Source: Thunnus maccoyii
Lineage: Eukaryota; Chordata; Actinopteri; Scombriformes; Scombridae
Direction of reading: 5' to 3'
Assembly (NCBI RefSeq): GCF_910596095.1
Contig: NC_056544.1
Coordinates: 7,518,655-7,582,654 of the forward strand
DNA length: 64,000 nt
Below the pieces are notes generated by a model. That model had not been told where the DNA came from. It saw only the letters and a program-made list of their open reading frames with translations, and searched no databases. Of the stretch, positions 1 to 64,000 are shown in pieces (within the stretch, counting starts at the first letter, position 1; every line of letters begins with the position of its first letter). The translations under genes and the position numbers were made by a program.

Positions 1-48
1 TCACTCTCATTTCACTGCTGATTTACATCCCTGTAAATCCTCACTGAC

Positions 49-876
49 CTGTTCCTTCAGGGGCGACCACTCGGGGTCATCACGGCCATTATCTTCAGTA
101 AGGAGGATGTCTGGTGGAATGAGGCACCCCTCCTCCTCCTCCTCCTCCTCCTCCTCCTCATCCCCCTCCTCCTCCCTGTACTCTCTCATACAATCCCCAT
201 CTGAGGGGAGTGGGGAACCTGTGGAGAAGAGGGGGGAGGGGTTAAGACCCTAACAGAGGCACATACATTCCTTTACACTGGGTCTGCAGTAACAACAGTT
301 CTCAACTACACATTAACAAATGCACACGGAGCATGCAATGATTATGTGCATACACAGTAACAGTCAAAAGTTGCTTCTAATCATTTGAATGAGAAATGTG
401 TCCAAACTTTTGACTGGTAACGTTACTGTTTGCATCAAACTTCAAATATCCAGACTGCATAAAAATCTGCTAGACATTGTTGCCGATTGACTAGTGTAGT
501 CAAAATTCTTAAAATCAACTAGTCTCTCTAGCCTCTAGACTGCAACCCCCCTCATGCATCTGTTTCTGCAGCCTAGCCATGGACCCAAACAGGAAGTCAT
601 AGCATTTAAATGTCCAGAACACATACCAGAAAGCTGTAACTGCGCATTAATGTCTTCGTCCACTTGCACGCCGATGCTGCGTTTTCTGTTTCCTTTCGAT
701 AAACTCTCCACGGTTTCATTTTCCTTTCCGTCCTCGGTGCGGCCCAGCTGCACATCCAGAGCCGAGGCTCGGTATCTGCTCTCGAACAGTTTGGTTAACT
801 CCACCGAGGCGACTTTGACCAGCGCAGCCAGAACAGACTCCACCTGCGCCTGGATGTCCACGACGCCTGCCGACAT
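49..876 (-). CDS. N-terminal exons of a teleost zinc-finger-type protein (partial, runs off left edge)
   Basis: Coding exon 1 is 627-876, starting at the ATG at 874-876 (MSAGVVDIQ...), and ends at a GTATGT donor. Exon 2 starts at 218 after a CACAG acceptor and most likely ends at 49, where CAG is followed by a GTCAGT donor. The two exons join in frame (250 + 170 bp = 140 codons). The short helical start (about residues 5-35, IQAQVESVLAALVKVASVELTKLFE) is the N-terminal module seen in many fish C2H2 zinc-finger genes, often followed by an acidic exon. Exon 2 carries a run of ten Glu from GAG repeats (about 138-167). No zinc finger lies inside the window, so the family call rests on this module only. 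If the donor at 43-48 is ignored the frame continues to a TGA at 7-9, which would give a short protein without fingers; I consider that less likely. Confidence 0.55.
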
Positions 877-1360
877 TTTTGGCTGCCGTTGTCGTGCAGG
901 AGTCCGCAACGTTTATGTAAAAAAACTGAATAAAAAGGAAGTTGAAATCTGCAGAGACCTTTATTTAGCTTCCGTCGACAGCCACATGGCTTGCAGAAAG
1001 AAGGGGCGTGTCACGCGCAGGCGCGCCAAACTGAAGAGCTGGGACGGGCGGGGCTAAGAAGATGAGACGAACCGACATAAACAAAGATGAAGCTCATTGA
1101 TGTTGTTTTTCGATCGCTAAAAAATCCCGTATGTCTCACGTTCTCCATTTTTGTCCTTAATTTCTTGTCTCCATCTCTTTTTATTTGGATTTTTTTCAAA
1201 TCATGGAAGTGTTTGAGATGTCTTACTGTTTTAAGTGTTTTTAAATCCTAACCAAAACAAAGAAAGTGAGGCACAAGAATGCAAATACTTTCATTGTTGG
1301 AGGGTACAACAGTTTGAAGAGCAAAACTGTGGCTATTATTATACATGAAAATAGCCATAG

Positions 1361-1590
1361 TTACATATCCCCTCCAGACATGTATAAAGACAGACAAAAA
1401 TACTCTGCTTGGAACAATAATGTGTGTCTGACATGTTTTTCCACATATAGCCTATATAATTACCACATTAGAATGGGCCTACTTAAAGTAAGTTGAATAT
1501 TGGGCCACAATCGACTTGCAAACTAGTTTTGATGTCACAAATAATACTCATAGGCCCACCCCTTAAAATCTGGAAATGTGTAGATGTCTT
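1361..1590. mobile_element. Degraded copy of a TTAA-end MITE family
   Basis: The stretch containing CCCCTCCAGACATGTATAAA and the following text resembles the copies at 6336-6839, 33528-33971 and 61005 onward (shared phrases include CTCTGCTTGGAA and TGACATGTTTTT). Ends are eroded, so the limits are approximate. Confidence 0.5.
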
Positions 1591-2007
1591 TTAAAAGTGA
1601 CAGAAATTACAGGTGGCCATGTTAGGGGTTAAAAAGACAACACAAACCTATCAAAGGTGGAAGTGTCTTTAATACAATTTGCAAAATGTGTCTTCTCCCA
1701 CTGTAACTTAAGGGCTTCCAGCTGGTGGAGATGTCTTCTGATAAACAGACCCATGACCTCATTAGTTAGCAACTCCGTACACACAAGACTGTATTTATGC
1801 TTGACAGATGTGTACACCATTTTCCACAGAAACGTTGGGATTTATGTGCACAGTTCATTGGGAAAATGTGTCCACATCTACAGTATGAGACTGCTTGAGG
1901 AAGAACACTAAGCTTTAAAAATATGTCGCAACCTGAACCAGCTGCTATTTCAAACCACATGTGTGTTCTTTTTGCCTTAGTACCGGTATTTGTGTGCAAA
2001 TTGATGA

Positions 2008-3746
2008 TTAAAGGATAGGTTCACCATTTTTTAAGTCTGTCTTAAAACAATAGTCAGATGCCCATATGAACATTAAAAGAGGTTTTCCTCACTGTAATCA
2101 TTCCTCCTGTTCATACTGGCTGTTAAAAGATCCCCTTCTGATGTGCTTTCAATGTAAGTGATGGAGGCCAAAATCCAGTGTGTCCACCAGGCCAAGAGCC
2201 AGTAATGGGCCTGGGCAGCACTGGTTCACCCAGCCAAGTTTGATCAAAATACATTTTGTAACAATAAATATAAAACATATGTAGGGAAATAAATAAATAT
2301 AAACTTGATTCATTGCTGACTTGTTGTGTGTGTTGAATTTGTCTTCTGATTAGAAGTGTTGAAATAAGTCGTAGGAAGTCCCAGGACTGTAATTGGTTGC
2401 TCTGGGTCTGACACGCAGACCTTCCTGAGCTGCCTTTAGCCAACTTGCTAACTGGTTTTTCAGGTGATGTAACATTAACACTACAACAATGGCTAAACAA
2501 AGTTTTTAATGTATATTTTTTAATAAGCAAGAGTTGAGGAAGAAGACACGCCACTGGCTCCATTGACTGAGTCCACCAGACTCATCAGCCCACAATGAGG
2601 TCAGCCTGGTCGCTGGCTCCCTGGTGGTATAGCGCTTTTGTCCTTGTCAGCCTATTGCGGGGTCACCCACCAATTTATGTGCAATTTGCGAACCACATTC
2701 ACAGCCGAATTTGTAGGTGCTTCCCTGCACAGTCAAGAATGGAAAACTGAGATGCTTCTCATCAAAGTGGTATGGATAGTTTTCTTGGTTGGAATAAAGT
2801 GTAAGGACGCGGTTTTCTGTAAAATGTGCAGGCTGGTTATTTGTGAACTGAGCGGTACTGAGCCAACAATGGCTTTAGGCTATAATGGAGGCATGAAGGA
2901 TATGTTATATGTACAATGGGAACACCTTCTCTGTTGTGGGGGTTCATGTTTAGTTGCCACTTTGTGCAGTAAAATAGTTAATTAACAGTGTGCTGCGGAG
3001 CTGATGGGCAGCTGTATACTGTAGCCTATTTTAGGTGGGATGGGCTGTAAGAGATTGCACTTTGTCTGTACTATTGTGTACAGCCTTTATAGACTGATGC
3101 TCTATTGGTTGAACATTTTGGATAGGCGGTGTTTGGCTGTTATTGCCTTTTTGATGCAGAATGTTGCAAAGTAAACTGGTTGCTGTTTTTTTCAGTTTGT
3201 CTATGTTTGTTTGTTTTGGATGGTGGATGGCCCATCCACTTTTGTATTTGCCTACCCAAATTACAATTTCTGCCTACGCCACTAGTGTCCACACAGTCAT
3301 TTTGTGCAAAAACACATTTAAAAGCTTATCGGAGGCTTCAGCAGTCTGAGTTAATCATACCAAGTGGATATCTGTCACATTTATAGTCTTTTTAGCTTCA
3401 GATTCCCTCTTTGTGTTTCCTCAGACAATGTTTTTCTGTTGAGCTGTGGTGGAAGTATAGTAACAAAAAGAGGAACTTTAGATCTAAAAAGACTGTAATG
3501 TTGAAAGATATCTACTTGATTTGACTCATTTGGATGGCTGAAGCTTAATATTAGCTTCAGATAAACCTATAAAGTGCACAGAAGGAGGCTTGTGGATTTT
3601 GGGCCCCATCTATTACATTGTAAGTGCATTATGAAGGGATCCTCTAATAGTCTGTATGAACAGAAGAGAAACCTATTTCAATGTTCATTTGGGCACCTGA
3701 CTATTGTTTTAAGATAGATTTGAAAAATTGTGAACCTGTCCTTTAA
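2008..3746. mobile_element. Palindromic TTAA-end DNA element (MITE) interrupted by a second insertion
   Basis: The left end (2008 onward, TTAAAGGATAGGTTCACCAT) and the right end read in reverse complement (from 3746, TTAAAGGACAGGTTCACAAT) match over about 170 bp with few differences, giving long terminal inverted repeats. TTAA stands at both ends, as expected of piggyBac-type target duplication. The inner parts around 3290-3440 and 3440-3590 are also roughly mirror images. The stretch 2188-3284 breaks the palindrome and is a later insertion. No transposase is encoded. Confidence 0.75.
2188..3284. mobile_element. hAT-like non-autonomous insertion nested in the palindromic element
   Basis: The 8-bp sequence GTGTCCAC occurs just outside both ends (2180-2187 and 3285-3292), as expected for an 8-bp hAT target duplication. 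The inserted 1,097 bp begins CAGGCCAAG and ends GCCTACGCCACTA. Terminal similarity is weak (CAG...CTA). No transposase frame is present. Confidence 0.6.
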
Positions 3747-4730
3747 ATTACTTCCCTTTTTGCTTTGTGATACTGTAAATCTTTTTGGGTGGGGACCCTT
3801 CTTTCCCTCCCTCTCTGTGTGGATTCTTGAATGACACAGACACCACTTTCCATATAAAAGCTGGGATTTATATACCCAATGCAGTGACTTACACGTACTG
3901 GCTTTAAGTGTGTAACTCTGTCAGACATTGATCGGGGCACACACAGTTTTGGAACTGTGTGTGTCCGGATCTGAAGCACATTTAGCCTTTACTACACGAC
4001 AGTGGGGAAATAAATAAATAATAAAATAAATAATGTCCAAGCTGTCATTTATTTAAGACTTTACAGTAAGTAAATTCTCTTGTTACAAAAATAGAATATG
4101 GCTGTTGTTATATTTCATCATCGTAGAAAACATCCATATGATGTACAGCACTTTCAGTGTACAGCGTTACATTGATTTCACAGAGTAGGCTGGTGATACT
4201 TAAGACCCATCAGAAAAACCTGCTAGCACCTTTGGATTTGACTTCAGTTGTTTCGATACTGGGGCAAACAAGAAAATAAGTGAACATAAAGAAAACACAT
4301 TTAAACTGCAACAGACTTCACAGATGGACTCAGACATAATGCATACAACATTACAACCCTCCAGTACTTTGGAAAATAAAAACTCTCATAATATAAAAAT
4401 CACTAGCAGTAGATGGCAAGGTTTTGAAATAATTTCTTTTTTTTATTGTACCAGACAGTGTTACATGTGGGAATAGAGTCACTGTGGGATCTTAGAACGT
4501 ACTTTGTTACATGGAGGATTAGTGAATAAGTCGGGGGAGAGGGATAAACGAGAAATGGAATATTGTTCTGGCGAGATGCAGCGTGAGGATGATGAAAAGA
4601 TGAGATATCAAAATGAACTGACGAATTCAACGTAAGAACTAGTTACAAAAGAGGATGATTTGACACAGTTAATGATGTTGACTCTTGAAACTGCATTGGT
4701 CAGACTTATAGTAAATTATGACTCAATGAT

Positions 4731-4854
4731 TTAGAAATCATCGTCGTCATCATCATCGTCGTCGTCATCATCATCATCGTCATCATCGTCGTCGTCATCA
4801 TCGTCGTCATCATCATCGTCATCATCGTCATCATCATCATCGTCGTCGTCATCA

Positions 4855-4889
<35 letters not shown>

Positions 4890-7800
4890 ATCATCATCGT
4901 CATCATCATCATCATCATCATCATCGGGATCGATTTCACCTGACAGAACATCTTCAATCCAGTCCTCCAGCTCGTCTACGGTTGGCAAGTCTTCGCCATC
5001 TTCCATGTCCATCCACACACTGTCAGCCTGCAGAGCGAGGAAGAACATATAAAACCAACCAGCTCCGCTGTAGATTTTCTGCCTTAAAGGTGCTTCTTCT
5101 TCACTGCCCGCAAAAGCATTATATGTTTTGCAAGCTGGCAAAGCATAGTGCGGTTTGAAATGTAAAAAACTGGCTTTGCAAATGTTTTATGAGGAAGGAA
5201 ATGCAGTCAACATGTTGTTAGACGTCAAAGATAAACACAATTTGCTTTGGTGAGAAACACTGAATGTAAACACAACTTTTGTTGTACAAAAAAACTCCAC
5301 CAGGTACCTTAAAAGAGACAGTTTTTGAGAAGGGTTGTAGCTTTTGAGGTCGATTCAGCGGACTCAAAACAAACATGTAGATACAGCGTTGACGTACTCA
5401 CATACTCAGTGACATATACAGGACTGAATTAACCTGCTAGGAGTACCCAGTTGGAAATCCAGCCCAGGGTACATATGTACAACAGAGTGCAGCAAAACAC
5501 ACAAATGCATGAACCATCTATTAATAAAGTACCACGAATATAACTCACATCGTCAGCATCAACAACACCAATCTGAGGGTGGGACAGGTCAATTCCAAAA
5601 GTCTTCTCCCAGTGTGGCAGGAGCTGCAGGGAAAATGAACATGAATTTTGTGAAAAATATGTTTTATTGTGCTTGATAAACTTTCTCATCTTCATCATTA
5701 AATCTTAGTTCTCAGTTGATTGTCAGTTTAACCTCTCCAAAGCAGTCGCTCTGGTTTCTGCATATTGCACTGTGGTCATATTCTTACCAGGGGGAAGTCA
5801 TCGGGGTCAATCCAGACGATGCTGAGGTCAGGGTTGTGTGTGTTATCCTCTGCAACTTGCTTCAGGATCTCCAGGAACTCAAAGCCATCTGAAGAGCGGA
5901 GACAAAGACCACATTGAAAATAAAACCAAACAATTGTAATTTGCTTTAAAGGGGCGGTAGAGGTGAATGTTATATTTGCTGATTCTTTATTACTGCTTTA
6001 TTCTAAATTTGCAGATGTTGATTAGTCATATTAGTAGGGGCTCCTCATGTCAGTAGTATTTTTACATTTAATATAGGGTTCCTTTACCCAGGTCAGACTC
6101 CTCTGCAAAAGCAACAATGTGTTCACCATCAACATCGTCATCCTGTGGAAACAATAAAGACAAAATGAACACACATGGGAAAACTTAATCTTCAGTCATC
6201 CATGATGTTGTGTTTAGAGCATTAAAGTTCTTACCCAGATCTCATACATATTGTGTGGTTGCAGCTTCCTCAGGGTTGGTCTTCAAAATCAAAGAGAAAT
6301 TATATTATATGCATTTTGCTTTTCATTCTGGAAGGTTAAAGACACCTTCCAGACATGTTTTAGGACATAAATATCCTCTGCTTGGAATAATAAATTCTCT
6401 CTGTCATGTTTTTTTACATGAAAATGTTCAGTTACCTTGTGAAAAACGCTATGACTCTAACTCTATACTCTACTCCTTCACCCTCATGGAAAAATCCAGA
6501 ATCTATGAATATGCAAATATTTTTCATTTCAGAAGTTTAACTGCTGGACACAAGATGTCTTCTACTTCACTGTAGGATTCAGGTTTTCACATCATGCCAG
6601 TTGTATACTGGCCCTTGATTGGCTCAAAACTAGTTGGAATGTCAAATATCATGCTCATAGGTTTTGTCTTAAACTCAGATTTAAGGTGAGCACAGAGAAA
6701 CTTTCCTCTTTCAGCAGATGAATGTGAAAACAGCCTTCTAGTCTCAAACTGCACATACATCATTCTGCAAAGTGAAGCTCATACATCCAACTGAAGTAAC
6801 AAGAGGAAAAACATGTTTTTGACTGGAGGGGGACTTTAAGTTTTTCCCTCATGAGATCATTCTAGCACAAACGGGACTCACCTGTCATTATCTTCAATGA
6901 ACTTCACCAGCTCCTCCTCAGTGTAAGGTTTTCCAGGGATGGCCACTGGATCGTCACAGAAGGATTCATAGAAGTCCACCTCATTAGGCTTCAGATCCAG
7001 AGCCTTAGCAACCTGTAACACAGGATCAAAAGGATTGGACCAAGAATAAAACACCAGAGAATCATATGATATGGTGTGATGATGGTTTAAGTCAAAATGA
7101 AATGAAAAATGCCTTTTTAACAATTTTAGATCACATCCCTGGTCACACTGTGCACCTGTTTAACAATATATGCCCCAAAGATGACAAAAAATCAATTTCT
7201 TCATATTTTTCAAAATCCAATCATCATCCATCATGGATGGAATGCAACAAGGAATTGAAATGCAGACATTGTGATTATGTGGCATGCATGAATCTTAACC
7301 AGTAACCTACCAGAGCATGCCAGAAAATTTTTACTGAGGAAGATATACAGTACAACAATAAAAACGTGGTCATGTAGATACTATATGTATTGTGTGTGTT
7401 TTAATTCAATAAAGAGAAAGAGTGATAAAACTTTTAACAGACACATCAATTTGTTTTGAATGTTCAGCCTCCAGAACTAGACAATGTGTAGATCAGTTTT
7501 TTTTTCATAATTTAGAATTTCTTATCTAGAAAAACTGATCTACAAACTGTACTTCTAACCCTTATATAAGAATGAGCAATCAATCTTGAAAATGACTACT
7601 TTTCAAAGGTCTGAGCATCTCCCTGGGGTACCTCAAGGCTCGATTCATGGCCCATTGCTTTTTTAAAAAAAGACTAAGATTTTTTTTTGAGCCATGTGTA
7701 GGAATAACACCACACTGGTTAATGTAAAATAAATCACATGCAATAATATGTATGACATATGATTAACACATTTTTGAAACAGAGTTTGAATTTCCATAAT

Positions 7801-10800
7801 ATCAAATGAACTTTTACAGAGTTTACGCATTTAGTAGCATTTTATGACTAATTCAGACACTTATTGTGCACTAAAAAAAGAGTGGAGGAGAGTGAGGGAC
7901 TCAAAGGAATGCAGCCTCTACTAAAATTTATGACTTAAGAGATAGTGAGCTAGCAGAAGGGAGGGTGGCCCATCCAGTTTGGGGCAGTCTGATTGTATGT
8001 GAAAAGAGAAACAAAGTTGTTAATTTCCAAAATTGTCCATTTTCCTCCCATGGCTTTTGGAGGAAGGCACAGGTTTTCAGTCCTGTTTATGTCTCCTTGA
8101 CATCCTTATGCCTTTAGGTCAGAGGTCATTCAGTTCCTGCACCTACATAGACAGACTGGTACATTGGTGCTTTTAGCTAAATGCTATTGTATATGTACAT
8201 GTACATTTATATATATATATATACACAATGATATGTTCACCACACACACACATGTATACAGTTTACACATATTTTTTGTGTTTTGGATTTAGTTTGGTTT
8301 TTAGTTTTTCCTATATTTGAGGTTGTTCGGTCTTGAGTACATGATGTTTCCTTCGTCCCTTGCACATATTATTGTTCAGTTTTACTATGCTGTATGTATT
8401 TATGACTTTTAAGTGTGTCTGATTTACTTAACCATAAATAAACCATAATTACTCACCTTGGGATTGAAGGTGGCAAAGAACAGGATGTGAGGATGGAACT
8501 CTTCAGCAGCGTCGGCAAAAGCCTCAAAATCTGAAATTTTATAGGCATCCATCAAGTTGTTTCAGTAGATCGGCCCCTGTATGAAATATCTAAGAATGTA
8601 GACTTGTTGCTCTCAGCATTAATGTAACTCTTTGTATGCTCACTTGAAAACCATTTTAAAATAAAATCAGTCTGCACAAAATCAACATTAAATCAAGCAG
8701 CCTGAGCCAGATCATGGTTACATTTGTCTGATATGCAGCAATTATATTGAAAATCAGCTGTAAGCAAAAAGATTGAAACAAGTTATCATGCTATCACAGT
8801 GCAGATTCTTACGTTCTGACTTGTGACTCTTAAAGTAGCCCACCAATTTGATCTCCTCGTCGATGTTTTTAAAGCCTTTCAGTTCCCTACTATTGTCAAT
8901 AATTTCCACTGGGTCTTCAAGAACCTATGAAGGAAATAAGGGGCCGTGGTGGAGAGGGTAGGAGACAGCAGAGATAGGTGAGATAGAAAAGAAGAATCCA
9001 GAGTAAGGTGATGTGGGTTACATGAAAAGAACTAAAATTTGTATTTAGACACTCTTTTTTTTGCTAAAAACTGGGAGCTATTAACTGGGAGATTATATCC
9101 TCACGAACATCATAGATGAACTCCACAAGAGTGTCTGCTGCAAGCTCTCCATCGTACTCTATGACTTCATCTGGTGTGAAGATGTAGATGCTGTCGGACT
9201 CCTCAAGGCCTAAGGGGAAAAAGAACATAATAAGTGTTTAACCTAAAGTTTAGACCGGACCAAATGTCTGACATTTTAATTGGCCTCATCCTTGCCATAT
9301 CTTTTATATTTATCATGTGTAAGAATATGAAAGTAAACAGGTTAGTTTAAATTATTACACACGACAGATTAATAGTCAAGAGGCTGAGATAGTGATACCG
9401 GTGAGTCTCATTTTGCATATTGACCAAAACTCTGCAGCTGTGTTTATTTCATTGAGTGTTTACCTAATTTCTTTGCAACAGCCTTATCTTGCTTTGCATC
9501 AAGGAGGCCGACTCCAATTTCCTCATCATCAAACTCATCCAGGACCTGGGCTGCAAGCTGTGAAACAAAGACACTGTCACAGCACTGGAGACACAATCCT
9601 GACAGTTTAGTATATAAAACATGGGAAACACATGCCTGTGTGAGTGTGCTTAATGTTCGTGTCCATATCTTATGCATTTGAAAGCATTCAACACTGTCAT
9701 TTACACCTTTTTCACAAAGTTGTCTCACTCAGTGGTTTCATTACCATAAAAGCCTGCTTTTCAGAGCGCTGCTTATGCACTTTCTAAATCTGTATGAAAC
9801 TTGAACCTCATGACTGACAGTTAGTTTCACCAATGGCGATTCCACATTCACAGGCCGACTGCACTGAGGAAGTAGTTTGAGGGTTGTCTCAGTGTATTTG
9901 GAGGATAAAAAGTACGCACACACACACACACACATACACACTGGTGGCAGAGATCTTGAGCAGCTGCTTTTACTGGCATAAATAGTGTGACTAACCAGAC
10001 TGTCTTGCAGTTTGTTGTGCAGATAATTCTGAACATTTCTTTTAACTTGAAATTGCAGAAGGGTGGGGCACAGTGGAGCGATTCAGAAATCGCAGCTTAG
10101 CAGCAGTTAAGTTGCAAAGTATGAAAAATAATATCTTACAGCTATACACAATTTAAATAATGTATGATTTTAAATGCAAATTAAATGTTTTGCTGTGGTA
10201 ACTTTAGCTTTTTTGGTGAGTCATTGGTACATTTTGTTGCAGACTCCACCCTTTTGGTATTTAAGTAGGCTAAAATAACCATTTGAAGGGCAAATGATTA
10301 AGGCGAGTAAGGCTTCATACTGTGCAAATAACTGAAGGATACATTTGAGGATCGATTGCAATCTACTTTTAAAATTACTTTCCATTTTCCTGGAACTACT
10401 TAAATAGAACTAATAAATTTCTATATTTAAACATTTCAACAAATCTGTTTTTTTTCCATTCAACATTTTCAATTTAACAAGGGCATTTTCTGCAGGTATT
10501 CCTTAAAGATAAATGTGTATTTGCATAGATCAACTAGAGGTTAGATGTTTATCTTGATTTAAACGTATCATATGAAAATACATTATCTCTGACAAGTAAT
10601 CTGTAACAATCTTCAGATTTCATAGCTTTATATCTGCTGCAAAGTTGTTTTTGGGCATTGATGTTCTGAATGTATATGTGCAGTAATATGGCTGATATCG
10701 TCTTTTAAGGGTAACTGAACCTCCCAAACTACATGTAAAGTAAAACCAACAGCCTCTGTATGTGGGATGGCATTTCACAGCTTGACATCTGCATGTTTTT

Positions 10801-13486
10801 CAACTACACAACATGCATAATGACCTGCCGCTATACACTATTTCATTTTTAAATACTATAATTTTGTGCCTGTTCACTGAGATATACATATACCAAACAA
10901 CATTTGATAAAAATGTAATTCTTCACCATAATAATGAGATAGTTATTACTGGTGTGGATCCAAATTATTTTCCCATTTTGATTGTGTTTAAGGAGGAAAT
11001 ATATAGATCTTTATGTACTAATCTATGTCTGTTTTAATAGACAGTGAGCAGTTCAACAGGTCAGTGCATTTAGCCTCACAAAATCTAAATAGAAAAGTGA
11101 CAAAATTATCGAGTATTAGGTCTAAAGTACATTCCTAAACAACACAGAGGTATGCCATCTTAACAGTTAATTTCCTATGACTGAGGGATAAAACACAGAA
11201 ATTTTGATTTCCTCCCTACCACCAAGTCAGTAACTTTTTTGACTTTTACTGACCCCAGGAGCATTCCTCCTCGACCTCTGAAATTGTGAGCCTTTGCTGT
11301 TGTATGTTACTAATAATAAACCTTATTAAATGTAAATCATAATGCATTCATAAGGAGAAACACAAGCCTTCAGGGAGCTCAACACACCACAAAAGCAGCT
11401 CGGGATAAATATAGCGCCAGAGCCACACCAGCCCAGGGACTATTTTGGCGAGGTGGCGGTGATGCTCAGCGCTCTGGGATCCGCTGACAAGTACAGTACT
11501 GCAAGTGCCAATCACAGTGCAGAGCTGAGCCGGCACAACTGGAGCCAGAACCTCCAGAGCTGGCCTGCAGCCCCGACAGTGAGCCTTAACGCCTCATACA
11601 GAGACACCAGAGGCCGTCGAGACGATGTGATACGCTAAGGAGAGCAGCCTCTCTGTCTGTCTGGTTATTAATGTTTTCCTTTCTATTATTATATTACTAT
11701 TATTTTTGTCCCCCATCATCTCCCTTCATTTATTTGATGACAAGATAGACCCATTATTTGTTGATTGGTGGATCTAGGTGTTGTATAAAAATTCTTGCAC
11801 AAAATTTCTGCCACGTTAATATTTGCAAAACAGATCTTGAAGGCATCATTCAGTTTTACTTAAATCGGATTTGTATGTGCATATGTAAAGTGAGGTTGTA
11901 TGATAACAGCTGTAAATAATGAGGCAGAGAAAGTACTTGAATGTCTCATAGGGACTGTTGGTCCTCAGTGTCATCCCATTCACTGATTCTCAATTTGGTT
12001 GCAATTGCCAAGACTGTTTTTTTCTGCTGTTTAGTGTGTAAGTTCTTAAAGGAGCCACCAGCAGCTCTCCTCAAAATATAATAATGTGCCAAACAAGTGC
12101 ATAAGGTGTTAACTCTACACTGTGCAGTGTCAACATTAAATGCCATATAATATGGTTAACACATGATCCAGTGTATTTATTCCATAGACCAATCATCACC
12201 TCTATCACTTTTTTTATAGAACTGCAACTTTCACTGCAGACATTAGTATATAGTATTTCTTCAAATGATATCAAGTGTCTGTCTAAAATATCATTTGAGA
12301 ACCAGTTAGGTCCATATTGTGTGCGATGTCTAAGATTTCATGTCTGCTCTCCATCAGCTGTAACTTTCATTTTGTGTTCTGTTTTTGGTCCAGTTTAAAA
12401 TGACTGCAGGATATCTGGGCGACTATAAATGTGTAATTAACTTTAATTGGCAAGAACACAAAATGAAAAATTAAGTTTCTCCTGGAAAACGTGCTTTGGC
12501 AGTTTGCAGCATTTGATATACAGATATTTTCTTGGTAAATCGCTGTTTGACACTGAAGCTTTGTGCTGAGTGATGACGTCATGTCTCTCTGTGAGGAATG
12601 TGGTGAAACCTCAGAGTATCATGGTGTGACAGGCATATGGAGGTGTTTTCAGTGCATCAGATCCCACACACACACATACACTTCCATATATTATACACCA
12701 GCTCAGCCTTTGCCAGAATAAATGATATCCTGGGTCCTCACAGCTCAGCTCTTTGCCTCGGGTGGACGACACTGATGACACACCGCAGACTTGTGACTTC
12801 ACCTATCAGCATTTCTGAGTCCAGAGAAGCTATTTTCCACCTCGCAGCATCGCTTTCTCATGATAACTCCCTCTGTCTTCGATTTCACGTTTAACACATT
12901 TCAAATCTTTCAAAAAAATATACGTCTGTTTTTACTTTCTCTTTCTACATTCTTCCAACTTTCCTTCCTTTACTGTTTTTAAATATTTGATTTACATCTT
13001 AAGCTTATATATATAATTAAAGTTCCTCTCTCAACACCGCTCTGTCTCACCTAAATTGAATTCAACAATATCAAAACACAAACTCTGCTAGATCCTCAAA
13101 CCAAACTCTTAATAGCATCCTAGAATATTAAAGCAATGTGATATTTCTGTGTGCTGTACATTATGAATCCAGTAGGTCTACTAGCTGTGCTGCTTCCTTA
13201 TCAGTATGCTATCCTCTTTATTCTATCCATAGTTCCCATCTCAACCCACCTCAAGGGCCAGTTCCTCAATCTCAAACTGTTTCTGGGCGACGCGGCTTGA
13301 TCCGGGATGGTCATGGTAGTACACCACCATAATATCATACTTCTTCATCACAGACTTATAGTTCTTGGCGTGGAGGTCGTGGACGCGGTCCTTGCCATCA
13401 TACATAGGGAAGTCCAAGCTCTCTTTGCCCAATGATATCCCCGCAAAGGACAGCAGGACTGCCACAAGCACCCAGGTCCACTTCAT
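4731..13486 (-). CDS. casq1: Calsequestrin-1, sarcoplasmic reticulum Ca2+-storage protein, with giant polyaspartate tail
   Basis: Eleven coding exons on the minus strand join to 440 codons: 13250-13486, 9464-9557, 9109-9209, 8813-8924, 8457-8530, 6882-7012, 6235-6280, 6088-6142, 5788-5888, 5549-5623, 4731-5027. Calsequestrin polymerises in the junctional sarcoplasmic reticulum lumen and stores Ca2+ at acidic surfaces. Residues 1-20 ([20 protein letters not shown]) are a signal peptide; three thioredoxin-like domains follow. Phrases such as [17 protein letters not shown] and [15 protein letters not shown] fit CASQ1 better than CASQ2. The last exon encodes SGEIDP, then 63 consecutive Asp (4737-4925), then Phe and stop; human CASQ1 has 396 residues and a far shorter tail. 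Exon 3 must use a weak GTTCGT donor to stay in frame. Which fish duplicate (a or b) this is cannot be told. Confidence 0.93.
4737..4925 (-). repeat. casq1: Coding GAY triplet repeat: 63 aspartate codons at the casq1 C-terminus
   Basis: On the plus strand every triplet is ATC or GTC, so on the coding strand every codon is GAT or GAC. The two codons are mixed irregularly, so the protein run is perfect while the DNA repeat is imperfect. It is flanked by GEIDP on one side and Phe-stop on the other. Confidence 0.97.
6336..6839. mobile_element. TTAA-end MITE inside a casq1 intron
   Basis: The copy begins TTAAAGACACCTTCC and ends GGAGGGGGACTTTAA, in the intron between casq1 exons 6 and 7. Its body matches the copy at 33528-33971 closely; both contain CAGCAGATGAATGTGAAAAC near the right end. 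It is 504 bp and non-coding. Confidence 0.75.
7120..8450. other. casq1 intron 5, AT-rich, no gene seen
   Basis: The stretch between casq1 exons 6 and 5 is AT-rich, with a short TA/CA run near 8205-8250. I see no coding or structural RNA signal in it. Confidence 0.5.
9565..13249. other. casq1 intron 1 with a GC-rich island
   Basis: This is the largest casq1 intron. A short (CA)n lies near 9917-9934. A GC-richer stretch at about 11350-11640 contrasts with the AT-rich surroundings and holds a 61-codon plus-strand frame of unknown meaning. Otherwise nothing is recognisable. Confidence 0.5.
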
Positions 13487-13987
13487 GGCTCCTCTCTATG
13501 AGACTGTGGATGTATTTTCAGTTTCAGAAAGTAAACGAAGATGAGTAAAAATAAAACAAAATAGTTTGATGAAAGTGTGAAGAATCCCTTCCAATCCGCG
13601 TCACCCAGAAGAGAGCAAGACCAACTCCTGAATCCACCTTATTAAAAACTCCACATGGGCAACTGGCAGTGGGGCACAGGGTGCAAGAGGGGTTGGGCTA
13701 AGTTTGACATAGGTGTGAGTGTGTGACATCTATGTGGGGTGTAATCGAGTATGGGGGGCCAGTGCGGTTGCTGGGGTGACAGCTTTGTGTGTAGGTGTGT
13801 ATATGTGTGTGTGTGTATGTGCATGCACGCATTTGAGTGTGTGTTACAGACATGTCAAAGTGGGTGGAGAGATGAAATGAGGACCAACCTGCTCTCTGTC
13901 TCTATCGAGGCTGAGAGCAGAGGAAGACCAGTGATGGAGGTGGAGGGAGATGGTGCATGAGCGAGGAATAAAGAGATAAAGGACAGG

Positions 13988-13988
<1 letters not shown>

Positions 13989-14034
<46 letters not shown>
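13989..14034. repeat. (GT)n microsatellite
   Basis: An uninterrupted TG dinucleotide run of about 46 bp, upstream of casq1. Confidence 0.95.
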
Positions 14035-14036
<2 letters not shown>

Positions 14037-14560
14037 TCGGGGGCTTTGAAAGCCTGAGCCCCAAACGAAGAAAGAGTGATATGATGGATTTAGATGTGGT
14101 TGCGAATATGAGGGACTCTTTTCCCATATTAAGTGTAGATGGATCCCAGCTAAAAATAATGGATGTGGGACAGAGAAGTACATATCAGGAGGGGGTGCTG
14201 GTGTCTAATTTGCTGCTACTGGCACCGGCGCAGCGCTAGAATGTGGCACTGGGTCACTCAGGGACATGGAGGAGAGGAGAGGAAAGGGTGGTGCACCTGC
14301 TTAGGACTCAGTAGATTTACATAGGTGTCACTTAGCTCTGACTCAAGAAATTTTTTTTATATTTTTACATGGTGACCGTGTGCTCATTTTGTCCGATCTT
14401 TTTGAGTCTGCTCCACTTGTGCAGATGGTACACGTGTGTCCTGTGCAATGTGTACACGCATGCCTGAGATAATCATCTGTGATATTACTTTACAAATTGA
14501 AAGGGAAGAGGTAAGCTATAAATAAATACGTGGTATCATAATACTCTGTCTGACCCCCCA

Positions 14561-14569
14561 ACACACACA

Positions 14570-14636
<67 letters not shown>

Positions 14637-14649
14637 ACACACACACACG
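14561..14649. repeat. (CA)n microsatellite
   Basis: A CA dinucleotide run of about 85 bp with two single-base interruptions (CTCA and ATAC). Confidence 0.95.
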
Positions 14650-15389
14650 TCACGCCCCTCTTTTCAGTAGCGAGACATGCAAGCTTACAGTATTAAAGAT
14701 TTAGTCTAAGGGGAAGGGTTGAAAGGTGCACCATTTGTATGAATGTGTGAGTGTGTGGTGTTGCTGATGGAGTGGAGTAAGCTGTAATACAGTATATCAG
14801 TAATGTGTGGTGTCAGTGATTATGGAGAATCAAGCTGAGCTGTTGCTCACTGTAACTGTAAACATTTTAGAAAATGAGTCACAGGCAAGTGGGTTTCATT
14901 TCCACATCATGAGGTGACATTAGGTCTTCCATAACAGTTTCTATATAAACATTTACACCACAAAAGAATTCATCACAGGTGAATTTATTAATAGATTAGG
15001 AAGTATTTCATTCAGTTCAGTTCGGACAGAGTATCTCACCAATGCATACTTTTGATTTACTCAAACTGCTTACAGCCTGAATGTGCTTTTACATCAATCA
15101 GCTACTGCATCTCTGTGTTATTCACATTTAAATCTACTCTGAATCACGTAGAGCAGAAAGCGCCTGCTCTGCTGCTCTCTAGGGCCTGACAATTTAAAGG
15201 ATGTCATTCTTTTGGCCACATCCCAATTAGAGAGGTCACAGCAGGTGTTTTAACTTTGATGATGACGGGAAACACGTGCTGTGACATCACTGATTGAAGT
15301 GTGGCCAGAGGTATGACCTATACCCTTTTCAACAGACATTAATGATGGCTGCAGTACATTTAGGTGAACCAGTTCTAGGGCTCTGTTAT

Positions 15390-15820
15390 TGTGCATGCTC
15401 ACTCACTGACACGGCTCACGGGGAAAATTAATAGGACGGAGCCATCGTTAATATTATTATTTACAGCTGTGCTTTTGACAAGTTAAATGTCTGCTGAGAA
15501 AAGGGCCCATTGAGGGAAGAGCAGCAAAAGTTTTCTGCTATAGGCATTTTTCACAGCGGACATTTTGGCATGTCACAGAAGGAAAAGCACAGGTGTAAAT
15601 AGTAAAATTAATAATGACTGAATTCCATTTAGCTGCTTCGGTTTCAGGGTCCTGGTGATGTACATGCTGGCTCACTGTCAAATTACCATGACTTACTGAG
15701 ACATTTGATAAGAGCAGAGCCATCGTTAATGTTATTAGTAACACCTGTGCTTTTCCTACTACGACGAGCCAAAATGTCTGCTGTGAAAAAAGGTCTATTC
15801 CTTGTGGATCTATCCTTCAA
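15390..15820. repeat. Dispersed repeat with direct and inverted sub-units
   Basis: A unit of about 90 bp occurs three times. Copies at about 15430-15510 and 15717-15805 are direct (both contain GAGCCATCGTTAAT and ATGTCTGCTG). The copy at about 15540-15630 is inverted (GGAAAAGCACAGGTGT opposite ACACCTGTGCTTTTCC). This looks like a folded DNA element. Confidence 0.65.
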
Positions 15821-16838
15821 TGTACAGAACACTGAGGCTGCAGGGAATATCACATTCATAGTATTACTCACTTTTTTCCAGGTTTAACAAACGACACACA
15901 TACTTACTGATTATTGTGCTCTCAGTAAGTCATGACTTCCTATTACATCTATCTAGAAAATTCAGGTCTGCTTTCATTCTCATCTTCCATTAACTGCCAT
16001 AAACATGAATTTCTGCATTCAATGTTATTCTGCTGTACAAATGATTTAATGGAAATAGCTAAGGTAGTAAATGGGAGGATAGAGGTAAAGTGTAGGTAAG
16101 GTGACTTATAAACAGTAAATTATAATATTTTAAAAATTTCCTTCAATTCCTCGATACATTTTTGAATCGCTTTTCCTCAAGTGTTCTCTGGAAGGCCTCA
16201 CTGAACAAACTCGTTTAGTCCAACGTACTGTGACAAATTTTTTCTTCAAAAATGGAAATGGCCCTTTATTCCTTGGAGGTCAGTTCTTTGTCATCCTATG
16301 AATTAATAAAGTAATTCATGCTTTTGCAACCATGAATCTGTTTACATTGGTAAAATGTGTATTATACAATTGGTGGAGAGCCTAATGGTTTGTCCAAATG
16401 AGGGAACTTTCAATTTAGTTCAATCATGTCTGCAGCAGTTACCGCTCGGTAGATGACGCTCTGTACTCACCAGTAGATCTACACTGTCACCTAACTCCCA
16501 AACGAGCTTTGCTGTGGCTTTGAGCCATTCCAAATAAATGCTGAAATGGGAACTTTAATAAAATTTTAAAGGTCTACTGAAAATTGATAGGCCTATATTA
16601 GGGTTTACTTTACATTAATTAGCTTTACAGACTAGGCCTACCTAGTCAATTTGTCTGTATTTTAGGTACTTTTTATGTGTAGTTTAGTCTATCTTTAACT
16701 ATGCCTATTTTGAATACATGTATTTTTAATACATGCATGTTACATTGTTATAATGAAAGGGAATAAAGTTTGTGAGCATGTCCATCTTACATAACAGCTC
16801 TGACAATGGCACATGTAATATATTGGACCGAGGCCAAT

Positions 16839-17033
16839 TTTTTTCCTAGGATGGCGAAATCATGACCCGCCCTACTCTGCCTCTGATTGGCTAGCACTCG
16901 TTGCTTTCGTTGGTTAGATTGGTTAGGTTTATGCATGAAGTACGATATTGGTTAGGGTTAGAGTAGGAGTATTAGGATAAGCCAATCAGAGGCAGAGTAG
17001 GGCGGGTCATGTCTTCGCCATCCTAGGCAAAAA
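16839..17033. mobile_element. MITE with 54-bp near-perfect terminal inverted repeats, next to the selenoj promoter
   Basis: The left arm (16839-16892, core CCTAGGATGGCGAAATCATG) and right arm (16980-17033) are reverse complements with only about three differences. The loop of about 87 bp contains TTGGTTAGGGTTAG-type motifs. Each arm carries a CCAAT box in one orientation or the other. Outside the arms, TATATTGGACCGAGG on the left and TATATCGCGGACCGGAGG on the right look like a degenerate flanking duplication. Confidence 0.8.
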
Positions 17034-17040
17034 TATATCG

Positions 17041-17226
17041 CGGACCGGAGGGGGGCGGGGTTATACTGTTGCTTCCCTGTGGGCGGTGCTAAAAGGCTGC
17101 ATCTTTTCATAACATATCGCCATGTATTGTATTATGTATTGAGTGAAATCAGGAGGTGCTGAGTGTTGAAACCCACTGTTGAAACAAACTACAATACGAC
17201 CTGTGGATACATAAACGGAGTCTAAG
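17041..17226 (+). promoter_or_regulatory. selenoj: Probable selenoj promoter and 5' non-coding exon
   Basis: GC boxes (GGGGCGGGG at about 17052-17060, GGGCGG at 17081-17086) lie upstream of a strong donor AAG|GTAAGA at 17226/17227. The first coding exon starts directly after a TTTTACAG acceptor, so the transcript must have an upstream non-coding exon; this stretch is the best candidate. The transcription start itself is not determined. Confidence 0.55.
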
Positions 17227-17686
17227 GTAAGACTTCTCAATGTTAGCCTAAACTAGCTGCTCGGACTACATATCGGCCGGATATCAGCCTAACTTACAAT
17301 GTTTAAAAGTAGCTAAGTGCCACTACTGTACGCGTAATTGGAGGGTCATTAACGTTATTGAAACTGAAACTGTCACATTCACTACTCGTCAGATTAATGC
17401 TCGACGGAAACACCAACCTGCTAACATGTTTCATCTCTACAGTCTTTGTTCCTCTAAGCTTTCAGCCTTTAAGCTCTCTGGTTGTTACTCTATTTAAGGA
17501 AAAGCAATAGAGTGCAGATAAAACAAGCTGCCTCCACAGTCAGTTACTAATGAGGAATTATATGACCAATTTATATTAACTAGGTCGGCTGTCATTCCAG
17601 CCAGTGAACTGTAAACATGACAATAACCATTAAGTCTCATCCTCAACGATAACTACCTTCTAAAATCCAATAATACTGTTTTACAG

Positions 17687-20600
17687 ATGGCTGCAGCTCT
17701 GGCCAACAGAGCGATAGGAGCCATTGTAGGATCAGCAGTTGCAGATGCAGCAGGTAATGATAAGAAAAGTTTGTCTGTAGGGTTATGTTGCACATTGTTT
17801 AGCCAGTAGTAAACACTGAGATGGAAATGAGTTTCCTTGACCCACTTCTTGTTTATAATAAATATAAAGCTATAAAGGTGTAATTTTTTACAAGGGTAAC
17901 TTCTACAAGGTTCTACCTATCTGCTATTATCTGAGTCTTTACCTGTAAAGACAACTTTTACTACAAATCATGTTTAATTTTAATAATCTGTCATTTTAAT
18001 TACAAAGCTAGAAGATCTCTTAAGTCCTGATCAGATTTAATATGACCTGATGACTCGCCCCCAACAGCGCAGCCCCTTCACTGGGTGTATGACCTCCAGA
18101 AGCTGCAGGGGATTCTGGCTCAGGATCCAAACCCTGAATTTCGCACAGAGTCGGCCAACCCGTTCTACAGGAGGCAGACGGGCCAGCAGAGCTGCTACGG
18201 AGACCAGGCATATGTCTTGCTGGAGTCCTTGTCCGAATGTGGAGGTAGGCATTTACATTTACAACTCATGAAACTGTTCAGTGTGTTAGTTAAGACAAAC
18301 ACCCATGTGCAAACCCAGCGTGCCATTTGATAAAACAGTGGTTGTTGATTGTGGTTTCCATCATAATTGACACTATAATTAGACACGTGACACTTACAGA
18401 CGGCTCTGTAGCCATGTGATGAGCTCTACATCTGCTGTGGACATGTAGCCCACACATCCTCACTTCACCTGAGTTATCCAACAATTACACCTGCAAGAGA
18501 ACAATTAAAAGAATGGATTACTAAACAATTCATAAAAAAATATGTGTGGAAAATCATATTTTTATTGCAGACTTTTCTACCCAAGCTTTTAACTTGGTAT
18601 GTAAGTGTCTCCTGTGGCACAGTATGAACTTATTATTGTTACTTCACCATATCATGTCAGGTTTAGGCTGCTTCTTACTGTCTCTGATGGAAATATAAGA
18701 TGATGCGTTATATCTCATCTAATACTTTCCTTTCATATGTAAATGTCTCTATTAGTTATAAAATATTTTTATGGCCATGTGACTTTCCAGGTTAAGTTTG
18801 TCGTTGTCTAAGCTGTTTGGTCTATTTGCCCAGGTCTAAATGTTGATGATCTGAAGCAGCGCACACTGAAATTCTTTGGGCCTGGATCAGAGTATGATAC
18901 ACCTATCAATGATCCTTACAGAGAGAGAGGAGGTAAGAAAACTATCCGGTAGAAGTGGATAAAGGTCTTTTATGTTTTTGACGAGGAACAGCTGACAGGT
19001 CTTTTCTGTGTGTGCTAGGGCCCAGACCTCAGCTGCCTATTGAGGGACCATGGAGACATGGGAGTTTGAAGAACTTCCTGAAGAACGTGGACGCAGGCAA
19101 AGAGGAGACAGGTGAAGCTCTGCTGTTCAATCCCAGTTATGATAACTATGATGTTATCAAGAGAAACAAAACTAACTAATGTGTCTTGGTTTCTACAGGC
19201 TGTGAGAATGACTGTCAGATTGATGGAATAACCAAACTGGCTCCAGTAGTGGCTTTTTACGCAGGAAAGCCAGACATGCTGGAGAAGGTTGAGCAGGCTG
19301 TCCGTGTCACCCAGAACAATGATGCGTGTGTGGCAGAGACTCTGGCAGCTGCAAGGTCAGTACATCAGACCACTCAAACTTTAGTATTTCCACTTACTGT
19401 TACTGATGACAGTATCACTGAATCTGAGAGTTGAACTATTAAATGAGAAGAAAATCATGATTCTTTTAATTGCAAGGCACACCGGCTGTTTTAATTCTGA
19501 CAGTTTCGATAGTTTTCATTGATTTTGTAGCATCCTCTCCATCTCCACTCACTTCCTGTCACCTCTCTACTGTCTAATTTATTCATTAAACTTTTTGTAG
19601 AGAAAGAAACCCAGCATGAATTCTATTTGGGTGCCAAACTGAAATTGAATTAAAATAATAGATTGTACATGGAATTATTTCTCCCAGGTTCCTGGAGCAT
19701 TTCATCCTGAATGGTTCTGATCCAAAAGCCTTGGACACAGTGCTCCATCAGCTTAATGACCCGAACAGAAAGCAGCCACAGGATCTGGACAAAGCGGTCA
19801 TTGGTATGTGAAGCCTGCAGCATTGTTGCTTCACTACAGCAAAGTCACGAGGCTGAATCATGGGATTAAAGGGTCTATTTAGTCTTCCTCTTTTTGTGCC
19901 AGAAATGGTTTCTAATTAAGAGTTAAAGATACCAAATAGTTACTATGTTTGTAATAATCTGAGCAGAATTTTCAATGTGAGGATAAATGAACAAAAAGAT
20001 GTTTTATAAGACTTTTCATCTATATGATTGACTGATCAGTGGATCAAATTCTTTTCTGATTTCAGGGCACATTCTTCAGGTGAAGGAGAATTTATCCAAG
20101 ACTCCCAAAGAGCTAATCCCCACCGTGTTTCCAAACACATGAGGTATCTTTTCAAAACTCCCAGTAACCTCTATCTTCTCTGTGTCGCTCTTTTAATAAG
20201 CAAAGAACAGTAACAGGTAGTTTTCAATGACTCAACAAATTATGTGACGTTAAGTTAAAATGCCTACGTGTCGTTCACTTCCGGTGTTTATGTTCTTTCA
20301 GGTTTGCCAGGTGCGTTCCAAGCAGCGCTGCACGGAGTCCTGACAGCCAAGCAGTACGAGCAGGCTGTCAGAGACACCATGAGCTGTGGGGGATGCACCT
20401 GTAGCAGAGGATCCTTCATCGGGGCCTGTCTTGGTGCTCAGGTACGACTGTCTGTCAATCCTTCATTCATTAAACACTTATTCAGTAAGTCAGGAACTTC
20501 ATGTAAATGGTGCTCTTTTGTTCAACCATGATAGCTCTCACTACTCATGATAGTGTATCTACCCAGCTGTCCATTTATTCTGAATAATCATTGTTTTGTA

Positions 20601-20740
20601 TGTCTGATGATTCATAAAATGTTTCATTTTAATTCCCCCAGATTGGATTTGAGGGAATTCCATCTTCCTGGGCATCCAAGACACTGCGATATGACTCAGT
20701 GTTGGAGCACGCCAAGAAGATAACTAAACACCACCAGTAG
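17687..20740 (+). CDS. selenoj: Selenoprotein J (ADP-ribosylglycohydrolase / J1-crystallin family), Sec at codon 262
   Basis: Exons 17687-17753, 18068-18244, 18834-18932, 19019-19111, 19199-19355, 19688-19803, 20066-20143, 20302-20441 and 20642-20740 join in frame to 341 codons. The start (MAAALANRAIGAIVGSAVAD) and the CYGDQAYVLLES and FIGACLGAQ segments belong to the J1-crystallin-like branch of the ADP-ribosylglycohydrolase fold. The only internal stop is TGA at 20140-20142, inside the conserved context PNT-U-GLPGAFQ, and a SECIS element lies in the 3' UTR, so it is read as selenocysteine. The family's GGDTD metal-binding motif is here GGCTC (in exon 20302-20441), so classical hydrolase activity is doubtful. 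SelJ is a known selenoprotein mainly of fish; its function is unsettled, and a structural, crystallin-like role has been proposed. The TGA is one base before an exon junction. Confidence 0.93.
20140..20142 (+). other. selenoj: Selenocysteine UGA codon (U262) of selenoj
   Basis: Reading continues in frame after this TGA through two more exons of conserved sequence (GLPGAFQAALHGVL onward) to a TAG at 20738. The exon ends one base after the TGA (20143). Read as a stop, it would lie upstream of two exon junctions and should trigger nonsense-mediated decay. Confidence 0.9.
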
Positions 20741-22713
20741 TTATTCTTTCTCTGGCAGTCTAATGAGTTTAACCATCTAAGGTGGTTCAGAACATCATGA
20801 ACAACTGTTGAGCTTCGACAGAACAGTGAATGAAGGTTTTTGTCTAAACTGTTGGACGGCAGGAGCCAGATGTTTTTGTCTCTGTTAAAGTGAAACATGT
20901 TGGTTCAGATGTTCTGTACATGTGTTTTTTTGCATTTAAGTAATTCTCAAAAAAAATCCTTTTGTCTGATATTTAGATGAACTGAACTATGATGCACTGA
21001 TGGATCAACTGATTTTTCTAACTTGGAGTTACATGTTACTCAATTAACACTTAATAAACAAAGGACAGAAGTGCCAAATTAGATTCACTCCTGTTACTGC
21101 AAATATTTCGTTTTTGATAAAATAGTATACAATGCTACATTTGAAATCACATCCCTTCAGCTTCAGGAAGTTGACAAGAGCCATACAAAGGGTTAGTGAA
21201 CAAGAGAAGACTTGTCATGTGCACTAAGTAATTTCCTTTTTTTCTCATGAGTCTGTCTTCTCTTCCTTTTAGAATCAAATAGGAAATATCACATCCAACT
21301 ATGTTCTCTCTTCCAAAAAGTATCTCTGATTTTACACAGAAATGTTCACTAGAACATTACCTCTATATGACCTCAATAATGGTCAAATACTGCATGAACG
21401 GTAGGATGTTGTAGTTTCCACCTTTGTGACCAAGGCCAGATTAACCACCAAATTTGAGCTGTGGATGGCTATTGACCACTTTGCATTAGGTATTGAATAG
21501 CTCCTGTTGCCTTTAAGCACAATTACACTGCAAACACCACACTACACGTCAGTGCCATTACATTTAATATTGAGCCCTAGAGACCAACAGGTATTACTGA
21601 TATAATAAAGGTAGAAACCAGCGGTACTAAATATAAAGGTTAATATATTTTAAAAAATGAAGAACCTGCCTTAAGTCCCCTGTCATTTGTATATTAGTGG
21701 TGCATATTTACATATTTGCAGCCAAACAGAGTAACTGCTATCGACTCCTGAGTTATTAGTCATGGATCAAAGAATTTCCACAACTACACTGGTACAGAAG
21801 TCAGACATGTAATCTCTTTGCATTATAAATTGGACTTCTAAAATATTTTCATTAATTTCTCATTGTTGTATAGACTGATTAACTGGAATTTTAACATTTG
21901 TACTGATGGTGGTGGGCAAAGATTGATGCAGGGAAAGCAGTCATTGTATACACGGTACTTTATCCCTGTCAGGACTGGTGGTATAGGCTTCTGCTCATTT
22001 AAGTATTTTTTGGGAAAAATTAACATTGTAAAAGAAAAATGTGATAAGAGACCTAACAGACTCAAGGGCATTATTTCTCCATCACATAAGTACTGTACTG
22101 CCTGCTGTTTTCAATTGAATAAAAAGTCACAGAGCTGGGAATATTTGTGATAAACACTGTAAGATCAAATCATCGTCATATATGACACAACGTTGAATTT
22201 AATCTGTGAAAAAATGTACTTCAAACACTTAATACTAATATGGGTTGTGGTTGTGTAGTTTTGTGGATTGCAGGTAATCACACGACTTATTTTTTCAGTG
22301 TCTGTACTCCAGGATATCTTGGACTGACTTTTTGGCACTTTGTACTATTGTGAGGCTGAAATATATTTTTGTTTTACCACAAAAGCTGAATAAAAGCATT
22401 TTTATTTTCATTTCCATTGTTTATCTTACATGGAAAACGATTCAGAAAGCAAAATACTCAAATTCCAAGCCATTAAAAATATTATAGATTTAAATGTCAC
22501 AGCAAATCTGTGTTAAATTAATGGTGTAAAAAATCAAACATAAGTCATAGAAATGCAGTTGAGCATAAGACTGTGATGTGTAACCCATCCCTGACACTGT
22601 GATGATTGTGTTGTCATTTTCACTTCACTACAAACTCGAAAATCGAAATTGTCCCATCGCCGCCACCGTAGGTTTTTCTGATGACAGAGTTGGTTAGCAT
22701 CAGGACGTCAAAC
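20741..22713 (+). other. selenoj 3' UTR and spacer to eif2b5
   Basis: A poly(A) signal AATAAA lies at 21053-21058 and another at 22389-22394. Apart from the SECIS the stretch is AT-rich with no coding exon recognised. Eif2b5 begins about 1.97 kb after the selenoj stop, in the same direction. Confidence 0.6.
20817..20886 (+). promoter_or_regulatory. selenoj: SECIS element in the selenoj 3' UTR
   Basis: The non-Watson-Crick quartet is ATGA (20830-20833) opposite AGAT (20868-20871). Helix II pairs GGTTTTTGTC (20835-20844) with GGCAGGAGCC (20858-20867), ten consecutive pairs including G-U. The apical loop (20845-20857) starts T-AAA, with the conserved adenines 12 bases after the quartet. Helix I pairs CAGAACA (20819-20825) with TGTCTCTG (20877-20884) with one bulged C. 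These are the defining parts of a eukaryotic SECIS. Confidence 0.88.
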
Positions 22714-29731
<7,018 letters not shown>

Positions 29732-29826
29732 CGAGGAGCACTTATGAAAGGACAAAGATGACTTTGTTAAACTTGAAAACTTGGTCAAGAAATTTGCTCT
29801 ATCCTCTACAACAGCTTTCTGCTCCT

Positions 29827-29927
29827 AATAAACACCAGGATCTGCTCTGTACAGCTGACATACATCTTATCACATAGTGCCTCGTCATGTGACGGCTGTG
29901 TGCTGTGAATGTCACTATCCAAATAAA
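29827..29927 (+). terminator. eif2b5: eif2b5 poly(A) signals
   Basis: AATAAA occurs at 29827-29832 and again at 29922-29927, about 100 and 195 bases after the stop codon. Confidence 0.7.
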
Positions 29928-29934
29928 GGAAATA

Positions 29935-31929
29935 TGTTGAAGCCACGTTTGTCTCAGTCACAGGATAAAGTATTGCAACACAGTTTTGAAAAGCAGTTTA
30001 ATTAAGTACAAGACTAAAATCATTAACTTTTTTAAAATATTGTGTACAAGTGGTTTTATTTTCTACAACACTGACTGCAGTTCATAAAATTATACAGTAA
30101 AAACACCATGATCTAAGAGGTAGAAGATTACCAGCTAAACTGATTCAGTCCAATTTGATTTTCATGTCATCTTGTCAAAACAACAGGAAACTTCAATCAT
30201 GAAATAATATTTCTTTGATCAGGTTCACAGTTAAAATCTTAAAAACAAAAACAAAAGATTAGGAAAATAAAAGCTTGATTGGATTTTGACAGCAAATGTA
30301 ACACAAACTTTCATCTAAAATTATAAAAATCCTCTTTGATTACAAAAACATAACGTTCCCATGATTAAGTAACTGACCTTCTTTTACTCCTATAATTAAT
30401 TAATTAGTTAAACATCCTGCATTTAAAGCCTCTCTGAGTTGTTACATCTCTTTTCACATGCCTCTTATGACATTTATGGTCCAGTGACTGAAGAAAAAAT
30501 AATTTAATCACAGCTAAGAGGCTACGATCAGGTTTTAACCTTATTTTCATTTGTCATAGCTAAACACGAATCTTTCACTTTCACTCCAATTTAAGAATAA
30601 AAGCTTTGAAGTTGAGTAGATCCTCGATGACTACAGTATAGAAACAGCTGAGCACACAACTCTGAGACAGGTGTGGGAGTGACTGTATAAAATATCATTG
30701 ATCATGAGTAATGAGATAATATGTGATATATAGTATAATTCAGGTAAGGGTACCTTCAGTCTAATATTTGAATTTGGTTTTAACATTTGAAACCACTTTG
30801 TTCTGTCTGTATTTGTCATTGTGGTACTAAATGATCCCAATCTGTTTAATCTGGTGTAGCAGAATTTCTTTTCCTGCTCCACTTCGGGGTTCAATTTTGT
30901 TTCCATTTCAGTCAATCTCCTATTATTTCATCCCTATTTATCTCTATTTTTAAATTATTTGGGGGGCACGTATGGCTTTATCAGATAGCGACAGTGGAGA
31001 GATGACAGGAAATGAGAGAGATTCATTCAAATCTTCAGTCAGATGAAGGGGACGTTGCAGGTCATGGTCGACATCTTAACCCAAAGTCACAGTGCTGCAC
31101 AATTATCCCTATTAATATACTGTTATTATAAATAGATTGTTATTAATTATTACTGGAGATATTAGGGATTTCACACAAGGAAAATCACGTTTTTGCAGAA
31201 TAAGTAAAATGTAAGATTTTTTCTAAAAAAGTAACAATATGGCAGATGTACAGATATATGCTGTATGTATAAATCCTCTAATTCTGTTGTGAACATACAT
31301 GTGATTAAACAAGTTTTTACTCTTAGGTTGGTTCTTTAAAACAGTGGTTCTCAACCTGGGGTCTGGGGACCCCCAGTGGTCCTTGAGGGCACTCCAGGGG
31401 ATCCCCAGAAAAATGGGAAATATTTTAATTTCATCATTTTATGGATTTCTAGTCAATAAAATGTATAAGAATGATGATTCTGTTCATAGGTTTCACACTC
31501 TTCATTGTTAATCTGCCAATCTACAGTATAGACAGTTATGGAATAACTAAATCTAATCAGATGGGGATCCCTGAGACTACATCTTATCAAATACAGGTCC
31601 GCGGCCTGATGGATATCAATTTGGGCGTCCTTGAGAACCACTCACAACCACAAGCATTCTTACTTCTTACTTCAAGATAGATAAGCAAAGTTTGACAAGT
31701 GGTTTAATCTGTGAACTGGTCTTTTAGGGCGTTGCTACATTTTGCAACATAAAGAAATACCTGTCAGCAGTGAAACACATCAAGACATGCAACTGATTCC
31801 TCTTAGCATCAAGACTGCAATATGGAGTCTGTTGACAAAACACCTGAGGCAGTATTGAGACACTCAAAAGGCTGCATGACAGCCTTTGAAGCTGTTAAAC
31901 CTGCAGGCTCCACCTCTTCAGGTCTACTT
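29935..31929. other. Spacer between convergent eif2b5 and the MUL1-like gene
   Basis: AT-rich, with no recognised exon. It includes a degraded hAT-like repeat at about 31342-31643 and probably the 3' UTR of the MUL1-like gene on the minus strand. Confidence 0.5.
31342..31643. mobile_element. Degraded hAT-like MITE (CAGTGGTTCTCAA ends)
   Basis: The left end CAGTGGTTCTCAACCTGGGG and the right end TTGAGAACCACT are inverted relative to each other. No convincing 8-bp target duplication remains. Confidence 0.55.
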
Positions 31930-33032
31930 CTATTTGTCATCCTGTTTTTTGACCAGGTTGTAAATGACTCGAGCTAAAAGAGAAGCTCCAGTGATGCCAG
32001 TAACTGCAGTCAGCGTCTTCCACATGCTGGCTGAACTCTCGTGCCCGTCTATGAAGCTCCTGTAGTCAGTGGGCACCAGGATGTACTTGCGGCCATCCTG
32101 AGGGGCCTGCAGCCTCATCACCTGGCCTCCCTCCAGCACCACCTCCCCAAACCCAGTCAGGGTGGTGCCCACCCGCAGCAGCTCCTCGCTCTCCTCCATC
32201 GCCACAGGTTTCTCCCCGCTCAAGCCCTGCATCACCACGTTCACCAAGCCCTCCTCAGCGCGTCTCACTCGGTGGTAAACCCTCTCCAAGTAGCACCCAG
32301 AGGCCTCCAGAGGGTTCTGCACCTTCACATACAAGTCAGTGAAGTAGACCCCAGGGCTGACCAGACTGAAGGGCACAGAGTTTTTGGTTTCTTTCGAGTT
32401 CATCGTCCGAGAGTTCCTGGAGAAGGAATAACACTGTTATTAATGGGCTTGTAGATTGATAAATACTTTTTAAATTTTATTTCTCAGTCTTATGTACCAT
32501 GTCCTGGTGAGGGTGTTCCAGTATTTCCAGTGTTCCTCTGCGGCTATCCTCTGAATCACACCAAAGCATCGTGGGACAAACTGGCTGGCCAGAGGCTCCC
32601 CGTCTGCCTGGACCAGACCTTGAAACAGACATGAAGAGATCTGTCAGTTATCTCAATGACAGGAAACTGTGTGCTAAAATGCATTTTTTTAAAAAAAAGT
32701 TTTAATTTTCTAGACATGTTTGTACCTTCTACAGCAACATACTGGAGCCTCTTGTGGGGAGACGCTTTCAGTACCCTGACCAAATGTTGATCTGGTTTGA
32801 AAATGGGTATTTCCTGAAATGAGGAAGTGTTTAAATCAGTGCACAAAAAAAGTACAAACAAAAAAACAGAGTTGTATTGATAGTTGAAAAGTCCTTAAGA
32901 CAATGATGTACTTGCCTTCAGCTTTTTCAACTCTTTCTTCTTTTCTTGGTATAAATGATAGAACAGGCCAGAAAAGGCGAAGCTGGATCCTACACCGATT
33001 ATAACCAGAGGGTTTACAGGAAAGTCACCCAT
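31930..33032 (-). CDS. mul1-like: MUL1-like mitochondrial outer-membrane protein lacking the RING domain
   Basis: Four coding exons on the minus strand (32916-33032, 32726-32813, 32498-32618, 31930-32416) give 270 codons. MUL1 is an E3 ubiquitin/SUMO ligase of the mitochondrial outer membrane, with two membrane segments flanking a BAM/GIDE domain that faces the intermembrane space and a cytosolic C-terminal RING. Here membrane segment 1 is about residues 8-30 (PLVIIGVGSSFAFSGLFYHL), the BAM/GIDE domain about 50-215 (GVIQRIAAEEHWKYWN, VGTTLTGFGEVVLEGG), and segment 2 about 237-264, followed by KKQDDK and TAG. No Cys/His RING pattern follows in the next few hundred bases, whereas human MUL1 continues to 352 residues. 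Intron 1 uses a GC donor (AAG|GCAAGT). A non-coding 5' exon probably ends at 33195 (CAG|GTAAGT). The absent RING suggests a non-ligase paralogue. Confidence 0.8.
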
Positions 33033-33194
33033 ATCTGTGCTGATGTAAGGAAATAAGGAATATAAGGGAAACATGCAGCCAGCACAGGTCAATGCAAACT
33101 ACTGTACACACAGTAAGTATCAGTGTGAAAGTACGTCGTATGTTTTTGAAGAATAATTAGATAAAGGACGGATAATAAATTTAACCAAACTTAC

Positions 33195-33290
33195 CTGTTA
33201 CAATTGCAGGTGAAACCGGCACGGTCACATAAATCGAAAACAAAAGCTACAATTACATGGTTTCCTGGTTTGCCCGTTGCATCACGTTTC
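33195..33290 (-). other. mul1-like: Probable 5' non-coding exon of the MUL1-like gene
   Basis: On the minus strand CAG|GTAAGT is a strong donor at 33195/33194. The coding exon has an acceptor (CACAG) two bases before its ATG at 33030-33032, which requires an upstream exon. A CCAAT box lies at about 33296. The start of this exon is not fixed. Confidence 0.5.
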
Positions 33291-33496
33291 ATCAGCCAAT
33301 AGGATGCAAACAGGATTTTACTTATGAGTTTTGTGACCACTAGGTGGCGGCAGTGTCCTTCTGTATAACTTTCTTGCACCCAAGTATTTATTTAATGTAA
33401 TTTAATATTATAGTATAATACAAGATTTTTTTTTCCTTTGGGTTTCAGTAGGCTTCTCAAACTGTCGATTGTATTAAGCCCAAAATCACTTAAAAC

Positions 33497-34310
33497 CAAG
33501 GGTGGAAGAAGTTTTCCAATCATTTTCTTAAAATTCCTCCCCAGGCATGTTATATGACATACAACAATATGCTGCTTAACATAATATTTTATGTCTGATA
33601 TGGTTTTTACTACAAAAAAGTCACATAACCTCCTAAAAATAAATCTTAAAATTACATATTTTCCTTCTCTCTGATTTTAAAATCCAGAATCTATGGATAT
33701 GAAAATATATATTTCACTCAAAAGTTCATTCTCAGTGTAGGTGCACTGCAGGATTCAATTTCCTCATCACACTCACTATTGAACCACTATTGGTTTCCAA
33801 ACTAGTTGTGACAATCACAAATCATGCTTGTGTGTAAACTCCATTAAACATAGAAGCTGAACACAGAGAAACTTTCCCCCTTCAGCAGATGAATGTGAAA
33901 ACAGCCTCCTGGTGTCAAACTCTGCATATACATCATTCTTCACAGTGAAGCTCATATGGGGGGAATTTTAAGTAAAAGTATCAATAACACACATAAAAGT
34001 CCTGCATTCAAAATTTCACTCAAGAAAAAGTACAGAAGAAGAAATGCACTTAGATACAAAAGTAAAAGTGTTCAATCTGCAGGATCACCCATCAGTATTA
34101 TGTAATTGGACCATTATTTTTGATACATTAACATGTCAGCAGTACTTTAATGTTGTAGATGGTCGAGTATCATTTTAATTAAAGAATATACTTTTGGGTA
34201 GTTTAATCTGTAATGAGGCATCATATTTTATAAACTGATTATATGTTTTGTATGTAAAATCTTAACCTGTAAGTTAACTAGTAGCTATAGCTGTGAAATG
34301 TATACTTTCC
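33497..34310. mobile_element. CAGTGGTGGAA-type dispersed repeat split by a TTAA-end MITE
   Basis: The left piece begins AGGGTGGAAGAAGT (33497-33527) and the right piece resumes at 33972 with GTAAAAGTATCAATA. The two pieces are continuous in the related copy at 37400-37467 (reverse strand), where CTTTACTTAAGTACAAGTA spans the join. The right end is approximate. Confidence 0.6.
33528..33971. mobile_element. TTAA-end MITE inserted in another repeat
   Basis: It begins TTAAAATTCCTCCCC and ends GGGGGAATTTTAA, a near-perfect short inverted repeat, with TTAA at both ends (33528-33531 and 33968-33971). The body matches 6336-6839. Confidence 0.75.
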
Positions 34311-34349
34311 TTTAGACAGGGAATAATGAATGAAGACACTGGAGCAAGT

Positions 34350-34480
34350 CAAATCAGCTTTATTTGTATAGCCCAAATTTTACTGTTTGTACAATGTCTC
34401 AATAGGCTTTACAGACCCACAGCATGTAGGGCAGTGGGACAAGGACCCCTCTATTCTCCACAACACCTGCTGGACTCTGT
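34350..34480. repeat. SINE-like dispersed fish repeat
   Basis: The text AATCAGCTTTATTTGTATAG and the later CAATAGGCTTTACAGACCC resemble a widespread teleost repeat 3' region. Called from memory of the pattern, without a database search. Confidence 0.4.
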
Positions 34481-35595
34481 ACAAACCTGAACATGTGCTT
34501 TAGTTTTAACTCTCTTGTAGCAACAGATGATTACTGGGATAGGAAACAAGAAATACTAAATTACTTGGCTATTTCTTGTGGAATACTGTGTAGTTTAAAA
34601 TCAAACATTTTGAGAAAGGGAATATCACTCTGTACTTCCATTAACTGAGCTGTTAACAACTCATATCCATGCCTCCTGTGATGAGGGACCCATGTGTGTA
34701 TTGCTTGGTATTAAGGGGTAAAAAGCACTAATGTGTGGCTCCTGACGTGGCCCAGGCTCCCCGAGGAGACTCACTTTGACTTTTATGTCTTGAACGTTTC
34801 ACACCGGTTTAATAGGTTGACTGCTTGTTATCATGATGTGATACTGATTAATGTTGCCAATCAGAATGACGCAGTCATGACATGAGTCATGAGCAGTTAT
34901 CTGAAGGCTCAGTGATGCTGCTTTTATGTCAAAAGCTATAGCCTTACTGCCACAGGTTACATATATCTAGCAGCAAAGAAAATTTTCCTTTGAAACCTTC
35001 TCAGGTTGCTTCATTTGAATAACTTTTAGAAGCCTGGTAAGGTCAATCTAACCTGTATTTCACAAAACAAAACAAAGATTCAAAGAATGTAATTTTGTGC
35101 AACAGAATGACATTTTTCCATCTTTCCTATCCTACTGATCATCTTGTGACCTCTCAATTTTACTTTGTGATCCTCTGGACAGAAGGTCCAGAAGGTTGGG
35201 AACCACTGTCATGCTGCTGACATCACAACATTACCTGCTAAACAGACTCACTTCTGCAGAAGCTAATCCACTGATTATGTTTTTACTGTAGGCTGCTCTG
35301 ACCAGCGTTGGCTGATGTAACGCATTCATGAATCAAACAGTAAAGCATCACTGACTTTGCCAGCTTCCTTTTTCTCTCCCTCTGTCTGTGTGTGCTGAAT
35401 AGCAGATGACAGTCTCTTGGCAAACAGTGTTTGACTGTGAATACACACCTGTTTTACATGTGCGCTCATATTTTCTCCTGTCATTTGAATGCTGTCTTCA
35501 TCTGTTGTTCTCAGCTCTTCTTTATTTTTCAGTCTGTGAAAAAGAGTTGGTGACATAGAAATCTACATTGGTGTATCCATTTCCACAAATAGCAG

Positions 35596-35689
35596 TGAAG
35601 AGAAGAGAAGAGAAGAGAAGAGAAGAGAAGAGAAGAGAAGAGAAGAGAAGAGAAGAGAAGAGAAGAGAAGAGAAGAGAAGAGAAGAGAA
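35596..35689. repeat. (AGAAG)n pentanucleotide microsatellite
   Basis: About 19 perfect copies of AGAAG in a row. Both strands show open frames through it, which are artefacts of the repeat. Confidence 0.95.
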
Positions 35690-36559
35690 AATACCACCAA
35701 AGACACCTTCAACTGGAGCTGCCTTTGTCTCTTTCTTATACTTAGTGCTTGCACTGATGATGTGTGTTGCTTCATTCCTTCAGTCTGTCCTTGACTGCTC
35801 GCTGAAAGCAGAATGGTTTTCAGTTCAAAATAATAAGTTTTCAGTTTTCTTATTGTTGGAACACTTTTCACTCAAACATACATGAACATTTCCTCCAAAC
35901 CTGCATGGAACAAACCTCTCTGATGACATTGACAGGGCTAACAGTCTTATATGTCTATAGATAAATTAACAACAGACCAGTTACTGTAATGCTACCTAGT
36001 TGGAAAGCAGCTGTGAACTCCAGAACTGCGTTATCTACATGGGAATGCAGTGGTTATAGAAGTGGATTAGTGCAAAAGAGAGAGAGAAGAAGAAATCAAA
36101 ACAAAAAGAGATATCTTGCATTATATTTTCTTTGGATGAGTCATTGTTATTCTTATTGCAACAGCAAAAAATGTTACTGAATCCGTCTTTCTGATCCTCA
36201 CTGCTCTAAAGGCGCTCATATTTGTTTCAAAGATGCACACTCCCTTTGGCGCTGCCTCTCAGTGATGAGTGAGAGTGGATACAAGACACACGGTGTCAGA
36301 GCAGCAGGCCTGGATTTTTATGCCAAAGGTTCCATGTGTTATTTCTCTACTGGAAAGACAGTAGAGGACGGGTGGCTTCAGATGTCCAATAATAAGGGAT
36401 GATTAACACATGTCTGCATTTTAGGTTCCTGACATGAGGAGAATTTGTGGCCCTGAAAATGTGAGGTTGAGTGTTCGGCATTTCAGACAAAAAGATCCAT
36501 TTCATGTCACTTGTGAGATCACATGACAGATCTTTACATGTGACCTCAGTAAGATGTTT

Positions 36560-37760
36560 GGTAGTGTTAAATAAACACTATGCTATGCTATGCCAGCAGC
36601 TGCGTGGGCACAGTGGTGCTGTGAGCTAAATGCTAACATGCTCACAATGCCAGGGCTAACATGATGATGCTTAGCAGGTTTAATGTTTATCATGATGTTC
36701 AATATCTTAGTTTAGCATCTTTTGCTAATTAGCACTAAAAACAAAGTACAGCTGAAGCTGATGGGAATGTGATTTGTTGTGAAAACAGTGGAGGAATGTC
36801 ACTAAGTACATTAACTTTACAGATTTAAATTTTAAATAATGATGAGCTTATACATTACACTGCATTAGATTAAATCAGTGGTTCCCAAACTTTTTAGCTT
36901 GTTGCCCCTCACAAAAAAACAATGTGTAGTTATGTCTCCTTGTCATGTTTCAGATTTTGGACTTGCTGGCAGCTCCACCAAAAAGACATTTCCCCTCTAA
37001 ATTTCCCCTCACATGGTTTCAAATAAGTAACAGTTTGAGGCCCAAAGAGGTAAAACTCTTCAATATTTCACAAAAACACAAAGATTAAAGAAAAGTTCTG
37101 AAAATTTCAGAAATGTGTGTAGTTTTTTCTTCTTTCCTACCCAATCCATCATCTTAAGACCCCTCAGATTTATCTGTGACTCTTATAAAGTGGTTCAAAC
37201 TAGCTCCACCTCAACCAGCTATAAAATGCTCCTTATGCATTGACTTTTAAATGTATTTGATATATAAGTCACAACCCAATTTTCTGCAAAATGAATACTT
37301 TTACTTTAGTACTTTAAGTATATTTAGCTGGTAGTCTAATACTTCTGTACTTTTACTTAAGTAGGATGTTAAATGCAGGACATTTATTTGTAATTAAGTA
37401 TTTTCATTGTGGTATTGATAGGCTACTTGTACTTAAGTAAAGGATTTGAGTACTTCTTCCACCACTGTTGGAAGTCAGGGCTAACCAAAGTGATTACAAT
37501 TCATCCTGAGGGAGATATGAATGTTGAGGAGATATTTCACTCAGAATCACAAATGTCAATCTCAATGAGGTACTAGAGGAAAAGTCAGGGAGACACCAAA
37601 GTCAATAGGATTCTTTCTCTGGGGAACATGAATTTCTGCTCAAACTTTCATGGCAATCAATCCAATAGTTGTTGACATACTTCAATCTGACCCAAGCTGT
37701 GGACCGACCAGATGACAGATAAGACAAAGTGATCCCTCGAGCCACACCGCTAACACGACT
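36560..37760. mobile_element. Three-layer nested repeat
   Basis: The outer element is a GCTAACATG-type fish repeat (36560-36785 and 37468-37760), related to 58390-58970. It is split by a CAGTGGAGGAATG...TTCCACCACTG element (36786-37467), which in turn contains a CAGTGGTTCCCAAAC-type hAT-like element starting at 36876. Clean target duplications are not visible. Confidence 0.55.
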
Positions 37761-39800
37761 AAAAATGAGCTGCATGACTCAAATCACTCAAAAGTCTTCT
37801 GAGTTCAGGTGGTAAATCCATTTATGTGTGTCCATGCAGGAAGCTGCTGCTAAAACACTAAACACTAAAACATATCGTCACTGTTGGGTGCAGGCTGCTT
37901 TCCTGCAGTTTTTTTGATTTACGTGTTTTCATTTTAATTAATGGATGACATGGTTGAGAAAACACATTCAAATAATTCCAACACCCACGAGATAACACCA
38001 AAAATAGCCTTTTTTTAACAAACCAATGTTGTATGGTTCATCTCAATGTTTTATCAAGATTTATGGACATTCTTATCAGTGCACTCACAAACAGATTAAC
38101 ATTGCTCTGGGTTTCCCTGCTGGGAAGATAATTTCACTCTCTGATCTTCATTTCAGTTTGATGCACCTTCATACTTACCATCGTTGCCTCTATTAAAGAT
38201 ATGTGGGGTGTTTTTTGCATGACTCATAGGTCGATTCCTCAACTCATATCATCATCTCAGAGCTCATGTATCTCAATGAACTCACAGGTTGATTCTGAGG
38301 AGGTAGAGAGAAGATTGAATTTGTGTGTTTAAGGTGAGATACGTAGCAATTTACTACAATAAATAATACAAGTTCAGATTTTGTAAATGATACTTTGTGG
38401 CACAAAACAGGAAGAATTTCACTGACCTTACAGTGCAAACTGAGACAGATGGTACATAGAAAACAAAATGTCAACATGTTTGTCTTTTTTTGGCAGAGAA
38501 AAAGAAAACCTTTGACCAAAGAAGCAAAGATCATCTTTATGGCAGAGGTTATATGAGAAATGTGTTCTTAATTTTGAGACACAGTGGCAAAAAAGCACTG
38601 CTCCAACAGGCATGAGAGAGTGACAAACACATGGTGTCAAATGTCTGCAGTAATTACACCTACGTGTCATAATTACCTTGACAGAGACACTATTAATCTC
38701 CAGCAAATTAACTCTTTCTGAAACACTATGTCATTGTACGCTATCACAGGCAATGTTATAAAAGTGTGCATATCATTAACCTTTGAAAACGTTGTCAAAA
38801 AAGGCCTCAGACAGCAGCAAACATCTTTATGGATGAACCAAAAAAGAAAAAACTGAGAATGGAAAGAAGCTTTCTGTCTCTCCTGAAATTCCACAAGATT
38901 TATCCAGCTGAACGCAAGAGCTCAAACATTTGACTTTCCTCCCAGTGGAAGGTTAGTCTGACATCCATCAAAGCTCTCATAAGCCTCGGTGAGTCACCCG
39001 CTGATAGTAAAACCAGAGCAGTAAAGCACATGTTGAAGCATATGCATAGTGCCACAGGAGGAGTCAGTGTATGGTGAAACAAAGACTGATTCTGTGCATT
39101 GTTATCAGTTTGGTTGGAAGTAAATTAACACAATCCTCATCTTTTCAGTCTTATGCACATTGGTGCACAATGACAGAGCAACCACCTGACCGGTGACACA
39201 CAAATGCATGTTTTTTCACTTGCATTGTGAGGAAATTCCAGAGGGAGCAGAAACATTTGGCAATCCTATATACATTTGGCTATACTGTTTTTGATTTATT
39301 ACGTTTTATGAGCTTCACTTCTCACTATTTGTTGCAACATTCATATCTGCACTGTTCATCACTCTCTGAGTTTATAGCATTATCTTATCTGTGATCAGTG
39401 TGTTCGCTCTATATCCGGGAAACAGACCAAGAAACAAATGTAACTACATAATTCACCCCAATGTCTATATGGTCTTCTGTATGGTCTGAAGCAATAAATC
39501 AAAACAAATGTCCTCCCAGTGCTAAAAATGTCACTGAAAATAGTTCAGCATTGTAAAAATCTAAACACCTACTGTTGCATCTCAAAGCTATTCTGCTTCT
39601 TTCCAGTACACGATCTTAAAGATACAGTAAATATTGTGTTACAGAGGTGTTGCTTCAACTTTATGGCACTGTTAGGGGATTTAACTGGAAGGCAATATGA
39701 TGTGAGGTATGTTGGGCCACCACGATATCTCAGAACAGTTTCACTGCTCCTTGTCATAAATTCTCCAGCATTCTTCCAAAATATATTCCCTCATTTGGCG

Positions 39801-39803
<3 letters not shown>

Positions 39804-39849
<46 letters not shown>

Positions 39850-39855
39850 GGTGGT
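39804..39855. repeat. (GAT)n(GGT)n compound trinucleotide repeat
   Basis: About ten GAT units followed by about seven GGT units. The poly-His frame on the minus strand is not supported as a gene. Confidence 0.9.
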
Positions 39856-40034
39856 GTCTGACATGTCGCTCCAAGATCTCCTGCAGGTGGTCAGTAAAGT
39901 TGATATGTGTTGAATGTGAAGGCTGCAGCGTGTGATTCACATCTATCTCATACTCATAAAACCTTTCAGTGTGCTGTATGAAACAACTGCATATCCACTC
40001 ATCTGTATGCACTGAAGAGGCAAGTCTGTGGTAC

Positions 40035-40476
40035 CAGTGGTGGAATATAACTCTGTATATTTACTCAAGCAGTGTACATACTGTATGTAGACATTTGATG
40101 TACTTCGTCATTTCCATTTCATGCTACACCTCTAGTCCACTACTCTAGTTGCTACTTTTAAAATAGATGTAACTGTAACAGATTAAACTATCAAACTGTA
40201 TATAAAATAGTTCAAATTAGCTCCACCTTGACCAACAACAACACTAAAATGCTACTTAAACATTAATGCACCAACAATAATAATCCAATAATATAATATA
40301 TAACGATATAATAATCACTGGGGGCTTTTCTGCATTATGAGGACTTTTGTTGTTGATACTGTCAGTACATTTTGCTGATTATACTTTTACATGACATCTT
40401 CAGTGCAGGACTTTTACTTGTAATGGAGTATTTTAACAGTACTGCTCCTTTAGTCTGAATTCTACCTCCACCATTG
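40035..40476. mobile_element. CAGTGGTGGAA-type MITE
   Basis: The left end CAGTGGTGGAATATAACTC and the right end ACCTCCACCATTG are inverted. It belongs with the elements at 33497-34310 and 36786-37467. No 8-bp duplication is seen. Confidence 0.55.
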
Positions 40477-40995
40477 TGCACGACTCAATATTGAACCTAT
40501 TTGCTTAATTCATTCCCTATATTGATAGATTGATTGATTATTTGTACAGGACAAACTTAATGACAGCAAACAGTCAGTATATAATAAGTGCAAATTGCAG
40601 TTACATAACACACAATATTAAAGCCATAAAATAAATATATATATGTAGTATGACAATCGATTTATTTGTAATCAATTATATTGTCGAAAAATGGCACAAA
40701 AGTATCAGTCGAGTCTTGAATTTACACATAGTTCCTCTTTCCTTTGTATGCGTTTACGCCCTCATAATGACGTTCACAGACGATGTTTGATTGGTTAGTT
40801 GTTAGTTGTTCAAGGTAAACCCGAGAGGGAGGAGGAGGATTTCAGGACCGGAGCGATTCACTCTCCGCTCAAAGCGCAAAAACGCACAGAGTCAGCAAGT
40901 GGATACGTACCAACCTGCGGCCGATTATCAGCCTGTTTCCAACTCTTTCACTTCATTCCCCCACTGTTTTTAACGGAGCATCTACTGTAAAGGAT

Positions 40996-43900
40996 ATGTT
41001 GATGGAAGTTTCAAAGTGCATTTTCATTCTTCTATCCTGCATGCTGCTGGAACCAGTGAGTATATTTTAAACACTCTGACTTTTTCTCATGACTTGAACT
41101 TGGGCTCGTTTTCAAGAATGCGACAGTTGCTCGCCTAATTTGGCCATGTAAGGGTTGACCACATGGCTCTTTTCTAATAGAGAGTTGCCCGCATGAATAA
41201 GTGGATGTGCACGTGGGTGATCTCTGAAGTCAGTTTTGGATGCAGGGCGCACCAATGTGGGCCAAAGAGCTGCTTGGTCCATCATGTGTGGAGACTTAGA
41301 GAAGCTGTGGAGAAAAAGAATTTCAGCTAATTTTCTGTTTTGTTTTGTTTTTTAAATTCCAACCACTTTTTTTTTTTTTTTTTTTAACTTTTTAAAATCG
41401 ATAATGCTGATGACCTCCACTCTCCTCCCTCAGACACAGACTCAGCCTCCCTTTCCTGTGTTGATCTCCTCACTTCCTCTGGCACCACAGACAAAACCTG
41501 CAGCCTCTCACTGACGCTGTGTGCCAAGCTGTGTTTGTTTTTTTTAGTGACATTCATGTGTTTTTATGCCCTCGATGATCTCTTTTCATGACTAAGGTAA
41601 AGGTGAATTACCAGGAGAAACCACAGGGTGCTGTTGGTGCATGTTGGTCTTCCCAGCAGGACACCATGGCAACAGCCTCCTTTGTCTGTCTGTCTCTCTG
41701 TGGTATCCAGCGTCCTTATCCACAACTGTCTCCTGTAGAGAAGCATGTATGATTCATGCTGGGATTCAGTTGGAGGTCAAAGCCCTTAAGAGTTCAGTCT
41801 TAATATCTGCATTTGTACACAATCAAAGATTGTTTCAGCGCCTCAGTGCTGAAAATTGTGTAAAAGAAAAGATGATGCTTTGCTATTGTCGCTGGGGAAG
41901 GCAAAAGTGGTGATCATGATCATGATGATGGCGTGCAGGAAGTTTTCTCCTGATACTCCAACTTGTGTGCTGATCCATCACTGACAACATGTTCTCCTGT
42001 CATAGTCCAGAGGTGCACTGTGGGTGAAGTAATGCAGGAGGGACGTGCTGCGTAGCCTGAGGAGCGAGAAAATCATAACCTAAATGGGGGAGTCACCTTG
42101 TTGCGGGAGAGGCTGGAGTTATATGGGCTCATTTTGTGGCTAACAATAGCCACATACTACCAGTCTGATTAATGCCTACAGAGAGGAGACTCATCCACCT
42201 AAGTAACAGCAATAAATCTTCAGGTCTTGCAGAGGGTCTGTGCAGTCTCTGGCAGTAAACCTCCATGGATTCATGTTGAACCAATTCATGGCTGAAAATT
42301 CCCTCCATGTGTCCAAGACACGCAGAAACATGCAACTATAAGGACTGTGTTGGTTGAATCACAGTCAAAAGACTGATTTAGTGTCAGATGCCCAGGTCAG
42401 GCTCATCTCAGAAAGACCGCAGTGGAGACGATAGATGTGTCTGCCTCGATATGTGCAGCGCTGCTGAAGGAGCACACGCAGTATAACTCATGCAGTCTCC
42501 TACACTTGACTAATAGGCAGGTGACCTCTAACTGACGCTGTTTTGAAGCTGTATGTTGCTGTAGCGCAGAGAAACCATGAGCAAACTGTTCTCTCCACAG
42601 GTGTGTTCAGTGCAGAGTCAGATGTGTGACCTGATGAGGGAAATAGACAAGGAGAGGGAGATGTGCGAGGCTCAGATTAAGAACAAAACGACAGGTATGT
42701 AGCCTTTGTCTTCAACACGCCTTCACTGTGCCGGCTGCACTTACTCTGTCTCATCCTAATTTGCTAAATCCACAATTGGGTTGTGATTGAAGTGACACAA
42801 CAAGCTCTAAAGACAACACAAGCTGTTGAAGCCTCCCCTCTGGCTTTAGATTACACCTTGCATGGTTGAACACTGTTTTCCACCTATTGCCCCTTGTTAC
42901 ATGTGCTTTGGTTCAATTTGAAAGAAAACCCTCTTATTGATCCTTTCGTTTTCATTGAACACTATTAAGAAAAATAATGAGCATTATTATTATTATTATG
43001 GAACCTATTATGAAACTCACTTAATTTACCCTTTCAATATATTGTTGATGAGGCTTCCATTACATGTCGCCAAGTGGGATGTTGCACACTCACAGCATGT
43101 AGCACATAATTATATTCTACTGAGAGCCTCTGCTATCTCTTTGTTTAATTGAAACCTCCTTACTGCAGGTATCAGCAGACTCTTTTCTGTCATACAATGT
43201 AAAAGTCATTAAACACTCATCTTTTTAATTTAGATGTCATTTATCTTGCTATGGATTCCATCAAATGTAAATGCTGCTAAATCCTTAAAGAGATGTTGTA
43301 AATTCTACCTAGCAAACTGAAGTTTTCATAGTAATAAATTGGCAGGCAGGTGTTGATTTAGAAGTGCTGTGACCTGATTCTGCATCCGGAGACCAAACAC
43401 ACTGTGGAAAGTCATAGTGATCTGTTGAATTCAAATAACAGTGTGTAACGAAGGACGGGGAGCTGTTTCATTAGTCATGGTGGCAGCATGTTGACTAAGG
43501 TCATCTGCTGTTATAGACTCAGGGCTGTAACATCAGCTGACCAGAGCTCATATGTTTTGGCTGCCATGGGAACTCCGATGCTCCACCTTCACAGATTGCT
43601 GTTTGTCACTGGAGTAGATTCACGTCACAGCAAGCATCTTCTGTTTAAAAGTCTACATTTGTTCTCTTTGTATATGTGATATTTCCATGTTTAACATGTG
43701 GAACACACATTTTTTGGCCCCTCTCTCCTCCTCTCTGTTTCTTTCAGGTTGCAATGGGACGTGGGACAAGATCACCTGTTGGCCCAGTGCCGATGTCGGA
43801 GAAGTGGTCACCATCCGGTGCCCAAAATATCTCTACTTCTCCAAGAACGTTCCTGCACGTAAGCCTACATAATAGGTTGTGTGTTTGTGTGTGTGTGTGT

Positions 43901-46900
43901 ACTGAATGTGTGTGGAAGAAAGGGGGGGTAGGAAGTGTCTATATACAGATGTGTTTGTTTTTGTGACAGTCAGCAGTCACACAAGTTTGTGTGGTCTTTT
44001 GGCTGAAGAGTTTGACAATGATGCTTCAAGGAGATATATGGACTTAAGTACACATATGAAACAAAGACACACAAAACAAAGTAAATGACCAATGACACGT
44101 TTTGCCCAGGAGGTTGACTCAAAGACTTTTTATCAAAATAATAATATATTGGTAATAAATAAAGATTGAGCATATTCCAGCAAATGCCCAATAGCTTCTT
44201 AAATGTATCCATTAATATTTAAAAAATGTTTTCAAAAAACTTAAAAAAAGATTGGTTAAAGCTGCTCTAAGACATAATTTTTTTTTTTTTTAGCATTTTA
44301 GCATCATTCAGCTCATTGTTTTGGTTCTATGGCCCACAACTTTACTTTTTTACTATATGCTGCCTTCCCAACACCAAATGGCATATGGACTGATTTGCAA
44401 CTTGCTTGTGAACATTAATGGAGCATTTCACCACCAAAGAGTCAGATATTTTAACTTACTTACAACTGACTTACTGTAAGTTTGCCATATCGACTTAATG
44501 AAGTGATAATATGTCAGTGTTGTCTTTACAGCTTGTTGTGCTGCCACCAAAGTGGCAAAAAAATCAACTACTGCAGGTTTAACTTTCAGATTTGACAGCT
44601 CTGGATCCAATCCTGTAATATCCTCCAATGTCAAAACTGGAACTGGTACCCAGTCCTGAAACATAATCATGAAAATATCTACTTTGAAATTGTCAAATTT
44701 GAACCACCTCACCATAATTGTGATAGGGCTAAGCGTATTAAGATATTTTCTAAAAACAAAATCCCACTGAGGATTACTAGATATCTCATCATGTAAATCC
44801 TGTAGATCCATATCCTTGAGTATAAGATTAACTTGAAGTTCATTGTATAGGATGCTTGTCTATGGAGGTATGACTAATGTACAGGATATTTAAAAAGATG
44901 ACAGAGATGCTGCTCATCTCGATTTGATCTTGACCTCTCATTTGTTGTTGATGTTCCAAATGTTTCCTGCTGCTGAGTCTTAGTCGCTAACATCACGCTC
45001 CACATTTGTGACCAGAAATAGGAATCATGATATCATTCTGGCCCATGATCACCTGTTGTCTTTATCTTTCCTGTTACCCGTCTCATTTATCACAAAGAAT
45101 AAAGTAAAACTCAAAAGACATGGTGCAGCTGAGTCACAGAAAGATAAACACCTTGTCTCACTTCCTTGGACCATCCACTGATCAAAGATACGCTCTGATT
45201 ATTTGTCCTCCTTTAATCTACGAGAAGCCTCACAGGGAAGTAGTTTTAATTATGTATAAGGGAAACCATTGTCTTGGGATTTTACAGGCTTAACTGTAGT
45301 GTGTTTGTAAAGTAGTCTCTGAGATTATTCCCCTCTGAGTTACCCTGTATATCACAATTTGTCATTAATTACCACAGCGAATCCTCAGTGTAATTACGCT
45401 GTAAGAGTTGATGGAGTTGTTTATTTGCATTAATCTGGCAGAGAGGCCTCACTTTCAACTTGGAGCCTTGAGAAATGCTTTTACATCAGACTTAAAGCAG
45501 CTTGAAATTAACTTTTAAAAACACGTTTAAAGCTGCACTATTATTTTTTCATTAACAATGAATCAAATGACTTTGTGTACTATTGGTCATAGTGGTGAAC
45601 CAACAGAGAATTGCAACAGAGACTGCAGCTTCTCTCAGATCTACAGAGCTTTTTTAGCTTTTTAGCCTCTTTTAGCTCATGGTTTTGTTTTGTTTTGATT
45701 GTCGTGTTGCTTTGCTAAAAAATCAATTAGCGCTGCTTTAAAGCTCAAATTATCATGTCACTTGTCATTTCATATCCAACTATTTTGTTGATAGAAATAC
45801 ATATCCATCACTTCCTTATTGCATGTAGAACTCCTCATCAGGTCTGTCAGGTTGCATCCGTCTTTGATCGTTTGTGTGATACCTCATTGGTCAACAACAT
45901 TTTCACTGCACATCAACAACAACATTGCACGCACACAACTTCACAAACTCAACACTAGATGCTCCACCACCTTTGCTGTAGCAGTCACAGGTTTCAACTG
46001 TAAGAGCTTTTACACTTACCCTGTGTGCAGGGGTGGTGAAGGAAGGGGTCCCTGCCCCTCTAATCCATCCAGTATTTCCCTGTCATATTCAGAACATGAG
46101 AGGAATTCCAACCAAAAGATTTACCATCAGCATGTGAAAGGTTCATTACAGCGAAGAAGGGTTTTCTGGGAAGCTGTGATGTGACCCAGATGCTCCCATC
46201 TAGTGTGACCGAAAGAGGAGAACACTCCTGGGGAAACAAGGAAAGAGTGAGGGAACACATGAAGAATCACCGGATTTGTGGGGTTGAGGGCGGTTGAGGT
46301 ATATTTCACTGATATGTCAGAGGTTCACAGCATCAACTGGCCCCCACTGTGCAGGGACCAAGATTAAGTGAAGGGACCTTAAAAGAAAGCGAGGGGATTA
46401 TAAGTGACCTGTGCTGCACTGATGTGCATGATATCAATTATGCGTTAAATCAACACATCAGTGCAGGTCTCTGCTGGTTAAACCTACTCTGCTCTCAGGT
46501 CATCTAAGAAGGACTTCATTAAGGGATGATTAACTGTCTTGGACTTGGTGCATAGTAAATTACTGAGTCAGTTGGGTGAGAACCTTGTATCTCCAAATGT
46601 GTACATTAGAGGAAGCAAGAAAAACAGCCTTGTTTGTGTAGCTTGACCGCTGTGCATTTTTCAGTTTATTCATTTGATTTTGAAAAGGTTTCATAACCTT
46701 GAGAGGTTAGAGAAATAAGAAACAAATAACAGTTATGATGTATAATATTTAAGAATTTGCCCCTTTCGTGGATGTATTATGGTGTCAGAAAAGTCATTTT
46801 AGCTTCTTTTCAAATTTATTCACTGTCAATAACCGTTGCGAAAGGCTCAACTTATTGACACATGCTGAGCCATTCATTTGTAAGCCTCACACACAAAAAA

Positions 46901-49900
46901 ACAAGCATTACGAAACATGGCGCCAAAGAGATTCAGGGGCCAAGTCATAAATTTAGTTGAGATAGAGGTTGCCATTCTCATGAACTTTTTACCTAGTTGA
47001 TCTAACACACAGTCATTCATCTCTTTTAATAACATGGCCACTCACCCTCTCTCAAAGCTCTGAGTGACGGAGTGCCTGGCTGTCAGTGTTGTCACCTACA
47101 TGCTATAATGTACAGCTGAGCTAATCGTTGCATGCTAATAAGAATCTTCTGCCAAGATATAATTAGGGAGGATAAAGTGCAATAATATACAACACGGACA
47201 GAAAAGCTGAGATAAAAAAAGCCTCGAAATCAAAACGATGACGGGGTGATTAACTCGTTTGAGCTCTCCTTGTTGTCGTGCATGACACTGAAAATCCTTG
47301 CAGTCATGTTTTGGGGGATGATGAAAGCATTCTTCTGGCAATCCCTCAAACAAGCCAAATCCAGTAGTGGCATGGGCTGAAACAGCAGGGGCTTATCATC
47401 GCCTTTGTGTCTTGTCATGTTGTTTGAGGAGACTAAGCCTCCGTCTTCTCTGCAATACGCCACTCAGGTATTTGTGAGCTGACCATATTTTAATGCCAAA
47501 TACATTCTAAGACTTTAGATTGTTGGTCATTTCCCAACTCAGTCTTGATTTGATAGTGGCTGTGGAGTGATACGGTTGGGAAATGTGTGGAATGTCCTAC
47601 ATTTAGATTTCAACAGCAGCATTCAGCACACGGATTAATTTGTCGCCAACACGCGCAGCTTTCTTTCTTTATTGACAGGAAAGGAGATGAGGAAATGCTA
47701 CAAATAAATATTACACAACAAGAGACTGAATAAAATCACATGGATGTCAATCTGTGCTTCTCACTGCTGGTTACAGGATTAGATCTGTCTCATGAATGTT
47801 GTAAGAAGGGTTTTCAGTCTAATTAATGATTAGTGCCTCATCTGAACACTGATGCATTTATACTGGATTTGTGAAAAAATCTATCTTACTGTCTAAAAGT
47901 AAGTTAATATGACCTAAAAATTAAATGCGTTTTTAAAGGATTTGATTTGGATAATGCAACATTTATGAAGAACTTCGGTGCACTCAGGTCAGGTTTTTCA
48001 CCTGCATCCTTCATTCTATTTTTTAAAGGTCTTTTTTTTTTTTTTTTTACATTTTAGCCTCTATTGACAGATTAGCAGAGACAGTAAATATGAGGTAAGC
48101 ATCTTAACCAATAGGCTACCAGGAAGCCCCGCCCCAATACATTTAACTTGGTGAAATGATGCACATTTTCTGAAAATGCTCTTTGAACATAAACAGTCTA
48201 CTTTGAATTTCTTTAAAAGCATGAAAACAGAGTAGAAATTAATAGAGTAGCATTAATCTGATTTTGATGTTGCTTAAGTGACGTAAATGCTAAATAATAC
48301 TGTGTGTAATGCATAATGTGAGTAATAATACCCGTACATAGTTTTTGTAACATGCAATTATCAGTTCATGTATTGTAAGAGAGTAACACCACAAATCGAT
48401 TCACTTTGTTCACTTTTTGGCTGGACTGCAAGGGTCAGCTCTATAAATGCTAAAGTCTGCGACTGACTGACGGAGTGATGAAGTCACACCATTGGTCGGC
48501 CGGCTCAGTGTCACCAGTCTTGTATTTGTCATTTCAAATTAAAAGCCTTCTAGCGTTTCATACACAGTCCAGCCATATACTAGGTTTTGACTTAATCTTG
48601 TTCTCTACTCATCTCTACACTACTCTACTGTACTCTACAGAGCTCTACTCTACTATATGCCATTCTACTGATCTTAAGTCTACTATATTCTACTCTACTG
48701 AGCTCTACTGTTCTCTACTCCAGTGGTTCCCAACCTTTTTGTCTTGTGACCCCTTAAAATAAAGCAAATTCTACCCGGGACCTCTCATCACACATTGCAT
48801 TGTACACCACTTAAATGGACTGATTTTGTTTTATTATAATATCTTTCAGAGGCTTGAGGAGATCAAATACAGCAATTCATAAAAATGAAGAAAAAATTTG
48901 AGGAAAGTTTTAAAAAGGTGTCAGAAAAATGTTTTGTGACCCCTTAGAGTCCCCCAGTGACTTCTTGGGTGGGTCCTGACCCCCAGGTTGGGAACCACTG
49001 CTTTACTCCACTCTACTTTACTGAGCTCTGGCCCTATGTGCTCTACAGAGCTCTACTTAAGTGAGCACAAGGTGCTGTGTACTGTCTATTTTTACTTTAC
49101 TGAGCTTAAGTCTAATGTACTCCACTGTACTTCACTAAGCCGTAGTCTACTCTACAGAGCTCTACTCTGCTCTACTGAGCTCTATTCTACTGTACTCTAC
49201 TCCAGTTTACTAGTGTACTGTATTCTCTAGAGCTCTATTATCCCCAACTGAGCTCTAGTAAGTTAATCTACAGAGTTCTGCTCTATTGAACTCGAGTCTA
49301 CTCTACAGAGCTTCCTCTGCTCTTCTGAGTTTAGCCTACTGAACTTTTCCACAGAGCTCTACTTTACTCAGTCAAGCTCTAGCCTCAGAGATCTACTCTA
49401 GTTTACTTTACTCTTTTCTACTACTACTACTGAGCTCTAGTCTACTGCACTTTACTCTACAGAACTTCACTGTTCTCTACTAAGCTTCAGCCTACTGTAC
49501 TTTGTGAGCTTTAGTTTTGTGTACTCTACCATGCTCTACTGTGCTCTACTGAACTCTAGACTTCTGTACTATGCTGAGCTCAAGTCTGCTGCAATTTACA
49601 GAACTCTATACTGCTCTACTGTACTCTGCGTATTCTCCTCTACTTTACTAAGCTCTAGTCTGCTGTGCTGTACTCTACAGAGCTGTACGCAGCTCCTTTA
49701 ATCTCATCTCAGATGAGAACACTCTCTTCTCTTTATGGGCAGTCAAATGCACTTGGACCTTTCACTTCTGCCCTCATGGGCAGGGCAGAGTAAAAAATAT
49801 CTCAGTGCTTGACTGACTGTTGGCCTGGTGTGTGTGTGCAGCCTGAGAGTAATTAAGAAACATATGGAGGCAAATACACATGGGAACTCTCTGAGCTAGT

Positions 49901-52900
49901 GGGACAACTGATCCCCTTCAGTCATTCCTTCCATTTCCTTTTAGTATTTGGAAGTATTCCAGTGAGACACATACATCTCATCGTGACATAATTAAGTGTG
50001 AGTAAATGTAGGGGAAGTTTTGCCTTGCGGCTCATACAATAACCCCCCCCCCCAACCCCCAAACAACACACACAATATTATGATACATTACTTTTAATGT
50101 GAGCAGTATGTTAAATGAAACGCAGTGAAGCTGCCACAGCAATGGATTGTAAGGCATCTTGTATGAGTAATGTTCAATATTCCCTCTATCCCTCTGCTCA
50201 TTAGGTAACCTGTCAAAAACTTGCACCAAGGATGGCTGGACCTCAATCAGCTACACAATGGACTGTGGATCTGATCTCAACAACACCATGGATGATAATA
50301 TGTCGGTATGGCAACCACAGTTCGAAACTCTTCGAGCCCTATGTTGCTACTGCTGCTGGGGCGTCATGTTAAATGTCAAACTCAGTAAACATGAACTGTT
50401 TTCAGTGAGTATAACTGAATATGTTTTTGCAGGGAGAATTCTTTGACGCTATCAAGGTGGGTTACACCATCGGTCACAGCGTGTCGCTCATTTCTCTGAC
50501 GATCGCCATCATCATACTGTGTGTCTTTCGGTAAGGAGATCCATCAAAATGCTACTTAATGCCCCTGCATAATGGCAATCAAACACTTTTTTCCAGCATA
50601 TAAAGCGATAAAACCCTGTCAATCTCTCATTTCATACCATATTTCCTTCATTTTATAGAGGTTTTACAGTGTTTTTCAGACAGTAATGTGACTCCAGGAC
50701 ACATTTTGTGGGACAAGTCGTTCAAATTTGACATTATCAGCTGTTGCAACATTTCTCAAACAAAGCAGTCAACTGCAAGCAGCCATAAAGTCAAACCACT
50801 TAGGCTGCTATTGGTCACAGCATGTTAAGTGGTCAGTGTATGAGGCTCTAATAAACAACATCCAGCAGCAACAACTGGTTTATATTGTGTGTCCTGTCCT
50901 CCAGTCCTTTTGGGATGACTCGTCCGTTGGGTTTGCACAATTCACCCCCAATCATAAGCTCAATGGGGAAGCATTTGTTGGAAAACATGTAGAAGACAGA
51001 ATTGACATTTTCTCTGTAAAAACTCCAGATTTGATCTTGTTCACTTCTGTGCTGAGTGTAGATCGGAATTTTTTCACATTTGTTTCTGCCTGATAAATAT
51101 TGGTTTCACTGGAAAACTATACAGTAAAACAGATACATATAGCTTGTCTTGACAATCGCTGGTTTATATGTAGATGGACATTTAGATAACAGCACAGTAT
51201 AGTCCAACAGTCAGTGCTTATAATGTCCTCTCTCCTCAGCTAAAACACACATTTTTCTGTGCATGTTTGCCCTCATAAATTAAGTCAGTGAAGTCCAACA
51301 TATTTTTTTGGTATTTATTCTGATTGCGTGCTTTGGTGACATAAACACACACTTTATCAGATGTTTTTTGGGATAGGTCATGTAAACAGTTCATTTGAAG
51401 TCTTTAATCAGTAGGATTTCATTAGGAGCATTCTGCACACTGCCCTCTCTTCTTGATTTTAACCTCAGTTTAAATCATCTCACAGTTAATTTGTGTTCTT
51501 TTACAGGAAGCTACACTGCACAAGAAACTACATCCACATGCATCTGTTTGTGTCTTTCATACTGAAAGCCGTAACAGTTTTCATTAAGGATGTGGTTCTG
51601 TATGATGTCGGGGAGATAGACAATTGTCAGCCAACTGTAAGTACAGCTCAGTCTCTTCTCTCTGTGCTCCCATCTCTCTCACCAACACGTCCATTCTATT
51701 AGAGAAGCCTCACAGTCTATTGATTTTCTTCCTTGCAGAATCAAAAGTCTTGCATCGTAGATCAAGTTAACTTGTCCGTCTGATGTATGAGCAGCAGCCG
51801 ACTGTTAGTTTCTGTCCTTGGCTGAAGCAAACTGCATCTATTTTAATTACTCACTCAGACTTTACTGACTTTAAAGCTTTGTCTCAGAGTTTACTTAATG
51901 TGTGAGCGCTCAAGTGCTCCTGGGTGTAGCAGTGTTTGCCAAGTCCCTTCCACTCCTGAAACGACATTTCCCCATTCGTCGGTCCAACAGGATGTTGTGA
52001 GAGTTAGTGTTTGCCAAACATTAAGCCTGAACTACAGAGAGCTCTGTCAATAAATCACATTCAGAGTTTGGATATCTAGTTTGAATTGTTTTGTCTTGAT
52101 AACATGATCATAGCGACAATAGCAGAACAGACATAATTGCTCGGGTAAGATAAGGTATTAAATAAGCCACTGTTACAATTTCATATAATAAGGCTATTAT
52201 TTTATTTTTATTTGATTGATCAAGTCACCAATGTCAGTGGTGGGTCTGATCTTGCTCCAGCTGAATCCACCACTTTATTGCCAGAGAGGATTAGATCAGT
52301 AGACTGTAAATTACCTGCTTTACTATCTCTAAGTGCTGACTGTTGATGGCTGAGTATAGATATTTCCTCTGAAGGGTACACAGATTGTCCTGGTCCAAAC
52401 ACAGCTGCTAATCCTCTCAACTAATAGAAAACAACACAGAGATCAGTTTACTTGTCATGAGGAGTTCTCAACCTGTTAAAACAGCTGGATAGAGAGCCAA
52501 AGTCAAACTGGAAAGGTTAATTTAAGTCACATTGACATCTGTAATAATACAAATGACTAAAACCAGGTTATGATGATGCCAGTACACATGCTGTGATGCT
52601 GGTAAATATTTTCATGGAAACTGTTGGACTTTTGTATGCTAACATATCAGTCGTTGTTAACTTTATTAGGCTCACAAAGGTTTCCGCTTATTAGTTAATC
52701 CAAGGAAGAAGTTTGACATTTCACACAGGCTACACAGGTTGAGTTACAGGCTAGTGGAACAAAGGCTAGCTACATAGTGCATCTGGACTTTGGCTCTCTA
52801 TGATGTCTCTTTGGAGGGAGATTTTTAATGTATATGAAAATAACCCTGGAGATGTCATTGGGGTTAGCTTGGCTTAGGCTTGGTGACTACAAAACTGAAG

Positions 52901-54532
52901 GGAAAAGCTTGTATAACACACTGGGGCCGTCGAGTTTGAAAGTCATGGGAATTTACCAGACGTCTAATGAAAGATGCCATCGAGTTGCATTATATGAAGT
53001 ATAGCATCCAATGCTTTCGGAGCTTGGCCCATATTAGTGACTAAAAGTCAAGAAATCTCAACCTGCTGCTGAATTTGACCATTCTTTTAAAAACATCTGT
53101 TTCTTGGATCCCCCAGCTATGGAAGCACAGTAATTATTTCATAAAGAAGAAGAAAGTAACACAATTTTCCTCTTCAAAAGTTGATTTTATAAGCAAAAAA
53201 GATATTTGCTCAAGTCAGTACTCTCAGAGTCTTACTTGGTCTGATATGACCAGCCGCTTATGATAGCTAATGTTGGCCAGTGTTATCAAAATTAAGCTAG
53301 ATGTTGCTTTATAACTGACTACTCAGTCAGTTGGCTGACTGTCTCTACTTGTGTTACTGTTACACTGCGTTTTATAGTTTGTATAGTTTACCCTAACCAC
53401 ACAATTCTCACTTGTGGTCACTTGTGGCCACAAGTGAGAATTGTTCAGCAAAAATTAGTCTTACTTTATTCAGGAGCCATTTCAGAGGATCAGTGTACTA
53501 CTCACCATGTATCTGTGATTTTACACAACTGAACCACCAACAACAGGATCTTCCCATGGTACAGTGAGATGATTTAGATGTAACCATTAAAGTGAATCTC
53601 AAACACACTTTAATTGCTGGTTTAATTATTCTGGCAGTCATACTGAGTATAATTAGCACTGTAAGATAGCCCCTCTAGAATTTTCTCTAATTATGTAATG
53701 CTCATATTCATTTTGAAAGTGCCTATTTCCTCACTGCTGCTTTTGATAAGTGATATGCCAACAAACAACACTATAGTCTAGCAGAATCATTTCCTTATAC
53801 AGTAAGTGGGTCACCAGTACAGATTTGTGAGTCATTAAAATAAAAAAAGAAATTCTCTGTGTATAGCCTCTTCCACTGGCAACAAATTTTTCTTTATCAT
53901 TTGAATCATAATGGAATTGACCACTAACCAATAACATCGTGGTTGTTTTGTAGGTGGGCTGTAAGGCAGTGGTGGTATTCTTCCATTACGGGATCATGGC
54001 GAGTTACTTCTGGCTGCTGGTGGAAGGCCTCTACCTCCACGCTTTGTTGGCCGTCTCCTTCTTCTCTGAGAGGAAGTACTTCTGGTGGTACATCCTGATT
54101 GGTTGGGGTGCGTGCCAGAGTTTATACCTTATGTTGATGAATACACATAGCTCACAGAAGCTCATTTTCAAGATTTGACATGTCCACTTAACCAGAAGTC
54201 ATCAAACACTCATCAGGTTTCAAGTTGTTTTGTCTTTAGTACAACAGACACAATATACAATATGTGATCATATGTAAACTGATTTATAAGTGTCGTTCCT
54301 ACAGAGAAATGGTGTGCCTTTCCATCTGTATATGAATGAGTCTTGCCTCAGTTGCCACTCTGCTCTTGTCGTTATAATTCAGTCTGACTCCTGCCTTGCT
54401 TTTGCTGCTTTTGATGGGAAATCAGCTCATTTAACGAATTCATACATCCATGGCAGACAATAATTACCAAACTAAGGGATCCACTTGGCTGCAAAAGATG
54501 CTCTTTTGACAGTTTTATCAGAACACACACAC

Positions 54533-54579
<47 letters not shown>

Positions 54580-57055
54580 TACAGAAGTACAAGCTGAGCA
54601 CTCAGTGCTTTCATCTTTCTTTTTTTTGACCCTACATTTTCATCTTTCAAACACTTATTATTGGCCTTTTGCTCCTAAAATTCCAATGTTACTTGCCTTT
54701 GAAATGTATATTCATTAAGCAAGTTCTGATGTTATTTTCTGCAACACCAATAAAGTAACTCTATAAATAGGCCTGTCATGTTGCGTCTGCCAGCAGGAGA
54801 ATGGAAATAGGCCTGTGACTTTCCTGCAGATACTCAAGATGAACTAATATTGGCACAGAGCACATATGATTCCTGTTAAAAATGATAAGCATACCCAAAA
54901 TTACTTTTCCCAGCTATAAAATCGCCCAAAAGATTAATAGTGTACACGAGCTAAAGCTTCACTATTTGGTTGTTTGGAGTCAGTGCCGTGTTTGTTTGGA
55001 CACATTGGACATAACTGATAGTTTCTCTGTGTGACATAGAGATTATTTTAATGTTGAAATAACTTACAACTAATTCTGTTTATATTGCTTGTTTATAGTG
55101 GCTCCAACCATCTTTATCTCAGCGTGGGTGATTACAAAGGCTTATTTAAATGATCCTGGGTGAGTTAATCATTTGTATTTGTTCTAATGTCATTAATTAC
55201 ATTACCAGAAAAAAAATTGTAAATACACATTTAGGCGTAAAAAAACCCCCCAAAACAACAACCTTTGGGCTAGTGTGGTGATTAATAGCTGGTCTCATTG
55301 GTGGTCTATGGTGAACTTTTAATCTGCTACACATGCAAGAGCTGCGTTTCATGGCTACGTCCTACAGCCAAAATGCTGACCTACAATCTGATTATTTGAC
55401 TTTCCAATAAAAAAAAAAAAAATGCATGAGGAATTGTGTAATTATCCCCACTAACATTGATGGTGAGCATGGTAAACATTATACCTGCTCAACATCAGCA
55501 GGTTTGCATTGTCATTGTGAGCATGTTAGCATGAGGACGTTAGCATGTGGCTCAAAGCTTTGTACAGCCTCATGGAGCCGCTAGCGTTGTTATAGACCCT
55601 TAACTTCACTTTATTTTGTTCAAAGTTCTTTGCTCTGATTCTCAAGTCTCTTCTGACAGATGCTGGGATATAATTGATGACAATCCATGGTGGATCATCA
55701 AAACACCTATTTTAGCAACCATACTTGTGAGTCACGTCATTCATTAGCAACATTTACAGATCTGCATGATGCAATGACATTAAGTAGTCTGTTATTTTCA
55801 CGGCAGGTGAACTTTTTCCTCTTCATCTGTATAATCCGGATTTTGCGACAGAAGATGAACTGTCCCGACATTGGAAGAAAGGAGTCCAATCAGTACTCGT
55901 AGGTTTTTAAGTGCAAAATATGAACATCTCTTTCATAGGATGTTTACAGTTATTTCTTATCAGATGACATGGAATAAAATTATTTTGCAGCTACCATTAT
56001 GTTGTTGGTGGTGGACAGTCATAGTGCATAGTGACAAGTATTACCTAGATTCTACATTCTCTTGTGGGTTTTTACAAGGATGAACACTAAACCTTCTCAG
56101 TTTCTCATTTTTTTTTAACAGGAGACTGGCTAAATCCACACTGCTGTTGATACCTCTCTTTGGGATAAACTACATCATTTTTGCCTTCATCCCTGACCAC
56201 ATCCACTCGCAATTGAGACTGGTATTTGATCTTATTCTGGGGTCATTTCAGGTAAAGTTCCATATTATATTTTACATGTTACATGCAAACAGTTTGTAGC
56301 ATGAAGACAGTTTGTAAGATCGAGCCAGCAAGTGGTTTGTTTAGATGACATGTTTAATTTTGTATGCTTTGAATAATGAGGTTGCTGATTTGCTGAGTAT
56401 TTAATTGAATGTAAACGCTGAGAGCCAAGTGCAGTGATGGAAACCTAGAGATGGAAAGTATTTCTAATTTATAATCGTTTTAGCTCAGAGTAATATCTCC
56501 AGGGAAAATTTCCCAGCAATCCAAATGATGAACCTCCTGTCTGATCCTGGAGTTGGTCGTAATCTTCCGATCATTATTCATATGCAAACATTTCAAGTGT
56601 TTCCCCAGCTGTACTATCATATTGGTATTTCTTTTCAACAGCTCTTACTGGGCAATATGTTTTATCTGGTTTTACTTCTCTCTTCTCCAGGGTTTTGTTG
56701 TTGCAGTCTTGTACTGTTTTCTGAACGGAGAGGTCAGTAAATTCAAAGCTCTCTAAGATGTTTACCGTCCTTTTATATCACTGAACCTCCAAATCTTGTG
56801 TGTAACACCCACTTAAGGGCCCCCTCTTCATCCTGTTTGTCTACCTCCTCGTCTCTCCTGCAGGTACAGGCGGAGATTAAGCGTAAGTGGCGCAGATGGA
56901 TGCTGCAGCGCTTCCTGGGTGCTGACACTAAGTACCAGCAGCCCTCCATAGGCAGCAACGGCAACAACTTCAGCACCCAGATCACCGTGCTCACCAAATG
57001 GAGCCCTACTACACGCCGGGCATCTGCTTGTGAGGAGCACCTCTCTGCCATCTGA
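40996..57055 (+). CDS. vipr1: VIP/PACAP receptor type 1 (class B GPCR)
   Basis: Thirteen exons join in frame to 443 codons: 40996-41055, 42601-42694, 43748-43858, 50205-50305, 50433-50530, 51507-51636, 53954-54107, 55099-55159, 55660-55726, 55807-55898, 56122-56251, 56691-56732, 56864-57055. It is a Gs-coupled cell-surface receptor for VIP and PACAP. Residues 1-23 are a signal peptide. The extracellular domain holds the conserved cysteines and class B signature ([21 protein letters not shown]) and several N-glycosylation sites. Seven membrane segments start near residue 131 ([14 protein letters not shown]); hallmark parts are [49 protein letters not shown] and [18 protein letters not shown]. 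The ERKYFW and KRKWRRW segments and the tail favour VIPR1 over VIPR2, PAC1 or GHRHR; the a/b duplicate is unresolved. The ATG at 40996 follows an in-frame-independent stop at 40988-40990; a second Met is at codon 3. Intron 3 is 6.3 kb and repeat-rich. Confidence 0.92.
41056..42600. other. vipr1 intron 1
   Basis: Contains a poly(T) run near 41368-41385 and no recognised gene. Open frames here (for example 41641-41913) lack any family resemblance. Confidence 0.5.
44256..44582. mobile_element. TTAAAGCTGC-type MITE in vipr1 intron 3
   Basis: It starts TTAAAGCTGCTCTAAGACAT and ends ACTACTGCAGGTTTAA, with TTAA at both ends (44256-44259 and 44579-44582). It shares its terminal pattern with the shorter copy at 45527-45741. 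Confidence 0.6.
45527..45741. mobile_element. TTAAAGCTGC-type MITE in vipr1 intron 3
   Basis: It starts TTAAAGCTGCACTA and ends TTAGCGCTGCTTTAA, with TTAA at both ends. It is 215 bp and non-coding. Confidence 0.65.
45742..48560. other. Middle of vipr1 intron 3, no gene seen
   Basis: Unique-looking intronic DNA. The open frames here (for example 45819-46184 and 47135-47463) overlap without codon-level sense or splice context. A poly(T) run lies at about 48030-48048. Confidence 0.45.
48590..49690. repeat. Degenerate TCTAC / GAGCTC-rich satellite in vipr1 intron 3
   Basis: About 1.1 kb is built mostly from variants of CTCTACT and TACTGAGCTCTA. Units have drifted, so length varies around 10-20 bases. 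It is interrupted by the hAT-like element at 48721-49000. The long open frames inside are by-products of the low complexity. Confidence 0.85.
48721..49000. mobile_element. hAT-like MITE with 8-bp target duplication, inside the satellite
   Basis: The left end CAGTGGTTCCCAACCTTTTT and the right end CCAGGTTGGGAACCACTG are inverted repeats. The flanks CTCTACTC (48713-48720) and CTTTACTC (49001-49008) match at 7 of 8 positions. It is 280 bp and non-coding. Confidence 0.75.
52780..53130. mobile_element. Dispersed repeat copy in vipr1 intron 6
   Basis: GACTAAAAGTCAAGAAATCTC and its surroundings resemble GACTAAAAGTCAGGATACTTC within 62073-62486. The ends are eroded. Confidence 0.45.
53401..53444. 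repeat. Perfect hairpin (44 bp) in vipr1 intron 6
   Basis: ACAATTCTCACTTGTGG (53401-53417) and CCACAAGTGAGAATTGT (53428-53444) are exact reverse complements. The 10 bases between them repeat TCACTTGTGG, so a 20-bp perfect palindrome is also present at 53418-53437. Confidence 0.9.
54537..54576. repeat. (TA)n microsatellite in vipr1 intron 7
   Basis: An uninterrupted TA run of about 40 bp. Confidence 0.95.
55440..55575. repeat. GCTAACATG-type dispersed repeat in vipr1 intron 8
   Basis: GTGAGCATGTTAGCATGAGG and GGTAAACATTATACCTG match parts of the repeat at 58860-58970. Confidence 0.5.
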
Positions 57056-58389
57056 AACCCATCAAGTGAACTCCGCTCTCTGTTTTTATCATCACATACT
57101 GAATGCATGATACACTGAAGGTCAAGATGACATTTTAGAACTGAAGCTAACATTTGTCTGTTGTAATTGTATCTATTACCTGTCAAAAATGACAAGTCTT
57201 CAGTGTTTTTCTTATTGCCATGCAGGGTAAAAACATTATGGACACACTCCACTTATTCAAAGAATTCGTTAAATAATTATCTTTACTTAATGTTTTTGAA
57301 CAATTAAATTGATAACAGTACAAAAAAAGATCATTGTCATTTTCACAGACTGTTCTTAGGTACAGTAGCTTTGATCAGGGAGGAACTTCCATTGTACTGG
57401 AGGTTGACAGCAAGGACAGGTATCTGATATGTGCGTAAAGGCCAGTATCACACTGATATTTAGGCAAACGGATTAGTTTCTACCACAGTGTGACTCTGTG
57501 CTGAGATCACAGGATAAGTCAAACAGAAATAGTTAATGGCAAGTTATTGAGAATCACCTCTCAGAATAACATTGACCAAGTGTTTTGTAATTGACACACT
57601 TCAGAATACTGCAGGGAAAGAGATCTTCACGGCCAACGTGTGATTTAAAAGGAAATGGGATATTTGGCGAGCATTTTCCATCTGATGTTATGCAATAGAT
57701 GGATGGAGGCAGAGATGAGCTGAGTCCTATAAGAAGCAAGATGTTTATTAAAAGGGTGTGTTACACAAGACGGCTCCAAGCACTTAACCTAATGGCCCAT
57801 GTTGCTTAGGGGACCAATGGTAACAACATTTCTGACAGTGTCAGGCTGTCACCAGCAGTAGTCAGAGGAGGAATCTATATCATAACCAATGTACTGGACG
57901 TTCCTGTCCTGTCTATGACAGTTTTATATGAGGCAAAGACTCTGCTGAATTACTGCCGGATAACATTCCAGAGAAGAGACTAAAGCTCCTGCTTGTGAAA
58001 TTTATCTCTGATTACAGAGGCTTTTAGTTTTGTCTGAGTGCGTAGACTTTCATTTTGACTGTTTCTGCAACTCATGGACCAGATGTATTCCATTATTAGT
58101 CCACAATACACAACATAGTGAATTATTATCAGGCAACAGTGATTAACTGCCATTAACTGGATTGCACTGACAATTCATTTCATTGCATCAAATGTTAGTT
58201 TTCTATTCTATTCTATTCTATTCTGTATTCACAATATAATATATATGTTATTGTACCAAACTGTTTTTTAGACATGCAAGTGGCAGGGCTCTATGTTTTA
58301 CATCATCAGCTGGTCAGTCTGTCAGTGTACAGAGTGGCCAGAATTAAATATATAGGCAACCATTGGATAGAAATTTTGTACAGACATTT

Positions 58390-58970
58390 ATGTTCCCCAA
58401 AAGATGAATCTTAATGACTCTGGTGACCCCCCAGCTTTTCATCTTGCACCACCAGCAGGTAAAAGTTTTCACTTATCTCGTAAAATATCTCAACATCTAC
58501 AAGATGGATTGACATAAAACTTTGTACAGACATTCATGGTCCCCAGAAGATGAATCTTGATGACTTTGGTGGTCGTGTGACTTCTTTTCTAGTGCCACTA
58601 TGAAGTTCACATTTGTGGTTCTGAGTGAAATGTCTTAACTTGTATTGGATGGATTGTCATGAAATTTAGTACACACATTTATTCCCCCTCAGGATGAATT
58701 ATAACTTAAATTTTTCATGTAGAGCCATCATCAGGTCAAAGTTTAATTTTTTCCAACAGTGTTCAGTGACCAAATACCTGCAAAACTAATGGCATTGCCA
58801 TCAGCCTCAGCTGTACTGTGTGTTTAGTGCTAATTAGTTTGCATGTTTACACACTATAGATGCTGATGGCTAACATGATAAACATTATACCTGGAAAAAC
58901 ATCAGCATATTAGCAGCATCATTGTGAACATGCTAACGTTAGCATTTAACTCAAAGCGTTATGCACCATT
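58390..58970. repeat. Dispersed fish repeat with internal sub-repeats
   Basis: The phrase TTTGTACAGACATT plus a following AGATGAATCTTAATGACT or AGATGAATCTTGATGACT occurs twice, about 145 bp apart. The right part is the GCTAACATG-type sequence also seen at 36560-36785 and 55440-55575. Confidence 0.6.
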
Positions 58971-59185
58971 AAGTACAAGCTTACAGGATTCAAAGTCCTA
59001 TCAGATGTAATATGATTTATCACGCTTTATCTATTCTGACATGTTTTCAAACATTTATTTGAAGCGACATCCTCCTCGGAAAGGTATATCAGATGTTTAT
59101 ATGTACAGACAGTGAAAGTGTCACATTTCATGTGGGAGTAATGTTGGAGTATGATGTTCACTTCACTTCCCTTTCCTGTTGCCCT

Positions 59186-59343
<158 letters not shown>

Positions 59344-59727
59344 TTGAACTGTAACTAACTCAAAGTACCTCAGACTAAATGTTGTTGACTAAATTGTACA
59401 TAATGTGAACCTGTAAATATGGATGAAGAATTGGTTCATGGTGATGACTTATAGTGCTCAGGTGTCAACTAGAAATTGATGTTTACATTTAAAACTGTAT
59501 GCTCCTCACTCATGGTATTTGCATAATGTCAATAATGTGTCTACTATTCGTTGCCATGTAAATGTTGTGTAAATATTATGCACTGTACAGTATGTGAAAT
59601 CAGATGTAAAGATGTTATTGAACAAATTGTCAGATGAAGATGAATAAAACCATTTGCACTTTGGATCGGCCCTCTGTTTTTGTAGGAATGTGAGACTCAC
59701 CACTGAAAACAACTCAATCAGCCATTA

Positions 59728-59733
59728 TCTTTA
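59728..59733 (-). terminator. klhl40: klhl40 poly(A) signal
   Basis: TTTATT on the plus strand gives AATAAA on the minus strand, about 256 bases after the klhl40 stop codon. The plus-strand vipr1 signal lies only about 80 bases away at 59643-59648. Confidence 0.55.
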
Positions 59734-59988
59734 TTTCTGCTTTCAATAAAGCAGACAAGTGATAATGAAAATTTATGAAATAATATAACAAGAACAAAAA
59801 AACAGATATACAAATCAACATTTTAGGTTTTTATAAAAGAAATTTGGTGTGATAGTTGAACTCATGTCCTTTATCTATAGCCTCCTCCTGCTGTAAAATA
59901 TGAGATAAAACAACGTGATGCTGGTATAATAACACTTTTTCATCTCCAGAGACCAAGTTCAGTTGTTACCCTGAAACATATAACTTTG

Positions 59989-60565
59989 TTATAACTTTGT
60001 GAGACGCAGAGTGTTGAGACGCACTGGAAGAATAGTGGATCCCTCCGCATAGCTGATCTCTCGTAGAATCCCATTCCAACACTTCTCTGACTCATCATAT
60101 CTGTGGGAAACATAAACACGTTAGTGTTGGGTGGCTCCATAGCATACAATATCATTGCCCATCATTTGCAAAGAATGATTTTGCAATGATCCATTAATAT
60201 TCTATGTGAAGTTGAATTTATTGAGTCAAAAATTAATTTTATTTTCTACTTAAGACCCGCATTGTCTTCATGTATAAATATTTATGTATGGAAAAAGAAC
60301 TTTTTCACAGCGGAAATGTTGAAAAATTACTTGTGATAGCAGGAGAGGCACAGGCACCAATAACATCAATAATGGTTCATTTCCATTTGGGTATGTCAGT
60401 ATGATATGACAAGCATGCACAGTCTTATTATCTTATCTTTCTCTCTCTGCTAGGTGGTTTCCTGTACTTCTTTTTCCGTTGTGTGGTGGAATGGTGTGAT
60501 GGGCGTTTCCCCTATCTGTATGTCCTCTCTAAATCTTTAAAAGTAGGCCATAAATATATAGTCTC

Positions 60566-60597
<32 letters not shown>

Positions 60598-63500
60598 GTT
60601 CAGTAATTACCTAAAAAAGTTGGTCACTACTGTTTTTAGCAAACATCACTCAAACTCATTATTCAAACTCAGACAGGAGGTAATACTGCATTGTCTGGGG
60701 ACTATTTTCTGCTCTTAGTTCACATGTGATGATCTATTGAGTATTAAAGTAACCAGTATGGGGTGCATGGGATTGCCTCAAAATAAACTACAGTACCCGG
60801 TAAAGGATCATGTGAGTTGGTGCATTGTTATTGGCTCATTCATGTGTATTTAATAGTTTTTTGGACAACAGTGTAGGGCTGTGGGTCAGAGAAATAAGCT
60901 ATATCAAGCTTTGGCCAACAGGCAATAAATAATATAATACTTGCTCATGAAATCTGATGACAATTAGAAAAACATAGAATATCACGATTTATACTGTAGG
61001 GTCGTTAAAGATCCTCCCCACACAAGTTTTAAGACAAATTTAAGAAAAATACCCTGCTTTGAATCACAAATTGTGTCTGATATGATTTTTCCACAAAGAA
61101 CGTTTGATTAATGGGTTCAAATTCTTAAAATTACACCTTCTCCTTCTTTTCCACTGAAAAATCCAGAAGCTATGAATATTTCTCATTTCAAAAGTTTAAC
61201 TACTGGACACAAGAAGACTCCTACTTGTCTGAAAAGTCCATTCTCGGTGTATGTTGACTGAAAGCTCCAAGTCTCCATATCACACTTGTGTAATTTGCAT
61301 ACTGGACAGCAATTGGTCACAAAACATGCTAATCAAACAACTTTCTCATGTCCTGACTATGATAAACAATACAACACTAAATAAAAAAGGAAAATTATTG
61401 GGTGTTTCTTTTTTACTTAAGCCAATGAGGACACATTATTATCACTCTTTAGGCATATTGAGATAATGTAGTGGGCTCTTACCTCCAGATGTCAGTCATC
61501 TCTGTTGGGACAGGCTCCTCACTGGTCTCACTGGGCATCATGGCAAAGCCTCCCACAGCGTACAGGAAGCCTCCCATTGACATCAGATTGAGGGAACTGC
61601 GCTCCTGAGGAAACTCTGTGAACTCTGACCAGCTGGAGCATAACAGGACAATAACCCCCACACACACACAAAAGGAAGTGATGAAGGCGTTAAATAAGCT
61701 GTTATATTACTGTATGATACACACAGCAGTACCACCAGTGCTATTTTAAGACCTAATGATGTGCTGTTCATGTTCACTGAGTCATTTCACTACTGTGGAC
61801 AGATGCTTCACCTCATAACGATGAGATAAAGTGGTCATATAAAACAACTGTTGTCTTACCTGTTGCTGGCAATGTCATAGACCTCCACAGAGCTGGTGAG
61901 GCCTGCGTCTGTGACCCCCGTCACAACATAGATCTGGTCTTTGTGGACAGTGATACCAAACAGGGAGCGGGCCTTCTTCAAAGGAGCCAAGTCCTTCCAC
62001 TCAAACTTAGTGGGGTTGTAGACACAGACTCTCCTCATGCATTTCCTGCATAGAAACATTTAACACAGTGTGTTAAAGGGGCTCTCCACTGATTTTGTAC
62101 ATGAAGCTCAGTTATATCACAAGGAGTCCTACTCAGCCTGTGAAAACATGGCAACATATTATGTCTGCTGTGGAAGTTTCAAAAATAACTTCTATCTTAG
62201 TTTGGGATTGAGACTTTAGCGTTTTAACAGAAAGCCTGTGTTACAAACTGAAGGTGTGGGGTTTTAAAGAAGTAGGCAAAGAGGGCCAAATGAAAAATGC
62301 AGTTGAGTTACATTATGGGACTTGTAGGATCAAGTGTTTTTGGCACTTAACCCATACTAGAGACTAAAAGTCAGGATACTTCAGCCTCTGCTGCTTTGAT
62401 TTGGAGTGTTCTTTTTGAAATCTGTCATTTGTGAGTTCTCTAACTTCATGAAAGTGCAATAATAAATAGCTGGAGCAGTCCTTTAAATACTGATCGGTAA
62501 CCATAGTGATACCTGCTGTTACATAATAAGTAAAAGAACAAAATTAGATGAATACTTTAAGTTCGCAAAATGATGGCACTATCATGTAATGACATGAGTG
62601 AGGAATGTCAAATAATGAACTTTTTCCATCTGGGTCCACAGTGTTCAGATACACTCCTGAGGTGTAATCAAATGATTCAATACCAGGTTATAGTTCAAGT
62701 TATATCATCTGGAATGGCACGTACTTGCTCTCAGACTTTCCTCCAATTACGTAGACAAGACCTTTGTGTGATACTGTTCCATGTCCGTACACTTCATAAG
62801 GCAGAGGGTCCGACTCTCCCCATTTGAATGACCTGTGTACACAGAAAGAGTAAATAACATCATGAGCAGTGACTCTATAGATGGTAGAGGTGATTCTACA
62901 GACAAATGCAGGAATAACTCTGATAAAGAAAATGATTGGAAGGCTCAGGAATTCAAGGGGACATAAATATTCCTTCCATATGTCCTTCTGCTAGAACTAT
63001 AGAAATATTATGTAATTCCTTCGATGGGACCATGAGAGAGATGGTTGTGCACTTTATTATTTTCAATGGACTATTCGAATGTAGTAAAAGCAGGCTTGAT
63101 TTATAATCAATGGGATACATTTCTGAAAAAAGACTTCCTTTGTTTTGTCTGAGAGCATTTTCATTTAGATAATGGATACAGCATGGATTATCTTTTTGTT
63201 TTAGAAATATACTTTATTGAATATTAATTAAATTCATTGACAGTGTCTGTACTGTGTTTGTAGCCCCAATTAATCATGTTTTAATTGTTATAGATGCTAC
63301 AGTATAGTGAGTCTAATCATCATAAATATTCATAGCAGTAATACAATAGAAAAAATAGATAAAAATACATTTAATAAAAATAATGTGTTCTTTATACATT
63401 GAAGCCCAATAAGCATTTACATTAATGCATCAGGAAAGACAGAAGAAGTGATTTTCTCCACACTTTTAATGTGCTCCACTTGTTCTTTCCAATTCTTGTT

Positions 63501-64000
63501 ATTACTTTGACAGCATGGATCTTCATTGGTACAGCGCCATGTTAAATTCGGTATCTGTACTCACTGTCTGTCATAGATCATGACTGAGTTCAGCGCGTGC
63601 TCTCCCTCCTTCAGTTCCTTGCCTCCAACAACAAAAATGGAGTTCTCAGCTTCAGTCAGCCCAAACAGGCAGCGAGGGTTGGGTTGTGAGGGCATCCCTA
63701 ACCACTCTGAACTTACTGGGTCGAACTGGGGATGAAGGGAACGATAGGTCAGTGAGGAATGAGACACACAAGAAATCTGCATTTCAAGATGCATGTTCAA
63801 AGCATTCTTTGAGTTTCACAGGATAAAGAGCTATTGATGGTCTTCATGATTGATACTCTACCTGTAGGAAGTAAGAGCTGAACGGTTCGTCTTTATCCTC
63901 CTCGTTGTAGAGAAGCCCCCCGACAACAAACACCTGGTTCTGATTGGTCACCAGGCTGCAGTGGTTCTTGGGAATTTCTGTGGATTCTGAGACCACAAAG
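59989..64000 (-). CDS. klhl40: Kelch-like protein 40, C-terminal kelch exons (partial, runs off right edge)
   Basis: Six minus-strand exons lie in the window: 63862-64000 (open at the edge), 63565-63725, 62725-62832, 61860-62045, 61483-61632 and 59989-60100; all joins keep frame. KLHL40 is a muscle BTB-kelch protein, a CUL3 substrate adaptor that stabilises thin-filament proteins such as nebulin and leiomodin-3. Only kelch repeats are present here, with the usual GG turns ([47 protein letters not shown]). The phrases [28 protein letters not shown] and the end [11 protein letters not shown] match KLHL40 better than KLHL41. The BTB and BACK domains are outside the window. It is tail to tail with vipr1, as expected from their neighbourhood on human 3p22. 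Confidence 0.92.
61005..61340. mobile_element. TTAA-end MITE copy in the last klhl40 intron
   Basis: It begins TTAAAGATCCTCCCCACACA and shares CCAGAAGCTATGAATAT and the TTTAACTACTGGACACAAGA phrase with 6336-6839. The right end is eroded. Confidence 0.6.
62073..62486. mobile_element. TTAA-flanked MITE in a klhl40 intron
   Basis: It begins TTAAAGGGGCTCTCCACTG and ends GCTGGAGCAGTCCTTTAA, with TTAA at both ends. Related copies are at 24539-24930 and 52780-53130. Confidence 0.65.

Follow-up and report, generated by a model that had tools for sequence, protein, structure and literature searches.

Jellyfish J1-crystallins are reportedly relatives of selenoprotein J (SelJ), a relationship attributed to Castellano in 2005. 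SelJ has been established as a family of selenoproteins (PMC3316567, PMC3473315, PMC2375036, PMC2397514, PMC3965025). Among vertebrates it has been reported in fishes only, with SelJ2 described in medaka and stickleback (PMC3316567), which agrees with the statement in our initial annotation that SelJ occurs mainly in fish; one SelJ is also tabulated for an invertebrate abbreviated Bf (PMC3473315). One review describes the Ribosyl_crysJ1 domain as common to ARH proteins, with homology to SelJ (PMC9087173), and the table of another records SelJ expression in the eye lenses of certain fish species, which suggests a potential structural role (PMC11591929). The gene that we analysed shares an in-frame UGA, an ADP-ribosylglycohydrolase-type domain, a SECIS-like element in the 3' UTR and two copies per genome with SelJ (SELENOJ) and SelJ2 of bony fishes, and we found no difference in a comparison made by description only. 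As SelJ and fish SelJ2 are already published, the gene belongs to a known kind; it is a further example of a published fish selenoprotein and will be of use mainly for annotation.

In the 64-kb stretch of fish DNA that we analysed (the window), the SelJ gene spans 17687-20740 on the forward strand, and its nine coding exons join into 1026 nt, corresponding to 341 codons and a TAG (Table 1). All exons are preceded by AG, and exons 1-8 are followed by GT. In the joined frame there is a TGA at codon 262, in the context PNT-U-GLPGAFQ, and the TAG at codon 342, and there are no other stops. The base directly after the internal TGA, G20143, is the final base of exon 7, after which intron 7 begins. 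The initial annotation had proposed nine in-frame exons with a single internal stop at codon 262 and an exon end one base after it, and exon assembly reproduced this model exactly; the roughly 80 conserved codons that it placed after the TGA were counted as 79. It had also anticipated that gene callers would truncate the protein or skip the exon. Exon 7 is 78 nt long and the frame stays open when it is skipped, and in line with the expected trouble, a 2026 survey places SELENOJ among the families of worst status in Ensembl (<1% well annotated), although it finds fish-specific selenoprotein families in RefSeq to be no worse than mammalian ones (PMC12822975). With Cys typed at codon 262, the 341-residue product matches the Pfam family ADP_ribosyl_GH (PF03747, 3.6e-43) over residues 11-317, that is, across the TGA, and the ADP-ribosylglycohydrolase-type domain that is a feature of SelJ is present.

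Table 1. Features of the SelJ gene, in window coordinates.
Feature	Position	Strand	Motif or basis
SelJ coding exon 1	17687-17753	+	ATG 17687-17689
SelJ coding exon 2	18068-18244	+	S64-C65-Y66-G67, aligning to canonical TDDT
SelJ coding exon 3	18834-18932	+	Assembled exon model
SelJ coding exon 4	19019-19111	+	Assembled exon model
SelJ coding exon 5	19199-19355	+	AVRVTQNND motif
SelJ coding exon 6	19688-19803	+	Assembled exon model
SelJ coding exon 7	20066-20143	+	78 nt; ends 1 base past the Sec codon
TGA codon 262, Sec reading	20140-20142	+	Exon model, paralogue TGA, bacterial Cys
SelJ coding exon 8	20302-20441	+	GLPGAFQ...; GGCTCSR, aligning to canonical C-terminal GGD[TA]D
SelJ coding exon 9 and stop	20642-20740	+	Assembled exon model; TAG 20738-20740
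SECIS-like element	20824-20884	+	ATGA 20830-20833, AAA apical loop, AGAT 20868-20871; Rfam SECIS_1, pattern scan, fold

In the 3' UTR, a SECIS-like hairpin begins 89 nt past the SelJ stop. The hairpin (ATGA-AGGTTTTTGTCT-AAA...AGAT at 20830-20871) has a 10-bp helix II that is drawn likewise by folding; its fold energy is unexceptional (z –0.89, with 39 of 200 shuffles folding equally well). We scanned both strands of the window with a pattern of ATGA, a fully paired helix, AA at the apical loop and GA in the 3' quartet, and the SelJ hairpin was the sole fully paired match, even when the helix was only required to be at least 7 bp long, with a pattern that was designed after the site was known and is not blind. 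The same pattern matched 10 Mb of random first-order sequence 2 times at 10 bp, 9 times at 9 bp and 27 times at 8 bp, and a second random run of 2 Mb gave 1 match. When two mismatches were tolerated, 5 places on the forward strand of the window fitted. Rfam SECIS_1 aligns the core motifs of the hairpin with 16.1 bits and an E-value of 1 in the short stretch searched, compared to a gathering score of 35; a search of the whole window at the gathering threshold gave no match, and the hairpin is absent from the list of an E-value search of a 2-kb stretch. By its core motifs and 10-bp helix, the SECIS that is a feature of SelJ genes is present, and it fails Rfam's own gathering score. SBP2 and eEFSec belong to the Sec decoding machinery; its tRNA-Sec, the component that we searched for, was found in the genome here. 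It lies at C6:20037046-20037131 (78.1 bits) and is the sole match over the Rfam cut-off, with 46 more below; ARAGORN labels it tRNA-SeC, anticodon TCA. The same Rfam search gives matches in 14/14 control genomes, over the cut-off in 5. On contig C23 (2809322-2894000), there are many matches just under the cut-off, mostly ~2.6 kb apart, probably a repeat that contains ordinary tRNA genes.

When the genome (782 Mb, 54 contigs) was searched with the protein, 14 matches at exon level were obtained, of which 8 fall in the SelJ gene of the window and 6 on contig C21. The C21 paralogue (L081; 18947694-18941905, minus strand) is likewise divided into nine exons, and their phases match those of SelJ; exons 1-8 are equal in length except for exon 2 (+1 codon), and exon 9 has 2 codons more. 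The homologous codon of the paralogue, which is number 263 there, is also TGA and lies in the same phase, and the two copies share the NT-TGA-G|gt exon end. The copies are identical at 229/341 aligned residues (67%), Sec position included. The presence of two SelJ genes suggests that the genome is that of a fish. Over their whole length, pS is 0.64 and pN is 0.19, so that synonymous sites are near saturation, yet the TGA is kept. In the 79 codons past the TGA, pS is 0.60 and pN is 0.25, and pN reached or exceeded pS in 0/2000 bootstraps, which is the pattern expected if the part after the TGA is translated. In the same comparison, exon 7 also appears to be under selection at the protein level (pS 0.655, pN 0.168; reversed in 0/2000 bootstraps). 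Near the C21 gene, in a 209-nt stretch of 3' UTR, the best Rfam match is SECIS_1 (16.3 bits, E-value 1.4, gathering threshold 35), and SECIS_1 is not listed when the 3' UTR is searched as a 2-kb stretch. The C21 hairpin has two mismatches in helix II. At the two-mismatch level, 2 Mb of random sequence contained 166 hairpins, and the 9.9-kb C21 locus has one more elsewhere; because such relaxed matches are common, the C21 element is only modestly supported.

Because the Pfam domain crosses the TGA and the paralogue keeps a TGA at the same place, the internal TGA is beyond chance. We considered whether it could be a normal termination codon or an inactivating mutation, either in a pseudogene or through an assembly error from a Cys codon, since TGA is one base away from both TGT and TGC. 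Such a reading would have to contend with the same TGA on another contig, with codons conserved as protein after it, with a domain that requires the downstream part and with a SECIS-like hairpin in the 3' UTR, and we give it next to no chance.

To look at the Sec column outside fishes, we scanned bacterial and archaeal genomes, one for each species, with patterns at positions 181-187 and 58-66 that leave the Sec column unused. With a two-sequence alignment of fish SelJ and a Vibrio piece as the query, 57 loci (L010-L066) were confirmed from 90 pattern-matching stretches; an earlier scan of the same kind with the fish protein alone gave 26 stretches that fit the pattern, of which 0 were confirmed as relatives. 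A plasmid search gave one match, in a Vibrio record, and a phage search gave one weak match. In all 57 loci, a piece of ORF aligned to SelJ, and one (L038) stops short of the Sec column. The initial annotation named homologues with neither Cys nor Sec at this column as evidence that would speak against it; in the bacterial relatives the column holds Cys in 54/56 and Ser in 2/56 (L043, L047), with many of the 56 loci coming from closely related Vibrio, so that the 54 Cys do not amount to 54 independent events. Thus, an in-frame UGA where relatives carry Sec or Cys, a further feature of SelJ, is present. In an alignment of 16 bacterial proteins with the two fish copies (A3, Cys typed for Sec), Cys is found at this column in 18/18 rows. 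Of the other nine fish cysteines, seven have no bacterial Cys, and positions 291 and 296 have Cys in 32/56 and 46/56, counts that depend on the alignment (the pairwise alignment A1 sets a Vibrio Cys on Cys147).

The bacterial proteins resemble fish SelJ in HWxYD-like, AVRVTxNND and GG....R motifs and, for the 16 in A3, at 22-35% identity. They differ from it in having Cys for Sec and Asp294 in 56/56 where the fish protein has Cys. The conserved Cys may reflect an ancient chemical function of the residue. Judged by their record titles, the relatives are mainly proteobacterial. The parts of the SelJ literature that we drew on hold no description of bacterial Cys relatives, and we do not claim that they are absent from print. 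In one Vibrio campbellii record (L001), the SelJ-like N-terminal part is out of frame with the rest; in related Vibrio loci such as L021 and L024, the SelJ-like frame is open over 311 codons. The genes next to the bacterial relatives (20 ORFs from 14/57 loci) have no partner in common; against Pfam at 1e-8, 16/20 matched a family and 4/20 matched none. One neighbouring ORF (L010:503-1390, minus strand) matches PF04655, an aminoglycoside/hydroxyurea kinase family, and is the sole such ORF among the 20.

The conserved column also bears on whether the TGA is translated at all. If exon 7 were skipped, the protein would lack approximately codons 236-262 and the TGA would never be read; the 78-nt length of the exon allows this, and almost 22% of Ensembl selenoprotein transcripts skip the exon with the Sec UGA or the relevant portion of it, which the survey counts as misannotation (PMC12822975). 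However, skipping would leave the SECIS-like element without purpose, and it fits neither the protein-like selection on exon 7 nor the Cys found at the Sec column in nearly all bacterial relatives; we regard it as very improbable. The domain match, the SECIS-like element, the TGA of the paralogue, the bacterial Cys and the tRNA-Sec all agree with the identity and the recoding that were first proposed from the window. Taken together, these data suggest that UGA262 is almost certainly recoded as selenocysteine in a functional fish SelJ gene, and the locus is very probably a genuine selenoprotein J gene that is ordinary for its family. Decoding of UGA262 as Sec would rely on the SECIS element in the 3' UTR together with SBP2, eEFSec and tRNA-Sec, and would yield a full-length member of the ADP-ribosylglycohydrolase (ARH/DraG) family. 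At low selenium, translation would end at UGA262, which lies 141 nt before the last exon junction, and the SelJ mRNA would then likely be a target of nonsense-mediated decay.

To place SelJ among proteins with solved structures, we compared a profile of 18 SelJ-like proteins (2 fish and 16 bacterial) with them and found homology to ADP-ribosylhydrolases: MJ1187 at 5e-24, DraG at ~1e-6 and ARH3 at 4e-4. MJ1187 has Val where fish SelJ has Sec262. In DraG/ARH enzymes, the Asp residues of the TDDT and GGD[TA]D motifs bind metals. In contrast to these canonical metal-dependent ADP-ribosylhydrolases, fish SelJ does not have the Asp ligands: it has S-C-Y-G at the TDDT of MJ1187, and GGCTC where MJ1187, Lmo0067 and 2cwc have their GGD[TA]D motifs. 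In the bacterial relatives, the equivalent of TDDT is mostly [ST][HQ]YG, and in the equivalent of GGD[TA]D the first Asp is kept in every protein (56/56) and the second is the Cys at 296 in most. Because the aligned metal-site Asp residues are replaced, SelJ is unlikely to act as a normal metal-dependent ADP-ribosylhydrolase, as far as can be judged from the alignments. The same domain is found in PDB 6sga_FP (mt-SAF23), which we take to be a trypanosome mitoribosome assembly factor; it has GGPVCQR for the GGCTCSR of SelJ and no Cys at the aligned Sec column, and is possibly a non-catalytic cousin.

On the basis of sequence, residue 262, which is Cys or Sec almost throughout, is the strongest candidate for chemistry in SelJ. 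A second residue that would work with it is less clear. Both Cys262 and Cys296 are present in 46/56 bacterial proteins, and both fish copies share a Cys at position 291 with the 32 bacterial proteins counted above; because the fish paralogue has Ala296, the redox partner of residue 262 is unsettled. This inconstant second Cys and the Ser at the Sec column of two bacteria count against a chemical step. SelJ could also be a recoded selenoprotein that is purely structural and crystallin-like, with no chemistry at Sec262, a reading that competes with the chemical step and not with the recoding. The lens expression reported for certain fish and the missing metal-site aspartates would suit a structural protein, although the residue is nearly invariant Cys in bacteria, which have no lens, and the TGA persists in two fish copies whose synonymous differences are almost saturated; we consider a purely structural role rather unlikely. 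The loss of the Asp ligands together with the conserved Cys/Sec262 favours thiol or selenol chemistry over a purely structural crystallin, without proving it. That Sec262 acts as a nucleophile or redox residue, and not as packing material of the lens, is a tentative reading to which we give somewhat less than even confidence. SelJ would belong to a subfamily from which the canonical metal-site aspartates have been lost and in which a conserved Sec (Cys in bacteria) precedes the former C-terminal metal motif by ~30 residues. We are slightly more hesitant about the wider proposal that SelJ and J1 may be the animal branch of an old enzyme subfamily in which metal chemistry was replaced by a catalytic or redox Cys, which became Sec in fish. 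If this is true, SelJ is an enzyme and not a structural protein of the lens, and the bacterial relatives would let its activity be found. A protein with the conserved bacterial Cys is likely easier to express and offers one residue to test for SelJ function; to us, the functional question opened by these relatives is of higher interest than the gene itself.

Around SelJ, we found parts of other genes in the window. The first exon of a calsequestrin gene lies at ~13250-13486 on the minus strand, opposite to SelJ. An ORF at 4731-5141 (minus strand) ends in 63 consecutive Asp codons and one Phe; it likely encodes the acidic tail of this calsequestrin, and the length of the Asp tract may be polymorphic or a feature of the assembly. 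Directly downstream of SelJ and in the same orientation is the eIF2B epsilon gene (22714 onwards and 25245-25904, plus strand), the first exon of which (22714 onwards) we assign by resemblance. Further downstream, a 157-residue ORF on the minus strand (31930-32403) may represent an exon of a MUL1-type E3 ligase, which it resembles.
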